From Planctomycetota bacterium (GTDB lineage Bacteria > Planctomycetota > GCA-2746535): a stretch of 64,000 nt of DNA. The DNA lies in contig NVWA01000002.1 in the NCBI GenBank assembly GCA_002746535.1, forward strand, positions 77,029-141,028, in the 5' to 3' direction. Positions 1 through 64,000 of this stretch are shown here, one piece after another. Every line of letters starts with the position of its first letter. Positions within the stretch are counted from its first letter, which is position 1. A program made the translations under genes and the position numbers. The notes beneath the pieces are model-generated. The model ran no database searches and had not been told where the DNA came from. It was given only the letters and a program-made list of their open reading frames with translations.

Positions 1-880
1 TAAAATGGTTGTTTTGTATTTTTGATGATTGAATATGATATGTTCTTCTATCATGAGCTGAAGGGTTTCCTAAAGAAACCCCTTTATCACAATGATAGAA
101 AAAATTATTTTCTACCGTTACATTATCTGAATGAACCCATATGAAAACACCCCCGCGAGCACCCCCATTTTTTCCACGAATTCCAATAAAAGCACAATCA
201 GCAATCGTAAAATTATCGACATTCATTAAGTCCATACCGGCAATATAGTCACCGTCAAAACCATCTTTATCATTTTTTTTAACCGTATCAGCAACAAATA
301 AACAATGTCTTATTTCGCCATCACGAGGTCGCAACCACTCTACGCGTTCAGAAGCTCCAAGTTCAATACCTATGTCAGGTAGTTTATCATCAATTCGATC
401 TGCACCTGTGCCTTTAAGCCCGCGTGCCCAAATATTATGAAATTTGACGTTATAAACTTTGAGACCATGGATACGCCCATCTCCTAAAAATAGTAAACCA
501 TATTTTGGATTATTGGCCAATGTTAAATCTGCGATCGTAATATTGGTTGCTTGAAACATTTTAATAATGGCAGGTGCTCCTAATCTAGTTGTAAACTTTG
601 GAGTCGTGTCATCAAATTCCATATCACTATCTAAAATCACGTCTTCACGATCACCTGTTTCACCTCGTATTGTTACCCGATGGGTTGTTAACAAACAATC
701 ACGCGGCATTAAATAATGTCCTTTGGCGATTATAATTGTGGTATTTTCTTCAGCACTTTCTATGGCCCGAATAATACCGAGAGGAGAATCAACACGAATA
801 ACTTTTCCCTCAGCAGGAGGTAACGGTGGGGCTGGCTTAATGGATTTAATTATTTTTTCAAAATCGGGTACATCGCTCAT
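1..880 (-). CDS. right-handed beta-helix protein, 3' end outside window
   Basis: This reading frame is missing from the ORF track because it has no stop inside the window. It starts at the ATG at 880 behind an AAAGGA ribosome site and stays open for 293 codons to the left edge. The translation (MSDVPDFEKIIKSI...) has the pattern of a parallel beta-helix carbohydrate-active or surface protein: short strands with Asn/Asp ladders such as NITIADLTL, FTIADCAFIGI and VTVENNFFYHC. No signal peptide is visible at this start. It begins 16 bp after the GH123-like gene stop, so the two are probably co-transcribed. Specific substrate unknown; a pectate-lyase-like fold is inferred from pattern only. Confidence 0.72.
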   Translation of the reverse strand, partial: MSDVPDFEKIIKSIKPAPPLPPAEGKVIRVDSPLGIIRAIESAEENTTIIIAKGHYLMPRDCLLTTHRVTIRGETGDREDVILDSDMEFDDTTPKFTTRLGAPAIIKMFQATNITIADLTLANNPKYGLLFLGDGRIHGLKVYNVKFHNIWARGLKGTGADRIDDKLPDIGIELGASERVEWLRPRDGEIRHCLFVADTVKKNDKDGFDGDYIAGMDLMNVDNFTIADCAFIGIRGKNGGARGGVFIWVHSDNVTVENNFFYHCDKGVSLGNPSAHDRRTYHIQSSKIQNNHF

Positions 881-896
881 TATAATTCCTTTTGTT

Positions 897-3872
897 TTAA
901 CGTTGTTTAAAACTATTCATTTTAGGACCATGTGGTTTTACGTAAGGCGCCACATTTGTATAACCAATATCTGGTAAATTGTTCATATCTGATGGAGGTA
1001 CTTTCCAATCAACCAATGCTTTTTTAAAGGCAGGTTTTTTATTAGAAATTGCTTGACCGACAGCAACTCTAAATTGCCATAAACTTTGCGGATCAGCTTG
1101 TGCGAATTTAATTTTACCTGCATCCGTTTCGCTTGTTTTATGTATGGTAGCCTTAAGGCTGACGGCTTTATTCAAAGCATTGGCTACAGCAAAGTGATCT
1201 GCTTTATAAACCATTTTATACCATGTTAAGTATTCGATATCTTGCTGACCTCTGGTATATGACTTTAAACGGATTGACATTTTTACACCACTTTCATGTG
1301 GATAAAATAGGCCTGTTTTAGAACCCTTAATCCAATCTTTTTCTTTGGCAATTGTTTGCCAAGGCAATATACCAGTGGCCCCTTGGCTCCAGGATAATAA
1401 AGACCATGCAGCTGGCTGAGTATTAGGCTCATGGACCTCATTGGTAGAACCATAATTGCCATAATAATTGCTATGCCATTGATTTAACTCATCTTTCTTT
1501 TGACGAATTTTCTGTGGGTTAGCACCACCAATAATAACTCTATCACATACACCCCACATTGTTTCGCGACCGTGTTCGGGATAAGAAATATCAGTTCGAT
1601 AAATCATTTTTGCTTTTCCTTTAACAGGATCAACAGCTTGGTGAAACATAATCCCATAATAACGTAATGCCCAAAAATCTTGGGTACGGTTTGGCTCATC
1701 CAGAATCCATGGGCAAACAGATTTTGTATTTTTATTACGATAATAAATTTTATTATTTAAATAAAACTCAAAAAAAGTTTCATGATATCCCTTTTTATCC
1801 ATATGTTTTGCAAATGCAGCATAGGCTTTTTTATTTTTTGAAACATAAGACTTCGACAAAGCACTGTCAATCCAATAATCACTTTTATATTCACCTACAA
1901 TATTAATAGGCCAATTTTCATTAAAACCAGTATATAGAGCAGGCACAGGCATTTCACCTCTCGGCAAACCCTTAAATGCAGAACCATCCAATAAAGGGCC
2001 AATATTTTTATGGAACCAATCCCAACCCTCAAAGTCATCTCCATTAAAACTCATACGCCAAGCAGTACTTCCCTTCCAACCATAAGGTAGTTGATTAAGC
2101 ACTAATCTATATTTATGAGCCAATCGATGTAATTCATAATTATTTTTTATATTAAATCGGTAAGAATTCATTTCACTAATAAAAGATAACTTGTCCGGCA
2201 AAGTAAAATCCCAAACAGTTAAATCAATTGGTATTGTTAAGGATTTGCCCCCAACTGAAATTTTAATACTATGAGATGACTTACCGGCATTTGCTTTATG
2301 TGGAATAAAAACTTCACAAACTACTGTGTGAAATTTTTGACCTTTCACTTTTACTTTTCCAATTTTAACAGGTATATTAATAGAACTCCCAACAGGAAAT
2401 AAGGGATCAGGAACAGCGCCGATTTTACTACCTACATAAGCGGGTTCATATAGGTCTGCTTTTATTTCTCCTGAAAAATCTGTGGTAATTTGTATATTTT
2501 CACCTTGACCTTCAAGTACTAATTGAAACCAAACAAATTCATTTCTCGCACCAAATAAACGAATTTTTTTCTTCGCAGCACTAAACAAATGGTTTCCACC
2601 ACGGTATCCCTTTGGATGTTTAGGACTCACATTGCCCTTAATCGGATCAACCTTATCTAATACATCTATCACACCAATTTTTATACCACCAACACTTGGT
2701 AAATCTGTGGAAGGCGGAAAGGGCTTTATACTTGAAACAATTTCAACGATATTAGGTGCACCAGACAGTTGAATTTTGTGAGTAAATGATTCGCCTTTAT
2801 TTCCAGTAGCATCAATTGGAACAATCGTGATTGATAATTTCTGATTTGCAGAAAAAGCTAAATCCTGAATATGCATTTTACATACACCACCAACGACACC
2901 AGCCATAGGAATTAAATATCTGGGAAAATGCTTACTTTTACCATTAGCATCAAGATAAGTTACGTCGTATCCAATAACTCCGGCCTTACCTACATCAGAT
3001 GGTGTGATCCATTTAACCAGAGCTTCACCTGGTTTAAACCCTTTAGTAATCACTTTTATATATTTGACGGCATTGGGGCCTTTTGAATCTTTTTCACTTG
3101 TCCAAATTTCAAGATAAGGAGCTTTATTTTTTTTGTTGTGACGTGAATAACAAAACCGATTTGGATAATGTCTAAATTTAAATTTATTATCTTGATCAGT
3201 CCATTCAGACCCGACTTCATCATTCACTGCAAAACCAAAACTAATTCCAGCTACTTTAGCAGCAATCACCTTAGGGTCTACAGCAACCGTTTGCCAACCG
3301 TTATCATCGGGTTGGGTACAATCAGCAAATTTCCAAGTCGTGTGACCTAAACCAAATATAACATCTAATACGGTACTACCCGCAAAGGACCAGTCTCTCT
3401 TGCCTAATTCGACTTGGCTAAAGCAGGCCTCTCCATTTATTTTTTGATACCCTTTTTCAGCAGATCCTTCTTTCCAAACAGATGACATCGACGATACCCC
3501 CACCCGATAAAAAGGATCTTTTGGTGAGGCATTATTTACATGCAACAGAGCACCAGTAATAATTTTTCCTTTTAAAGCCGAAATATCAGCATCAAAAACA
3601 AAAAATTCTTGTCGACCTTTTAATTTTATTCGCTTTGTTTTTCCAGAATTGGTATATTTTTCCGATCCAACTAATGAGTAAATATCATCTTTACTAAACT
3701 TAAATTTCTGAGATTTTCCTGCAGGAGGCCATGTCGATTTATGCAATGATAAAGAATCACTATAAGCAGATGGCAAACCTGACTTAACAACTTTAGCTGG
3801 CCATTTTTCTTGAGAATAAGAAATCGAAAAAACAGCAGAAATAATTAAACTAATAAATATACGAAAAAACAT
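897..3872 (-). CDS. secreted GH123/DUF4091-like glycoside hydrolase
   Basis: The 991-residue protein has an N-terminal signal peptide (about residues 1-20, ending ISYSQ). The first third resembles a DNRLRE-type beta-sandwich (SVWKEGS motif), followed by a fibronectin III-like stretch (about residues 280-370). The C-terminal half looks like the DUF4091/GH123 catalytic domain. The ILDEPN motif places an Asp-Glu pair at residues 725-726, and GH123 enzymes use an adjacent Asp-Glu pair for substrate-assisted hydrolysis of N-acetylhexosaminides. The start is supported by a strong GGGAGG site. It sits 20 bp after the first GntR/LacI-like gene and just before the beta-helix gene, so regulator and enzymes are probably one operon. 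Family membership is likely; the substrate is inferred. Confidence 0.7.
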   Translation of the reverse strand: MFFRIFISLIISAVFSISYSQEKWPAKVVKSGLPSAYSDSLSLHKSTWPPAGKSQKFKFSKDDIYSLVGSEKYTNSGKTKRIKLKGRQEFFVFDADISALKGKIITGALLHVNNASPKDPFYRVGVSSMSSVWKEGSAEKGYQKINGEACFSQVELGKRDWSFAGSTVLDVIFGLGHTTWKFADCTQPDDNGWQTVAVDPKVIAAKVAGISFGFAVNDEVGSEWTDQDNKFKFRHYPNRFCYSRHNKKNKAPYLEIWTSEKDSKGPNAVKYIKVITKGFKPGEALVKWITPSDVGKAGVIGYDVTYLDANGKSKHFPRYLIPMAGVVGGVCKMHIQDLAFSANQKLSITIVPIDATGNKGESFTHKIQLSGAPNIVEIVSSIKPFPPSTDLPSVGGIKIGVIDVLDKVDPIKGNVSPKHPKGYRGGNHLFSAAKKKIRLFGARNEFVWFQLVLEGQGENIQITTDFSGEIKADLYEPAYVGSKIGAVPDPLFPVGSSINIPVKIGKVKVKGQKFHTVVCEVFIPHKANAGKSSHSIKISVGGKSLTIPIDLTVWDFTLPDKLSFISEMNSYRFNIKNNYELHRLAHKYRLVLNQLPYGWKGSTAWRMSFNGDDFEGWDWFHKNIGPLLDGSAFKGLPRGEMPVPALYTGFNENWPINIVGEYKSDYWIDSALSKSYVSKNKKAYAAFAKHMDKKGYHETFFEFYLNNKIYYRNKNTKSVCPWILDEPNRTQDFWALRYYGIMFHQAVDPVKGKAKMIYRTDISYPEHGRETMWGVCDRVIIGGANPQKIRQKKDELNQWHSNYYGNYGSTNEVHEPNTQPAAWSLLSWSQGATGILPWQTIAKEKDWIKGSKTGLFYPHESGVKMSIRLKSYTRGQQDIEYLTWYKMVYKADHFAVANALNKAVSLKATIHKTSETDAGKIKFAQADPQSLWQFRVAVGQAISNKKPAFKKALVDWKVPPSDMNNLPDIGYTNVAPYVKPHGPKMNSFKQR

Positions 3873-3892
3873 TCAAACCTCCCTGGAAGTTA

Positions 3893-4966
3893 TTATTTAG
3901 ATAGTATTTCAGAATGACATATTTGCGTAATCAAAGAGTCGCCGACCCCTTTGTCAATACTGCGCAGGATATCGTAGCTTAGCTCGCCCAATTCTTTAAA
4001 ATCACATTTCGCTATATATTTAGCAAAATCAAGACGACCCTCTAGCTGATTTTCAGGTGCCCAACCCACAATATCAACTTTTTCTAATCCTAAATCTTTA
4101 CAAATTTCATGGACATCATCGACATATTCAGTCACAATGGCTGTAGGGTGTTCATTCTGTTCCATCGCTTTTACAAATCTTTCTTTAAGATTCAAATCAG
4201 TATCAAAACTAGTTAGATATAAATCTACACCAGGTTTGATTCCGGCACTACGACATGCTAACCTATAACCCGTATATCGTTGGCGTAGACAAAGATCATA
4301 ATTTACATGCGTTGGCTCAACGCCTCCCATAAACCAAATGTTTTTATGACCTTCATCAATCAATTTTTTTGTTAAGTCGAAAGCTGATAACTCATTATCA
4401 AAATAAGTCGAATGAACCCCAACATCTGATGCATCAATATCCGTGGCTATTATTGGAATTCCAATTTGTTTTAAGGAAGCGATTAATCCAAGATTGAGAA
4501 TATTAACTAAGATTAAAACGTCTACTTCGTGCCGAATTATATCTTGCTCATCTACATAATAGAATTGTCCTCTATGCTTTTTTCGAAGATGAAATAACGT
4601 TATGCTTTTTTCATCTTTTAAGGCATTAAACTGTATTGTTTGCAACAAAGAGTTAAACATTGACTTACTCATCATGTCAACGCTCATCCCACATAAGATA
4701 CCGATCTTCTTACATTCTTTTCGAATAGGAGCTACAAATGTACCACTACCTAGCTGGCTGTATAAAAAAGATTCTTTGCAAAGTTCGGCTAATGCTCGTT
4801 GCACCGTTGCCAAACTAATTTGATAACGATCACAAAGATTTCGCATACTGGGTAATCGATCATGGGCTTTTAGGTCACCAGCACTTATTTGAGTTTTAAT
4901 AAGATGCTTTAAACTTTTATAGGATTTCCGACCTGCTGGAGAAGAGGGTAATTCATAAATCGTCAT
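3893..4966 (-). CDS. GntR-type winged helix / LacI-type sensor regulator, copy 1
   Basis: The 357-residue regulator has an N-terminal GntR winged-helix domain (about residues 15-80; LPSMRNLCDRYQISLATVQRAL) joined to a LacI/GalR-like periplasmic-binding-fold effector domain (about 88-350). The architecture is that of AraR-type sugar-responsive repressors. It is clearly paralogous to the next gene; long blocks such as LCLRQRYTGY and the YFDNELS stretch are shared. A GGAG site precedes the ATG. Two CATAACAAT-like sites 52 bp apart lie just upstream, which suggests autoregulation. Downstream are the GH123-like and beta-helix genes, which it probably controls. The ligand is unknown, probably a saccharide. 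Confidence 0.85.
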   Translation of the reverse strand: MTIYELPSSPAGRKSYKSLKHLIKTQISAGDLKAHDRLPSMRNLCDRYQISLATVQRALAELCKESFLYSQLGSGTFVAPIRKECKKIGILCGMSVDMMSKSMFNSLLQTIQFNALKDEKSITLFHLRKKHRGQFYYVDEQDIIRHEVDVLILVNILNLGLIASLKQIGIPIIATDIDASDVGVHSTYFDNELSAFDLTKKLIDEGHKNIWFMGGVEPTHVNYDLCLRQRYTGYRLACRSAGIKPGVDLYLTSFDTDLNLKERFVKAMEQNEHPTAIVTEYVDDVHEICKDLGLEKVDIVGWAPENQLEGRLDFAKYIAKCDFKELGELSYDILRSIDKGVGDSLITQICHSEILSK

Positions 4967-5012
4967 AAAAAGAAAAACTCCGTTTAATCAAGAACAGTAC
5001 AATACTTACAAA

Positions 5013-5074
5013 TCATAACAAATAAACAACTAATTTTATAATATATTAATACAATTTATTATGATTAGAACAAT
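5013..5074. promoter_or_regulatory. paired direct-repeat operator A (weakest pair)
   Basis: TCATAACAAA (5013-5022) and TTAGAACAAT (5065-5074) match the ACATAACAAT core of the two other pairs at 8/10 and 7/10. The equivalent C residues (5019 and 5071) are exactly 52 bp apart. The pair lies about 47 bp upstream of the first GntR/LacI-like gene. Called because of the shared spacing; the individual sites are weak. Confidence 0.45.
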
Positions 5075-5121
5075 ATGTACTTTCTTTGGGCATTTGCTAA
5101 TTATGTAAAAGATAATAAATG

Positions 5122-6189
5122 CTAAGCAGATAGTATCTCAGATTCTATTACAGACTTTAACATTATTGATTTGTCACCCTGATCAATTTTTTGAAGAATA
5201 TTATAAGACAACTCTGCTAAATCCTCGAAATCGCACTTTGCCATGTACTTGATAAGATCACATTTCTTTGAAAAAATTTCTAAATTATTAGACCAACCGG
5301 CCATCTCAACATTGGTTAATCCAAACTCATGGCAACAATTATTTACAATTTCACTGTACTCCCCAACAATTGCAGTAGGCGCTTCATATGTTTCGAGTGC
5401 TTCGACAAAACTTTTTTTTAAATTATGCGTACTGTGATCCTTCATAAATATTTCAACGCCCGGCTTGACACCTGCTCCACGACAAGCTAATTTATAGCCC
5501 GTATAACGTTGACGAAGACAAAGGTCATACTTATCGTGATTTGGAGCCACACCTCCAACAAACCAAATATTTCGATGTCCATCTTGCAATAGACGTTGGG
5601 TTAAATCAAATCCAGATAATTCATTATCAAAATAAATAGAATGCACGCCTATGTCTGTAGCATCTAAATCTGTAGCAATAATAGGAATTCCAATTTTTTT
5701 CAATGATGAGATCAACCCAAGATTTACGATATTGATCAAAAATAATGCATCAATCTCATGATCAATAATATTTTGCTCATCTACATAAAAAAGATGTCGA
5801 TTCTTTTGTTTTCTAAGATGGAACAAGGTCACGCTTTTTTCATCAGCTAAAGCATTATATTGCAAAACCTGAATCAAAGTGTTATACATTGAATTAGTCA
5901 AAATTTCTTTTCCACATATAACACCTATCTTCATGCTAACTTTATGAATGGGTGATACAAAAATACCATTCCCTTTTTCGCTATACAAAACAGATTCTTT
6001 GTAGAGCTCCGATAATGCACGGTTAACAGTAGCAGGACTAATTTCATATTGATCACAAATTTTTTGCATAGTCGGCAATCGATCGTGAACTTTTAATTCC
6101 CCTGAATTAATCTGATTTTTAATAAGGCTCATTAAATCCTTATAAGATTTTCGCCCAGATGCAGAAGTAGGAAGTATTGTTTTTTTCAT
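5122..6189 (-). CDS. GntR-type winged helix / LacI-type sensor regulator, copy 2
   Basis: This 355-residue paralogue of the preceding regulator has the same layout: winged helix at about residues 15-80 (LPTMQKICDQYEISPATVNRAL) and a LacI-type effector domain after it. The recognition helix differs slightly (SPATVNRAL against SLATVQRAL), so the operators are probably similar but not identical. It is divergent from the first pseudopilin gene, and a paired operator lies between them. The ribosome site is weak. A recent tandem duplication is the simplest origin. Confidence 0.85.
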   Translation of the reverse strand: MKKTILPTSASGRKSYKDLMSLIKNQINSGELKVHDRLPTMQKICDQYEISPATVNRALSELYKESVLYSEKGNGIFVSPIHKVSMKIGVICGKEILTNSMYNTLIQVLQYNALADEKSVTLFHLRKQKNRHLFYVDEQNIIDHEIDALFLINIVNLGLISSLKKIGIPIIATDLDATDIGVHSIYFDNELSGFDLTQRLLQDGHRNIWFVGGVAPNHDKYDLCLRQRYTGYKLACRGAGVKPGVEIFMKDHSTHNLKKSFVEALETYEAPTAIVGEYSEIVNNCCHEFGLTNVEMAGWSNNLEIFSKKCDLIKYMAKCDFEDLAELSYNILQKIDQGDKSIMLKSVIESEILSA

Positions 6190-6236
6190 GCTAAAATTCT
6201 TGTGGCCCTAATCTAAAGCATATTAATATATAATAA

Positions 6237-6298
6237 ACATAACAATATTTTAGTCAACTAATAGACTTTACATAGTAATTTTATATAAACATAACAAT
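6237..6298. promoter_or_regulatory. paired direct-repeat operator B
   Basis: Two exact copies of ACATAACAAT (6237-6246 and 6289-6298) lie 52 bp apart in the divergent promoter region between regulator copy 2 and pseudopilin 1. The first copy is about 48 bp from the regulator start, almost the same offset as pair A has from regulator copy 1. About five helical turns separate the sites, so both face the same side of the DNA and could be bridged by one repressor assembly. Confidence 0.6.
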
Positions 6299-6393
6299 AA
6301 AGCATCAAAAAACTTCACCTAATTCATTGAATATGATTTCTACAAGGATACTATAAAAATACCTAAAGATTTAGCTTAACCAGTAAGAAAATT

Positions 6394-7632
6394 ATGAAAA
6401 AGAATTACTTTTCCTTGATTGAGTTATTAGCTGTAATAGTTGTCATTTTAATTCTGATGACTCTATTCGTACCCTCTCTTTCTAACGTTAGAAAAAAAGC
6501 TAGAACAGCAATTTGTGCAAATGATTTGAAACAATTAGGAACATTAATTGGTACTTATGCTAACGATCATGATGGCAGATTACCTTATACCAACAACAAT
6601 ACTAGCAGATGGGTCAAAGAACAAAAACCTTCCTACCTTGATAGGCGAGGAGTAGGTAGGCTATATGGTTCTTGGGCAGGTCACCTTATCCCCTATTTAA
6701 ATATTAATCTAAAATCTTGGGATCATGGCAATTGGACTTATGATAATGCAAGATCTACAGGAAACTTAGTTTATAAACTCACATGGACCTTTCAATCCAA
6801 TCTTGATGATATTGACAAGAGAACAGATCGTTGGGGTACATCAAAAAATTTAGTGAATTGGCAACTAATGCATGACATGTTTTTTGAGGGTGGTCACGGA
6901 GCTTTGAAAATATTTATTTGCCCAGACGCTCCAAGAACATTTACTCATAAATACTATGAAGATGGCATAAGAGTTCCTCGCGTATCTGGACTCATTCCTC
7001 CCAAAAGCGGCTTTCTAAAAGGCCTGCCTTCATCATATTTATGCAATGGTCCTTTATTTAACGGATCAGATAATCTTAACTCAAAAAGACTCGAAGATGC
7101 CTTTTCTAATAATTACTTATTATTAGAAGGCGTAGACCAATACTCTGAAAAGATAAATGGAATGGCGACACCAAATGCTTACTCGTTTTTTTTCTCTTAT
7201 ATGTCCTGGACAAATGGTTTTCAAGGATGGACAGGTAGTAGATACGATATGGCAGCATCCTTTATGCATGACAATACTGAAGAAGTTTGGTTTTCAGATA
7301 GCCGAGGGTACAACGGAGCAGGCCGCTTTGCTGATGGTCAAAGATACAATAAAGTTTTTAGTCCTAATTCAATTGCTTCCATAAGATGGTCTCAATTTGA
7401 ACGTCATCATCACAAATTAGTATCCAATCAATATCCTGGTCAAGATTGGGAAAACTTTGAAATGCCATGGACAAAAAATAAATTTTCTGTGAGCCGCTAT
7501 TATAGTTCCGACACATCTGTTTCATATACTTATGGAAATATGAATATGCTTAATGCCGATTTCTCAGTCAAAAAAACCCACGTTGGCTGGCTCTTTGAAA
7601 ATGCCAGAACCTTAACGCAAGTAAATGAATAA
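6394..7632 (+). CDS. large type IV pilin-like / pseudopilin protein 1
   Basis: The 412-residue protein opens with a short basic leader and a class III prepilin core (YFSLIELLAVIVVIL) including the conserved Glu at +5 of the mature chain, then a hydrophobic helix ending in RKKARTAICANDLKQLG. This is the N-methylation-domain pattern of the expanded pseudopilin families of Lentisphaerota and Planctomycetota. The residue before the cleavage site is aromatic (Tyr) rather than Gly. The C-terminal 350 residues are rich in Trp, Tyr, Asn and Gly and look like a secreted globular domain. It is paralogous to the next gene and divergent from regulator copy 2. Expected location is inner membrane or periplasm, or the cell surface. 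Confidence 0.85.
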   Translation: MKKNYFSLIELLAVIVVILILMTLFVPSLSNVRKKARTAICANDLKQLGTLIGTYANDHDGRLPYTNNNTSRWVKEQKPSYLDRRGVGRLYGSWAGHLIPYLNINLKSWDHGNWTYDNARSTGNLVYKLTWTFQSNLDDIDKRTDRWGTSKNLVNWQLMHDMFFEGGHGALKIFICPDAPRTFTHKYYEDGIRVPRVSGLIPPKSGFLKGLPSSYLCNGPLFNGSDNLNSKRLEDAFSNNYLLLEGVDQYSEKINGMATPNAYSFFFSYMSWTNGFQGWTGSRYDMAASFMHDNTEEVWFSDSRGYNGAGRFADGQRYNKVFSPNSIASIRWSQFERHHHKLVSNQYPGQDWENFEMPWTKNKFSVSRYYSSDTSVSYTYGNMNMLNADFSVKKTHVGWLFENARTLTQVNE

Positions 7633-7734
7633 GAATTTAAAGTACTCGTTTGATGGAATAAGCATATTTAAACGATTCTACAAGTTAAGAATTTATCTTT
7701 TTTAACATAGGGGTTAAGCGATAATAATTAAAAA

Positions 7735-7796
7735 ACATAACAATAATCAATATATATAACAATATATATGCATTATATTCAGTATTACATAACAGT
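7735..7796. promoter_or_regulatory. paired direct-repeat operator C
   Basis: ACATAACAAT (7735-7744, exact) and ACATAACAGT (7787-7796) are again exactly 52 bp apart. A further relaxed copy, ATATAACAAT, lies between them at 7754-7763. The pair is upstream of pseudopilin 2, in the 270-bp gap between the two pseudopilin genes. Its presence here and at operator B links both pseudopilins to the GntR/LacI-like regulators. Confidence 0.6.
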
Positions 7797-7904
7797 ATTT
7801 CATTAGCAGAACAGTTATTGCTTTAAAATAATTGTTTAATAGTGTTATATGACTAATATCCGTTTGTGAGCTATACTTAAAATAGATTGGCATCAAGGGG
7901 TATT

Positions 7905-9137
7905 ATGAAAAAGTATTTTTTTTCACTTATTGAATTAATGGCAGTTATCGTTGTCATATTAATTTTACTGACGTTGTTTGTTCCAACGCTTGCAAAAGTA
8001 CGCAAAAAAGCGCGAACCGTAATTTGCGCCAACCAAGTAAAACAATTGGGGGTATTAATAGGTACCTATGCTAATGACCACGACGGAAGATTACCTTACT
8101 CAAATAATAATTTTAATTATCTAGCTACAGGCAAACCATCCTATTTAGACGATCGAGAAAAAGGTCACCTATACGGAGGTTGGGCAGGTCATCTGATGCC
8201 ATACTTTGACCTAAAGATAAAGTCATGGGGATTAGGTTTTTGGAATTATGAAAACTCTTCATGTTCAGGGTGCTGCAGTAATTACGATTGGACATTTAAT
8301 GCACCAAGTGATGATATAGACAGAAGAACTGATCGTTGGGGCTCAAAAAACGGATTGGATAATTGGCAACTAATGCAAGATATGTTTTTTGAAGGGGGAC
8401 ATGGCGATTTAAAAACTGTCATTTGCCCAGAGGCACCAAATACATTTACTAATAGATATTATAATGATGAGAAAAGAGTGCCGAGAGTTTCTGGAATACT
8501 ACCTTATAGATGGGGTAGCTTAAAAGGCTTACCATCATCTTACTTAGCTCATGGAGCACTATTTAATGGAAAAGGAAATGTCAACTCTGTTAGATTAGAA
8601 GATGTGTTTAGTTCTAATTATTTACTATTAGAGGGTGTAGATCATTATTCACAATATATCAACGGCATGACAGCTCCAAGTTACACGCAGTTTTTCACGT
8701 ATTCAGCAGGTGGCGGAAATGCCGTCAACAAGATTGTGGGGAGTAAAGATGACATGGCTGCCTCCTTTATGCATGACGATACCGAAGAAGTGTGGTTCTC
8801 GAATCAACCTGGATATAATGGACCATTGAAATTTGCTGACGGACAACGATATACAAGATTATTTGGTCCGACTTCAATTGCATCTGTAAGATGGAATCAA
8901 TTTGCACGACATCATCATAAATTAGTTTCAAATCAATATCCTGGTGAAAAGTGGGAGAATTTTGAAATCCCACAATCAAAAGGCAAATTTTTGATTCAGC
9001 GCCATTTTACAGCTGATGATTCTTCTTCTTATATATTTGGTAATATGAATATACTACTCGCCGATTTCTCAGTAAAAAATGCGCATGTTGGATGGCTTTT
9101 TGAAAATGGTAGAACGTTAGGGCAAGTAAACGAGTAA
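7905..9137 (+). CDS. large type IV pilin-like / pseudopilin protein 2
   Basis: I place the start at the ATG at 7905, five bases after AAGGGG, rather than the TTG at 7887. This gives MKKYFFSLIELMAVIVVIL, a short basic leader as expected for a prepilin. The 410-residue product matches pseudopilin 1 along its whole length (ANDHDGRLPY, WQLMQDMFFEGGHG, MAASFMHDDTEEVWF, FENGRTLGQVNE). Again the residue before the predicted cleavage site is Phe, not Gly. A CSGCCS cluster near residue 125 is absent from the paralogue. It converges with a receiver gene 12 bp downstream. Confidence 0.85.
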   Translation: MKKYFFSLIELMAVIVVILILLTLFVPTLAKVRKKARTVICANQVKQLGVLIGTYANDHDGRLPYSNNNFNYLATGKPSYLDDREKGHLYGGWAGHLMPYFDLKIKSWGLGFWNYENSSCSGCCSNYDWTFNAPSDDIDRRTDRWGSKNGLDNWQLMQDMFFEGGHGDLKTVICPEAPNTFTNRYYNDEKRVPRVSGILPYRWGSLKGLPSSYLAHGALFNGKGNVNSVRLEDVFSSNYLLLEGVDHYSQYINGMTAPSYTQFFTYSAGGGNAVNKIVGSKDDMAASFMHDDTEEVWFSNQPGYNGPLKFADGQRYTRLFGPTSIASVRWNQFARHHHKLVSNQYPGEKWENFEIPQSKGKFLIQRHFTADDSSSYIFGNMNILLADFSVKNAHVGWLFENGRTLGQVNE

Positions 9138-9149
9138 AGAGATAAATCC

Positions 9150-9536
9150 TTAATTTAGATTCAATGTTGAAAGCATTTTTTGCAACTCATCCATTTTGAT
9201 AGGTTTTGCCAAAAACCCATCACAATTTAAACTATAAGCTCTTGTAATATTTTCTTTATCATCAAGGGCTGACACCATAACTATCTTTGTATGATCAAAT
9301 GTATTAATTTTCATTTTTAATTCGAAAGCTCGTATTTCTTTGAGAGCTTCCAGCCCTCTTTTAATTGGCATACTAATATCAAGGCAAATTAAATCATATT
9401 GATCTTCTGCAGATTCTTTAAAAGCATTGACTGCTTCTTGCCCATTAACGGCTACATGACAAACACCGTATTTACTCAACATCGAAACCAATAAATTTCG
9501 GCTGACAAAATTATCTTCTACAATAAGGATTTTCAT
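9150..9536 (-). CDS. stand-alone CheY-like receiver
   Basis: The 128-residue single receiver domain has an acidic pair at Glu7/Asp8, phospho-acceptor Asp53 (CLDISMP) and the conserved Lys111 (AKP). All residues needed for phosphotransfer are present and there is no output domain. A loop insertion near residues 70-83 is longer than in CheY. No kinase is adjacent. It is 42 bp downstream of a second receiver on the same strand. Confidence 0.85.
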   Translation of the reverse strand: MKILIVEDNFVSRNLLVSMLSKYGVCHVAVNGQEAVNAFKESAEDQYDLICLDISMPIKRGLEALKEIRAFELKMKINTFDHTKIVMVSALDDKENITRAYSLNCDGFLAKPIKMDELQKMLSTLNLN

Positions 9537-9578
9537 TTTTACTCAATGATTACATTTTAATTTCAGAGGTTATTTAAA

Positions 9579-9947
9579 TTAACAAGATTGAATTTTTGAT
9601 ATTGAATCGAGTGATAATTCTAATTCTTTAGGTTCTATAGGCTTATCAATCATTTTTATATACGCATTAGATTTCTTCAGAACATCCGTTAACTGTTTTG
9701 TGAAAAAACCTGAAATAACAATAAAACTTTGACTTGGATTTTGGTCAAACATTTTTTCAATCATTTCATCTCCACGCAAATTTGGCATTAGAAAATCTGT
9801 GATAATTACACTATACTCATTATTCTCACTATAGTGGCTTAAAGCTGTTAAAGGATCATTAAAACAAATCACATCATGCTTCTCACTTAAATAGGCTTTA
9901 AGCGCTTCGGTGATATTGACTTCATCGTCTACAATAAGAATTTTCAT
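9579..9947 (-). CDS. stand-alone receiver protein
   Basis: The protein is a single receiver domain. From the ATG at 9947 (MKILIVDDE) it is 122 residues with acidic pair Asp7/Asp8, acceptor Asp51 (IITDFLMP) and Lys in IDKP. The ORF-track start at 9971 adds eight residues not typical of the family; neither start has a strong ribosome site. It lacks an output domain. It probably belongs with the neighbouring receiver, but the partner kinase is not in the window. Confidence 0.8.
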   Translation of the reverse strand: MKILIVDDEVNITEALKAYLSEKHDVICFNDPLTALSHYSENNEYSVIITDFLMPNLRGDEMIEKMFDQNPSQSFIVISGFFTKQLTDVLKKSNAYIKMIDKPIEPKELELSLDSISKIQSC

Positions 9948-10157
9948 AAATACATATTTAAAATTAATCATTACCTTTAACAGTCATTATTCTATAATGA
10001 AAAGTAATAAAATCCATATGCTTAAATACCCAAATAAAAAGAGGCGTTTCGATGTGATAGTTTATCCCTCTAATATACTTAAATTAAAATAAATATTATT
10101 AATTGAACTCTTTGCAATAAATTGATAAAATAATGAAGATTCAATAAAGGGAAAATA

Positions 10158-10523
10158 ATGAGTGTGAAAATATTAATCGCAGACGACGACAACGATATTA
10201 GAGAATTAATCAAGAATATATTAATATTAGAAGATTACATTATTTTAGAAGCAGCAAATGGTGACGAGGCATTAAAAATATTAGACCAACAAGAAGTTAA
10301 TCTTTTGATTACTGATATTTTTATGCCAAAAATGAGTGGCATTGAACTCGCCGTCAAAATTAAAGCCCATTACGCAAATTTAAAAATATTAGGAATTACT
10401 GGTGGAGGAAATTTTGTCTCCTCAGATCAAGTTAAAATGATGTCCAATGATTTTTTTACATCATTTTTAAAGAAACCTTTTGAATACACCGAATTGATTG
10501 AAAAAGTAAAAGAATTATTATGA
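10158..10523 (+). CDS. stand-alone receiver protein
   Basis: The 121-residue receiver has acidic residues Asp9-11, acceptor Asp53 (LITDIFMP) and Lys in LKKPF. AAAGGG lies at good distance before the ATG. It is transcribed away from the two minus-strand receivers and converges with the glycosyltransferase gene. No output domain or adjacent kinase. Confidence 0.85.
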   Translation: MSVKILIADDDNDIRELIKNILILEDYIILEAANGDEALKILDQQEVNLLITDIFMPKMSGIELAVKIKAHYANLKILGITGGGNFVSSDQVKMMSNDFFTSFLKKPFEYTELIEKVKELL

Positions 10524-10562
10524 GAAGAACAACCCCACAAATCCTATTAGCTAATATGAAGA

Positions 10563-12107
10563 TTACTCCAATTTCGAAGTAGCTGCCTGCAACTGTTTAG
10601 AATTCCTACTAAACCAATAAAAAGCTTTATAGCGAAGCGTTATATAACCAAAACAAGTCATCCCGATTGCATAAGACAGAATAAACAATCCAAAAATATG
10701 AGTGCTAGCATAAGTATATTTATACAACGTGGCAAAAGCATAAATGCCTAAAGTAAGTTCAATTAAACAAAACAGCAAAGGCGTATTAGCCTGGTAAAGA
10801 CTTTTCTTTTTACTCACATCTGTACTACCACTTTTTGGGGTTCTGACAAATGCGGTTTTCTTTTTTGTAAATGCTTCTAAAACCGCTAAAGCATTGTTCA
10901 CACATAATCCTGTTCCTAACACCATCATAGCCGGAAAAGTTCTTATAGATTTTTTCCATTTTCCTAAAACGATACCACTACCAGTATACATAGCACATGG
11001 TGCCAAGGCACTTATCAAAATAAAGGACCATACAATATACAAGAGGTAATTCATTTCTACCTTTAAATTCTCGGCAATTCCCAAAACAGGAAACGTAAGA
11101 GTACATACAATTGTCATAAAAATGGCCACCGAATAATGAGTCATATGCAACATAGCTTCAATCTTTTCGTACCATGCTAATCTTTTAGATTTAATAATTC
11201 TTGGTGCTAACTTAATGGCTGTTTGCATGGATCCTTTTGCCCACCTTTTTTGCTGACTCTTTAATGCTATGACATCATTTGGAATTTCGGCTAAACAAAC
11301 ATTATCAAAATCATAGACAATCCGATAGCCTTCCATTTGCACTCTATAAGATAAATCCAAATCTTCGGTCAGTGTATCCCCTTGCCAACCACCTCCAGCA
11401 AGAATAGCACTTTTTCTCCAAACGCCACCGGTTCCATTAAAGTTCAAACACATGCCATAATAACTACGAGCTCCTTGTTCAGCAGCAAAGTGCCCATCAA
11501 TGCCTACACTTTGGGCTTTAGTGAGCCAATTTTCTTGGCTGTTAATATGACCCCATCTACCTTGAACACAAGCTACATCATCTTGTGCAGTAATAAGTGG
11601 AATAGCTCTTTTTAAAAATGATTTTGGCACAATAAAATCTGCATCAAAAATGGCTATAAACTCACCCTTACAAATCGTCATTCCATTAGCAAGAGCACCA
11701 GCTTTATAATCTTTGCGATCATGCCTACGAATCACACTAATGTTGATCCCTTGTGATCGAATGGTTTCTATTATTCTATTGACGATATCTACTGTTTCAT
11801 CATTGCTGTCATCCAAGATTTGAATCTCAAACTTATCTTTTGGATAATCCACTTCAGCGGCACTCAGCATAACTCGTTCAACTACCGATTTTTCATTGTA
11901 AAAAGGCAATTGAATTGTGACATATGGATATGTTTCTTCTTTTTGATTTAAAATATAATTATCAATAGACTCTTGAATTTTATTTCGTGATTTTTTTTGT
12001 CGCTTTAAGAAAAGGAATATCATTAAATAACAATGAGATCCATACACAGCTAAACAAAAGCTTGAAGCTACATATAAACTTAAAACAATGATTTCCCAAT
12101 TGGCCAT
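10563..12107 (-). CDS. membrane family 2 glycosyltransferase, CslA/C-like
   Basis: The 514-residue processive-type GT2 enzyme has an N-terminal membrane helix (about residues 5-33), a cytoplasmic catalytic domain, and a C-terminal block of about four to five membrane helices. Catalytic signatures are Asp100 in LDDS, the DAD motif at 155-157, TED at 247-249, and QQKRW at 285-289, which matches the QxxRW motif. The FNGTGGVWR and GGWQGDTLTEDLDL segments resemble plant CslA/CslC and their bacterial relatives, which make beta-mannan or beta-glucan from nucleotide sugars. The exact product cannot be told from sequence. The start is 21 bp from the arsM-like stop, so co-transcription is possible. Confidence 0.85.
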   Translation of the reverse strand: MANWEIIVLSLYVASSFCLAVYGSHCYLMIFLFLKRQKKSRNKIQESIDNYILNQKEETYPYVTIQLPFYNEKSVVERVMLSAAEVDYPKDKFEIQILDDSNDETVDIVNRIIETIRSQGINISVIRRHDRKDYKAGALANGMTICKGEFIAIFDADFIVPKSFLKRAIPLITAQDDVACVQGRWGHINSQENWLTKAQSVGIDGHFAAEQGARSYYGMCLNFNGTGGVWRKSAILAGGGWQGDTLTEDLDLSYRVQMEGYRIVYDFDNVCLAEIPNDVIALKSQQKRWAKGSMQTAIKLAPRIIKSKRLAWYEKIEAMLHMTHYSVAIFMTIVCTLTFPVLGIAENLKVEMNYLLYIVWSFILISALAPCAMYTGSGIVLGKWKKSIRTFPAMMVLGTGLCVNNALAVLEAFTKKKTAFVRTPKSGSTDVSKKKSLYQANTPLLFCLIELTLGIYAFATLYKYTYASTHIFGLFILSYAIGMTCFGYITLRYKAFYWFSRNSKQLQAATSKLE

Positions 12108-12127
12108 AGTTTTAATTTATTTCTTTT

Positions 12128-13216
12128 TTAACAACAGCCTGGCCCAGAACAATCACCCATAGCAGATTGATTGTTGGTATCAGAATCTGGCCCACAATTA
12201 AAAATTCCGACATGCTCACTAAAATCACCCTTAAAAACAAAATGATCTTTAAAACGAGTTTCATTTAACATTTTATAGGTATTCCCACATACGGGGACAA
12301 TTTTATTCTTTTGAAAGGTATGATGATCATCAAGAATAAAAGCGTCAGGCGACTCACTTAATGTACCTAAATATTTTACCTGATGGCCAAAATCTTCACA
12401 GTCATCTTCTAAGTCTGCTATTTTAAACAGTCGATACCCTGTAGAATAAAAAGTAGTCACTCCAATTTTTTCAGCGACTTCTTTATTCGTAATATCTAGA
12501 ACTCGATTAGCATATACACGTGGATCAAAAAAGCCGGCCTTGCGAGCAACTCTTTCAAAATCATTCCAATAGAGAGCACCACCTAAGCATTCACCTAAAA
12601 GGACTTTGTCTTCTTTAAATGCCTCAGGTAATCTTCTGTCAGAATAAACATCTGAGAAATAAAACTCTCCGCCTGGTTTCAAAACACGATAGACCTGTTC
12701 TACTACTCGATCTTTTTGAGGTGATAAATTTAAAACACAATTTGATATAACGACATCGAAATAATTATCTGCCAGGTCAAGATTTTCCATCTCTTCAATA
12801 AAACCTTTTACAAAAGTCACATTAGATTTTTTATATCCAAACTTTTGTGTATGAAAATCAAGGTGACGGTTGGCAACATCCAACTGCTCATCGGTCATAT
12901 CAATCCCAACAATTTCACCTTCTTCACCAACCAGCTGCGATGCTAAATAACAATCTCGTCCAGTACCACATCCTAAATCTAAAATCTTTTTGCCTTTTAA
13001 TACCAAAGGCAATGGCGAGCCACAACCGTAAAATTTGTCTAACACTTCTGGGTGAATATTCTTAATAACTTCTCGTAAATAATGCGGGAAGCTTGAAGAC
13101 TCACAGCAAGCACTTGTTTTTAAATCCTTGTTAGTATCCAATACTCTTCCATAGTAGTCTTGAACATCTTCTCTCATTTGATCTGTAGTCACGATTTTAT
13201 TTACCTTTTCAATCAT
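12128..13216 (-). CDS. arsM: arsenite S-adenosylmethionine methyltransferase
   Basis: The 362-residue methyltransferase has a Rossmann SAM site (ILDLGCGTGRD, about residues 78-88) and the ArsM signatures SNCVLNLSP and GECLGGALYW. Four cysteines (37, 65, 160, 210) are spaced like the catalytic cysteines 44, 72, 174 and 224 of the algal enzyme CmArsM: each pair of offsets is constant (7, 7, 14, 14). In the family these bind As(III) and form relay disulfides during methylation. The C-terminus ends in a Cys-rich GDCSGPGCC tail that could bind metalloid. No arsR, arsB or arsC is adjacent. Confidence 0.88.
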   Translation of the reverse strand: MIEKVNKIVTTDQMREDVQDYYGRVLDTNKDLKTSACCESSSFPHYLREVIKNIHPEVLDKFYGCGSPLPLVLKGKKILDLGCGTGRDCYLASQLVGEEGEIVGIDMTDEQLDVANRHLDFHTQKFGYKKSNVTFVKGFIEEMENLDLADNYFDVVISNCVLNLSPQKDRVVEQVYRVLKPGGEFYFSDVYSDRRLPEAFKEDKVLLGECLGGALYWNDFERVARKAGFFDPRVYANRVLDITNKEVAEKIGVTTFYSTGYRLFKIADLEDDCEDFGHQVKYLGTLSESPDAFILDDHHTFQKNKIVPVCGNTYKMLNETRFKDHFVFKGDFSEHVGIFNCGPDSDTNNQSAMGDCSGPGCC

Positions 13217-13406
13217 TAAATTAAGACCTAATCATAAACAGCAAAACTATCATCTTGCTATTGTCAGATAAAAGGCCGGAACCTTACAAAAAAAGATGGG
13301 ATTATAAATAATAACAATAGGTGGTAAACATTAAAAGAAGCCATAAATTAAATAATGATCTATTCGGCAAGAATTAACTCAACTGATGAATCAAGAAATT
13401 AAAATT

Positions 13407-14057
13407 CTAGCTAATTGCACTATTAGATTTAATCACGTAGACACCATAACTAGCAAATAAATTGAATCCGAACATATTATTTTGCACTTTGACTTTTGTT
13501 GAATTATCAGACAAACTCAATTGTAGTGGTGGTTTAGAATAAAAGTATTTGTTGATCACGTTGATATTGTTTTTTCGACAAGCTAATTCAAAATCCTTCA
13601 ATGTACAAAGGTGAATATTCGGTGTGTTATACCAATCAAAAGGGAACGCCTCTGTAACCGGCATATGCCCCCTAAACAATAAATCAATTCTAGTTTTCCA
13701 ATGGCCAAAATTTGAAATACCAACTATACACGTTTTCCCGACTCGCAACATTTCAGTCAATAAATCAATAGGATGATGAAGCACCTGCAAGGTTTCGTTC
13801 AAAATAACATAATCAAAGGATGATTTATCAAAAAGCGCCAAACCTTCATCCAAATTTGAGTTAACGACATTGAGACCTTTCGACAAACATTTAAATATTT
13901 TATCCTGATTTATTTCAATTCCAGTTACATTAATTCTTTTAGTGTTCTTTAAATAATGCAAAAAAGTTCCTTCGCCACAACCTAAGTCTAGTACATTACA
14001 TTCTGGCTCAATCAACTCTGCAATTAATTTTAAATCTTCCCGAATAGTTTCAATCAT
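13407..14057 (-). CDS. metW: MetW-type methyltransferase-fold protein
   Basis: The 216-residue protein has a class I SAM-binding motif (VLDLGCGEGTFLHYL) and the MetW pattern (NETLQVLHHP, VGISNFGHWKTR, PFDWYNTPNIHLCT). MetW is encoded with MetX in many bacteria and is needed for, or supports, homoserine acylation. Here its ATG follows directly on the metX stop, with no gap, so the two are translationally coupled. Confidence 0.9.
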   Translation of the reverse strand: MIETIREDLKLIAELIEPECNVLDLGCGEGTFLHYLKNTKRINVTGIEINQDKIFKCLSKGLNVVNSNLDEGLALFDKSSFDYVILNETLQVLHHPIDLLTEMLRVGKTCIVGISNFGHWKTRIDLLFRGHMPVTEAFPFDWYNTPNIHLCTLKDFELACRKNNINVINKYFYSKPPLQLSLSDNSTKVKVQNNMFGFNLFASYGVYVIKSNSAIS

Positions 14058-15239
14058 TTAATTACGCTCCGGCAGAGCTTCTAAAAAGGCTGTCAAATAA
14101 CCAGATAAATATTTATCTTCTAACAAAAAGGCATCGTGCCCCTTCTCTGTTCTTATTTCACTAAAAGAAACATCTACCCCAACTTTCATCATTGATTTAA
14201 CAATTTTTTTAGAATGATACGTTGGGTATAACCAATCAGAACTATAAGAAATAACCAAGACTCTACTATTTACCTTCTCAAAAGCCTTTTCTAGATTACC
14301 GTATCTTTTGGCTAAATCAAAGTGGTCAATGGCTTTGGTAATTACCAAGTAACTGTTCGCATCGAACCTTTTATTAAATGTAGCTCCCTGATGTCTTAAA
14401 TAAGATTCAATTTGAAATACTGTGTCGACCCCTAGATCGTATTCATAACCTTGTTTATTTTTAGTCTCGCCACCATCGAAGTTTTGAATTTTTCGTCCAA
14501 ACTTTTCACCCATGCTTTCATCAGATAAATATGTAATATGCCCAATCATTCGCGCAACACTTAGACCTTCTTGGGGCGTTACGTCAGAATCGTAATATGC
14601 TCCACTTTGAAAATTTTTGTCACTCAATATCGCTTGACGACCTACTTCATTAAAAGCAATGCATTGGGCTGAATGAGAACTCGTTGACGCAATTACAACT
14701 GTTCCTTTAACATTTACACTATTTTCTACGGCCCAAACTAAAGCTTGCATACCCCCCATCGAGCCACCGATTACGGCTAATAATTGCTCTATGCCAAAGT
14801 TATCTATTAATTTCTTTTGGGCTCTTACCATGTCAAATACTGTAACAAAAGGGAAATCAAGGCCGTAGGGTTTATTTGTCTCTGAATTAATATCCGAAGG
14901 ACCAGTAGACCCGGCACAACCTCCTATAACATTTGAACAAATAATAAAGTATTTCTTGGTATCCAAAGGTTTTCCTGGCCCAATAATATTATCCCACCAA
15001 CCTGGTTTGTCATCTGAACTATTATTAAAACCAGCTACATGTGCATCACCAGACAAGGCATGCAATATTAAAATAGCATTTGACTTATCATCATTTAGGT
15101 GACCGTATGTTTCATAGGCTAAGTTGATATTTTTTAAGATTTTACCACTATCAAGCTTAAGGGCATCTTCCCCCTCACCTGCAAAAGAAAAAACTTTTCT
15201 CTCTACAATACCAACTGAATTTGGATCTGAATTTTCCAT
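14058..15239 (-). CDS. metX: homoserine O-acetyltransferase
   Basis: The 393-residue alpha/beta hydrolase-fold acyltransferase converts homoserine and acetyl-CoA to O-acetylhomoserine for methionine synthesis. The nucleophile serine is in GGSMGGMQ, and the Asp and His of the triad are in SDWLYP and KGHDAFL. HALSGDAH and the GWWDNIIGPGK block are typical. Some family members succinylate instead; acyl specificity is not proven here. I looked for a SAM riboswitch in the 160-bp leader and saw none. A TATAAT box lies in the leader. Confidence 0.92.
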   Translation of the reverse strand: MENSDPNSVGIVERKVFSFAGEGEDALKLDSGKILKNINLAYETYGHLNDDKSNAILILHALSGDAHVAGFNNSSDDKPGWWDNIIGPGKPLDTKKYFIICSNVIGGCAGSTGPSDINSETNKPYGLDFPFVTVFDMVRAQKKLIDNFGIEQLLAVIGGSMGGMQALVWAVENSVNVKGTVVIASTSSHSAQCIAFNEVGRQAILSDKNFQSGAYYDSDVTPQEGLSVARMIGHITYLSDESMGEKFGRKIQNFDGGETKNKQGYEYDLGVDTVFQIESYLRHQGATFNKRFDANSYLVITKAIDHFDLAKRYGNLEKAFEKVNSRVLVISYSSDWLYPTYHSKKIVKSMMKVGVDVSFSEIRTEKGHDAFLLEDKYLSGYLTAFLEALPERN

Positions 15240-15401
15240 GTAACTATTTCAATAAAAAATTCGTGGGATTATACTAATCAGAAATGATTTTGGATACCAT
15301 AATACAGTAATCACTCATGATTATCTTAAAAAGAAAAAACGCATAAGAGTGGATTTTAAAGCCCTAAGGCATAAATTAACAAGAAAGACTAACTAAAATT
15401 A

Positions 15402-16262
15402 TTAGGCTATTTGCACGTCTTCTTCACATAGAATCTGCGAAAGTATTTTGTGAACGCTATTCGTCTCAAATGGTTTCGGCAAGAAATATACAGGATTCTT
15501 ATTACCAACTTTATTTAGTATTCCCTGCTTTGGATAATCAGAATAAGCAGAACAGAAAATTAAATCAGCATCTGGATAAATTTCTCTGATTTGACAACAA
15601 GCGTCTATCCCATCCATTCCAGGAGCCATTCTAATATCCATAAAAATGACATCTATAGGACAACCTATCTCTATATGGTTTTTTATAATTCCAATCGCTT
15701 CTTCACCGCTATAAGCTGAAATTACATGATAATCAAAAGATTGCCCTATTTGCTCACTATCTTCTGTGATATCAAACAAACCATTACTTAAGGCATCTAC
15801 TTTTTTATTGAAATCTAAATAGTTACAAAGTATCTTTTTAAAATCTTCATGAATATTTTCGTTGTCATCGACAACCATTATATTTCTTCTTATAGCATTA
15901 ACCGCAGATGTTTTTACTTTGCTGATATCATCAATAATATTTTCCCATTTTAACGGTCTAAAATATTTTTGATCAAAGCCATTAATGATTTCTACATCCA
16001 TCGAAAAACATAATTCCTCTTCCATCAATCCAATAAAATGTTTGCCTTGATAATTCTTTTTGAGTAATCCAAAAGCAACTTTTTCTGAATTCGATTCCTT
16101 CGATGAATTTAATATAACGACATCAATATCTAACGTAGCTGAAAATTTAACAGCTTCAGTACATGACTTCACCGAATAAACTTCATGTCCAACATTATCA
16201 AAGATCTTTTGCAGGATCATGCTGATGGAAGACTTTTTCTCGATGATTAAGATTCGGGCCAT
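15402..16262 (-). CDS. tandem receiver protein with degenerate first receiver
   Basis: The 286-residue protein has two receiver-like domains. The first (about 1-115) has lost the chemistry: EKK replaces the acidic pocket, Asn52 replaces the acceptor Asp, and RPL replaces KP. The second (about 126-280) is complete, with Asp132/Asp133, acceptor Asp209 (FMDIRM) and Lys263 (PKPF). It carries an extra loop of about 25 residues (about 150-178) after helix 1. It has no DNA-binding or enzymatic output domain. It lies 264 bp downstream of the transducer gene on the same strand and is probably its response component. Confidence 0.82.
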   Translation of the reverse strand: MARILIIEKKSSISMILQKIFDNVGHEVYSVKSCTEAVKFSATLDIDVVILNSSKESNSEKVAFGLLKKNYQGKHFIGLMEEELCFSMDVEIINGFDQKYFRPLKWENIIDDISKVKTSAVNAIRRNIMVVDDNENIHEDFKKILCNYLDFNKKVDALSNGLFDITEDSEQIGQSFDYHVISAYSGEEAIGIIKNHIEIGCPIDVIFMDIRMAPGMDGIDACCQIREIYPDADLIFCSAYSDYPKQGILNKVGNKNPVYFLPKPFETNSVHKILSQILCEEDVQIA

Positions 16263-16526
16263 TAGGACAATTATTTCCTATACATTATTATTAATACACT
16301 ATGGAACATTCTCCTTCATAATAGCTGAGAGATCAACTATTCAAAGTCACTATTTTAAGATTCTAAAATTTTCGGCTTAAACTTGCCGTATTGTAATTTT
16401 AAATTGAAAAAATTAACGCAAATCATTAATTAGTAAGTAGTTAGGAGAAATAATTGCCTAAAATGGAAAGCTAAATTACAAGCTTATTTTGTAATTAGTT
16501 TATTAACTCTTTTTAGCAACAGCAGT

Positions 16527-18440
16527 TTAAACTTTAAATCTATCTATTAAAGCTTTGAGAGAGATTGCTTTTTCTTCAACAACGTCAACACATTCATCAA
16601 CTGATTTTCCAGATTTATTAGTTTCGGTTATCAAATGAAGTACTTCATTAATACCTTCACTTATTTCTTTTAATTCATCTGACGAAGATCCCATTTTAGA
16701 TGAGATTTGCCTAACAAGGGATTCAACACTGCTTGCATACTCCGACATATCTTTTGATAGCTCGGCATTTTTTTTAATATCTTTAGCTGAGTCAACTAAA
16801 CAATTTAATACGTCTGAAACACCTTTATTTAAAGGATTAAATCGTTTTAATGTTAAATGAGATTGATCTTTAATAGCTGAAATCATCTTACCAATTTCAG
16901 CAGCGGATTCTTCAGTTTGCTTTGCTAAATTTTTCACCTCATCGGCAACAACTTTAAATCCTCTACCGGCTTCACCAGCCCTAGTAGCTTCAATATTAGC
17001 ATTTAATGATAGTAATTTTGTTTTTTCAGAAATAGATTTTATAGCATTAAGTACTGTATCAATATTGGTAGAAACTTTTGCCAAAATCTCCAAAGATTCT
17101 GTAGTTTCTGCAGCTTGTTCATTTGCAAATTCGGCTACTTTGGTTACGTGCTCCATATCATCAGCAATATTTAATAATGACTCACTCATATTACAGACAA
17201 TTAAATTTAATTCTGACACGTCTTCTGAAGATTTATCCGCAAACTCTAAAATTGAAGCAGAGTTTTCAGATATCGTTTCAGATCTATTAGCCATTAGGAT
17301 TGTTTTCTCCTCCATGATGTTACTTTGATCAATTAGTTTAACCGACGTTTTACTTAAATCTTGAGACACGTCATTTAAGCCACTTGTATCATTTTTAACC
17401 GATATAATTATTTTTTGAATCGTCTCTACAAATTGATTAAAGTTCATAGATATCCGACCAACTTCATCATTCGATGATTTCGGCAACCTTTGAGTTAAAT
17501 CACCTTCGCCACTTGATATTCCAAAAAGCATTGAATCTACCTTAGTCAACGGATCTGTCATCCTTTTGATTAAAAAAATTGAAATTAGGCCACCAAGAAC
17601 TAAAGTAATAATTGTAGCATAGATAATACTTCTCAACATATTAGTAGATAACTGATGATATTGCAAAGTTGAAATCTGACCCACAATTGAAAGTTTTTTA
17701 TGCCAGTTTTTAAAATCTAGTTTCGGTACAAATAAATAATCATTTCCCCACTCAAGCCTTAAATTAACTTTAGATTTATTTTTCATAGCCTCTGAAATTT
17801 CAAATAATCCCTTTTTACTTTTTAATGAACTCCCAATGAATTTACCATTACTCAAAAAACTAACATTCGTTTTACTAATTTCAAAAATTTCTTTTGCAAA
17901 AATATCATCAAAGTAAAATCCAAAAATCAAAACACCAACAGGATCCTCTTTATCACCAATTGGTGCGCCAATAATCAATGCTAATTTCTGATCCTTGCGT
18001 ACGGTAAGCCTAATATCAGTTTTTCCATTTGAAGTAATTTTTTCCATAAATAATGCTAACTTTTCAACTTCATCTTCTATTAAACCACCATCCAAACTTG
18101 CCAACAATTCATTATCAACATCCAGGACATCAAATATTTGAACAGATAATCTGGATTTAATTCCTCTGGTTGTATCAGTAACGGTATTTGTATCTCCATC
18201 TTCGACGACTGCTTGCAGCATGGGCGATTGACTTATTGAACCCATTAATTCTTTAATAGATTCAATTTTTTTTTGAATTATTTTATTAATACTATCACAA
18301 TGAGCGGCAACTACTTGATCGATGTTTTTATTCCTAATTTTATTTATCTCTTCATTACAAACATATAAAAAGGAACATGACAACAGAACACTCATAAATA
18401 AAATAATAAGTAAAATTTTAATTTTTATAGAGAACATCAT
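16527..18440 (-). CDS. methyl-accepting chemotaxis-type transducer
   Basis: The 637-residue protein has TM1 (about 8-27), an extracytoplasmic sensor domain (about 30-268, Cache-like by pattern), TM2 (about 271-292), HAMP (about 293-347) and a long coiled-coil signalling domain. The hairpin tip ([24 protein letters not shown], about 480-502) is the CheA/CheW contact region. The start codon overlaps the stop of the cytochrome P460 gene by one base (TAATG). No CheA, CheW, CheR or CheB is in the window. Operon context suggests it senses the state or product of the upstream redox proteins. Confidence 0.9.
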
Positions 18441-19138
18441 TATTTTGCTTGAACATTAAAAAGTTTCTTATATTTAGATCGCAATGCTGTTGAAAAGACA
18501 TAGTCACGGTCAGGGATATTTTGGTGACATTCAATACATGCTTTTTGTAACCCAATCGCACCAGATTTGCCTTTCATCAAGACAGTTCCGCTAGAGGAAT
18601 TTATCCACGAATATCGCCAATTACCATTTTTTGAATCATAGCCTACTGGCATTTTTTCCATAATTGCAATTGTTCCTTGATCAGAGGGCATATTCTTTTT
18701 AACAAAATAGTGCTCTTTTAAAAAAATTGTTCCTTCTGGATAGTTTTCAAAAGTGGGTTCATCTTCTATTTCATCAACATCTTCATCATCTGATAAATAA
18801 AATTTAGAAAATTGTTTATAGTTAGCTGAATATATTTCTGGATTTTTATTTACATAAATTACGACCATTTGTTGCCAATGTAAACCAGAGAACTCATAAT
18901 CAGTCAATCGATGCCAATTCTTTCTATAATTTCCAAACCGTTTTTTCAATTTTTCAGGAAATTTAAAATCTCCCATGAAATTAAAACCGTCAGAAGAAAT
19001 CTTAATCTGAGGATTCTTATTAAACTCTAAAATATTGTTACTTTTGGTACTGGGCCTACTCATAAAAAAAAGTGGAGACCAGATCAAAACAATCAACAGA
19101 GCAATTAAAACTGGATAAAAAGGCTTCAGCTTAGACAT
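18440..19138 (-). CDS. membrane-anchored cytochrome P460-family protein
   Basis: I prefer the ATG at 19138 (232 residues, GAGAG upstream) over the TTG at 19153. There is one N-terminal membrane helix (about residues 7-27), then a periplasmic domain ending in a c-type haem motif CIECH (about 201-205). The segment before it ([19 protein letters not shown]... [16 protein letters not shown]) matches the cytochrome P460 pattern, a family of mono-haem proteins that can oxidise hydroxylamine or bind NO. An acidic stretch ([11 protein letters not shown]) precedes the core. It is one base from the transducer gene and four bases from the cupredoxin gene. Confidence 0.78.
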
Positions 19139-19157
19139 AAATTGAGCTCTCAATAAA

Positions 19158-19793
19158 CTAGCGTTTTAAGAGAATCTTTCCATACAACTTACCATTTCTC
19201 TTAATGTCGACTTCAGACGTAGTGCCTACTTTGATCTCTACATCAACAGTATCGTACTTTGGAAACCATATTCTTAATTTTGTTAGCTTATCAGGGACAT
19301 CTTTAAGAGAAAACTCCACCTCTTTTTTCTTTTTCTCCAACTCCACTATCGTATGAAAAGCACTATCAATATTTGCAATATAACTTCTCATCTTAGGGTG
19401 AATTTTGCATCCAATTCTGATGATCAAATCTTTATTCCAATCAATTTTAATTTTAGAATCTTTACCTGGTGACATTAGACCAACATCAAATGTGACATCA
19501 GCTTTAGTATCTTTAGCAAAAATATTATGACTAACACTATCACCATTTTTAAAGACAACTTCTGCACTTGTATTACCAACTACTAGCTTTTTAGAGAATT
19601 TTTTTGCCTTCTGATCAACCTGAACAGTTTTTTTTGACAAAGAATGATCTTCCGTAAAATAGGCCAACATCACAAAATCAGCCGATTTTGTAAATGTCAG
19701 CTTCCCCGTTACATCCTTTGCAACAATCTGAAACCAGCAGCCAGTGATAATCAAAAAAAATACAAATTTCTTCGTGTTAATTATTCTTTTCAT
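19158..19793 (-). CDS. periplasmic type 1 copper (cupredoxin) protein
   Basis: The 211-residue protein has a signal peptide (about residues 1-25) and a plastocyanin-like domain (about 27-145). The copper ligands can be read off: His89 (VSHNIF), Cys129, His132 and Met135 (GCKIHPKM). A second beta-rich domain (about 146-211) follows. Such proteins are often named methylamine utilisation proteins because they sit beside MauG-like enzymes, but no methylamine dehydrogenase is here. The likely role is electron transfer between the MauG-like enzyme and the P460 cytochrome. Confidence 0.82.
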   Translation of the reverse strand: MKRIINTKKFVFFLIITGCWFQIVAKDVTGKLTFTKSADFVMLAYFTEDHSLSKKTVQVDQKAKKFSKKLVVGNTSAEVVFKNGDSVSHNIFAKDTKADVTFDVGLMSPGKDSKIKIDWNKDLIIRIGCKIHPKMRSYIANIDSAFHTIVELEKKKKEVEFSLKDVPDKLTKLRIWFPKYDTVDVEIKVGTTSEVDIKRNGKLYGKILLKR

Positions 19794-19817
19794 GTCTTCT
19801 TTCTGAATAAAAGTAAA

Positions 19818-20810
19818 TTAATCATCCTTTGGGATTTTAGGTCGCTTAATGTCTAATTGCTGGGTTAAAGAACCTAAGAATGAGACTAAATCCATTATTT
19901 CTTTATCAGTTAATTTCAACGGTTTCATCTCTTTACTCAAGTTAGCTTTATTATCACCGCCTCTATTATAAAATTTAATCACTTCTTCTAAAGTAGATAA
20001 AGAACCATCATGCATATAAGGAGCTGTTAATAATACGTTTCTTAATCCAGGCACTTTAAAGGCACCTTTCATTGTTGCATCTTTAACCAATTTTTGACGT
20101 CCTATATCATCGCCTTTGACACCAATATTATGAAAACTGTTATCAGTAAAATTTGGACCACTATGACATTTGGTACAATTGGCCTTACCTTTAAATAATT
20201 TCATACCGTTAACCGCAGATGGAGACATAGCATCTTTATCTCCCTTCATATACTTGTCAAATGGAGTGTTATCTACAATTATAGTTCTTTCAAAAGCAGC
20301 TATAGCCTTACCAATATTTTTAGACTCTATTTTTTTATCTTTATAAACTTTTTCAAAGCCATCTCTGTAAAATTTTACTTTTTTAAGGCGTTCGATAACT
20401 TTATCTAAAGGCATATTCATTTCACCAGCTGCTTGAATGGGCCCTAACGCTTGCTCTTCTAAACTACCAGCACGGCCATCCCAAAAAAATAAGGAATTCC
20501 ATGCTAAATTATAAATATGTGGTGCATTTCGGCCTACTTTACCTCCCATGGTTCCGAGACTAAATTTTAGACCATCTCCAAATCCAAGTTCAGGATTATG
20601 ACATGTAGCGCACGATTGATTTTTCTTTAGAGATAAACGCGTATCGAAATAAAGCATTTTACCTAATTGAACTTCTTCTTTTGACGGTGCGTCATCATCT
20701 GGGTATTCGATGTCATCTCTATCTGGAACTCCTATTTTTTCATCTTCACAAAAAACGAGCCCACTATTAAAAACACACACAATAAAAATAAAGAATACTT
20801 GCTTTACCAT
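19818..20810 (-). CDS. MauG-like di-haem cytochrome c peroxidase
   Basis: The ATG at 20810 is preferred to the TTG at 20828; a GGGGGG run lies upstream. The 330-residue product has a signal peptide and two haem c motifs, CATCH and CTKCH, in the arrangement of bacterial cytochrome c peroxidases and MauG. The TAPYMHDGSLSTLEEVIKFYNRGG block is typical of the second haem domain. The family reduces hydrogen peroxide or makes protein radical modifications using high-valent haem. It is the first gene of the redox-transducer operon and lies 24 bp before the cupredoxin gene. Confidence 0.88.
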   Translation of the reverse strand: MVKQVFFIFIVCVFNSGLVFCEDEKIGVPDRDDIEYPDDDAPSKEEVQLGKMLYFDTRLSLKKNQSCATCHNPELGFGDGLKFSLGTMGGKVGRNAPHIYNLAWNSLFFWDGRAGSLEEQALGPIQAAGEMNMPLDKVIERLKKVKFYRDGFEKVYKDKKIESKNIGKAIAAFERTIIVDNTPFDKYMKGDKDAMSPSAVNGMKLFKGKANCTKCHSGPNFTDNSFHNIGVKGDDIGRQKLVKDATMKGAFKVPGLRNVLLTAPYMHDGSLSTLEEVIKFYNRGGDNKANLSKEMKPLKLTDKEIMDLVSFLGSLTQQLDIKRPKIPKDD

Positions 20811-21104
20811 AATTAATGTACCCCCCAATAAAATAAAATTTACATATTAAGAGTATACGGCTCATATATACGTAATTCAAATCATTTCGAAAAAAGTACC
20901 AAAAACCCTAACCTACAAGTAGCAGATGAATCATTAATTGCTAACCGTCGATTAAAAAAACTTATGTATAAAATACTTTATATCTTCAATTAAAAAAGGA
21001 TTGGTTAAATTAAGCATTACAGTTAATTTGAAACCTAAAACAATAACAATTAAAGCTAGATAAAATTAAGAATAATGACATCATCATGTTAATCTCAACA
21101 ATCC

Positions 21105-21980
21105 CTACTTAGCTAATAATTTTTTCATCTCATCTGAAGAAATAGATCGTATTGAAATTATTTTTATTTCAGTTAATGGCTTATCCGTTTTTCGCTGTTG
21201 CGGCAAAGCTGGAGCAACTGGAGCCTCCGAAATCTTGATGGCGATTTCCATGCCTTTAACAACCTTTCCAAAATTAGTATGCTTACCATCTAAAAAGGGA
21301 GTGTCGGCAACATTAATAAAAAACTGCGAACCATTCGTATTAGGACCAGAATTCGCCATTGCCAGAGACCCCTTGACAAGATTATTGAATTTTAACTTAT
21401 CATTATATTTATATCCCATTTTTACATTTAATTCAAAAAGGGATTTTATGCTTTTAAATTCTGTGACTTTTTTATCCCAAACTTCTTTAACTTTTGCTGC
21501 ACCGACTCGTTCATAATCTGCTTTTGACTTAATACTTAACTCAGCAAACGTCTCTTTTTGAACATAACTTTTTCCCAATCTTTGGTCAACAGGCTTATCT
21601 TTTAGCCCCAAAGCAATACCATTTATTTCATCTTCAAAAGAATAACCTGGTCCACCACCACCATTGCCCATTGGATCTCCACCTTGAATCATAAATTTAG
21701 GAATAACACGGTGGAAAATTAAACCATCAAAGAATTTTCCTTTTATCATTTTTCCCGTTTTTACATCTTTAAATTCTTTGCGACCTTCAGCCAAATCTAA
21801 AAAATTTGCAACGGTTTTTGGTGCTGCATCCTTATATAACTCAACATATATATCACCGAGACTAGTTTGGATTTTTGCAAAAGGATTCTGAATTTTAACG
21901 CTTTCAGGCTTAGTCTTATCCTGACCTATCAAACCTACAAAACAAACAAATAATAGTAGTGTAAAATTGTGGAATCTCAT
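21105..21980 (-). CDS. secreted cyclophilin-type peptidyl-prolyl isomerase
   Basis: The ATG at 21980 has an AGAAAGG ribosome site, unlike the TTG at 21983. The 291-residue protein has a signal peptide, so it should act in the periplasm. Cyclophilin motifs are present (FHRVIPKFMIQGGDP, GSLAMANSGPNTNGSQFFI, LDGKHTNFGKVVKGM). An insertion of about 90 residues (about 115-205) separates the two halves of the active site and is absent from compact bacterial cyclophilins. It is divergent from pyrD. Confidence 0.9.
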   Translation of the reverse strand: MRFHNFTLLLFVCFVGLIGQDKTKPESVKIQNPFAKIQTSLGDIYVELYKDAAPKTVANFLDLAEGRKEFKDVKTGKMIKGKFFDGLIFHRVIPKFMIQGGDPMGNGGGGPGYSFEDEINGIALGLKDKPVDQRLGKSYVQKETFAELSIKSKADYERVGAAKVKEVWDKKVTEFKSIKSLFELNVKMGYKYNDKLKFNNLVKGSLAMANSGPNTNGSQFFINVADTPFLDGKHTNFGKVVKGMEIAIKISEAPVAPALPQQRKTDKPLTEIKIISIRSISSDEMKKLLAK

Positions 21981-22142
21981 CAAAACGAACCTTTCTTAAA
22001 ATCAAACTTTGGCATTCTAGTCAGAATTAAAACAATTTCTAGACATCTAATAGATATTAAAATATTTAGAGTAATTGAACTATCAAATATTATATTTTTT
22101 AGATATAATTTCGCTGTAAAAAGAAATGTCTACTTAATAATT

Positions 22143-23225
22143 ATGATTTACCCTTTACTTAAAAAATTATTATTTCAACTAAATCCTGAGAATGCTCACC
22201 ACCTAGGCATCTTTGGCATACGTACGATTTTCAACACACCTATAGCAAGTTCAATCTTGTCCTCAAAATTAAGATATGAATCCCCCAGTTTAAAACAAAC
22301 TATAATGGGGATAGAATTCGAGAACCCCGTAGGTCTAGCGGCTGGTTTTGATAAACACTGCGATTTCTTTCAACATTTTCATTCTCTAGGATTTGGTTTT
22401 GGTGAAGTAGGAACCATCACACCTATCGCCCAAAAAGGAAATGATAAACCAAGATTATTTCGCGACAAAAGAAATCATGCCATTTTAAATAGAATGGGAT
22501 TTAATAATGGCGGCTTGGATCACTGTAAAAAGATCCTCTCTAAAATGCAAAACTTTAAAACGCCCATTGCCATCAATATTGGTAAAAACAAAATAACTCC
22601 AAACGAACAAGCCAATCAAGATTATCAAAAACTAATAGAAGGCCTCTCAGACTACGCCTCCTTCTTTGTCGTAAATATTTCATCTCCAAACACACCCGGC
22701 TTGAGAAATCTGCAAGCTAAAGGTGAATTAAAAAAACTTTTAGAACCTATTATGGAAACAAATTCAAAACTTCAAAACAAACCAATTGCTTTAAAAATTG
22801 CTCCTGATATTACCGAATCAGAAGCCCAAGACATTGTGGATGTTGTTTTTGAAGTCGGCATTTCATGTATCGTTGCGACCAATACCACAATCGACAAATC
22901 AAATATTTCAAGTCATCTAAAAGATGAGGCCGGCGGAGTCAGTGGAAAACCAGTACAATCTAAAAGTGATCAAGTCTTAAAGTGGATTGCCCAAAAAGTT
23001 GAAAAAAGAATCCCTATAATTGGCGTCGGGGGAATTTTCAATGCCGATGATGCCTATCGTAAAATTAAATTAGGGGCAAATCTAGTTGAGGTTTATACTG
23101 GCTGGATATATGAAGGGCCATACTTGATTAAAAAAATAAATATTGGTTTAGAACAAGCATTAAAAAGAGATGGATTTAAAAATATATCTGAAGCAGTAGG
23201 TTTGCAATTGAAGGAAGACGAATGA
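22143..23225 (+). CDS. pyrD: dihydroorotate dehydrogenase (quinone)
   Basis: I start this gene at the ATG at 22143, giving MIYPLLKKLLFQLNPENAHH, the usual class 2 membrane-binding N-terminus. The ORF-track start at 21969 would overlap the divergent cyclophilin gene. The 360-residue flavoenzyme oxidises dihydroorotate to orotate with quinone in pyrimidine synthesis. FMN-site motifs are visible (NPVGLAAGFDKH, VVNISSPNTPGLRNLQ, GVGGIFNADDA). The stop overlaps the next gene by four bases (ATGA). Confidence 0.93.
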   Translation: MIYPLLKKLLFQLNPENAHHLGIFGIRTIFNTPIASSILSSKLRYESPSLKQTIMGIEFENPVGLAAGFDKHCDFFQHFHSLGFGFGEVGTITPIAQKGNDKPRLFRDKRNHAILNRMGFNNGGLDHCKKILSKMQNFKTPIAINIGKNKITPNEQANQDYQKLIEGLSDYASFFVVNISSPNTPGLRNLQAKGELKKLLEPIMETNSKLQNKPIALKIAPDITESEAQDIVDVVFEVGISCIVATNTTIDKSNISSHLKDEAGGVSGKPVQSKSDQVLKWIAQKVEKRIPIIGVGGIFNADDAYRKIKLGANLVEVYTGWIYEGPYLIKKINIGLEQALKRDGFKNISEAVGLQLKEDE

Positions 23226-24397
23226 AAGAGTTTTCATTTATTATTTTAGGTGATCTGCACTATGAAGAAGATCAACAACGAGAAATGGTTAAAGCCTTTG
23301 TCTCCTTCAATGAAATTAAACCTGAATTTTTGGTATGCTTGGGTGATGTTGGAGGCTACACACATCCAGGTAGTCAGCAATCCTTTGATGAAGCCAAAAT
23401 ATTATTCGAAACATTGTGCTTCCCAACATATCCTATCATTGGAAATCATGATTTAGAAGGCCTTGAATTTAATACTGATGAAGAAAACGTAAATGCATGG
23501 CTAAAAACATTTGATAAAGAATTACCCTACTATAGTATCGAACATGAAAATTGCATCATGGCCTTTTTATCTACGACTCAATTTAGAACAAATGAATTTT
23601 GCATTCATGAAGTTTTTATAAATCAAAACCAAAAAGATTGGTTTGAAACTTTAGTACAAAACAATCAAGATAAAGAAATTTTTGTTTTCAGTCATGCGCC
23701 CATATTAGGCAGTGGCATTAGAGTTATACAAAATATCCATTTAATGGCCGGCAATGCTTATTTAAATCATGCCCACAACCCAGAAACATTTATTAAAATT
23801 GTCAGAGAAAATGCCAACATAAAATTTTGGGCCTCAGGTCATAATCATCTTTCTCAAACCTATCACAACACCATATCCAAAATTAATCAATGTCTATTTT
23901 GTCATACTGGTGTTATCGGAAAAACTACTCGAGATGGCTTACATCATAGTCGATTAGTAACTATTACCAAAGAAGATATTAAAGTTGATACCATTGACCA
24001 TGATCATAAAAAAATTATTCCTGGTGCAATCTCTCAACAAAACCAAAAATCGCTTCAAAATTTAAAATCAAATCTAAGCCCAAAAGTTCGTAAAAAAGAC
24101 CCCATTATTGGTGCACTCCCTTACGATGAAATTAAAAATTATTTAATCATCAATGGGAGTAAAATTGTTATTCACCAAAACACTTTAGTCGAATATAACC
24201 TCGAAGCAGAAGGTCCACTAGGCATTATAAGCACAGACATCCCAGATGATGCCTATCTAAGAGCCGTCAAGGATGAGCTCCAAGTTTGGGTAAAAGATAT
24301 TTTAATTCATAAATTCAAACCTAAAAAATTAAACTGTTACTCCTATCCTGGAGGCATGCGAATTCATGAACACCCCTTAGGGAGAAAACATGATTGA
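23222..24397 (+). CDS. calcineurin-like metallophosphoesterase
   Basis: The 391-residue protein has the full metallophosphoesterase ladder: GDLHYE, GDVGG, GNHDLEG, SHAPILGSG and SGHNHLS. The last 120 residues form a separate domain without a clear family. It overlaps pyrD by four bases and the DUF2797 gene by eight, so it is translated as part of that group. The substrate is unknown; a phosphomonoester or phosphodiester is expected from the family. Confidence 0.85.
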   Translation: MKEFSFIILGDLHYEEDQQREMVKAFVSFNEIKPEFLVCLGDVGGYTHPGSQQSFDEAKILFETLCFPTYPIIGNHDLEGLEFNTDEENVNAWLKTFDKELPYYSIEHENCIMAFLSTTQFRTNEFCIHEVFINQNQKDWFETLVQNNQDKEIFVFSHAPILGSGIRVIQNIHLMAGNAYLNHAHNPETFIKIVRENANIKFWASGHNHLSQTYHNTISKINQCLFCHTGVIGKTTRDGLHHSRLVTITKEDIKVDTIDHDHKKIIPGAISQQNQKSLQNLKSNLSPKVRKKDPIIGALPYDEIKNYLIINGSKIVIHQNTLVEYNLEAEGPLGIISTDIPDDAYLRAVKDELQVWVKDILIHKFKPKKLNCYSYPGGMRIHEHPLGRKHD

Positions 24398-25178
24398 AGG
24401 TAATATATTAAAAATGCTCACAACTCATGAAGCACCTGTTGAGTATCAACTTCCCATTGGCGATCAAAAAATAAATATCAATGATCTTCTTGGCGAAAAA
24501 ATTTCATTTACGTTTAATGGAGAAATCAACTGTATTAATTGTGGCCGAAAAACTAAAAAATCTTTTAGTCAAGGTCATTGCTTTCCATGTATGCGAGATC
24601 TAGCTTCTTGCGATATGTGTATCGTCAAACCAGAATTATGCCATTATGATCAAGGAACATGCCGTGAACCTGAATGGGGCGAACAACATTGTCTACAAGA
24701 TCACTATGTATATTTGGCAAACTCTTCTGGAGCAAAGGTTGGTATCACAAGAGCAACACAAATACCTACCAGATGGATGGATCAAGGAGCTATTCAAGCA
24801 TTAAAAATTGGCCTTGTAAAAAATAGATTGCAATCAGGTATTGCTGAAGTTGCTTTAAAAGAATTTGTTGCCGACAAAACAAATTGGCGCACAATGCTAA
24901 AAGGTGATATAGATCTTATTGATCTTGAAGAAAGAAGAGATGAACTTTTAGATTATTGGCCTGATGAAGTATTGGGCGAACCTCTCTATGAAGAAGAAGT
25001 AGTGGTCTTTGAATACCCTGTCTTAGAGTTTCCAAAAAAAATCACATCTTTAAATCTAGACAAAGTTCCTACTGTAGAAGGCACACTAACCGGTATTAAA
25101 GGACAATATTTAATTTTAGATATTGGCGTCATCAACATGAGAAAGTACCAGGGCTATTTTTTATCTTGGGATCTTTAA
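24390..25178 (+). CDS. DUF2797 family protein
   Basis: The 262-residue protein has a Cys-rich N-terminal half (CINCGRK, CFPCMRDLASCDMC) likely to bind zinc. The core YVYLANSSGAKVGITRATQIPTRWMDQGA matches DUF2797, whose fold resembles GIY-YIG nuclease domains. Whether it cleaves nucleic acid is unknown. It overlaps the phosphoesterase gene by eight bases and is followed 24 bp later by the Rieske gene. Confidence 0.78.
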   Translation: MIEGNILKMLTTHEAPVEYQLPIGDQKININDLLGEKISFTFNGEINCINCGRKTKKSFSQGHCFPCMRDLASCDMCIVKPELCHYDQGTCREPEWGEQHCLQDHYVYLANSSGAKVGITRATQIPTRWMDQGAIQALKIGLVKNRLQSGIAEVALKEFVADKTNWRTMLKGDIDLIDLEERRDELLDYWPDEVLGEPLYEEEVVVFEYPVLEFPKKITSLNLDKVPTVEGTLTGIKGQYLILDIGVINMRKYQGYFLSWDL

Positions 25179-25202
25179 TCAAGTAAATTCGGAGAATCAA
25201 AA

Positions 25203-25517
25203 ATGGAAGTATTTGTAAAGGTCGCTAAAACAAGTGAAATCAAATTAAATGGATCTGTTTCTATCAGAACAGATAATCAATTTATAGCCGTGGGAAACAA
25301 CAATGGTAAATATTTTGCTGTCTCTGATATTTGTCCTCATGCAGGTGCCCCTCTAGGTGGTGGATGGATAGAAGACGATTGTATTGTTTGCCCATTTCAT
25401 TGTTGGAAATTTAATGTAAACACGGGCGAATGCCCACACATTGAAGGTGAATTCTTAAAGGTTTTTGAAATTAAAATTGAAGATGAAGACATCTACGTAA
25501 AAATACCCAAATCTTGA
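25203..25517 (+). CDS. Rieske [2Fe-2S] ferredoxin-like protein
   Basis: The 104-residue single-domain protein has the Rieske cluster ligands in CPHAGAPLGGG and CPFHCWKF. It resembles NirD or BphF-type small Rieske proteins. A GGAG site precedes the ATG. No oxygenase or nitrite reductase large subunit is adjacent, so the electron partner is unknown. Confidence 0.9.
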   Translation: MEVFVKVAKTSEIKLNGSVSIRTDNQFIAVGNNNGKYFAVSDICPHAGAPLGGGWIEDDCIVCPFHCWKFNVNTGECPHIEGEFLKVFEIKIEDEDIYVKIPKS

Positions 25518-25602
25518 GTACTCAAACTTCACTAGGGACATCTTTTAATTTAATCTTTTATCCTTATAATCTCAATTTTTAATCATTAATAAAGAGCTCT
25601 AA

Positions 25603-26232
25603 ATGGAACCATTAATTGAAGTTGAAAATTTTGTATACGCTGTCGCCTCTGACAGTCCTACCCCAGGAGGCGGATCAGTCGCTGGAATCATAGGAAGTTT
25701 GGGAGCAGCTTTAGGATCTATGGTTTGTAATTTTACGGCGGGCAAAAAAAAGTTTGCTGAATACGACAAAGAAGCTTCTGAAGCAATACATTCTTTAAAT
25801 AATGATATTCAAAATCTACTAGAACTTGCAGAAAAAGATATGCGTTCCTATAATTTAGTAGGCAAAGCTTTTCAACTTCCTAAATCAAACGATCAAGAAA
25901 AAAAGGCAAGATCTGATGCTATTGAGCATGCTTGCGAAATGGCGCTAAAAGCCCCTTTTGAAGTAATGAAAATTTGTAAGCGTTTAATTATTCAAACAAG
26001 CAGGATTTCTGAATATGGCAATCCCATGCTAGACAGTGATACCGCTGGTGCTGGTATTTTACTCCATGCAGCGGCTGAAACAGCTTTTTATTGTGTACAT
26101 GCCAATTTACCTTTTATTAAAAATGAAGAAAAAAATCAAAATATAAGTAAGTCAATTAACGAAATTATTCAAGAAACAAAGAAAGAAAAAGATATAATTC
26201 TAGCACGAGTCACATTTAGAATGAACTTATAA
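25603..26232 (+). CDS. fchA: methenyltetrahydrofolate cyclohydrolase / cyclodeaminase-like
   Basis: The 209-residue protein matches the FTCD C-terminal (cyclodeaminase) family, with the SPTPGGGSVAGIIGSLGAALGSMV signature at the N-terminus. Stand-alone members act as formiminotetrahydrofolate cyclodeaminase or methenyl-THF cyclohydrolase (FchA). The neighbouring folD, 14 bp downstream, supports a one-carbon folate role. FolD normally has cyclohydrolase activity itself, so the pair is partly redundant. Confidence 0.82.
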   Translation: MEPLIEVENFVYAVASDSPTPGGGSVAGIIGSLGAALGSMVCNFTAGKKKFAEYDKEASEAIHSLNNDIQNLLELAEKDMRSYNLVGKAFQLPKSNDQEKKARSDAIEHACEMALKAPFEVMKICKRLIIQTSRISEYGNPMLDSDTAGAGILLHAAAETAFYCVHANLPFIKNEEKNQNISKSINEIIQETKKEKDIILARVTFRMNL

Positions 26233-26245
26233 ATAGAAAGAATTC

Positions 26246-27163
26246 ATGACAGCTGATGTTATAGATGGCGTAAAGCTAGCCAACAATTATAGAGATGACA
26301 TTAAACAAGAAGTCGCCCGTCTTAATAATGATGGGATATTTCCTGCTCTAGTAGCACTGCAAATTGGTGATGACCCTTCATCAAAAATATATCTTGAAAA
26401 TCAAAGAAAAAAATGTGAAGAGCTTGGTATCAATTATACTGTTTGGAGTTTATCCGAGTCTACTACTCAAAAAGCGCTCGAAGACCATATCAAAAGTTTA
26501 AACACAAACCCCTCAATTCATGGTATTATTTTACAACAACCACTACCTGCACACATTGATGGCATACAAACTATTCAAGTAATGGCTCCTAATAAAGATG
26601 TTGAAGGTTTGCACCCACAAAATTATGGAAAGCTTTTTTACGAAGATCATAACTTAGCCCCATGTACAGCTCTTGCCTCTGAAAAACTACTAAGATCTTA
26701 CGAACCAAACTTAAAAGGAAAAGAAATTGTCATCATAGGCCATTCCTCAATTGTCGGCAAACCACTGTCCATGCTTTTATTACATTCCAAGAAAGAAGCC
26801 CCAACCGTTCGTATTTGCCATATCTCAACTAAAGATTTAAAAGCTCATACATTAGCAGCTGACGTTATCTTTGTAGGATGTGGTGTCCCAAATTTAATTA
26901 AAGCAGACATGGTTCATAAAGGTTCTATCATTATTGACATCGGCATCAACCGAGTTGATAAAACTGATGAACAAGGTCAAGTACTATTAAAACCTAACGG
27001 CAAACCTTATAAAAAAACAGTTGGTGATGTTGATTATGAAGAAGTTTCAAAAATATGTAAAGCGATCACTCCTGTTCCAGGTGGCGTTGGACCGATGACA
27101 GTTGCTATGCTTTTGAACAACACAATTAAATGTGCCTGCTTAACGAATAATTCTATTAAATAA
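26246..27163 (+). CDS. folD: methylenetetrahydrofolate dehydrogenase / cyclohydrolase
   Basis: The 305-residue bifunctional enzyme interconverts methylene-, methenyl- and 10-formyl-THF. Family motifs include YLENQRKKCEELGI (with the catalytic Lys), GIILQQPLPAHID, VIIGHSSIVGKPLSMLLL (nucleotide binding) and PVPGGVGPMT. The stop codon is immediately followed by the ATG of the next gene. Confidence 0.94.
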   Translation: MTADVIDGVKLANNYRDDIKQEVARLNNDGIFPALVALQIGDDPSSKIYLENQRKKCEELGINYTVWSLSESTTQKALEDHIKSLNTNPSIHGIILQQPLPAHIDGIQTIQVMAPNKDVEGLHPQNYGKLFYEDHNLAPCTALASEKLLRSYEPNLKGKEIVIIGHSSIVGKPLSMLLLHSKKEAPTVRICHISTKDLKAHTLAADVIFVGCGVPNLIKADMVHKGSIIIDIGINRVDKTDEQGQVLLKPNGKPYKKTVGDVDYEEVSKICKAITPVPGGVGPMTVAMLLNNTIKCACLTNNSIK

Positions 27164-28150
27164 ATGACAGAGTGGTTAATTGCCCAACTACCCATTCTAG
27201 GCTCACACGGACTACTTTCAGGAACAGCTTTAATACTTTTCACTTCGGTCCTTTTTCTTTTAAAAATTGAATCTGTTTCCAAAAGGCTAGAAAAAAGTAG
27301 CGATAAAATTCCAGGTGATTCCGACCAAATATTATCTAGATTATTATTTCCACTTTGCACGGCATTGCCCAATTTTATTTTTGCCATTTCAGCAGTAATG
27401 AGTTCCAATAAAAATTACCTCGTCATTACCTCCAATGTTGGAAATAATGTTACCAATGTAACTATTTTTGTAGGATTTATTCTAGCGATTGGTTATTTAA
27501 AAAAGGAAAACTTCAAAGACGAACAATCAGATGAACTTAGAAAAGACTATAATTTCCTTTTAATATCTACAATTATCTTTTTTGCTTGCATCTGGGATGG
27601 CACACTTACGAGGCAAGAAGGAATCGTTCTAACTGCTTGTTTTTTTTATAGCCTGACGGATGTCTTTAGATTTCAATTTAAAGATTTAATTCTAATCATC
27701 TCAATACTTTTTAAATTGGTACCTTTCTTTCTAGTCTCTGGTTTTTTTATGTTTGTTGGTTCTGAGCTTATCATCGGGGAATTAGATGACATGAAACAAT
27801 CTTCAAATTTATATGATGTTCTACTGCCCGGATTAATATTAGTACTACCTTCGATCTTACCTCTAATGTTAACAATTCTTAAAAAAGACATGCAAAAATT
27901 AGCACTTAGTGGAATCATAGGAGACTGCGCCTTTTCAGTACCATTAATCATTGGTATTGTCAGCTGTTTTCATGAAAAAATAACATTGCCAAATCCCACA
28001 ATTGTTATTTATATGTTAATCACTTCTGCCATTGCCTTTTTCTGTTTTAATATGGTAACGAATATAAAAGGAAAAGTTCCTTTATGGAAAGTTTTAATTC
28101 CGTTCTTAGGCTATGGATTAATTGTCCTATTTTCATTAAAAGATAATTAA
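27164..28150 (+). CDS. polytopic membrane protein, divergent Na+/Ca2+ exchanger-like
   Basis: The 328-residue protein has about nine to ten hydrophobic segments. Two similar blocks, TSNVGNNVTNVTIFVGFI in the first half and SGIIGDCAFSVPLIIGIV in the second, sit where CaCA exchangers have their alpha repeats (usually GSNIFN). The acidic residue normally found before the repeat is not obvious, so ion specificity is doubtful. The start abuts the folD stop. Transporter class is a tentative reading. Confidence 0.5.
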   Translation: MTEWLIAQLPILGSHGLLSGTALILFTSVLFLLKIESVSKRLEKSSDKIPGDSDQILSRLLFPLCTALPNFIFAISAVMSSNKNYLVITSNVGNNVTNVTIFVGFILAIGYLKKENFKDEQSDELRKDYNFLLISTIIFFACIWDGTLTRQEGIVLTACFFYSLTDVFRFQFKDLILIISILFKLVPFFLVSGFFMFVGSELIIGELDDMKQSSNLYDVLLPGLILVLPSILPLMLTILKKDMQKLALSGIIGDCAFSVPLIIGIVSCFHEKITLPNPTIVIYMLITSAIAFFCFNMVTNIKGKVPLWKVLIPFLGYGLIVLFSLKDN

Positions 28151-28228
28151 AATAATATTCCATTCCATTTTAAAATTTAGAACTTATCATATTGATCCAT
28201 CAAACGCAATATGCTGAGGCTATCGAAA

Positions 28229-28627
28229 ATGCTTGATCAAGAACAATTAGAAATAATTAAAAAAAACATTACTGATTTTATTGAGAAAAAAAATCTCGAT
28301 GTTGGCATTTTAATGGAAATTAATGCTGAGGGTATAAAAGTTATTGAAATATTTGGGGATCCATTCGCCAGACCTGATTTGAAAATAGGAACACTATTAA
28401 ATGACCCTGGCCACCTTTATCAAAATGAATTCCAGCTTAGCAAAGAAGCCGGGAACCTCTCTAATATCCCTACCATGGGAATGGGTGCAGATTGTGGTAT
28501 TAGAATAAAATCAACAAAGTATCTCATAACTTTTGATGACGTACTCGGCGATATGGACATGGATGAAGAATCAATAGAAGAGCTAACCTCTTTACAAAAG
28601 AAGTTGGAAGACTCTATCCATGAGTAA
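28229..28627 (+). CDS. small acidic protein paired with a Ser/Thr kinase
   Basis: I choose the ATG at 28229, which has GAGG nine bases upstream; the track start at 28211 has no ribosome site. The 132-residue product is soluble, acidic at its C-terminus (DDVLGDMDMDEESIEELT), and I recognise no family. Its stop overlaps the kinase start by eight bases, indicating coupled translation. A regulatory subunit, adaptor or substrate of that kinase is plausible but unproven. Confidence 0.65.
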   Translation: MLDQEQLEIIKKNITDFIEKKNLDVGILMEINAEGIKVIEIFGDPFARPDLKIGTLLNDPGHLYQNEFQLSKEAGNLSNIPTMGMGADCGIRIKSTKYLITFDDVLGDMDMDEESIEELTSLQKKLEDSIHE

Positions 28628-29846
28628 TCAAGATGATGTAACCCAATTGAGAGCACGTAAGCTCGGTAAAAAAATAAAAAAGCTCAATAGACAACTCGAT
28701 CAACAAGACACTTATCCAGATCTTTGGCTAGAATTTTTAGAAAAGCTGGATGATTTAAATGCTGATATATATGCCGATATTCCAACATATGTCTTTCGTT
28801 TATATAGGTTACATAAATTCATTGCTAAAGGAGGCCAAGGGGTCACATTTTTAGTCAAAGATGGTATGGGTCGCAACGCATTAATGAAAATCGGACGATA
28901 TAGCGAACTTAAAGATGAGTATGTAGCACTCACTTCAATTGTATCCCCAAATATTATTAGTTTATATTTAGGTGAAAGGTTTGGTGATGCGATGGTCCTA
29001 ATCGAAGAATATGTTAACGGTGTAAATTTAGGTCAAGTATTAAAACAAGCTAAAAAGAACAACTGGGTAGGTAGCCGATCATATCAAACTTTTATCACAA
29101 TGATTATCATGCAAATTCTGACGGCTTTAGACTCAATCCATCAATCTAAAGGCCAATGTGATACCGTCGGCTTATTAGAAGATAGAAGTTTTGTACACCG
29201 AGATATCAAACCTGATAATATTATGCTAGGTTATGATGGCACCACAAAATTAATTGATTTTGGCTTGGCAAAAAAAGTTGGTCATACTCCACAAATAATC
29301 CGTACAGGTTTTAGCCTCCCATATGCAAGTCCAAATCAAATTAAAAGTAAACCTCACAAAACCTTAGATGATTACTTTAGCCTGACATGTCTTAGTATTG
29401 TTTTATTTGATGGAGGCCTTAATTCATTTTTCAACAAATCAGACATAACAAAAATAATGAATGGTGATACACAAGAATACCTTTCAAAACATAAAGATTA
29501 TTTTCTTCCTAAGTTAGATCAACTTTATAATATCTTTGTCAATGTTGAAAAAATATTAAAGAAAAAGTTTGTTCCAAAAAATTTCAATAATAGTTTAAAT
29601 TCCATAAAAGAAAATCCACTAGAATATGGCGGGTCATCTAATCTAAAAGTTAGAATTGAAGAAATGGAAAAACATCTCGCACAAGCGAATGAATTCCCAC
29701 TAGCCGAAGAGCTCTATAATGCTTTATCAGCACCTTTTAGCAACATTCAAACTGACATATCACACCTTGTAAAAGGAATTCATATGCATCGATTTATTCA
29801 TCATGAGTTTCTTGGTCGTCAATCACTACTTATCAAACCTCGTTAA
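28620..29846 (+). CDS. Hanks-type Ser/Thr protein kinase-like
   Basis: The 408-residue protein has a helical N-terminal extension (1-60). The kinase domain follows (about 62-320) with Gly-rich loop KGGQG (70-74), Lys90 (ALMKIG), catalytic HRDIKPDN (193-200) and DFG (213-215), so the active-site residues are intact. The activation segment lacks a classical APE (YASPNQ instead). There is no C-terminal membrane helix, PASTA or PQQ domain, so it should be cytoplasmic. Possible targets are its overlapping neighbour and the downstream membrane protein. Confidence 0.85.
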   Translation: MSNQDDVTQLRARKLGKKIKKLNRQLDQQDTYPDLWLEFLEKLDDLNADIYADIPTYVFRLYRLHKFIAKGGQGVTFLVKDGMGRNALMKIGRYSELKDEYVALTSIVSPNIISLYLGERFGDAMVLIEEYVNGVNLGQVLKQAKKNNWVGSRSYQTFITMIIMQILTALDSIHQSKGQCDTVGLLEDRSFVHRDIKPDNIMLGYDGTTKLIDFGLAKKVGHTPQIIRTGFSLPYASPNQIKSKPHKTLDDYFSLTCLSIVLFDGGLNSFFNKSDITKIMNGDTQEYLSKHKDYFLPKLDQLYNIFVNVEKILKKKFVPKNFNNSLNSIKENPLEYGGSSNLKVRIEEMEKHLAQANEFPLAEELYNALSAPFSNIQTDISHLVKGIHMHRFIHHEFLGRQSLLIKPR

Positions 29847-29876
29847 TCTTCTCTTAAACAGAGTGAATAAGGGTAA

Positions 29877-30500
29877 ATGAATTTAGATAATAATGAAATC
29901 ACATCTCCATCAAATGAAATCAAAGAGTTTTTAAAAAAACATTTAACGCATCTCATCCTTCTTCCATTATTAGGGTTGACAGTGTTTATAGCAATGCACG
30001 AAGGTGCCCACGGGGTCGCCGTTATAGCTCAAGGTGGCACCATAGATTCTTTTAGATGGTGGCCAAACAATGAAAGCCTTGGCATGATACATTATTCATT
30101 TCAAGATGGTGTCACCTATTCTAAATTTGTAATCTCACTGGCACCCTATTTTCTTTGGATATCCATCGTAATAATCACAGGTATAGGTTCTTATTATTTC
30201 AAAACAAATAATTTTAAATTATATTCAACAATATTTATTTGGTTCTATTTACTGCCTCTAGTCGATATTGGCCATCATGCACTACAATACGCCTCTGGCT
30301 CAAGTAAAATCAATGATTTCAAAAGCGCCTTGGGCGATCCATCTTTAACTGGTAAGCTGATAATTATTCTGACTACAATTTCCGTAATCGTAGTTAGCTA
30401 TAGAGTACATAAAAATTTATACCAAAACAATAAACTTTCAATAAAGCCCTTTACCATTATGGCCTTAATCACAATTTTAATACTTTCGATAAAATTATAG
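29877..30500 (+). CDS. putative membrane metallopeptidase with HExxH (M50-like)
   Basis: The 207-residue integral membrane protein has four to five hydrophobic segments. The first contains HEGAH (41-45), an HExxH zinc motif inside a membrane helix as in M50 site-2 proteases. The PLVDIGHHALQ segment near residue 130 could give the third (Asp) ligand. It is shorter than typical S2P proteins and has no PDZ domain. It lies 30 bp after the kinase gene. Activity is inferred. Confidence 0.6.
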   Translation: MNLDNNEITSPSNEIKEFLKKHLTHLILLPLLGLTVFIAMHEGAHGVAVIAQGGTIDSFRWWPNNESLGMIHYSFQDGVTYSKFVISLAPYFLWISIVIITGIGSYYFKTNNFKLYSTIFIWFYLLPLVDIGHHALQYASGSSKINDFKSALGDPSLTGKLIIILTTISVIVVSYRVHKNLYQNNKLSIKPFTIMALITILILSIKL

Positions 30501-30552
30501 TATAAGTCGGATTACATTTATTGAATCAAGCTTAGTGATATTATAATTTTGA

Positions 30553-32025
30553 TTAAATAGGCAATCTAACGACAACCTCAACACCACCTTCAACTTGGTT
30601 TTTAATAGTGATCTCGCCATTGTGCAGACGCATTACTTCTTGTACAAAACTCAATCCTAATCCAGTTCCTTTTTTTAAAGAACTTTTTTCACCACTAGGA
30701 CGACTTAAAGAATAGAATTTTTCAAAGACACGGTTAATGCCAAATGTTGGAATTCCAACGCCCCTATCGCTAAAAGTTAAATTCAATTGCATATTTAAAA
30801 TTTTTGAGGAAATAGAAATTTCATTTTCCCCTTCTGAAAAATTGATGGCATTCTGTACTATATTACGAATACTTTGCTCCAGTAAAAAAGTATCGCCACT
30901 CACTATCGAATCCGCTTTAACGCTATTAATAAACGTTATCTCTCCCCCAGCCACCTGTTGTTCAAATTCAATTAATAATTTATTTACCAATCTTGCTATA
31001 TTAACTTTTTCAAAATTATCCGTATTACCCTTTAATTCTAACGAAGACAGTGCTAGGAAGTTATCAATAATTTTGGCTATTCTTTTCGTTTCTAGTTTTA
31101 TATTGATGACAAATTTTTTCTTCTTTTCATTTTCGAGTGGGTCTTCTAAAATTTCAGCAGCACCCTGAATTGCAGCAACGGGGCTTTTGAGTTCATGCAC
31201 CAATGACTGTAAACAACTCTCTACATATAGCTTTGAATCCAACTCATCCACAATAACCGTCATTTGTTTTGTAATTTTTGAAACTTCATCAGAAGAAATA
31301 TTGTCTACTACCGAGCTACCAAATTTACTTTCAAGAGATTTACTATAATCAATTAACTTTTTCATTGGCATCAAAATCCAAATTAAAAATAAAATTGTAA
31401 AAACCATTGCCATAGAAAAAGCAATCAAACCTACAATAATAATTCTATTTTGTGCCATGGCAACATAAGGCCATATAACAGAGATTCGTTTCGCAAAACT
31501 TACGCAACCAATAATTTTACCATTCTTTTTAATTGGGAATCCCACAAACATGATCGCTGAAGTATTTTCAAATCGTTCGTATCCGCGGGGTTCTTCCCAA
31601 TCAACTTCTTTTAATGTTGTCCTAGCACCATACTGACCTTTTAAGGTTAAAAACACATCGTTCCATTTAGAATAATTTTGTCCGGCAATAGTAGAATCTT
31701 TAGAATGATACAAAATAATTCCATTGGCATCGGTCACGTAAGCGAATAATCCGGCTTTTTTTTTCATAACACCAGAAATTTTTATATTTAGAGGCTTTTT
31801 ATGGAGACCATCAAAAGCAATTTTTAAAGACTCATAATTAATTTTATTTTCTGAAGAATCATTACTAATAATATTTGCATAACTTAATCCAAAATCATTT
31901 AAGTCATCTTCAATAACGTCTAGATAATGAGGCTGTAATTCCCCAACAACCCAAACTGAATAATAGGCAATATAACTTCCTAAACCTATAATGAATATTA
32001 AAAGAATTCTAAGTCTAAATTTCAT
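30553..32025 (-). CDS. creC: CreC-like sensor histidine kinase
   Basis: The 490-residue kinase has TM1 (about 6-26), a periplasmic sensor (about 27-193), TM2 (about 194-219), HAMP-like linker, phospho-acceptor His277 (LVHELKSP) and an HATPase with N, G1 and G2 boxes (NAINFSEGE, DRGVGI, GTGLGLSF). The sensor segment YSKWNDVFLTLKGQYGARTT is nearly the CreC signature of Escherichia coli, and overall layout agrees. CreBC in enterobacteria governs carbon-source and stress genes. It ends the operon, 14 bp after creB. Here it may respond to metal stress, given the exporter upstream. Confidence 0.85.
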   Translation of the reverse strand: MKFRLRILLIFIIGLGSYIAYYSVWVVGELQPHYLDVIEDDLNDFGLSYANIISNDSSENKINYESLKIAFDGLHKKPLNIKISGVMKKKAGLFAYVTDANGIILYHSKDSTIAGQNYSKWNDVFLTLKGQYGARTTLKEVDWEEPRGYERFENTSAIMFVGFPIKKNGKIIGCVSFAKRISVIWPYVAMAQNRIIIVGLIAFSMAMVFTILFLIWILMPMKKLIDYSKSLESKFGSSVVDNISSDEVSKITKQMTVIVDELDSKLYVESCLQSLVHELKSPVAAIQGAAEILEDPLENEKKKKFVINIKLETKRIAKIIDNFLALSSLELKGNTDNFEKVNIARLVNKLLIEFEQQVAGGEITFINSVKADSIVSGDTFLLEQSIRNIVQNAINFSEGENEISISSKILNMQLNLTFSDRGVGIPTFGINRVFEKFYSLSRPSGEKSSLKKGTGLGLSFVQEVMRLHNGEITIKNQVEGGVEVVVRLPI

Positions 32026-32039
32026 AAAGCCACAATCTC

Positions 32040-32726
32040 TTAAAGAGAGTACTTTTCTAAGATGGAGTAACCAATACCCCTGTGTGTTTTAATCACTTCA
32101 AGATCACCGGCAATATCACGTATTTTTGATCTAATCGTTTTAATATGCGTATCAATAGTTCTATCAAATGAAGCTAATGGTTCTGCCCATATGGCATCCA
32201 TGATTTCACTACGAGTATAAACTCTACCCGCTTTAGTCAAAAGCATTTTTAAAATCATATACTCATACCTAGCTAGACCAAGGTCAACACCTTGAAAACT
32301 AATCTGATATCGATGAATGTCTAAGGTGAATTCATTTGGTTTTTCATTGGTAGATTCAGGATTACTTCTTCTTAAGATTACTTTTATGCGAGCTACCAAT
32401 TCTCTAGGGCTAAAAGGTTTGGTCATGTAATCGTCACCACCAATTTCTAAACCTAGGATTTTATCAATTTCATCATTACGAGCGGTTAAAAATATGATTG
32501 GGATATTTGATTTCTGTCGAATTTCTTTACATATTTCAAAGCCATTCATATCAGGTAAACCAACATCCAAGACAACCAGAGATATTGTTTGAGTCTTTAG
32601 AATTTCTAGAGCTTCTTGACCTGTTGAGACACAGCTTATTTGAAAGCCTTCACGCTCAACAGCATAAATAATATTATCACAAATAGAAGGTTCATCTTCC
32701 ACAGCAAGTATTGATATTGTTTGCAA
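32040..32726 (-). CDS. creB: CreB-like OmpR-family response regulator
   Basis: The 228-residue regulator has a receiver with Glu10/Asp11/Glu12 and acceptor Asp54 (VVLDVGLPD) and Lys in KPFSPREL. A winged-helix DNA-binding domain follows (about 130-226; TIDTHIKTIRSKIRDIAG, THRGIGYSI). These strings match CreB closely. It lies between the exporter and creC on the same strand with short gaps, forming a transporter-regulator-kinase operon. Confidence 0.87.
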   Translation of the reverse strand: MQTISILAVEDEPSICDNIIYAVEREGFQISCVSTGQEALEILKTQTISLVVLDVGLPDMNGFEICKEIRQKSNIPIIFLTARNDEIDKILGLEIGGDDYMTKPFSPRELVARIKVILRRSNPESTNEKPNEFTLDIHRYQISFQGVDLGLARYEYMILKMLLTKAGRVYTRSEIMDAIWAEPLASFDRTIDTHIKTIRSKIRDIAGDLEVIKTHRGIGYSILEKYSL

Positions 32727-32749
32727 TTAATTCATCCTAAGGAAGTTAA

Positions 32750-34243
32750 CTAATGACAACAATCAGAATCACCAAGAATCTCCGAAGAAAATCCGATTTC
32801 TTTTAGCTTCGAAACAATCAGGCTTTCATCTATTTTATTGGCAGATTCAAATTCAATTATTTTAGTTTCTAAATCCACATTTTTCATACTAAGATCAGAT
32901 AAACCTGCCAAAGCTCCTTCAATTTTCTTAACACAATTTTGACAAACCATATCTTCAACTTTAATATTCAAGTGATGATTTTCGACCTGGATGATCTCAG
33001 CTGGAAAGCCAATATCATTTAACTTGGATAAGATCATCTCTTGATCCAGGCCTTGAGAGGATGAAACCTGAATTGTTTTAGCTTTGATATCAACATTGCT
33101 TATAACCAAATCAGGTATAGAGGATATAGCACCATCTATTTTTTTGACACAATTTTCGCAAGTAATCTTATCTATCTTGAGATTTAATTCATTTTCATTT
33201 ACAGCAATTTTTTTCTTCGAAAACTTGTACTTTAATGAGAAAAAATAATGGGCTCCAAAAGCACCTATCATCAACCAAGTTGCTGATATTATTATCCATT
33301 GACTACTCATTTCTTCATGATTGTGGGCAAGATGGCTATTGACCAAACTCATATCCCCCCAGAATTCTCCCATGACCCAGCCAGCGACAATTGAACCAGT
33401 AAAAATAACGCCTAAATATAAAAACATTGTTTTAACTTTAAAGAGCGAGGTCACTGTTGATATAGTTGTGATATTAGTTGCAGGTCCTGCAATTAAAAAT
33501 ACAAATGCCAACTCTGGTTTCATACCTGCCATAATAAAGGCTGCCGCAATAGGCGTACTACCCGTTGCACAAACATATACTGGAATTCCCATTAAGATAA
33601 CGATGACCATGTCCAATATCATACTGCCAGTACTGATTGTCCCAATATCCGGAAATAATTTTAGTTCGATTCCAGTCAATAGAATTGCAGCCAGAATCAC
33701 ACCAATAAATAAAGTATTCGCTAAGGATGGAAATAAATCAAAAATGACATAGTTCACACACTCTTTTAAATTGTCTTTGAAAGAGGCTGTAGATTCTTCT
33801 GAATTTTGACTAATACTTTTTGTATCATCTTTAAAAAACAGTATTTGCAAGAACCCGCTTAATAATCCCAATATTAAAGCAACTATAGGTCGAGCAATTA
33901 CCAAAGGTGGTGGCAACATAGCCATGGACATAGCAATAGAATCAACCCCAGTAACTGGTGTCGAAGTTAAAAAGGATAATGTTGCTCCATCCGAAGCACC
34001 ACTTTTTCTTAATGATACCCCTACCGGAATAACACTACAACTACATAATGGCATGGGCACACCGATTAAAGAAGCCGTCACAACTGACATAGCATTTCTT
34101 TTTCCCATTAGTTTTTGAATTGTATTTGGTTTTATAAATAGACGCAGAAGAGCAGAAAGAAAAAAGCCTAATAATAAATAAACAGAAAATGATTCGAGAG
34201 TCAAAAATAGTTTTTGACCAAAGATAATTATTGTATTCATCAT
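32750..34243 (-). CDS. SO_0444-type heavy-metal efflux permease with two HMA domains
   Basis: The 497-residue protein has an ArsP_1/DUF318-type permease core of eight or more membrane helices. A PLCSCSVIP motif puts Cys67 and Cys69 in the putative transport path, as in SO_0444-family Cu/Zn exporters. The C-terminus carries two HMA-like domains with CENC (362-365) and CQNC (434-437), exactly 72 residues apart and clearly duplicated, and a terminal CCH. The His/Glu-rich loop SHLAHNHEEM may also bind metal. One base separates its start from the mlaE stop. Export of Cu, Zn or a related ion is inferred from family and motifs. Confidence 0.82.
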   Translation of the reverse strand: MMNTIIIFGQKLFLTLESFSVYLLLGFFLSALLRLFIKPNTIQKLMGKRNAMSVVTASLIGVPMPLCSCSVIPVGVSLRKSGASDGATLSFLTSTPVTGVDSIAMSMAMLPPPLVIARPIVALILGLLSGFLQILFFKDDTKSISQNSEESTASFKDNLKECVNYVIFDLFPSLANTLFIGVILAAILLTGIELKLFPDIGTISTGSMILDMVIVILMGIPVYVCATGSTPIAAAFIMAGMKPELAFVFLIAGPATNITTISTVTSLFKVKTMFLYLGVIFTGSIVAGWVMGEFWGDMSLVNSHLAHNHEEMSSQWIIISATWLMIGAFGAHYFFSLKYKFSKKKIAVNENELNLKIDKITCENCVKKIDGAISSIPDLVISNVDIKAKTIQVSSSQGLDQEMILSKLNDIGFPAEIIQVENHHLNIKVEDMVCQNCVKKIEGALAGLSDLSMKNVDLETKIIEFESANKIDESLIVSKLKEIGFSSEILGDSDCCH

Positions 34244-34244
34244 T

Positions 34245-35081
34245 TTAAAACGCGAAATAAAATAAATAAGTTAATAAAAATCCTAAAATAATGACCATCA
34301 AATAAGAATACACGACTGATAATCGTGTAGACTTCCCAACCCCCATTGCGCCATTTGTCGTTAATAGTCCTTGAGCACAACCAATTACACTAATGACAAA
34401 GCCAAATACAAAAGATTTTAAAATACCCGTCAGCACATCTTTAGGTAAATTTCCAGGCCACATATTCATCGATAATATAAATTTTGCATTTTCGTAATAG
34501 CTAGCAAACGAGACATCTAAGTTAGTGGCTCCAACAATAGCACCGCCAAAAATACCAACGATATCTGTCACAACGGTCACTGCCGGACACATGATCGTCA
34601 AAGCAAAGACTCTTTGGGCGACCAAAAACTTCACGGGGCTGATCGACATCACTTCCAAGGCATCCAGTTCTTCAGAGACTGCCATCGTACCTATTTCTGC
34701 TGTCATAGAAGAAGTTACTGTAGCAGCTAATATCAAACCCGTCATGAATGGTCCCATCTCACGACAAATACTTACTGCTACTACACCACCAATAAATTCT
34801 TCCTGACCGAATCTTTTTAATTCTAAACCTGTTTGAGTTGCAATAATCATACCCGTAAAAGCAGCCACAATCAATACTACCCCTAAACTTCCAACACCAG
34901 ATATATACATTTGCTTGACAGTACCCCTCCATCTTAAAAAGACATAAGGGATATATAAAAAACATTCTAATCCTATTCTGGTTGTATAACCAACGACATA
35001 AATAAATTCTTTAAAAGATTTGCCTATCTCAGCAATGGTAGAAAGAGGAAAAGGATAATTAGCGACTTTATTTAATTTCAT
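34245..35081 (-). CDS. mlaE: MlaE-family ABC transporter permease
   Basis: The 278-residue inner-membrane permease (ATG at 35081 preferred to GTG at 35087) belongs to the MlaE/Ttg2B family that moves phospholipids or related lipids between inner and outer membranes. Signatures: FTGMIIATQTGLELKRFGQEEFIGG, REMGPFMTGLILAATVTSSMTAEIGTM, LDALEVM. No mlaF ATPase or mlaD MCE gene is adjacent, which is unusual. It overlaps the WPF-repeat protein gene by 14 bases and abuts the metal exporter gene. Confidence 0.9.
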   Translation of the reverse strand: MKLNKVANYPFPLSTIAEIGKSFKEFIYVVGYTTRIGLECFLYIPYVFLRWRGTVKQMYISGVGSLGVVLIVAAFTGMIIATQTGLELKRFGQEEFIGGVVAVSICREMGPFMTGLILAATVTSSMTAEIGTMAVSEELDALEVMSISPVKFLVAQRVFALTIMCPAVTVVTDIVGIFGGAIVGATNLDVSFASYYENAKFILSMNMWPGNLPKDVLTGILKSFVFGFVISVIGCAQGLLTTNGAMGVGKSTRLSVVYSYLMVIILGFLLTYLFYFAF

Positions 35082-36495
35082 AACCACTCACTTCTTTTTT
35101 CCTTCTCCCAAATGGTATCCATAAAAACTTAAATCTCTTTAGGCCATTTGTTTTTTTATATTCTATCAATCCACCTAAAATTGATACTTTTTTCTTTAAA
35201 GGTGATCGTTCATAATTGAAAAGAAATGGCATTATTCTAACTTTTTTACTGTCAGGTTTTTTTTCCACTTTAACTAAATTAAATAGTAATTTCAGGCTAT
35301 ACCATTTCTTCTTCTGATACTTCAATTGAAACAATCTAAAAAAGACGGCATAGTTATTTTCAAACCCACCTTTTTTAGAATCTTTGAACCAAAACGGTGA
35401 CAAGATATCTATCGATTTTTCCGCATCATCTTTTTTGGCATATTGATAGAAAGGCCAAACTTTAAATCTTTTCCGTTCTGTCTTCTTGATCTTATCCACA
35501 TAATGAAATCGCCAAAAAAATGGAAATAGCCACGTCCGAGAATTCATTAATCGTTTATTTTCTCTTTTTTCAGTTCTAAAAAACGGCCAGAACAACTCAT
35601 GTCGTTTATAATCACTATCTTTGTGCCAAGAATATAATGGAAATATTTTGAAAACTGATTTTGTGTCGCCAGATCCAAATTTAAAAAAAGGCCACAATAA
35701 AGTATATACAACTTCATTTTTTTTGGGGTATTCCAACCTTTTATACAAAGGCCACAGTATTGTTTTTTCTTTTTTCGATCGTGAATCGTAAAAACTATAG
35801 AAAGGAAAGCTTACAAAAGATCGCGACACACTACCATTATTATTAAACCGATTTACTTTAGACCAAAATGGCCAACAACAAAATATTCTCTCTTCAAATA
35901 TTTCAACTTTTTTTTCTGTCTTATAAATATTATAAGTTCCATAAAATGGCCAGAACCTCCAGCCATCTTTTTTAGGACCCGTTATCGTTTGCACAAATGG
36001 ATATAAATAATTCCTTGAAACAAACCCTTTATATTCTGATTTGTAATACAAAGGAAAAAGTATAAAAGAAATTTTTTCTTTGCCGAGTAACCCTTTAACC
36101 TGTCCACCAAAGGGAAAAAAGGCAAAATATTTCCCCTCTTTCGTATCATTACCGTAGGCAATAAAAGGCATAAAAAGAAAATCAAAATCACGATGCCCCA
36201 TAACGTTTTTATCAGTAATGTATAAAAAGGGGTAAAAATTAAATCTCTTTCTTTCCTTCGTTTTTTGATAAAAAAACAATGGCCACAAAAGCTGCAACTG
36301 TTCAAAAACAACTTCTTTACTTAAAGATTGGTACACAGTAAAAAAGGGTCTGAAGCTTGTTTTCTTGATTTTAATTTTCCCCTCTTTTTTTACTTTTTTT
36401 TCATAAAAAGGCGGAAAACTATCATCTGCATTAATAAATTGTCCATTGATCATCATTAGACAAATAATTAAAGCCGTTTTTTTTAAGAATTTCAT
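35068..36495 (-). CDS. secreted repeat protein with about 22 WPF(F/Y)-type repeats
   Basis: The 475-residue protein has a signal peptide (about 1-23, ending INA). After it comes a regular series of aromatic-Pro-aromatic motifs: RPFF50, WPLF72, YPFL89, MPFI110, FPFG128, FPLY148, YPFV166, WPFY183, WPFW209, FPFY231, WPLY249, WPFF269, FPLY286, WPFF304, FPFF325, WPFY348, SPFW367, MPFL423, IPFG461, with degenerate copies near 385, 404 and 442. Spacing is 17-26 residues. Between motifs are Lys/Arg/Asp-rich turns. This suggests stacked beta-strands or hairpins, perhaps an outer-membrane barrel or periplasmic scaffold. I do not recognise a named family. Its gene overlaps mlaE, so a lipid-transport role is inferred. 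Confidence 0.7.
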   Translation of the reverse strand: MKFLKKTALIICLMMINGQFINADDSFPPFYEKKVKKEGKIKIKKTSFRPFFTVYQSLSKEVVFEQLQLLWPLFFYQKTKERKRFNFYPFLYITDKNVMGHRDFDFLFMPFIAYGNDTKEGKYFAFFPFGGQVKGLLGKEKISFILFPLYYKSEYKGFVSRNYLYPFVQTITGPKKDGWRFWPFYGTYNIYKTEKKVEIFEERIFCCWPFWSKVNRFNNNGSVSRSFVSFPFYSFYDSRSKKEKTILWPLYKRLEYPKKNEVVYTLLWPFFKFGSGDTKSVFKIFPLYSWHKDSDYKRHELFWPFFRTEKRENKRLMNSRTWLFPFFWRFHYVDKIKKTERKRFKVWPFYQYAKKDDAEKSIDILSPFWFKDSKKGGFENNYAVFFRLFQLKYQKKKWYSLKLLFNLVKVEKKPDSKKVRIMPFLFNYERSPLKKKVSILGGLIEYKKTNGLKRFKFLWIPFGRRKKEVSGYEIK

Positions 36496-36635
36496 TCTAA
36501 ATTATAAGTAAAAATGGATAATGTCGCAATGAACGAAACTATTCGTAATCATTGAAAACGTGTAATTATATTTTATTTTTAACTATTAACATTTTAAAAA
36601 TTCAGAATGCTTTACAAAGAAGTGGAATTATCACC

Positions 36636-36857
36636 ATGGTAAAACTAGTCGTGACAGATATATTAAATCAACAACATGTGTCTAAATCTATCGATAGTGT
36701 CGAAGACTCCAGAGCATGGTTTAAAGAAGAACAATTACTGCTACCAATAGAACAAAAACTAGTTGGATTGGGTGATGAAATCACCACTTATCAAATTGAC
36801 AGTATTGCCATAAATATCGCACACATCGTAACTATGCAATGGTATCACACTGATTAG
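36636..36857 (+). CDS. small conserved-looking protein of unknown function
   Basis: I place the start at the ATG at 36636, with AGTGGA upstream, giving 73 residues (MVKLVVTDILNQQHVSKSIDSVEDSRAWFKEEQ...). The track start at 36552 would lie in AT-rich leader. The composition is that of a real soluble protein and no gene overlaps it on the other strand. Function unknown. Confidence 0.5.
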   Translation: MVKLVVTDILNQQHVSKSIDSVEDSRAWFKEEQLLLPIEQKLVGLGDEITTYQIDSIAINIAHIVTMQWYHTD

Positions 36858-36899
36858 TTGTTTATAGATTTTTACTTTTTCGCAATATACATATTAAAA

Positions 36900-37247
36900 T
36901 TATTTAAAGAGAAGCTCCTGCGCTTCCTCCAAATTTTGACATAACTCAGCAACTTCATCCATACCTATGATGTTAAGCTTTTCTGAAACTTCACTATTAG
37001 CGCCACAAAGAATAATCCTTCCATTGTTTCCAACGATCACTTCTGCAGCCCAGCTAATAATTTTGAATGCAGGAGCATAAATATTATCCGCATTGGCAAC
37101 ATTAATAATGACAAAATAGCATTTTAAATCAAACGAATCTATAAGCGCTAATTGCAATTCTTCTTCACTATTACTAGAGATTTCTCCTGTAAGCTCAACA
37201 ACACATACACCATCTTCTTTAAAACTTGATGTCACCTTACCACTCAT
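36900..37247 (-). CDS. STAS-domain protein lacking the phosphorylatable serine
   Basis: The 115-residue protein has the fold pattern of anti-sigma-factor antagonists (VCVVELTGEIS..., FVIINVANADNIYAPAFKIISW, GRIILCGANSEV). At the loop where SpoIIAA-type proteins carry DxxSS before helix 3, it has NIYAPAF, so the regulated serine is missing. It may act as a constitutive binding partner. It follows a 101-residue hypothetical gene by 24 bp. Confidence 0.7.
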   Translation of the reverse strand: MSGKVTSSFKEDGVCVVELTGEISSNSEEELQLALIDSFDLKCYFVIINVANADNIYAPAFKIISWAAEVIVGNNGRIILCGANSEVSEKLNIIGMDEVAELCQNLEEAQELLFK

Positions 37248-37271
37248 ATTTTCTACCTATGTGCTTTCTTT

Positions 37272-37577
37272 TTATTCTGTTGCTTTTTCAAATACAATAT
37301 TGATATCGGACCAATTTAACTTTTTAGGAAATTCGCCCTTAACAACTTCAATATTTTCTGAAATGTTTTCATATAAAACTTCTGACTTTAACCAGTCAAT
37401 TAAGATCAAAGGATTTTCCATGGCTTCATCAAAGATTTCACCATATACAATTGAATAGGCTTTCACCATTGAGTCGGTTTCCTTTTTTGCAACTTTTTTT
37501 GCCTTGTGGTCTGCTATTAACGATGCACTAATGCACCCTTCTATTTCACTGTTTTCAAAACGTAACTTAGCATGCAT
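37272..37577 (-). CDS. hypothetical small soluble protein
   Basis: The 101-residue protein has AAAGG about ten bases before the ATG. Its charge pattern looks mixed helix and strand, and I see no recognised motif. It is probably co-transcribed with the downstream STAS gene, so it may take part in the same partner-switching signalling. Confidence 0.6.
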   Translation of the reverse strand: MHAKLRFENSEIEGCISASLIADHKAKKVAKKETDSMVKAYSIVYGEIFDEAMENPLILIDWLKSEVLYENISENIEVVKGEFPKKLNWSDINIVFEKATE

Positions 37578-37689
37578 AGCTCAATACCTTTTATAAGAAA
37601 TATAACGAAAGAGTCGTTATTATAAATCGACTAAGCAAAATCGCAAGATTTGACCAAAAATATAAAACTCAATTTTTAAAAAGAATCAT

Positions 37690-38208
37690 TTAATTCTTAT
37701 TCAAATATAATTCTTTTAATCTAACATATTTATTTGCCAGGTGTTTTGTATATTCAACTTCTTTCATTGATACTTGCCTTTTCACTTTTCCCGGAATACC
37801 TAAAACTAATGAGTTCGCTGGTATTATCGCATTCATTGGCACAACTGCACCGGATCCAATAATCGAACCCGACCCTATTTTTGCTCCATTCAAAATGGTG
37901 GATTTCATTCCAATAAGGCAATTATCACCAATTTCACAGGCATGCACCGTAGCCTGATGGCCAACAACAACATTCTTCCCAATGACACAAGGGAATTCGT
38001 CTGCGACATGCAGGACAGTACCATCTTGTATATTACTTCCTTCACCGATCGAAATATAATTTATATCGCCTCTTATCACACACTGAAACCAAATACTAAC
38101 ATCTTTTTCAATAAGAACGTGCCCCATCACATCGGCACTCTCAGCAATGAAAACACTACTATCAAACTGAGGTTCTTTTTCAAAATGGGAAAAATCTTCT
38201 TTAATCAT
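37690..38208 (-). CDS. gamma-carbonic anhydrase-like hexapeptide-repeat protein
   Basis: The 172-residue protein is a left-handed beta-helix of hexapeptide repeats (VLIEKDVSIWFQCVIRGDINYISIGEGSNIQDGTVLHV). The zinc-site histidines expected in the gamma-class YrdA/PaaY group are in VLHVAD, VVGHQATVHA. The start overlaps the stop of the P1 peptidase gene by one base (TAATG). Carbonic anhydrase activity is not certain in this subfamily. Confidence 0.87.
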   Translation of the reverse strand: MIKEDFSHFEKEPQFDSSVFIAESADVMGHVLIEKDVSIWFQCVIRGDINYISIGEGSNIQDGTVLHVADEFPCVIGKNVVVGHQATVHACEIGDNCLIGMKSTILNGAKIGSGSIIGSGAVVPMNAIIPANSLVLGIPGKVKRQVSMKEVEYTKHLANKYVRLKELYLNKN

Positions 38209-39266
38209 TAAGCATCCTCAAAATTATATTTATTTAATATTTGCTCAAGTCTATCCAAAGGAATTGCGTGAACTTTTTTATTATCGAACCCTACCATTGT
38301 TTCAGCCATAGTTAAAGCATTAACTATAGCCTCTTCAGCGACTTCAATCGTTGCAACAAGAAATGGATTAATGGAAATATGGGCAATAGATTTTAACTCA
38401 TGTACTTTATCATCATAAGGTAAATGATTATAAGTCGAAAATGCAAGACTAAAATCGCCACTCCCATTACTATCACCTCCTCCACACTTACCTACGGCCA
38501 ATGAGGCTCTTTGAGCTAATCTTCTGCAATGATCAGGCAACATTGGAGCATTCGTAGCAACAATTAAAACAATAGAACTTTTTTCATTTCCTATTAATTC
38601 AGGAACTGGCACGACATCTCCATCAAGCATTTGACCAACAGGTATCCCATTAATGTTTAAATATTCTCTTTTACCATAATTTGATTGCACAAGCACACCT
38701 ACAGTATATTCACCCTCATCACAATTAACAATTCTTGAAGACGTTCCAACACCTCCCTTGAAGCCATGGCAAATCATTCCTGTGCCTCCACCAACATTCC
38801 CCTCATCAATTTTACCAGATTTTAAATTTGCCAATGCATCCTTTACATCAATTGCTTTTACGTGATTATTTAAACGATCATTCAAATATCCATCATATGT
38901 TTCAGCAACTATTGGTAAACCAAAACCAGGTTTTGTATAATGCTGCATAGCCTCATGCACAGCACCTACACCAAATGTATTTGTAATAGCAATAGGATTA
39001 CATAACATGCCAGATTCATTCAACCATGATATGCCAGTAACTTCACCATGACCATTCATTACATGTAATCCACCAAAACAATAATCTTCCCAACTATTTT
39101 TACCTCTAGGAGAAATTATTGTCACACCCGTACGAATAACTTCAGGGTCATCTTCAATGATAGTTTTATGCCCGACCATTACACCTGGCACATCTGTAAT
39201 GGCATTATTCAGGCCTGTTGGCAATTGTCCTATGTTGCAACCTAAATCTCTCAGTCTTTTTCTCAT
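38208..39266 (-). CDS. P1 (DmpA-type) self-processing aminopeptidase
   Basis: I start this at the ATG at 39266 (MRKRLRDLGCNIGQLPTG), matching the usual DmpA N-terminus; the track start at 39347 adds 27 hydrophobic residues. The 352-residue protein has family motifs (TDVPGVMVGHKT, GGLHVMNGHGEVTG, GNVGGGTGMICHGFKGGVGTSSRIV). In the family, autocleavage before the catalytic Ser/Thr of the GTSS segment yields two chains, and the enzymes release N-terminal residues or D-amino-acid esters. Confidence 0.88.
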   Translation of the reverse strand: MRKRLRDLGCNIGQLPTGLNNAITDVPGVMVGHKTIIEDDPEVIRTGVTIISPRGKNSWEDYCFGGLHVMNGHGEVTGISWLNESGMLCNPIAITNTFGVGAVHEAMQHYTKPGFGLPIVAETYDGYLNDRLNNHVKAIDVKDALANLKSGKIDEGNVGGGTGMICHGFKGGVGTSSRIVNCDEGEYTVGVLVQSNYGKREYLNINGIPVGQMLDGDVVPVPELIGNEKSSIVLIVATNAPMLPDHCRRLAQRASLAVGKCGGGDSNGSGDFSLAFSTYNHLPYDDKVHELKSIAHISINPFLVATIEVAEEAIVNALTMAETMVGFDNKKVHAIPLDRLEQILNKYNFEDA

Positions 39267-39368
39267 TAACTTTACCAACCACAAAAAATTGAATATAGTG
39301 CTCATGAACACTAACTTGATAAGCAATAAAATGTTTATACAAATCAAATCAATTCAAACAATTAGATT

Positions 39369-39722
39369 TTAGTTTGGATTCTTAATTCGCAACCACTCTT
39401 TTATATTTAGTAGGCCTACAATTAAAGAGCAAACGACTAAAGAAGCTTCTCGATAAGGGGGTTCTTCAATTAAACTATTATTTAATCCATTAGCTATTTT
39501 TACTATGAAATATCCACCAACAAATGTTAGTCCAATTGCGTGGAGTATAAGACCCGTTTTTATAAATTTAAAATTGCAGAAGAAAATGCCGATCGTTATC
39601 ATTAAACCCATTACAATCCCAAACCAAAGTGCATTTGCACTGTTAGTAGATATATATCTGAAAAGTCCGGAAGCAATGATCAACGTTGAATATAGAATTG
39701 TAATCCAAGAATATAATTTCAT
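39369..39722 (-). CDS. small four-helix membrane protein
   Basis: The ATG at 39722 has a GAGA ribosome site eight bases upstream, so I prefer it to the TTG at 39734. The 117-residue protein has about four hydrophobic helices and a short charged tail. Its pattern is reminiscent of TMEM14-like or other small 4-TM families, but I cannot assign it. Confidence 0.6.
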   Translation of the reverse strand: MKLYSWITILYSTLIIASGLFRYISTNSANALWFGIVMGLMITIGIFFCNFKFIKTGLILHAIGLTFVGGYFIVKIANGLNNSLIEEPPYREASLVVCSLIVGLLNIKEWLRIKNPN

Positions 39723-39751
39723 TTTTGTTCTCAATTAAATTTTAAAAAAAA

Positions 39752-41281
39752 TTAAAGAGTCGGCTTTTTATAGTTTAATAAAGCATCCTCAGGCTTTTCA
39801 GGAAAGTCATAAACCTCTCTTGAATTGTCAAATTGTCTAAAACGACCTTTTGGCCTTTCTTTAAAATCAAATTTTAAAAATTTGCTCTTTTCATCCAAAG
39901 CATCAATTAGTCCAGGATGTTTTGTTTTTTTGAGAGCCGCTTGTTTTAAAGTATTTTTGATTTCATTTTCTTGATCAATTAAATTTATGGTTTCATTGGG
40001 ATCATTTTTCATATCAAAGAAAAGCTCACGACCTCCATTAGCCAAATAAATATACTTCCAATCTTTTGTTCTCGCCATTATTTTATATAAGCTTGTTCCT
40101 GGCAAACCATAATAACCAAATTGAATCTCTCTTTCCCCTGAAGACTTATCTAAGATACCCAAGACATCAACGCCTTCGCGTAACTCAATTTGCCCTGCGG
40201 CTTTTGTTGCGATACCAAATAAATCACTTAAACCCACCAAAGCATCACAACGAGAATCACCAGATACCTCTTTTGGCCAAGAAACCAAGTATGGAATTTT
40301 CATACAAGAATCAAAAAAACATTCCTTTTGCCAAGCATGATGGTCACCAAAGTTATCGCCATGATCTGTGAAAAAACAAATAACCGTATTGTCGGCATCT
40401 TCTTGTTTTTCAACAGCATCTAATATTTTACCTAGGCATTGATCTATATAAGAAATTTCTCCATAATAACGTGCTTTTAATATTCGCACATGTGGGTCTG
40501 GTATATCTTCAGCCCATATCATTTGATTCATATACGTAATTTGTTCATCTAAAAAGTCGACATTTTTATCAGTCTTAATTGGCTTATCCATATTTTCGGG
40601 ATTATACATTCTATTAAAAGGAATCGGAGGCGCTAAAGGTGGGTGGGGACCAACAAAAGAAACTAAGCCAAAATAAGGTTTATCATCTTTTATTGTAATT
40701 TGCTCAACTGCTTGTTCAGCTGCCCAATTTTCTACACCTAATTCGGCAGGCAATTGAGACTGCTGAGGCTGATAATACATCTCAGTTCTTTCACCCATCA
40801 AGTTCTCTATAAAAATATATTGAGAATGATTTTCTCTTATCCATTTAGCATAATTATCTCGTTTTCGTTGATCTTCATTAGAATATGTTTCTTCACTATG
40901 CAAATGAACATCATAACCAAGATCTTCATCCCATTTAGACGAATGAAATTTACCGATTCCAAATGTTCGATAACCAAGAGACTTCATTTCTTTGCCAATA
41001 TATTGGCCACATCGTTCTTCGATTTTTTCTGCCTGATCTTTGGCAGGATCAGAAACTCTATTTTGAAATGCTCTAGTTGTAGGTGAATCACAACCTGTTC
41101 GAATTGTATACCTAGCAGGCAAGCAGACGGGACAAGCTGAATGTGCATTAGAAAAGGAAGCGCCTCTTCTTACAAGACGGTCAAGATTTGGAGTGTATAT
41201 TTTTTGATTACCTAAAGCACAAATGGTATCAAAACGTTGCTGATCTGTCATTATAAATAAAACATTTGGTTTTTTCTTCAT
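39752..41281 (-). CDS. type I sulfatase
   Basis: The 509-residue alkaline-phosphatase-superfamily hydrolase has the formylglycine site CLPAR (Cys53-Arg57), consistent with the CxPxR pattern. Metal-site motifs NVLFIMTDQQR and FTDHGDNFGDH are present. Without a visible signal peptide it is probably cytoplasmic, or its export signal is cryptic. It is 12 bp after the GH78-like gene. Together they suggest desulfation and cleavage of sulfated, perhaps rhamnose- or fucose-containing, polysaccharide. No formylglycine-generating enzyme is in the window. Confidence 0.9.
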   Translation of the reverse strand: MKKKPNVLFIMTDQQRFDTICALGNQKIYTPNLDRLVRRGASFSNAHSACPVCLPARYTIRTGCDSPTTRAFQNRVSDPAKDQAEKIEERCGQYIGKEMKSLGYRTFGIGKFHSSKWDEDLGYDVHLHSEETYSNEDQRKRDNYAKWIRENHSQYIFIENLMGERTEMYYQPQQSQLPAELGVENWAAEQAVEQITIKDDKPYFGLVSFVGPHPPLAPPIPFNRMYNPENMDKPIKTDKNVDFLDEQITYMNQMIWAEDIPDPHVRILKARYYGEISYIDQCLGKILDAVEKQEDADNTVICFFTDHGDNFGDHHAWQKECFFDSCMKIPYLVSWPKEVSGDSRCDALVGLSDLFGIATKAAGQIELREGVDVLGILDKSSGEREIQFGYYGLPGTSLYKIMARTKDWKYIYLANGGRELFFDMKNDPNETINLIDQENEIKNTLKQAALKKTKHPGLIDALDEKSKFLKFDFKERPKGRFRQFDNSREVYDFPEKPEDALLNYKKPTL

Positions 41282-41293
41282 AGCAACCTTTTC

Positions 41294-43642
41294 TTATAAT
41301 TTAATTAACGCTTTTCCCGATATGTTATTAACACTAATTTTATATTCAGAAACATCACTATGGGAATAATATATTTGATCTTTATCATTTTTTAGATTAA
41401 TTTTAAGTGTTTCATCACCTATTGGTAATATCAAGTCGATGTTATCAAACGGCACATCTTTAAGATTCCAGGAAATCTCTTTGGTTAAATAGTTTATCTG
41501 AATCCCAAGCACATCCCGAATAAATGAAAAGCAAATATGAGAAGCAAAGCCATGATTCAAGCTGGCATGCGTATCATCCATTTCCCAAAATGTTTTCGTT
41601 TTTTTTGCCATTGACAAATAATATCCTTTGATTTCATTTACCTGCTTTTCAATCAAATTGTTTTGCCCTAATAGATCAATTCTTAAAAGACTTCCTATGA
41701 AAGCATTTGATTTGTGTACATTCGGATAAACGGAATCATAGTCACGGGTTGGGCCAAAAGATTCCACCATAGTGTTCCAAAGTTTAGGATGACTATCCGC
41801 TGAAACAACACCAAAAAAGAAGGCGTAATACTGACATGTTTCAGTTGTGTTTTCGGTATTGATTAATTCACCCTTTTCTCTAATGGCATTATCAATAAAA
41901 AATTCACCGTTAAATGATTTTTCTAAAACGACTTCTTTAACTCTTTGACCTTTAGCAATCCAATCATTGTTTTGATAAAGTCGACCAGCTGCTTTTAAAG
42001 TTTCTCCATAACACATATTTGAAGGGTAGTTAACATCTTGCAGAAATTCATTCGCTTTGGACCATTCAATAAAAATCCAAGAATCAAGTTTTTCTAATAA
42101 CCCAAATTCATTAATATATTTTTCAAAAAAGTGCATTAGATTTTCAACTTTAGTTTTTAAGTTTTCCACTAAAGCACTATCACCGGTACGATTATAATAT
42201 TCTTCCAGTTCCACAACAAACCACATGGCCCAATTTGGAATATAGCGCCCATCAAATTGATCGCCGGGGAAATTCATGGGTAACATTCCGTCAGAAATAT
42301 TTTTAAAATTTTCTGCCAAAGCAAAGTTTCTCAGGAATTCAAATTCAACTTTGTTCGATCCAGTTAAAACTATTTCGGCTCTACCCATAAAGAAACTATC
42401 ACATAACCAACCAGCTCTTTCTCTTGAAGGACAATCCATGAATATATCGACAACATTTTGTTTAAAGGTGTTGATGCCAGCTTCAAATAACAAATTTAAT
42501 TCCTGATCACTAGACTTAAACAGAACTCTTTTGACATCGTCACAGACCAAATTTCTCAAACTTGTTGCCTGTATTTCGAGTTCACCATCAAATAAATAAT
42601 ATTGAATAAATTGAAATGTATAAGGCTCCAAACTTTCAAGAGCATATTCCCCTGGCTCCAAATCATATCGAATTATGCTGCCAGTATTCAAACGAAAATG
42701 ATTTACATTTCCATCACTTAAAATTTCATCAAAGGTAATGTATAAGCGAGACTTTTTTAGAACTTTCACCTTGGAACGAATAAAGCCTGAACTGTTTTCA
42801 CCCATGCTAACAATGGAAAATTCTTTGGGTTTTAAAGATGAAGCTGATTTGTCCATTTCTGGCAATTCATGTGTTTCGATAATATCAATTAATGTTATTT
42901 CATCTGTTAATACAGAGGTTAAGGCCTCTCTTTTGAAACCTAATAAGGCATCTCCTATATTATCGATAAACCTATTTTTATAAGGTTCTTGTATAGAGGG
43001 CTTAATGGTAAACTTTCCAATTGAGCATGTGCCTAAAGATTCTTTAATAGAAAAATCTGGTGTAGGTACGTAATCTTTTACCAATTTAACTTCTTTAATT
43101 TCCTGCAAAATTTCTTTATCAAATTCGAAATCATTCTTAGTCTTCCAATCAAAAGAATTTTGATTCAAAGCATAAGCTTCTACAAATGGTCGTTGAAAAC
43201 TATAACGAGAAACTTTTTGTTCTTTATAATTTGGCATGTAGGAAATAAAATCTTTGCTACTAGCGGAAGTTGCTTTTACAACTTCACTATTATTTATAAT
43301 TTCAGCTTGCAAAAATGGCGCTTGATAAGACATTCCATAGCCATTTACATTGTGCCCAATGACTTCAATACTAATTAAATTATTTAGTTCTTGATCTAAG
43401 TATTTTGTTAAATCAATTTCTCTAACTTTACTAACTTCACTAGGTGATCGTGATGGCCCATAATATAGGAACTCGTTATTGATAAATATTTTATAGAAGG
43501 TCACTCCTGTAATTCGAATGGCAGGATTTTTAAATTCTAAATTATTTAGAGATGTTCTGAAAATAACATGTTGGTTCATTTGACCGATAGCGACATCTGG
43601 CCAAACCGGTTTTCCTTGATCAAATAGTATATCACTACTCAT
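41294..43642 (-). CDS. GH78-like alpha-L-rhamnosidase family protein
   Basis: The ATG at 43642 (GAAAGG eight bases upstream) is preferred to the TTG at 43657. The 782-residue protein has an N-terminal carbohydrate-binding beta-sandwich (YKIFINNEFLYYGPSR) and a C-terminal six-hairpin barrel. DCPSRERAGWLCDSFF matches the GH78 catalytic region, which carries acidic residues at these places. Rhamnosidase activity is likely from family; the exact sugar is unproven. It lies in a sulfatase-GH78 operon. Confidence 0.78.
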   Translation of the reverse strand: MSSDILFDQGKPVWPDVAIGQMNQHVIFRTSLNNLEFKNPAIRITGVTFYKIFINNEFLYYGPSRSPSEVSKVREIDLTKYLDQELNNLISIEVIGHNVNGYGMSYQAPFLQAEIINNSEVVKATSASSKDFISYMPNYKEQKVSRYSFQRPFVEAYALNQNSFDWKTKNDFEFDKEILQEIKEVKLVKDYVPTPDFSIKESLGTCSIGKFTIKPSIQEPYKNRFIDNIGDALLGFKREALTSVLTDEITLIDIIETHELPEMDKSASSLKPKEFSIVSMGENSSGFIRSKVKVLKKSRLYITFDEILSDGNVNHFRLNTGSIIRYDLEPGEYALESLEPYTFQFIQYYLFDGELEIQATSLRNLVCDDVKRVLFKSSDQELNLLFEAGINTFKQNVVDIFMDCPSRERAGWLCDSFFMGRAEIVLTGSNKVEFEFLRNFALAENFKNISDGMLPMNFPGDQFDGRYIPNWAMWFVVELEEYYNRTGDSALVENLKTKVENLMHFFEKYINEFGLLEKLDSWIFIEWSKANEFLQDVNYPSNMCYGETLKAAGRLYQNNDWIAKGQRVKEVVLEKSFNGEFFIDNAIREKGELINTENTTETCQYYAFFFGVVSADSHPKLWNTMVESFGPTRDYDSVYPNVHKSNAFIGSLLRIDLLGQNNLIEKQVNEIKGYYLSMAKKTKTFWEMDDTHASLNHGFASHICFSFIRDVLGIQINYLTKEISWNLKDVPFDNIDLILPIGDETLKINLKNDKDQIYYSHSDVSEYKISVNNISGKALIKL

Positions 43643-43859
43643 ATTAGTACCTTTCAATGTGGATTACATACTAATAATTATTATGCTGAGATTTTGAATA
43701 TAGCTTCTTTGAAAACCATTTGAATGTCTATTTGTGTATTCTCACCTTTAAGACAATAATCACTATCATAAAAGATATTAGATATACCAGAAAGTATATT
43801 TATAGAAAATATAAAAAGAATATTAACTTTAAAGAATAGAACGCTATGAGAGCATTTTT

Positions 43860-45320
43860 TTATTTTTCGAGACCACCCATCATGATGTATTTAATTTCTA
43901 AAAAATCATCTGTACCATATTTAGAACCTTCTCGACCAAGACCAGATTCTTTAACTCCGCCGAATGGTGCAATTTCATTGGAAATCATTCCTTCATTTAC
44001 ACCAATCATTCCATATTCAAGAGATTCTGAAACACGCCAGACTCTCCCTAAATCTTTTGAATAAAAATATGCCGCAAGGCCATAAGGCGTATCATTTGCC
44101 AATCTAATGACTTCATCTTCATCATTAAATTTTATAATTGCCGCCAATGGACCAAATGTTTCATCTTGAGTAACCATCATATCGGATGTTACGCCAGTAA
44201 TAATAGTTGGTTCGAAAAAAGTTCCCTTATCACCTATACGCTTACCGCCGATAAGAACTTTTGCTCCTTTTTCTTTTGCATCGGCTATGTGACTTTCTAT
44301 TTTTTTGACCGCATTCATATTAATCAGTGGTCCTTGCTCAACCCCCTCCTCAAAACCATCACCAATTTTTAAATTACTGACCACGGCTTTAAGTTTTTGA
44401 CAAAAAGTATCATATACCTTTTCATGTACAAAAAATCTGTTGGTACAAACACATGTTTGACCTGTATTTCTGAATTTCGAAATCATCGCACCTTTAACAG
44501 CCTCATCCAAATCAGCGTCTTCAAACACGATAAAAGGGGCGTTCCCCCCCAATTCTAAAGAAACCTTTTTAACCGTACTTGCACACTGACTCAATAACAA
44601 TTTACCTATACCTGTTGATCCTGTAAATGTTAATTTCCGAACTAATGGATGCGAAGTTAGTATTTTACCTATTGCAACAGCATCCCCTGTAACACAATTA
44701 ATAACGCCAGGAGGAAAACCAGCCTCAAGTGATAACTCACACAATGCCAATGCTGTAAAGGGAGTATCTGGTGCTGGTTTAATCACAACCGGACAACCAA
44801 CTGCCAGAGCTGGGGCGCATTTTCTAGTAATCATCGCTGCCGGAAAATTCCAAGGTGTGATTGCGGCCACCACCCCGATGGGTTGCTTTAAGATAACTAT
44901 TTTTTTGCCTGGCAAAGGTGACGGTAATATATCTCCATTAACTCTCTTAGCTTCTTCGGCAAACCACTCAATAAAAGAGGCTGCATAAGCAATTTCACCC
45001 TTCGCTTCCGCATGTGGCTTTCCTTGCTCCATTGTTAAAATTGTTGCCAAATCTTCTTGATGACTCATAATTAAATCAAACCATTTTCTTAAAATAATCG
45101 ATCGCTCTTTACCTGTTTTAGCCTGCCAAACTTTAAAGGCTTCATTAGCTGCTTCAACAGCACGAGTCGTTTCCGCTTCGCCCATCCTTGGTACTGAACC
45201 CAAAATGGATAGGTCTGAAGGATTCGTAATTTCATCTTTTTGACCGCTATCAGCATTTACCCATTCACCATTAATAAAACACTTTTCTTTAAATAGCTTT
45301 TCACTTAAGGTTTTTTTCAT
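43860..45320 (-). CDS. gabD: succinate-semialdehyde dehydrogenase-like aldehyde dehydrogenase
   Basis: The 486-residue enzyme oxidises an aldehyde with NAD(P)+. Catalytic Glu is in SLELGGNAPFIVFEDADL and the nucleophile Cys in FRNTGQTCVCTNR. The string ITPWNFPAAMITRKCAPALAVGCPVVIKPA is typical of the GabD/SSADH branch. It is transcribed in the same direction as the GH78-sulfatase genes, 217 bp upstream. A role in oxidising sugar-derived aldehydes (for example lactaldehyde) is also possible. Confidence 0.87.
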   Translation of the reverse strand: MKKTLSEKLFKEKCFINGEWVNADSGQKDEITNPSDLSILGSVPRMGEAETTRAVEAANEAFKVWQAKTGKERSIILRKWFDLIMSHQEDLATILTMEQGKPHAEAKGEIAYAASFIEWFAEEAKRVNGDILPSPLPGKKIVILKQPIGVVAAITPWNFPAAMITRKCAPALAVGCPVVIKPAPDTPFTALALCELSLEAGFPPGVINCVTGDAVAIGKILTSHPLVRKLTFTGSTGIGKLLLSQCASTVKKVSLELGGNAPFIVFEDADLDEAVKGAMISKFRNTGQTCVCTNRFFVHEKVYDTFCQKLKAVVSNLKIGDGFEEGVEQGPLINMNAVKKIESHIADAKEKGAKVLIGGKRIGDKGTFFEPTIITGVTSDMMVTQDETFGPLAAIIKFNDEDEVIRLANDTPYGLAAYFYSKDLGRVWRVSESLEYGMIGVNEGMISNEIAPFGGVKESGLGREGSKYGTDDFLEIKYIMMGGLEK

Positions 45321-45588
45321 ATTTAGAAGCCCTGAGATTTAAGTTTAATCATTTTGTTTACCCTCAAAGTATACTATATAGGAATGAAAACTTCAAAAGG
45401 CAACCACATATTTTTCATATTGTAATTTAATTTGTCTATATTAACGATGTTGTGTGAATAACCATCTTAAATTGAAAGGAATAGGAATAAGACGAGGACT
45501 CATCAAATTGCTAAGAGGATTTAAATACATACCATACCGTCCTTTAGATTACAAATAACCATAACTAAATTCATTTAAGGAGATTAAA

Positions 45589-46020
45589 ATGAAAAGAAAT
45601 TTCGTAAAAATTTTGGTGGCATTAACTTGCTTGGCATTGTTAACAAATGTAGCTTTTTCATCTGATAAGAAAAAAGGGAAAAAAAACTACTCTGCAGTAA
45701 ATTATGAAAAACTGACGAAATTAATTAAAGATAAAAAAGTAACTTTGCTTGATTGTAATGGTGCGAAATCTTTCAAAAAAGGTCACATCCCTAGTGCTAT
45801 TGATGGTACAGCAAAAGATTTAAAAAGTAGTCTTCCAAAAGAAAAAGATGCTTTAATTGTAGCTTATTGTGGAAGCGAAAAATGTAGCGCTTGGAAAAGC
45901 GGTGCTAAAGCAGCTAAGAAATTAGGTTATACGAATGTGAAATGTTTCAAAGGTGGCATTAAAGGCTGGATGGCAAAAGGTGGCAAACTTGAATCTGTAG
46001 CAGCAAAAACTGATAAGTAA
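45589..46020 (+). CDS. periplasmic single-domain rhodanese
   Basis: The 143-residue protein has a signal peptide (about 1-24) and one rhodanese domain. The active-site loop is CGSEKCSAW, with the catalytic Cys at its start. It handles sulfane sulfur or acts as a thiol carrier. A strong AAGGAG ribosome site precedes the ATG, and a perfect hairpin terminator follows, so it is monocistronic. Confidence 0.9.
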   Translation: MKRNFVKILVALTCLALLTNVAFSSDKKKGKKNYSAVNYEKLTKLIKDKKVTLLDCNGAKSFKKGHIPSAIDGTAKDLKSSLPKEKDALIVAYCGSEKCSAWKSGAKAAKKLGYTNVKCFKGGIKGWMAKGGKLESVAAKTDK

Positions 46021-46038
46021 TTCTCAAAACTATTACTT

Positions 46039-46069
46039 AAGTGAGCGTTTACTCTAAACGCTCACTTTT
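46039..46069 (+). terminator. intrinsic terminator after the rhodanese gene
   Basis: A perfect 12-bp stem (AAGTGAGCGTTT / AAACGCTCACTT) with a 5-base loop begins 18 bp after the rhodanese stop and runs into a short T tract. This is one of only two clear hairpin terminators I see in the window. Confidence 0.88.
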
Positions 46070-46231
46070 CCAATCTCCTAGAACCAATAAATTTAACTCA
46101 CAAATAACATGGACAATTGACTTTATTTCGAATAGATCATCTTTCTCGTCATTAGTCTCAATTCATTATTAAATTATTCGTGACCAAGTTAAATGGATTG
46201 TTAAAATTCTAAAAAAAATTAGAGAAAAAAT

Positions 46232-47140
46232 TTGTCTCATCATCAAAACCCTGTTAAGTCTATCATTTATGCCTTACTGGCAAATCTAGGTGTTGCCATA
46301 GCAAAATCAATAGCAGCCGTATTAACAAAATCTGGCTCAATGTTTGCAGAGGCAATCCATTCTTTTGCCGATTGTGGTAATCAAATATTACTATTAATAG
46401 GTATTAAAAATGCCAAAAAACCTCCTACTCCAAATCATCCTTTAGGTTATGGCAAAGCAACTTATTTTTGGTCATTCATCGTTGCTATTATATTATTTAG
46501 TATGGGAGGAGTCTTCTCTATTTACGAAGGTATACACAGACTTCACTCCAACCAATTAATGGAAAACCCTGCTATTGCTATATCTGTTTTAATTTTTAGT
46601 GTCTTATTAGAAGGAGCTGCTTTATTTGGAGTTCTAAAAGAAATAAAAACAGTGAGGGGAGACAAGTCTCTTTGGAAATGGTTTAGAGAAAGTAGACAAA
46701 GTGAATTAATCGTTGTATTCGGGGAAGATTCTGCTGCCATGTTAGGTTTGTCTTCTGCTCTTATCGCCGTCATCGCAACCACCATAACTGGCAATCCTAT
46801 ATATGATGCCTGTGGCAGTATTGCCATTGGTGTATTGTTAATAATCGTATCAATTTTTATTGGGATTGAAGTAAAGAATTTATTAATTGGCGAAAGCGTT
46901 ACTCCTGAAAGACAAGAAGAGATAAAAGGCTTCTTAGACAATTATGAGGGAATAGATGATGTTTTAAACCTGATCACTCTACAGCTTGGAAATGATGTTA
47001 TGGTTGCCGTGAAAGCAAAAATGGATTCTACATTATCCGCAATTGAATTAATTCAAAATATTAATCGATGCGAACATGATATGAAAGAAAAATTCCCCGA
47101 TATTAAATGGATCTTCTTTGAACCTGATATTGCAAATTAA
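46232..47140 (+). CDS. cation diffusion facilitator transporter
   Basis: The 302-residue protein has about six membrane helices and a cytoplasmic C-terminal domain. HSFADCGNQ in TM2 and FGEDSAAMLG in TM5 are the metal-site segments; the second has Glu-Asp where many zinc exporters have HxxxD, as in the SLC30A9-like branch. The C-terminal domain (ELIQNINRCEHDMKEKFP) is of the dimerisation type. The start appears to be TTG at 46232, since no ATG gives the N-terminus. Zinc or another divalent ion is expected. Confidence 0.87.
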   Translation: MSHHQNPVKSIIYALLANLGVAIAKSIAAVLTKSGSMFAEAIHSFADCGNQILLLIGIKNAKKPPTPNHPLGYGKATYFWSFIVAIILFSMGGVFSIYEGIHRLHSNQLMENPAIAISVLIFSVLLEGAALFGVLKEIKTVRGDKSLWKWFRESRQSELIVVFGEDSAAMLGLSSALIAVIATTITGNPIYDACGSIAIGVLLIIVSIFIGIEVKNLLIGESVTPERQEEIKGFLDNYEGIDDVLNLITLQLGNDVMVAVKAKMDSTLSAIELIQNINRCEHDMKEKFPDIKWIFFEPDIAN

Positions 47141-47229
47141 GTAATTTAATCTAACAAATAGCTCTTCTTTTCGTAATGTATAATGATTAAGGTTTCTCTT
47201 GTCACAATCTGATTGAATCAAGTAAAGTT

Positions 47230-49545
47230 ATGACTAATCAAACGTTGATTAAAACCCTCTTCTTAGTTTTGTTTGCAATAATACTCTTATTATCTTCTAT
47301 AATATTTTGGTTAATAAATGTTGAGGAACCTCCTCAAATAAACACACCTCTTCCAAAAAAAATATCCTTTAGAAACCCTCCAAGAGAGAACCCTATCACT
47401 GAAAAGACCTCAGAAACACCTGAACCACCCATAATTGAAAAAATACAAAAAACCTTTCCTCCATTAAAGCATATAAAAGACAACAGCTCGAAAAATATTC
47501 CTCACAATTCAGAAAAGGTGAAATCTAAAATTATCAAAAATAAAAAAGTGCTTACAAAACAAAAGTATTTTTATGAAATTGATAAATCTAAAATCAAACG
47601 ATATCCAGGTTATGCTAGTTTTTTATTATTGGATCGCAGATCTAAAATTATAGCCCTTGATGCAACTATCATGGTAAAGCTATGGCGTAAATTAGGACCG
47701 TACACATTGCAAGAAGATGTTTTCTTCTCATCAAAACATAGCTCAATCTATTGCAGTGGTGCAGATTATAAAGGCATGGAAAAAGGGCAATACTATCTCC
47801 AAATTATCAGCAAAAAATATGGGAGCTTACAACATTCCTTTGAAATCACAAATCACAAAACCAATATTAAAGATATCCTATATCTACCCTACTATAGAAA
47901 AATCATATCATTTAATTTCGTGGACAGCGAAAATCAACCGATCAAATACTTATCACATTTACCAGAATACACGCCAAATTATTTTTCTCGTCTAAGAAAT
48001 CAACCAAATATTTTTGAAGACTCTATCTTTTATGATAATCATACGGCAGGATTTAATCGCCAATCAAACTCAAATAAAAAATTAAAAAAAGAAAAGAAAA
48101 AACTAAATTTACCTTCGAAGCACCTTACTGATCAAGGACTTCTTTATTTCGCTGTTTATGTCGGCAATCGTGCTAGACTGAAAATACCTTTTAAGAATTC
48201 TAAAAAATATTTATTAGAAGTAACCAGCAAATTTGAAGAACATCATTGGAACGAATATACAATTCAAGTTAATAACAGTAAAAGTTATTTGACGTATGTT
48301 GATTCAGTCAAAAAAATTAAAAATAAAAATGACCCTGGTTATAAATCTCTGAAGCAAAGACTCTCAATTAATAACCAAACCAAAGAACGAAAACCTTTTA
48401 TAGTGCCGAATAAAATCAAATCTGATCAAGCTCTCACCATTTTTACCATTAATTCAAATGCACGATTAAGCCTACTTTATAAAAAAGAACAAGATTCAGA
48501 ATCAGCCATCACGATCATGCCACAAAACAATAAAATCTTTCTAAATCTTAGTAAAAAAAACTTATCAAACACGCGTTATATCAACTATGCCTTTACTGAT
48601 AAAAAGTTTTATTTATCCGATTGGCAATTACATATTCCCAATTATGGAATTAAAAAATATTACCGTTATTCCTTCTTTTTAAAAAGCATTAAATTAGAAT
48701 TGGAAAGCACCCCGACTTTAACTGAGCTCCTCTATAATCGAACTAGAGTCAAAGGAAAGAATGTCGTGAATTTCAATTTTAAAAAATCAGACGATCAACT
48801 TATTCTAAACTCTTACATTGATTTAAACGCTACAAACAATCTGAACAACTACAAAAAATTAAAATTATATTTCAATAACTATACAGAAATTAAAAAATAT
48901 AATAAACTTTTCAATTTTAATAAAAATCATAAACAAATTTCGTTCTATTCAAAATCCCATACAAATTATTCAACAATAGCCAAATCAAACTTGAATATAA
49001 CTCACAAAATAATTGACAAAATAAAAACGGGATCTTACAAATTTAGAAATCTAATTAAAGGCGTTGTCTTTAAAGTTATAGATGATAACAATGCTGGGCT
49101 TCCTTGGGTCGAAGTTGCTATTTTTCCAATGGAACAAAAAGAAGAAATATTAAAAAATTTAAAACTGTTTAATAAACACTTAGATAACCAAACTAGATCT
49201 ACTTTGCTTTATTGGATTAAAAATAGAAATAAAAGAGAGATATACCGCGACTACCATCCTCAAACTATTATTAGCCGAAATGAAGGGTTTAAGCTAGCTG
49301 AAAAGCTAAGTCCCTACTTTGCTATAGAAAATAACAAAAAAGGCTCCTATAAAACAATCATTTCTGATAAAAGAGGGTATGTCTTCATTAACAAAAATAA
49401 TTTAGCACCCGGTAATAATTATGTTTTATATTTATATTCAAATTCTCGAGAAATATTAAACCCCGATAAGATACTTCCCTTTACTGCAACAAAAGGTATT
49501 ACAGATTTAGGAGCTATTGAACTACCAAATTATCAACAAAACTAA
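47230..49545 (+). CDS. large membrane-anchored protein of unknown function
   Basis: The 771-residue protein has one N-terminal membrane helix (about 8-30), a Pro/Lys-rich periplasmic stalk (about 33-115), and a long region very rich in Lys, Asn, Tyr and Ile without recognised domains. The last 160 residues include GVVFKVIDDNNAGLPWVEVAIFP... SDKRGYVFINKNNLAPGNNYVLYLYS, the pattern of a carboxypeptidase-regulatory/CnaB-like beta-sandwich. It converges with the PhyH-like gene, leaving 10 bp between stops. Confidence 0.65.
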   Translation: MTNQTLIKTLFLVLFAIILLLSSIIFWLINVEEPPQINTPLPKKISFRNPPRENPITEKTSETPEPPIIEKIQKTFPPLKHIKDNSSKNIPHNSEKVKSKIIKNKKVLTKQKYFYEIDKSKIKRYPGYASFLLLDRRSKIIALDATIMVKLWRKLGPYTLQEDVFFSSKHSSIYCSGADYKGMEKGQYYLQIISKKYGSLQHSFEITNHKTNIKDILYLPYYRKIISFNFVDSENQPIKYLSHLPEYTPNYFSRLRNQPNIFEDSIFYDNHTAGFNRQSNSNKKLKKEKKKLNLPSKHLTDQGLLYFAVYVGNRARLKIPFKNSKKYLLEVTSKFEEHHWNEYTIQVNNSKSYLTYVDSVKKIKNKNDPGYKSLKQRLSINNQTKERKPFIVPNKIKSDQALTIFTINSNARLSLLYKKEQDSESAITIMPQNNKIFLNLSKKNLSNTRYINYAFTDKKFYLSDWQLHIPNYGIKKYYRYSFFLKSIKLELESTPTLTELLYNRTRVKGKNVVNFNFKKSDDQLILNSYIDLNATNNLNNYKKLKLYFNNYTEIKKYNKLFNFNKNHKQISFYSKSHTNYSTIAKSNLNITHKIIDKIKTGSYKFRNLIKGVVFKVIDDNNAGLPWVEVAIFPMEQKEEILKNLKLFNKHLDNQTRSTLLYWIKNRNKREIYRDYHPQTIISRNEGFKLAEKLSPYFAIENNKKGSYKTIISDKRGYVFINKNNLAPGNNYVLYLYSNSREILNPDKILPFTATKGITDLGAIELPNYQQN

Positions 49546-49555
49546 AGCCCCTACA

Positions 49556-50302
49556 TCAGCAAGTAGTTACGCAAATATCCTCTGGTTTACAATGTGCATT
49601 TTCAAGAAAATTTGATTCGCTGGTAACATTCTTTGTGTACCAATGCGTCGCATAACCTCTTCGCCAACGATCAGAAGAGTTTTTTAAGGATGTATGCATT
49701 GTTCCGCCATGATGAAAGACAACGCCCCCTTTTTTCACAATAGCAGAACGCTCTTTTGAATAATCAATGTCTTTATTGGCAATTTTTAAATCATGTGCTG
49801 CTTCTGGAACTTCATGATGCTCAACAATTTCACCTTTATGGGAGCCATTTATGTACCGCAAACAACCATTACCTTCATCAACATCTTCTAAAGCTATCCA
49901 TGCGGTAATCAACTCATCAGCTGGACTACATTTAAAATACGAATTATCTTGATGATAAGGCTTGGCCGTTCCATGGAAAGGAGGCTTCATAAAAATTTGA
50001 GTGGCTCCTAAAATAGGCTTTTCATCTTTTAATAATTGGGACAAAATATTCTGAAATTTATTTTTTTCTAAAATCGTTCGAAACAATTCTTCTTTTAGAT
50101 AAGGGTTGTTGATTTTTCGCGGAGATGATATTTTACCATCACTAGATGTATCAATGGTATGGATATCACCTGAGTTAAGTTCTCTATCACTTACTTCCAT
50201 TGTTTTTTTTAAGACTTCATCAATGTCTTGAAAAGAAAAAACATTGTTGACAACAATCCATCCATTTTCATTAAATTGCTTTTTGATATTAGGTAAATCC
50301 AT
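49556..50302 (-). CDS. phytanoyl-CoA dioxygenase family protein
   Basis: The ATG at 50302 has GGAG seven bases upstream and is preferred to 50314. The 248-residue Fe(II)/2-oxoglutarate oxygenase has the facial triad in PYHQDNSYF (HxD) and the distal His in FHHGGTMHTS; the downstream Arg in WRRGYATHWY would bind 2-oxoglutarate. The substrate is unknown; marine homologues hydroxylate lipids or small molecules. Confidence 0.88.
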   Translation of the reverse strand: MDLPNIKKQFNENGWIVVNNVFSFQDIDEVLKKTMEVSDRELNSGDIHTIDTSSDGKISSPRKINNPYLKEELFRTILEKNKFQNILSQLLKDEKPILGATQIFMKPPFHGTAKPYHQDNSYFKCSPADELITAWIALEDVDEGNGCLRYINGSHKGEIVEHHEVPEAAHDLKIANKDIDYSKERSAIVKKGGVVFHHGGTMHTSLKNSSDRWRRGYATHWYTKNVTSESNFLENAHCKPEDICVTTC

Positions 50303-50421
50303 TTTGCTCTCCATATAAATCTCTATGATGGATAATTATCGATATTTTAGATAAAAACGAATGGGTTCAACAATAACATTTTTGTTATAAACTGTAGATT
50401 TTAAAGACTATTGCTTAGGTC

Positions 50422-50847
50422 TTATTTGCTTTTTTTTTCTTCCTTAACCCACTTATTGAATTTGGCGCCTTCTAAAATCCATTTTTTGAACAATGCCGTC
50501 TCTTCTTTTGAAAGTGGATCCCCTTTAGCAGGCATAATGTCATCATCGTCTTCGGGCAAAATAGTTAATTTGTAGAATGAACTTTTCAGTGGTTTACCCG
50601 GAATAATGATCTTGCCTTCTTCACTGCCCTTTAAAAAACCTTTCTTGGTCGTTAAAACCAATTCACCTTTAGGCTTTTTTAGTTTCCCATTTTTCTTATA
50701 GGGTTCACGATGACATTTTATGCACGATCTTTTAACAATTGGCCAAATGTCCTTTTTAAAATCTACTTTTTTGATTTCTTTATCTTTACCTATAGCCAAA
50801 GAAAAAATTAATAGAGCACAGCACGAAATTAAAATATTCTTTAGCAT
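50422..50847 (-). CDS. planctomycete-type mono-haem mini-cytochrome
   Basis: The 141-residue protein has a signal peptide and one haem c motif (SCIKCHRE). The pattern VDFKKDIWPIVKRSCIKCH ... KGELVLTTKKGFLKGSEEGKIIIPGKPLKSSFYKLTILPEDDDDIMPAKGDPLSKEE is that of the short cytochrome domain usually fused to PSD1/PSCyt proteins of Planctomycetota. Here it stands alone. It is secreted and redox-active; the partner is unknown. Confidence 0.85.
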   Translation of the reverse strand: MLKNILISCCALLIFSLAIGKDKEIKKVDFKKDIWPIVKRSCIKCHREPYKKNGKLKKPKGELVLTTKKGFLKGSEEGKIIIPGKPLKSSFYKLTILPEDDDDIMPAKGDPLSKEETALFKKWILEGAKFNKWVKEEKKSK

Positions 50848-51191
50848 GATCCTATCTCCAAATCTTTATATTATTTAATAACTCATCAAAAAGACAATAT
50901 TATAAGGAAATTAAAAATACACGCAACCAACTCTCATGCTGGGCGCGCCGGTCTAATCTTATCGCTATTTGCATAATCGAGCATTAAAGTTATTTCCCAA
51001 TACTTTCATCTTGTGATTAATCATTTCTTTCACGATCGTTTTCTCATTTAAGTCAGCAGGCGACAGCGTCTGAAAATATAATTATAAACTTAAAATTAAT
51101 TTTCAATATTTTTTAAATAATTTCTATTTTTCCTGCTAACATTTTCAACTTTCTATACACTACTAGAGTAAACACTTTATAGAGACTCTCT
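50848..51191. other. 344-bp divergent intergenic region
   Basis: This gap separates the mini-cytochrome and ECF sigma genes and should hold both promoters. I see no ORF or RNA gene. A short GC-rich patch, GGGCGCGCCGG (about 50940-50950), stands out against very AT-rich surroundings. A CTATACACTA-like stretch at about 51155 could be a -10 region for the sigma gene. Confidence 0.4.
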
Positions 51192-51779
51192 GTGACAAAA
51201 GCATCAAAAGACAACCCGATGGAAATCTTACTCAATCATTGGGAAGCTCTATTCAAATGCCTTCAGTCACTCTTCTCTGATATCGATAGTGAGATTCTAA
51301 AAGATATCATCCAAGAATCAGTCATTGACCTAATGAAGAGTAAGCAATTAGATTCCTCAGAGATTAAAAACCCTTTTGCTTATCTCCTTAAAATAGGTAT
51401 TCGCAAAACCTGGAAAGTACTAAAGGATCAAGACAAACAAGAATCGATCTATCATGAAGTTTACGATCATAATCAAAGTATCCACGAGCATAATGAACAA
51501 AGGCTATTACAAGAACAGGCCATCCAAGAGATCTTGGAAGCGATCAATCATTTAACCGAAAAAGAATCAAAACTCTTATCACTACGGTTTTTCAGCGAAT
51601 TGAGTTTCAAAGAAATCGCTAGTAGTGTCGGCTATAGTTCCAGTGAAGTGGCAAGAAATGCCATGAGCAGGACATTAACTCACTTAAGAACAATCATTCG
51701 TCAAAATAATAAACATAGAGACTGGTGGCTAGAAAGCCCCTATTTTGCTAGATTTTTTATGAAGAAAGAAGGATTATAA
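51192..51779 (+). CDS. ECF-type RNA polymerase sigma factor
   Basis: The 195-residue protein has a sigma-70 region 2-like segment (ILKDIIQESVIDLMK, KNPFAYLLKIGIRKTWKVLKD) and region 4 (ESKLLSLRFFSELSFKEIASSVGYSSSEVARNAMSRTLTHLR). The track start is GTG at 51192; ATG at 51219 is possible. Its stop overlaps the LysM protein start by one base (TAATG), the arrangement usual for a sigma factor and its anti-sigma. Confidence 0.82.
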   Translation: MTKASKDNPMEILLNHWEALFKCLQSLFSDIDSEILKDIIQESVIDLMKSKQLDSSEIKNPFAYLLKIGIRKTWKVLKDQDKQESIYHEVYDHNQSIHEHNEQRLLQEQAIQEILEAINHLTEKESKLLSLRFFSELSFKEIASSVGYSSSEVARNAMSRTLTHLRTIIRQNNKHRDWWLESPYFARFFMKKEGL

Positions 51780-52366
51780 TGGAAAAGTTTTCAAAGAAAT
51801 ACCAAAGCGCTCTAGAATTTTTTGGAAAAGAAAAGCTATCTCAATTTGAGAATGAAATCCAATCAATTCAAAGATCAAAAAATCGCACTTCGCTTCAAGT
51901 TATGGGGCACCTCTTATTATCACCCAAATTATTATTACCTTATTCAATATTGATAACATGTTTGCTAGGTTATCGTTTCTATTTTAGTGAAAGCGAAGTG
52001 CCACCTATTAAAACCACTAAAGATTCCTCTGTTGCTTATGAAACACTTGATGAATTTGTCAACGGGCCAACTTATGATCTTCCGGATATGAGTATGAATA
52101 TTCTTTCTGATAGCTCAAGCACTACGCTTCAAAATAATGAAACTGAAAAACCAATCGTAACGGTTAAACGTGGGGACACCCTTTCAACCATTGCACAAAC
52201 ATTATTAAAATCTAGTGGTATCAAAAATAATCACAAAAACAGAAAAGTTATCATTGCAAAATTAATTGATTTAAATCAGCAAGTAAAAAATGACCACTAT
52301 GTAAGAGCTGGATGGAAGATTAGATCTCTCTCCCTTTCTAACACCAAACAGCTCTGCAGCAATTAA
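51779..52366 (+). CDS. membrane protein with LysM domain, candidate anti-sigma partner
   Basis: The 195-residue protein has a charged cytoplasmic N-terminus (1-48, helical), one membrane helix (about 50-68) and a periplasmic part ending in a LysM domain (about 124-176, VKRGDTLSTIAQTLL). It is translationally coupled to the ECF sigma gene. No zinc anti-sigma motif (HxxxCxxC) is present, so if the N-terminus binds the sigma factor it does so by another fold. The LysM domain would bind peptidoglycan. Confidence 0.72.
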   Translation: MEKFSKKYQSALEFFGKEKLSQFENEIQSIQRSKNRTSLQVMGHLLLSPKLLLPYSILITCLLGYRFYFSESEVPPIKTTKDSSVAYETLDEFVNGPTYDLPDMSMNILSDSSSTTLQNNETEKPIVTVKRGDTLSTIAQTLLKSSGIKNNHKNRKVIIAKLIDLNQQVKNDHYVRAGWKIRSLSLSNTKQLCSN

Positions 52367-52531
52367 GGAAAGGAGACTATCAAAAAAGCAGAAATATAAA
52401 AACAGGAAAAAAAGATGACCCAATAAATTTAATCTGAAGACCAAACCGATCGAATCATCTTGTAGGGGGCTACCATTGTATTAGATCGTAGTAAAGTCTC
52501 AAGAAAATTAGGCCATTTTATCGAAAGCAGT

Positions 52532-52556
52532 CATTTTCTTAATTGAAAATGTTTTT
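52532..52556 (+). terminator. weak hairpin in the 290-bp gap after the LysM gene
   Basis: CATTTTC / GAAAATG form a 7-bp AT-rich stem with a 6-base loop followed by five T residues. A direct repeat GCAGTCATTT occurs just before and after it. The rest of the 52367-52658 gap shows no ORF. Low stability makes termination uncertain. Confidence 0.3.
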
Positions 52557-52658
52557 AAAGAACGCAGTCATTTATAGGGGTGTCTATAGGATTTTTTTGT
52601 GAAATTTTTTCTATAGATGCCTCTACTTTCGAATCATCAAAATAGAAAAAAGGAAATT

Positions 52659-53132
52659 ATGAGAACTTTACCTAATCCAACAAATCTGAAAAACCAATTT
52701 AAGAATCAACTCAAAGGACAACTTCAAAATCAACTTTTGGCTTTTGAAAAATACATACAAAATACCGTTTACGAATTTAACTCCAAAAAAAAGAAACTAA
52801 AAGAATCTACTATAAAGACCCAGACTATTCATACAAAAAACAATAAAAAAGTTACTTGTCAGATAGAACCGAGATTAGTTAGAGAAAACAATAAAACATA
52901 TCTAGTTGCCGAAGCAAGTGTTTTCGATCAACAGAAAATACCTATTAAATACAAACAAATAACGCTTGTAGCTTCAAATAATGAATCAAGAGTATCGAGG
53001 ATATTAATTAACTCGGACAGCACTTGCAAAGTTCAGCAAACAGCCTCTCTTAAAAACTTATGGTATGGCTATGCCCATTTTATTTTAGAAGAGAATCAAG
53101 TATGTATCTTAAATTTTGAAATCTCACCATAA
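52659..53132 (+). CDS. small protein of unknown function
   Basis: I start at the ATG at 52659, with AAGGAAA upstream, giving 157 residues. The N-terminus is a low-complexity amphipathic helix (NLKNQFKNQLKGQLQNQLL), and the rest is beta-rich by pattern. There is no signal peptide or recognised domain. It lies on the same strand as the ECF sigma/LysM pair and ends at a clear terminator, so it could belong to that regulon. Confidence 0.6.
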   Translation: MRTLPNPTNLKNQFKNQLKGQLQNQLLAFEKYIQNTVYEFNSKKKKLKESTIKTQTIHTKNNKKVTCQIEPRLVRENNKTYLVAEASVFDQQKIPIKYKQITLVASNNESRVSRILINSDSTCKVQQTASLKNLWYGYAHFILEENQVCILNFEISP

Positions 53133-53141
53133 GAAAATTAT

Positions 53142-53169
53142 AAGCCCAACAATTTGTTGGGCTTTTCTT
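53142..53169 (+). terminator. intrinsic terminator
   Basis: AAGCCCAAC - loop AATTT - GTTGGGCTT followed by TTCTT, starting 10 bp after the preceding stop. The GC-containing 9-bp stem and T tract are typical of Rho-independent termination. Confidence 0.87.
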
Positions 53170-53276
53170 ATCGAACGATTCAAGTGTGTTAATTTGACAT
53201 AAAAGACGCTATACGATAGCCGTTGTAATCACAGCGGCTATATCACATAATTATTATCAATAATATAGAACTCGAA

Positions 53277-54014
53277 ATGAATACTATTAAAAACCAACTG
53301 GCCAAATTCGGTTTAATTATTTCAGTAGGGCTTATTATCTCAACCTACCTTGTCGCAAATGTCATTAGAGATGTAAGGTTATCTCATCAAATAATAAAAG
53401 TTCGTGGTTATGCAGAAAAAAAAGTTGTTTCTGATTATGCAACATGGGGAATATCAGTAAGAACAAAATGTCAGAAAATTACAGAAGGTTATAAAGTCAT
53501 TGAAGATCATCTGGCAAGAGTTCAAAAATATTTAATAGAAAAGGGAATCAAAGCAGGTGAGATTAAAAAATATTCAATATCTGTAGAGGAAATCATGAAA
53601 AAGAATGACAAAGGTCGACGGACGCACCAAATAGAGCATTATGCAATGCAACAGAGTATTGATATCTACACAAAAGATGTCCAGAAACTATTCAAAATAT
53701 CATCTGAAATATCTGTCTTGTTAAAAGAAAATATCGAATTTAAATCATGGTCGCCAAAATATTATTACAGCAAAGTAGAGCTGTTAAAAAGTGAACTGTT
53801 AATTGCAGCAACCAAAGATGCCAGAGATAGGGCCAATATTTTGGCAGAAGGTAGTGGTGTAACGCTAGGTTATTTGAAAGCCGCGCGACAAGGATCTTTC
53901 AGCATAAGGCCTGGAAGCTCCACCAGTATTTCAGACGATGGTGGCTATACAGATGAAACATCTATCACTAAAAAAATAACGGCAATTGTTACCGTAGACT
54001 ATTCAATGAAATAA
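53277..54014 (+). CDS. SIMPL (DUF541) domain protein
   Basis: The 245-residue protein has an N-terminal membrane helix or uncleaved signal (about 11-30) and a SIMPL domain (IIKVRGYAEKKVVSDYATWGISV..., LIAATKDARDRANILAEGSGVTLGYL). The family is periplasmic or outer-membrane associated and of poorly defined role; some members affect oxidative stress. It follows the terminator and is probably monocistronic. Confidence 0.87.
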   Translation: MNTIKNQLAKFGLIISVGLIISTYLVANVIRDVRLSHQIIKVRGYAEKKVVSDYATWGISVRTKCQKITEGYKVIEDHLARVQKYLIEKGIKAGEIKKYSISVEEIMKKNDKGRRTHQIEHYAMQQSIDIYTKDVQKLFKISSEISVLLKENIEFKSWSPKYYYSKVELLKSELLIAATKDARDRANILAEGSGVTLGYLKAARQGSFSIRPGSSTSISDDGGYTDETSITKKITAIVTVDYSMK

Positions 54015-54158
54015 TACATTTACCGGAAAGGACTTTGCTTAAAAATTGCTTCTAACGTTTGGCCATAGACTTTTAATCAAAATAAATGAATCTCGATTCG
54101 AACAAATAGCTACTGAAAATTAAAATTACATTCACAAAATCTAGAAGATCCAGTTACT

Positions 54159-56438
54159 TTATTCAGCCAAAATAAAATAATGGGTTCTCGGTGATTTTGT
54201 CGGCTCCATTTTCTTTATAAAACCTTCTATACGAAGTTTTTTTAAATCTTTTCCTATTGTAATATTCGATGCGCCAATGATCTGGCACACTTCTTTTCTC
54301 GAAATACTTTTATGCTTAATAAATAAATTTTTGATATTCTCTATTCGCCTAAAATAAGAGCCACTACTTTTAAACACCGCTTCTTCCGTTTGCATTTCAA
54401 CTAAATTAATATCTGAAGTGAATTCTTCGTTTTTATTCCCACTAATTTTTGGCGAGGCAGGCGATAAATCCTCAACAGAAGATTTCTTCGGAAGAAACGT
54501 AACATCTTCAATGGTGTAATAAGATTTTTCTGAATGTAATAATCTCATTTTTTCGATTTCATTTTTTAATTCTCTAATATTCCCGGGCCAAGCATATGTC
54601 AAAAAAGCCTCTTCTAATTCAGGACTCAATATTGCTTTATCAGTCGAATCTTTATTATAATTTAAAAAGTAATTCGCCAAATACTTTATATCATCAGGTC
54701 GTTCGCGTAGTGAAGGAACTTGAATAACCAAACGTTTCAATCTAAATAATAAATCCATTCTGAAAGTACCTTCATCTACTCTATTTTCAAGCAATGCATT
54801 TGTTGCCGTAATAATATGACATTTCACAGGTCGAGGTTTTGCACTCCCAACTGGTCTATATTCGCCAGATTCCAAAACTCTCAATAAAGCCGCCTGCATC
54901 CCACTACTTATATCCCCAATTTCATCTAAAAAAACAGTTCCTTTTCCTGCTTCTTGAAAGATACCTTTATGTGCTTTGGTAGCTCCAGTATAAGCACCGG
55001 CCTCATGACCAAAAAGTTCAGACTGCAATAGGCTCTCTGTAATTGCACTACAATTAATAGCAATAAAAGTCTCTGCTTTTCTATTTGATTCCTCGTGGAT
55101 GGCATTGGCGATGACATCTTTCCCGACTCCCGTTTCTCCTAATATCAATACCGGAATATCAAAGGCTGCGAATTTAACAATATCTTCTTTTACCGAAATC
55201 ACCCCAGGACTATTGCCTTTAATTCTCTCAATACCAAAATCTTTTTTGATGATCTGATTTAATGGAGCTACCTTTGCAATCTGAAGCTTTCCTTTTTTAG
55301 ATGGTTGCAAACCACTTTCCATTAAAAATCGGATCTGTTTGGGTTTTAATTCAAGCGCTAGTTCCAGTTCAAAATCAAGACGACCCATGGCATCATATTC
55401 TCGACTGGTTTTCAAAACGATTTTAAAATGCTCTACAGCTTTTATAGGATTATTATTTAAAAGCTCCATTCTTGCATAAAAGAAATCCATAAAATTGTAT
55501 TTCCAATTTCGTTTCTCATAATCAACTAAAAGCCTCTTAGCAGCGGTCAGGTTTTTATTGGATAATTCTGCCCGCAATAGAGCAAAACGATCAAAGGAAG
55601 TTATGACAGTAGCATTCTCAATATAGCTGTCATAATTATCTTTAGCTGAGCTCAAGGCAAGTGAAGGTTTCTTATTTAACAATGCCCACGTTGATAAGAT
55701 CCAACTTTCCAACTCCTCTTTATTATCAATACCTAAGTATAAATTCATTAGTTTTTTTAAATTTTTTAAACGTAATTCAACCGTTATGGGTAATTTTTCT
55801 TTATGATTAAACACAAATTTTTCATGTCTCAATGCTTCATCGATTTTACCATTCTCAACATCATCTATAAATGAAAAATGATGCACAAAAGTTGTAGACA
55901 TAGCATCCATATATTTTTTATTTAAATCCTGCAATCGACCTTTTTGACTAAATTCATCTAATAATGTTTTCACATTATTTAAATAATGAATAGAGTTTAG
56001 TTTTAAAAGTGAAAGGCCTTTTATAAACAATACTTCGGCCTCATCACCTTGCACATAACCTGCTTTTCTCAATAAATATTCCGCCTCTAATAGAGGTTCT
56101 TTGTTACCAATAAGACATGCTTTCATCTTGGTTAGAATAATTCTTGCTTCCTCCATTCTAGAAACTTGGAGGTCATATACACACCAATGGTGGTAATAAA
56201 AGAATAGAGCAATTGGAGAGTGCTTATCAACTGAGACATTGTTAATAATTTCTAAAACTTCTGGTGCATTCTTCCGATCCTGAAAGTAATCTGCAATACG
56301 TATGATCGCAGCAAAAACGTCATTCTTTTGAGTGTTCAAATAAACTCGTAAAGCCGTATAAAATCTACTCGGATTGCCCGTATACAATTCAATCAGTTTT
56401 TCATCTTTGATCATTTCAAAGTACCTATTTTTAATCAT
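54159..56438 (-). CDS. sigma-54 activator with TPR-like sensor and atypical C-terminal winged helix
   Basis: The 759-residue protein has an all-helical N-terminal region (about 1-370, TPR-like) and an AAA+ domain with Walker A GETGVGKD (434-441), sigma-54 contact loop GAYTGA (481-486; Tyr instead of the usual Phe), Walker B TVFLDEIGD (501-509) and arginine fingers FRMDLLFRL. The C-terminus is not a Fis-type helix-turn-helix. It reads as a DeoR-like winged helix (KHKSISRKEVCQIIGASNITIGKDLKKLRIEGFI, about 700-745). It is divergent from the FAD oxidase gene, whose promoter resembles a sigma-54 site. Confidence 0.87.
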   Translation of the reverse strand: MIKNRYFEMIKDEKLIELYTGNPSRFYTALRVYLNTQKNDVFAAIIRIADYFQDRKNAPEVLEIINNVSVDKHSPIALFFYYHHWCVYDLQVSRMEEARIILTKMKACLIGNKEPLLEAEYLLRKAGYVQGDEAEVLFIKGLSLLKLNSIHYLNNVKTLLDEFSQKGRLQDLNKKYMDAMSTTFVHHFSFIDDVENGKIDEALRHEKFVFNHKEKLPITVELRLKNLKKLMNLYLGIDNKEELESWILSTWALLNKKPSLALSSAKDNYDSYIENATVITSFDRFALLRAELSNKNLTAAKRLLVDYEKRNWKYNFMDFFYARMELLNNNPIKAVEHFKIVLKTSREYDAMGRLDFELELALELKPKQIRFLMESGLQPSKKGKLQIAKVAPLNQIIKKDFGIERIKGNSPGVISVKEDIVKFAAFDIPVLILGETGVGKDVIANAIHEESNRKAETFIAINCSAITESLLQSELFGHEAGAYTGATKAHKGIFQEAGKGTVFLDEIGDISSGMQAALLRVLESGEYRPVGSAKPRPVKCHIITATNALLENRVDEGTFRMDLLFRLKRLVIQVPSLRERPDDIKYLANYFLNYNKDSTDKAILSPELEEAFLTYAWPGNIRELKNEIEKMRLLHSEKSYYTIEDVTFLPKKSSVEDLSPASPKISGNKNEEFTSDINLVEMQTEEAVFKSSGSYFRRIENIKNLFIKHKSISRKEVCQIIGASNITIGKDLKKLRIEGFIKKMEPTKSPRTHYFILAE

Positions 56439-56482
56439 TAATTAATGATAACTTAATGATAATAATATATACCTATAATAAA

Positions 56483-56498
56483 AGAAATACGCATTTCT
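56483..56498. promoter_or_regulatory. candidate activator binding site (inverted repeat)
   Basis: AGAAATACGCATTTCT is a 6-bp inverted repeat with a 4-base centre in the divergent intergenic region. It lies about 70 bp upstream of the -24 element, a common distance for an enhancer-type site. It is the natural candidate target of the divergently encoded activator. Called from symmetry and position only. Confidence 0.4.
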
Positions 56499-56552
56499 GA
56501 CTAGGATAAGCTCTAAGTCTATATATATCAATTAGTTATAAAATTCATGATG

Positions 56553-56568
56553 TTGGCATCATATTTCC
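56553..56568 (+). promoter_or_regulatory. sigma-54-like -24/-12 promoter of the FAD oxidase operon
   Basis: TTGGCATCATATTTCC has GG and the -12 dinucleotide separated by exactly 10 bases as required; the -12 element reads TTCC rather than TTGC (one mismatch). It lies 45 bp before the ATG and next to a sigma-54 activator gene transcribed the other way. Confidence 0.6.
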
Positions 56569-56613
56569 TATAGGTTATACATATAAAACATGTAATTTCG
56601 AATGGGGATAAAA

Positions 56614-58317
56614 ATGATAGAGACCAAAACAAGAAACGAATGTTGGTTTGAAGCTATTAAAGAGTGGGAACTTTTACTCGGATCCGATTCACTATTATTG
56701 AAAAAAGAAGCTATCGCTCCCTATACGAAAAACACCATCGGCATTAATAGAAATATCAAAGGTATTCTTAAACCACAATCAACTAAAGAAGTTCAAAGCA
56801 TCGTGAGAATTGCGCAAAAATACAAAACACCTTTGTATCCCATTAGTGGTGGTAAAAACTGGGGCTATGGTAGTAGCAATCCAGTAGAAAAGACATCCTT
56901 CATCGTCGACCTTTCAAAGATGAACAAAATTAAAAACTTTGATGCAGAACTAGGAGTTGTAACAGTAGAACCGGGTGTTACCCAGCAGGATCTTTATGAA
57001 TATTTCAAAAAGAATGGTGATGAATTTATGGTACCAACAACAGGTGCTGGACCTTCTGCCAGTATTCTTGGTAACGCTTTAGAAAGAGGTTATGGACTAA
57101 CACCACACAGTGATCACTTCGAAGCCATTACATCTTTTAATGCTGTTCTACCAAATGGGGAATTATACAAACCGGCATTAGAAGAATTAGGCGGGAAAAA
57201 AATAAATCAATTATTTAAATGGGGTTTAGGTCCATACCTAGATGGACTTTTTACTCAAGGTAATTTTGGGATCGTCACCGAAGGAACTATTTTAATTGCC
57301 AGAAAGCCCGAATCTATTTCCACTTTTTTCTTTAGCTTAAAAGATGATGCCTCACTTGAAGGGGCCGTCAAAGCCATTCGAACTATTAAAGAAGAGCTAG
57401 GGCAAAACACTGGAGCCATCAATTTAATGAATGCGAGAAGAGTTCTTTCAATGATTGAGCCTTTTCCTAAAAATGATAAGAATGATCAAAACGTTATCAG
57501 CGATGAGGTAATTAAGCGTTTATCTAAAAAGCATCAAATAACAGAATGGACCGGTTTTGGAGCTATATATGGCAAAAAAGAGATGACTAAGGTTATTAGG
57601 AAAATCATCAAAAAAACATTGAAACCTTATATTAAACGAATCAATTTCATCACAGATAGAACTATTAAGACGGCTCACTATGCAAGGTTTATCGCTCCTT
57701 CTTTTTATAAAAATTCATTAAAACAAAAATTAGATTTTTTAACTTCAGCCTTACAAAATGTTTCAGGCGTACCTAGTCAAGTAGCCCTACCATTAGCTTA
57801 TTGGAGGGCAAAATCTAAACCAAATATGAATACAATTGTCAATCCAGCTCAGGATAATTGCGGCTTGATTTGGCATGCTCCTCTAGTCCCGTTAACACCA
57901 ACAGATGTTCGTAAACATGTTGAAATAATTAATAACGTTTGCCCACAGCATAATATAAATCCTTTAATTACTTTAACTATTTTTTCAGAACAATGTTGTG
58001 ATAGCACCATCCCCCTTTTATTTGATAAAGATGACTCAAACGATGAACTGAATGCTAAAGCGTGTCATAATGAATTGTTAAGCAAAGAAGGAGATGAAGG
58101 TTATTTCCCTTACCGACTAGGTGTTGATAAAATGAAACAAATCATTGATCCCAACCTGCCTTGTTGGAAGTTTTCTAAAACGCTCAAAGAATCTATTGAC
58201 CCCGACCAGATCATTGCACCTGGGCGATACACTCCTTATCAGGAAAAAGATAATTCTACAAATCCTTCTTTGGAAATTAATTCCTCGAGACTAGAAAAGG
58301 GGGTTATCAATGTATAA
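56614..58317 (+). CDS. FAD-dependent oxidase, vanillyl-alcohol oxidase / 4-cresol dehydrogenase type
   Basis: I choose the ATG at 56614, six bases after GGGGAT; the ATG at 56602 lies inside that site. The 567-residue flavoenzyme has a PCMH-type FAD domain (YPISGGKNWGYGSS, VVTVEPGVTQQDLYEYF, GAGPSASILGNALERGYGLTPHSDHF) and a C-terminal cap ending GRYTPYQEK. The family oxidises phenolic alcohols, amines or related compounds. The stop overlaps the next gene by eight bases. Substrate unknown. Confidence 0.83.
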   Translation: MIETKTRNECWFEAIKEWELLLGSDSLLLKKEAIAPYTKNTIGINRNIKGILKPQSTKEVQSIVRIAQKYKTPLYPISGGKNWGYGSSNPVEKTSFIVDLSKMNKIKNFDAELGVVTVEPGVTQQDLYEYFKKNGDEFMVPTTGAGPSASILGNALERGYGLTPHSDHFEAITSFNAVLPNGELYKPALEELGGKKINQLFKWGLGPYLDGLFTQGNFGIVTEGTILIARKPESISTFFFSLKDDASLEGAVKAIRTIKEELGQNTGAINLMNARRVLSMIEPFPKNDKNDQNVISDEVIKRLSKKHQITEWTGFGAIYGKKEMTKVIRKIIKKTLKPYIKRINFITDRTIKTAHYARFIAPSFYKNSLKQKLDFLTSALQNVSGVPSQVALPLAYWRAKSKPNMNTIVNPAQDNCGLIWHAPLVPLTPTDVRKHVEIINNVCPQHNINPLITLTIFSEQCCDSTIPLLFDKDDSNDELNAKACHNELLSKEGDEGYFPYRLGVDKMKQIIDPNLPCWKFSKTLKESIDPDQIIAPGRYTPYQEKDNSTNPSLEINSSRLEKGVINV

Positions 58318-59209
58318 ATCCAGCTTAACTCAAGTTTTAGGGCGATTTTCTAGAAACGAATATGAGAAAAAATTATTAAAAAAACAAGAAGAATCATCCC
58401 AGGTTTTATTAGGTAATCCAAACGACAATATAGAATTTAGTGTTGCAAAAGATGTAGCCGATAGAATTCAAGCTTACAGGCTTGTTTATAAACTATATAT
58501 TGAAAAAGAATTTGCGACGCCCTCTAAATCAAAAATGTGGTATTCACTATTTGATGCCAACCCAAACACAATGACTTTTATTGCAAAAAAAAATGATAAA
58601 GTTGTGGGCACAATAACAATCGTAATCGACTCAATAACTAATTTACCTGCTGATCATATCTTTCACAATGATATTCAAAACTTAAGAAACACTGGTAGAG
58701 TTCCTGCCGAAATAATTTCTCTAGCAATTGATAAAGATATAAAAGAAGCTCAAGAAATATTGATAAAACTCTTTAATTTTATTTACATAGCCGGCAAAGA
58801 ATTACACTCCGTTACGGATTTAATGATTACAGTAAATCCAAAGCATGTATCTTTTTACAAAAAAAGATTGCTCTTCAATCAATTAGGGGATTTAAAGGCC
58901 TACGATAAAGTTGGTGGCGCCGATGCCGTTTTACTCAACTTAAACATTGATGAAACAGAATCTACATTAAAAAAAATCATGAATAATCCATTAAAAACAA
59001 AAACAATTCTTCCCTTCTTTACTGATCATGAGGAGAAATTAAAAATATTAAAAAATATTAAAAACAGTTTTAAATCCATGAGCCCTGCTGAATTTATCTA
59101 CTTTTTTAAAGATCAACTAAGCGATAGTAATAACACATCAGATAAACACCTTGGGTATTTAAAACAATATTACGACAACGCTTCAAACACTTTTGAGCTT
59201 ATGAGTTAA
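58310..59209 (+). CDS. FeeM-like N-acyl amino acid synthase / GNAT acyltransferase
   Basis: The 299-residue protein has a GNAT-like core: DRIQAYRLVYKLYIEKEFATPSK, TFIAKKNDKVVGTITIVIDS, PAEIISLAIDKD, and MITVNPKHVSFYKKRLLFNQLG. This matches the FeeM / autoinducer-synthase-like group that joins a fatty acyl chain from ACP to an amino acid or amine. The last 70 residues are helical. It is translationally coupled to the FAD oxidase, suggesting acylation of the oxidase product or of its precursor. Confidence 0.65.
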   Translation: MYKSSLTQVLGRFSRNEYEKKLLKKQEESSQVLLGNPNDNIEFSVAKDVADRIQAYRLVYKLYIEKEFATPSKSKMWYSLFDANPNTMTFIAKKNDKVVGTITIVIDSITNLPADHIFHNDIQNLRNTGRVPAEIISLAIDKDIKEAQEILIKLFNFIYIAGKELHSVTDLMITVNPKHVSFYKKRLLFNQLGDLKAYDKVGGADAVLLNLNIDETESTLKKIMNNPLKTKTILPFFTDHEEKLKILKNIKNSFKSMSPAEFIYFFKDQLSDSNNTSDKHLGYLKQYYDNASNTFELMS

Positions 59210-59233
59210 ATAATATTAATAGTCATATCGCAC

Positions 59234-59395
59234 TGTAGAGACAATGCATGCATCAATCGGTTGTACTAATTAAAATTCACATCTCGAAAAAGCATATATG
59301 ATAAATTAGGACTCAGCCCAACCTACGGCTAATGCCCATCTTCGAGCACATATCTCTAATTCGTACAACCGATTGATGAATGCCTTGCCTCTACA
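59234..59395. repeat. 162-bp imperfect palindrome
   Basis: The outer arms 59234-59272 and 59357-59395 are inverted copies of 39 bp with 35 matches (core CATCAATCGGTTGTAC). Inner short pairings continue (CTCGAA/TTCGAG, GCAT/ATGC). It fills the gap between the convergent FeeM-like and truB genes, ending 1 bp before the truB stop codon. It could be a miniature inverted-repeat element or a large bidirectional terminator. I noticed no second copy in the window. Confidence 0.85.
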
Positions 59396-59396
59396 A

Positions 59397-60125
59397 TTAT
59401 ATATTTTTAATTTGATTTTTTACTGGAATAAAAACTTGATGGTCCTGCAAAGAGGAAGAGACATCATCAGCTGTCATTGCTTCAATTTTTTCAAGCGTTA
59501 GAGAATCTTCAATCTTAAATTCACCGGATTGCACTCGTCTTAATGATGATAAATGCGCGCCACAGTTTAACTCTTCACCTAGATCGTGGGCTATACTTCT
59601 AATATAAGTTCCTTTACTACAATGAATTCTAATATTTAAAAGTGGAGTATTAAACTGCAATAGATCAAACTGATACACATTTACTGATCTTGTATCTCGT
59701 TTTATTTCAATGCCCTTTCTTGCAGCTTTATACAATCGTTGGCCATCAACTTTTATGGCAGAAAACATAGGAGGCAATTGTTCAAATTCACCTGTTTGAT
59801 GTTTTATGGCAACGTGAACATCCTCTTTCGAAACATGTTCAAAATCTTTTGTAGCCGTAATCTTTCCTTCAGCATCATATGAATCTGTAGCTTCCCCTAG
59901 TTTAATTTCACCTTCATACACCTTATCATGCAAGATCAAATATTGAGATGCCTTGGTTGCCTTCCCCAATAAAATTATAAGCAAACCTGTCGCAAGAGGA
60001 TCTAGCGTTCCGGCATGACCAATTTTTTTCATATTCAATATTTTTCTTAATTTGTATATGACATTAAAGGAACTAATGCCGGAGGGCTTATCTACCAATA
60101 AAATTCCGTTATATGGATGCGTCAT
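59397..60125 (-). CDS. truB: tRNA pseudouridine(55) synthase
   Basis: The 242-residue enzyme makes pseudouridine 55 in tRNA. The catalytic Asp is in GHAGTLDPLATG; other motifs are GILLVDKPSGISSF, QLPPMFSAIKVDGQRLYKAARKG and CSKGTYIRSIAHDLG. It lacks a C-terminal PUA extension, as in the short forms. The usual neighbours rbfA, infB and ribF are absent. Confidence 0.93.
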   Translation of the reverse strand: MTHPYNGILLVDKPSGISSFNVIYKLRKILNMKKIGHAGTLDPLATGLLIILLGKATKASQYLILHDKVYEGEIKLGEATDSYDAEGKITATKDFEHVSKEDVHVAIKHQTGEFEQLPPMFSAIKVDGQRLYKAARKGIEIKRDTRSVNVYQFDLLQFNTPLLNIRIHCSKGTYIRSIAHDLGEELNCGAHLSSLRRVQSGEFKIEDSLTLEKIEAMTADDVSSSLQDHQVFIPVKNQIKNI

Positions 60126-60288
60126 TCTTACTTTCTTAAAAAAGTTGAAATTATAAATTATTTTTTAATAACAAAAGCAATTTCCTGAAATTATTAATTA
60201 TAGGGATGTGATGTGATTTATTTTAGACACAAAACCTCTTTGATTCGATTCAATTAAAAAAGCATGATGATTATTATTAAAGTTAACG

Positions 60289-60294
60289 TATAAT
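60289..60294 (+). promoter_or_regulatory. candidate -10 box of manA
   Basis: A TATAAT hexamer lies 45 bp before the preferred manA start (TTG at 60339) and only 3 bp before the ORF-track start (TTG at 60297). A transcript starting here could not include the latter. The -35 region is weak. Confidence 0.4.
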
Positions 60295-60338
60295 TCTTGA
60301 CTAGAATAGTGATAACAATTCCTAAACGGAAATATTAT

Positions 60339-61535
60339 TTGACCATTTATAAATTAGAAAATACCATTCAAGAATATGCATGGGGACATACTAAGCATAT
60401 TGCTGATTTATTAGGGATAGAAAATAAATCAAATAAACCATTGGCAGAACTTTGGATGGGAGCTCACCCAAAGGCTCCTTCAAAATTTGTAGATGCGAGT
60501 GCCTTCAAAAGTGATTTATTTCAATTAATCAACAATAACCCTACCGAAGTTTTAGGTAAGACGATAATGAAAAGATTCGGCCGACTGCCCTTTTTATTTA
60601 AAGTTCTAGCTGCCGGCTCACCCTTATCTATCCAGGCTCATCCAAACTTAAAACAAGCAAAAGTTGGCTTTGAAAGAGAAAATAAACTTGGAATTGCCCT
60701 TGATGCTTTTAATAGAAACTACAAAGATGATAATCACAAACCTGAATTGATGTGCGCATTAACTACTTTCAAAGCCCTGAATGGATTCCGACCTATAGAG
60801 GAAATAGAAAAACTTTTATCACCTGCAAAGAAAGATATTCCCACCAGAATTTGGAATAAGATAGAAGATCATGACCCTCAATGTTTGAAAGAATTATTTA
60901 CCTTTTTAATTACCATGGAAAAAGAAGTTAAAACAAGTTTCCTAAATGAAATAATTAAAATTTCCTTAGAAAATAAAGATCAAGACCCAGGCTACGATTG
61001 GGTACTAAAATTAAATTCTACCTATGCTGGCGACATTGGAATCGTATGCCCATTAATTCTTAATTTAATTGAACTTGAACCTGGCGAAGCAGTTTTTTTA
61101 GATGCCGGCCGATTACATTCTTATCTAGAGGGCTTAGGCGTTGAATTAATGGCCAACAGCGATAATGTACTCAGAGGCGGGTTGACTCCAAAGTTTGTCG
61201 ATGTGATTGAATTACTGAGTATTTTAGAATTCGATGTTTCAAAAATAAGCAAAGTAAAGGTAATGGGAAATGATGTCGAAAACCAATACCCAAAATTTAC
61301 CGATGAGTTTCAGCTTTCTTTAATTGATATCAATCAGGATAAAACATTTACATCCCGAGTAATACATGAACCCTCCATCTTTATTTGCATTAATGGCCAA
61401 GGCACATTTAAATCTGATGATAATTCTTTCGAATTTAAAAAAGGTGATTCCTTTTTTGCTTCATTTGAGACTTATCAATTAAATATCTCAGGCAATGCAC
61501 AATTATTTAGAGCATTTACACCATTAGATAAATAG
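60339..61535 (+). CDS. manA: mannose-6-phosphate isomerase, class I
   Basis: I prefer the TTG at 60339 (MTIYKLENTIQEYAWGH, the canonical N-terminus; CGGA upstream) over the TTG at 60297. The 398-residue zinc enzyme interconverts mannose-6-P and fructose-6-P. Motifs: LWMGAHPKAPS, LSIQAHPNLKQA, HKPELMCALTTF, DAGRLHSYLEGLGVELMANSDNVLRGGLTPK. It could supply mannose for the glycans implied elsewhere, although the GT2 product is not known. Confidence 0.92.
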   Translation: MTIYKLENTIQEYAWGHTKHIADLLGIENKSNKPLAELWMGAHPKAPSKFVDASAFKSDLFQLINNNPTEVLGKTIMKRFGRLPFLFKVLAAGSPLSIQAHPNLKQAKVGFERENKLGIALDAFNRNYKDDNHKPELMCALTTFKALNGFRPIEEIEKLLSPAKKDIPTRIWNKIEDHDPQCLKELFTFLITMEKEVKTSFLNEIIKISLENKDQDPGYDWVLKLNSTYAGDIGIVCPLILNLIELEPGEAVFLDAGRLHSYLEGLGVELMANSDNVLRGGLTPKFVDVIELLSILEFDVSKISKVKVMGNDVENQYPKFTDEFQLSLIDINQDKTFTSRVIHEPSIFICINGQGTFKSDDNSFEFKKGDSFFASFETYQLNISGNAQLFRAFTPLDK

Positions 61536-61544
61536 TCAAAAACT

Positions 61545-62453
61545 ATGTGGAACAAAACCATTGTTAAACAATTAAAAGAAACCGCGACCCCTTATCCACA
61601 ATTAACTCCATCTTCAACAATTAAAAATTATTTAGAACATTATGATTTACCTCAAAACGAGGGTTTTTCCTGCGGTTACAAATCATATTGTGACTTTGAT
61701 ATTTTTGTGCAGTTTTACCAAGGCGAAAAGAAGGAAGTAATTTTTTTATCACATGGCTACTGTGATCATGGAGCACTTTTCAAACATGTTTTAAAAGAGT
61801 TACTTTCGTTGGGTTATTCCGTTGCCATATGGGACTATGCGGGATTTGGTTTATCTAGTGGAAAATCTACAGCAATCGATGAGTTTAAAACATATGGTTT
61901 AATTTTGCAAGAATTAATCAAAGATTTTGTTCCGGATGATAATACGTATTCTTTAATTGGTCATAGCGCTGGTTGCATGTGTATCATAAATGGTTTACAA
62001 GTAGGACTTCCCAAACACTTAAATAAAATCATTTTTATGGCACCTTTGATTAGAGCCTGTCGTTGGTTCTGGATTCAATTTGGCTGTAAGACATTCGGCG
62101 CATTTACGCCTGTTGTCCCAAGAAAATTTAGACCGGTATCCGGAGATATTGAGTTTCTAGATTTTATAAAAAATAATGACCCTCTTGAACCCCATTGGTT
62201 ACATGTGTCATGGCCAAAAGCTCTACTAAAATGGGAAAAGGGATTGAAGGATTTTAACTGCGACAAATCTTTGCTTGTTCTTCAGGGATTAAGTGATGAT
62301 ACTGTTTCAGCGACACACAATCTACCTTGGTTTAAAGATCATTTCAGTAATTACAAAGAACATACATACCCAATTGGTCGCCACCATTTACACAATGAAA
62401 TACCAGAAATTAAAATTGACTGCATTCAAAGAATTGCAGATTTTTTAAAATAA
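61545..62453 (+). CDS. alpha/beta hydrolase (serine aminopeptidase S33 / monoglyceride lipase-like)
   Basis: The 302-residue soluble hydrolase has the oxyanion segment FLSHGYCDHG, nucleophile GHSAG, and likely acid and His in GLSDDTVS and GRHHLHNE. It begins 9 bp after manA and is probably co-transcribed. It resembles lysophospholipase or monoacylglycerol lipase types; the substrate is unproven. Confidence 0.85.
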   Translation: MWNKTIVKQLKETATPYPQLTPSSTIKNYLEHYDLPQNEGFSCGYKSYCDFDIFVQFYQGEKKEVIFLSHGYCDHGALFKHVLKELLSLGYSVAIWDYAGFGLSSGKSTAIDEFKTYGLILQELIKDFVPDDNTYSLIGHSAGCMCIINGLQVGLPKHLNKIIFMAPLIRACRWFWIQFGCKTFGAFTPVVPRKFRPVSGDIEFLDFIKNNDPLEPHWLHVSWPKALLKWEKGLKDFNCDKSLLVLQGLSDDTVSATHNLPWFKDHFSNYKEHTYPIGRHHLHNEIPEIKIDCIQRIADFLK

Positions 62454-62671
62454 GAATGAACCTTTTGCTTATGACAAAATGATCTGACAAAAAGACAAGA
62501 TCGCAATTGTGTCATTTAATTCATTTAAATTTATTAGTGTAAATAGTTTTTTTAATCTAAAAATTACAATTATTTTACAATAAGATTTCACATTGAATAA
62601 ATTTTCAGCGCTACCTTTTAATTCTTCTTAATTCATTTTTCTCATACACCCTAAACACAAATTGATTATGT

Positions 62672-62687
62672 TTGGCATTTACTTTGC
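62672..62687 (+). promoter_or_regulatory. sigma-54 (-24/-12) promoter of the DegP-like gene
   Basis: TTGGCATTTACTTTGC has GG and GC separated by exactly 10 bases and matches the TTGGCA...TTGC consensus. It lies 50 bp upstream of the protease ATG with an AAAGGA ribosome site between. This is the best sigma-54 promoter in the window. Confidence 0.75.
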
Positions 62688-62736
62688 TTTCTAAATCATG
62701 TGCATTAGAAATTTAGACTTTTTTAAAGGAATCGAA

Positions 62737-64000
62737 ATGTTAAAGAAATCTTTTATATTTATACTTCTTTTATGTTTGAGTATACAAAACTTATACGCAG
62801 ATGAAAAAGTAGATACATCAGTGGCATCCGCCATTCAAGTAAGTAAAGCTTTTGGAGCTGTTGCTAAAAAAGCATATCCTTCGGTCGTTATTATTGAAAA
62901 CATTCAATCAATAAATAAAAGGGGTAATCATCATGCTCCCTTTCCCTTTTTTATTCCACGAAAAACAAAACCTTCACCATCAAAAAGTCTTCCACGTTTT
63001 ATGCCTGTAGGCCGGGGATCTGGATTTATCGTAAGAACTGATGGTTATGTTGTTACGAATCAACACGTAATTAAAAATGCAAAGTTTTTAAGAGTCAAAA
63101 CAAAAGACGGAGAAATTTATGACAACCAAATCAATAAAGATGCCGTCAAAGTAATCGGAGTCGATGAACATTCTGATATAGCAATATTAAAGCTAGATCT
63201 AAAAGGAAAAAAACTTCCCGTTCTAAATTTTGCAGATTCAAATAAAGTTGATATTGGCAACTGGGCACTAGCGGTAGGCGCCCCGTTTAACTACGACTAT
63301 ACATTAACAATAGGTATTGTCAGCCAAGTTGGCAGACACAATGTTTTCAGAAACAGAGTCTTCGAAAGTTATATACAAACTGATGCCTCTATAAATCCTG
63401 GAAATAGTGGTGGCCCATTATTAAATATTCGAGGAGATGTTATTGGAGTCAATAATTTTATTGCCACAGGTGGATTTAATAAAAGTAGTGCCGGCATTGG
63501 ATTTGCAATTACAGGTAATTTAGTCAAGAGGGTAACTTCTCAAATTATAAAGAACGGAAAAGTTCAAAGACCCTGGCTTGGCATAGTCATGAAAGATTTA
63601 TCTCCAAATGAACGAAAGGCATTTGAAATAGACAATGGTGTACTTATCACAAAAGTTGTCAAAGGACATCCTGCTCATAAAGCTGGATTAATATCTGGTG
63701 ATATTGTCTTAAAAGTTGGCGAAAGCGAATGTACCAATGCTTACGATGTGCAATCAGCTGTATTGAGATTTAACCCAGGCGACTATATAACATTAAGTGT
63801 TAAACGCGATAACAAGATCAAAGACATTAAAATTAAAGCCGTCGTAAGAGATAAACACCACCTACTCGTAAATAACCGCTCCACAAATGAATTTGATCGC
63901 CTAGGCATTAAACTAGAAGAAACAAAAAAAGGACTAGTGATTTTTGATATCGACAATAGTAGTCCTGCCTACAAAATGGCAGGATTAAGAAAGGGCATGA
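62737..64000 (+). CDS. DegP/HtrA-type periplasmic serine protease, 3' end outside window
   Basis: This frame is missing from the ORF track because it runs off the right edge (421 codons). It starts at ATG 62737 behind AAAGGA and has a signal peptide ending LYADEK. The trypsin-like domain has His in VTNQHVIKN, Asp in DEHSDIAILKL and Ser in NPGNSGGPL. One PDZ domain is complete (RPWLGIVMKDL...) and a second begins near the end (DRLGIKLEE). A Pro/Lys-rich loop (FPFFIPRKTKPSPSK) precedes the catalytic domain. Role: periplasmic protein quality control. A sigma-54 promoter suggests stress-type regulation. Confidence 0.9.
   Translation, partial: MLKKSFIFILLLCLSIQNLYADEKVDTSVASAIQVSKAFGAVAKKAYPSVVIIENIQSINKRGNHHAPFPFFIPRKTKPSPSKSLPRFMPVGRGSGFIVRTDGYVVTNQHVIKNAKFLRVKTKDGEIYDNQINKDAVKVIGVDEHSDIAILKLDLKGKKLPVLNFADSNKVDIGNWALAVGAPFNYDYTLTIGIVSQVGRHNVFRNRVFESYIQTDASINPGNSGGPLLNIRGDVIGVNNFIATGGFNKSSAGIGFAITGNLVKRVTSQIIKNGKVQRPWLGIVMKDLSPNERKAFEIDNGVLITKVVKGHPAHKAGLISGDIVLKVGESECTNAYDVQSAVLRFNPGDYITLSVKRDNKIKDIKIKAVVRDKHHLLVNNRSTNEFDRLGIKLEETKKGLVIFDIDNSSPAYKMAGLRKGM

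Follow-up and report, generated by a model that had tools for sequence, protein, structure and literature searches.

The window analysed here, a stretch of 64,000 nucleotides from a member of the Planctomycetota, encodes an exported repeat protein, which we call WPF, directly upstream of mlaE, the permease gene of an MCE-type lipid transporter. We consider it probable that WPF is the docking component of this transporter, MlaEFD, on the outer-membrane side. The transporter itself is of a known kind; the WPF component belongs to a family without a curated model. The features of the locus are collected in Table 1.

Table 1. Features of the WPF-mlaE locus, in positions of the window
Feature	Position	Strand	Evidence
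mlaE, MCE-type lipid ABC transporter permease	34245..35081	(-)	PF02405, TIGR00056, single copy, tree position
WPF-repeat protein gene, 475 aa	35068..36495	(-)	open reading frame; homologs immediately 5' of mlaE in several phyla; AlphaFold2 model
Signal peptide, N-terminal, about residues 1-23, ending INA/DD	36427..36495	(-)	sequence and ortholog N-termini
WPF-repeat region, residues 29-462	35110..36411	(-)	motif scan and family alignment

The original prediction of a secreted protein is borne out by the reading frame, which has a Sec-type N-terminus (MKFLKKTALIICLMMINGQFINADD), and a hydrophobic N-terminal stretch is found in nearly all WPF orthologs. The protein of the window has no lipobox, whereas many orthologs carry a lipobox cysteine, about half of those within the phylum; none was found in WPF of the Desulfuromonadales sampled. 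The repeat had not been recognised as a member of any family, and sequence searches of Pfam, NCBIfam and the PDB with the window protein indeed gave no match, nor did it match PF03886 (PqiC / ABC_trans_aux). The only named relative, a distant one judging from profile similarity, is the C-terminal domain of the LA_1737 family (NCBIfam NF047486, function unknown), which weakly resembles a few WPF orthologs, always below the curated cut-off of 60 bits (best ortholog 23 bits, best paralog 50.6 bits), and the profile of which does not match the window protein. The basic turns noted earlier describe the window protein, which is rich in lysine (94 K+R vs 40 D+E), but not the family, in which these charges are near balance; as the K-richness is peculiar to the window protein, we rejected basic turns as a family trait.

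The assignment of mlaE, which starts with the ATG at 35081, is given by PF02405 (E=6e-65, 219 bits for a curated cut-off of 22.5) and TIGR00056 (221 bits, cut-off 212). Its overlap with the WPF gene is exactly 14 bases, as had been stated, and no mlaF or mlaD adjoins it. It was therefore described as an orphan, which is true locally but not for the genome (6.76 Mb, 106 contigs, 89% complete): this contains exactly one MlaE, that of the window, and one MlaD, encoded on another contig (C34) directly 3' of a gene for an MlaF-type ATPase, and hence all three parts of an MlaEFD transporter are encoded. Both loci are well inside their contigs, far from the ends, so the split of the operon is real and not an assembly edge. 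With mlaF and mlaD present elsewhere, the idea that WPF replaces a missing MCE partner is wrong; MlaD is usually encoded in the same operon as WPF and, in this genome, at a distance from it. The mlaF-mlaD pair, the only one of the genome (L006:7128-8749), is found immediately downstream of type II secretion / type IV pilus genes, namely genes for an ATPase and membrane proteins that are pilB/pilT/pilC-like by sequence reading.

We searched 59 genomes of the same phylum and found WPF relatives in 34 of them; a full-length ortholog is encoded in 28 genomes, the present one included. Gene order at these loci was read by six-frame profile searches: WPF lies directly 5' of mlaE in 25 of the 27 full-length relatives, and in most cases mlaF and mlaD come next on that strand. 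The two exceptions (G025 and G050) have WPF away from mlaE, beside the gene of a small coiled-coil lipoprotein of 85 aa, which is situated directly 3' of WPF (L040:7915-8172 and L042:7632-7892). Among GTDB species genomes, a scan identified 38 named WPF loci from many phyla and groups, including Planctomycetota, Kiritimatiellota, Verrucomicrobia, Lentisphaerota, Desulfuromonadales, Nitrospirota, Methylomirabilota and Dadabacteria. WPF is directly 5' of mlaE in 35 of these 38 loci; in two of the others the contig stops just past WPF, and in the third (L073) WPF is between mlaF and mlaD. Sampling around two further groups detected WPF in 31/58 and 43/96 genomes, with mlaE directly 3' of it in 30/30 and 27/30 of the loci examined. 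Across phyla the median identity of WPF is 25%, and the linkage to mlaE is still kept. The original prediction was to stand or fall with this linkage, and on this point it stands.

All 59 relatives within the phylum encode at least one MlaE and many encode several, so the nearness of WPF to just any MlaE is not the point. We therefore built a maximum-likelihood tree of 103 MlaE sequences, 60 linked to WPF and 43 unlinked. All but one of the WPF-linked sequences (59/60), that of the window included, fall into one clade (support 98/83), in which there are only 8 unlinked members, the 35 other unlinked MlaE being outside; the linkage label requires 6 changes on the tree, against 33 in shuffles. 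Pairwise distances of WPF and of MlaE are correlated (r=0.78, with 0 of 2000 permutations as high), a correlation that is explained by shared descent of the operon and that shows co-inheritance, not contact.

The 8 unlinked members of the clade can be subdivided according to their genomes. One (L073) has WPF in the same cluster and another (G025) has it elsewhere in the genome, while the other six (G001, G006, G008, G009, G012 and G045) have an MlaD that is extended at the C-terminus by an extra domain of about 200 aa; this is homologous in five of the six and weakly so in the sixth. No full-length WPF was found in any of these six genomes, two of which (G001 and G008) gave partial matches to unlinked WPF-repeat proteins, and the profile of the extra domain had no match in the WPF-linked MlaD or the WPF loci. 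The six occur at several separate places within the MlaE clade. The extra domain has no match in Pfam; by its position, the domain order and its sequence pattern it resembles the barrel of Veillonella MlaD and may be barrel-like. Chou-Fasman propensities, also tried on this domain, did not discriminate and were dropped. These long MlaD proteins (L106, L110, L112, L113, L114 and L121) are observed in this phylum, though a phylogenomic survey, which brings up proteins still to be identified, reports that MlaD of the PVC group is without a barrel (PMC10665443).

The WPF-linked MlaD, in most of the complete cases, end in a conserved C-terminal tail with the consensus DxREQAPIxTFxxxLFGAF. The MlaD of the present genome (267 aa) has a short tail ending in LREQAPITTFSGTLLGAF and no barrel-like domain, and the presence of the conserved tail on this distant protein ties the two separated loci together. 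In a model of MlaD from a WPF operon (L085), a transmembrane helix and the MCE domain are followed by a helical part of about 230 aa; neither beta structure nor a barrel is predicted at the C-terminus, and confidence is low for everything past the MCE domain.

Other outer-membrane modules of MCE systems show a similar distribution. PqiC-type PF03886 proteins are encoded in 15 of the 59 genomes. Almost all are only a few kb away from other MlaE paralogs, and none was found on any contig with a WPF operon or in the present genome. MlaA is encoded in 6/59 and MlaC in 3/59 genomes of the phylum, and the three with MlaC have no WPF. The present genome, at 89% completeness, gave no match to MlaA (PF04333) or MlaC (PF05494) and thus does not encode the canonical E. 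coli-type Mla pathway. Two WPF-positive genomes (G044 and G051) also have MlaA; in one of them the gene of the MlaA homolog (G051:C56:45055-45594) shares a contig with a WPF-mlaEFD operon and is a few kb away from it, a rare instance of the two in one neighbourhood. Every operon type thus tends to come with a single outer-membrane module, either MlaA/MlaC, PqiC, the C-terminal domain of MlaD, or WPF, and it is an element of this kind, the barrel-like domain of MlaD, MlaA/MlaC or PqiC, that WPF seems to replace.

This complementarity, together with a linkage that persists at 25% median identity across phyla and that tracks one MlaE clade, argues against the proposal that WPF serves in the periplasm to assemble or stabilise MlaE and MlaD, or that it is only co-transcribed and has an unrelated function (for example in peptidoglycan or surface binding). 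The existence of long WPF-repeat paralogs without mla neighbours would fit such a role, which we nevertheless regard as distinctly unlikely.

The repeat itself consists of 15 motifs in an unbroken series between residues 71 and 349, spaced by 17-26 residues, with single further motifs before and after. The window protein has 17 motifs of the form [WFYLIM]-P-[hydrophobic] (shuffles: mean 3.8, maximum 11) and 10 strict aromatic-P-aromatic motifs (shuffles: mean 1.4, maximum 7); depending on the definition used the count is 17-20, far above chance. Some 22 aromatic-Pro-aromatic motifs had been announced at intervals of 17-26 residues; this spacing is that of the 15 motifs of the series, but the count is lower and only 10 are strictly aromatic on both sides. 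They had also been said to end near the C-terminus, which the repeat region does, yet the series thins past residue 349. The first family alignment was too diverse for a pattern scan and a closer one was used. Pro occupies 18 columns of the family alignment in at least 60% of the rows, two of these columns (267/269) being side by side. In the family profile each Pro is surrounded by a hydrophobic centre, from position -4 to +2, with charged flanks; the hydrophobic stripe is only about 7 residues wide and is on both faces.

Structure prediction of WPF alone by AlphaFold2, from 37 sequences, gave a confident model (pLDDT 89.7, pTM 0.75) that is all-beta, with about 44 short strands. Disorder, which would have told against the original prediction, can be rejected on the strength of this confidence, and the model does not correspond to a known unrelated fold. 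Most motif prolines are located between two strands, and the strand pairs joined at each Pro measure about 13-21 residues together, with short turns on both sides. Taken with the family profile, the model suggests that WPF is a beta-meander with a crease at each Pro, along which aromatic residues form a stripe; its overall shape may be that of a groove, a ring or a flat sheet. Using Foldseek with this model against the PDB and viral libraries, we obtained no global match (TM about 0.2 or less by query length), and the fold is probably new. The matches to WD40 folds have a TM of about 0.1.

Bridge-like lipid transfer proteins have a hydrophobic groove made of repeated beta units, and WPF might work likewise, as a trans-periplasmic lipid bridge in which a long creased beta sheet would run parallel to, or instead of, the MlaD tube. 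Several observations are consistent with a bridge: the architecture is predicted to be extended and all-beta, the strands have a conserved hydrophobic centre and charged edges, and among the higher-probability local matches of Foldseek are the open, extended single-layer sheets of MORN repeats, OspA, the TCP10 domain and the ApoB beta belt. However, the long MlaD of the same operons already spans much of the periplasm, so that a second bridge would be unneeded, and no LptA, TamB or VPS13-like fold is a global match among the Foldseek matches listed; a bridge is therefore, in our opinion, unlikely.

The same model bears on whether WPF could be a beta barrel integral to the outer membrane, with some 22 kinked strands, acting as a lipid gate. 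An export signal is present, the length of the strand pairs joined at Pro would suit such a barrel, and WPF is complementary to the MlaD with a barrel-like domain. Yet Pro is mid-strand nearly everywhere, the narrow hydrophobic stripe is on both faces, the turns are short on both sides and many orthologs have a lipobox; furthermore, no bacterial outer-membrane barrel is among the top Foldseek matches listed, VDAC reaching only TM <=0.23. We find a barrel quite improbable.

The reading that we prefer, WPF as the docking component of MlaEFD, can be described as follows. MlaE and MlaF would power the inner-membrane end. MlaD would make up the MCE ring and cross the periplasm as a long helical tube, and its C-terminal tail, which is conserved and hydrophobic, would dock on the WPF protein. 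WPF, presumably lipid-anchored in many lineages, would offer the aromatic hydrophobic stripe of its Pro-creased beta-meander as a path on which lipids could travel from the tip of the MlaD tube to the outer membrane, or the other way round. It would hold the place taken elsewhere by the C-terminal barrel-like domain of MlaD, by MlaA and MlaC, or by the PqiC ring, and in the present genome it would do so with a split operon, WPF-mlaE being in the window and mlaF-mlaD elsewhere. We infer the outer-membrane location from the lipobox in some orthologs and from the nature of the modules that WPF seems to replace. Of the earlier idea of an outer-membrane or trans-periplasmic lipid conduit next to the permease, such a component accompanying the permease is thus retained, given the linkage and the confident fold, and the replacement of the MCE protein is abandoned. 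We put forward more tentatively, as something that could well be so, that WPF is a widespread and hitherto unrecognised fourth kind of MCE outer-membrane module: in Planctomycetota, Kiritimatiellota, Desulfuromonadales and other groups, a WPF-repeat beta protein of a new, extended fold would take up the conserved MlaD tail and would itself be the route of lipids to the outer membrane.

In E. coli, the outer-membrane end of the MlaFED system is formed by MlaA-OmpC and MlaC; unlike this system, both MlaA and MlaC are rare in the phylum, and the predicted all-beta WPF is dissimilar to either. The minimal MlaEFD of the Veillonella type has an outer-membrane beta barrel at the C-terminus of MlaD (PMC10665443). 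Common to that system and the present one are the mlaE-mlaF-mlaD core and a long helical MlaD, here in a genome without MlaA/MlaC; by contrast, MlaD has no barrel here and a separate exported WPF is encoded 5' of mlaE. In the PqiABC system, PqiC (ABC_trans_aux, PF03886) is an octameric outer-membrane lipoprotein ring that receives the C-terminus of PqiB (PMC10897342). WPF would be like it in being an exported accessory protein, in many cases a lipoprotein, whose gene accompanies those of an MCE system and for which a role in receiving the C-terminal end of the MCE tube is proposed, but it is made of 475 aa of repeats without sequence similarity to PqiC, and PF03886 accompanies other MlaE paralogs and not WPF. 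Among the papers searched, none was found to describe a WPF-like gene beside mlaE. WPF is a concrete candidate for the component by which an MCE system reaches the outer membrane without MlaA, MlaC or an MlaD barrel, on the grounds of its fixed place beside the transporter in several phyla and its complementarity to the known outer-membrane modules. This reading leads to testable predictions: docking of the MlaD tail, outer-membrane location and lipid binding.

WPF repeats are also present in proteins other than the operon type. Much longer WPF-repeat proteins (frames of about 1000-1700 aa; L064:6991-10041, L065:8279-12667, G001:C318 and G043:C20) are encoded away from mla genes, which indicates that the repeat has further uses, and some of them match NCBIfam LA_1737_Cterm weakly, at up to 50.6 of 60 bits. 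Shorter paralogs (L066:6001-7434 and L067:7885-9399) occur in genomes that also have an operon-type WPF, and in L066 an ABC-F-like ATPase reading frame adjoins the paralog.

Some other genes of the window deserve mention. A 771-aa protein (47230-49545) has no Pfam match at E<=0.01. Upstream of the WPF gene, and on the same strand, are encoded a STAS-domain protein (PF01740) and an unknown protein of 101 aa (36900-37247 and 37272-37577); MlaB of the E. coli transporter is a STAS protein. On the other side, an ArsP_1 permease with two heavy-metal-associated (HMA) domains (32750-34243) starts 2 bases after the end of mlaE and is followed by a response regulator and a histidine kinase, so that a metal-efflux-like cluster abuts the split mla operon.
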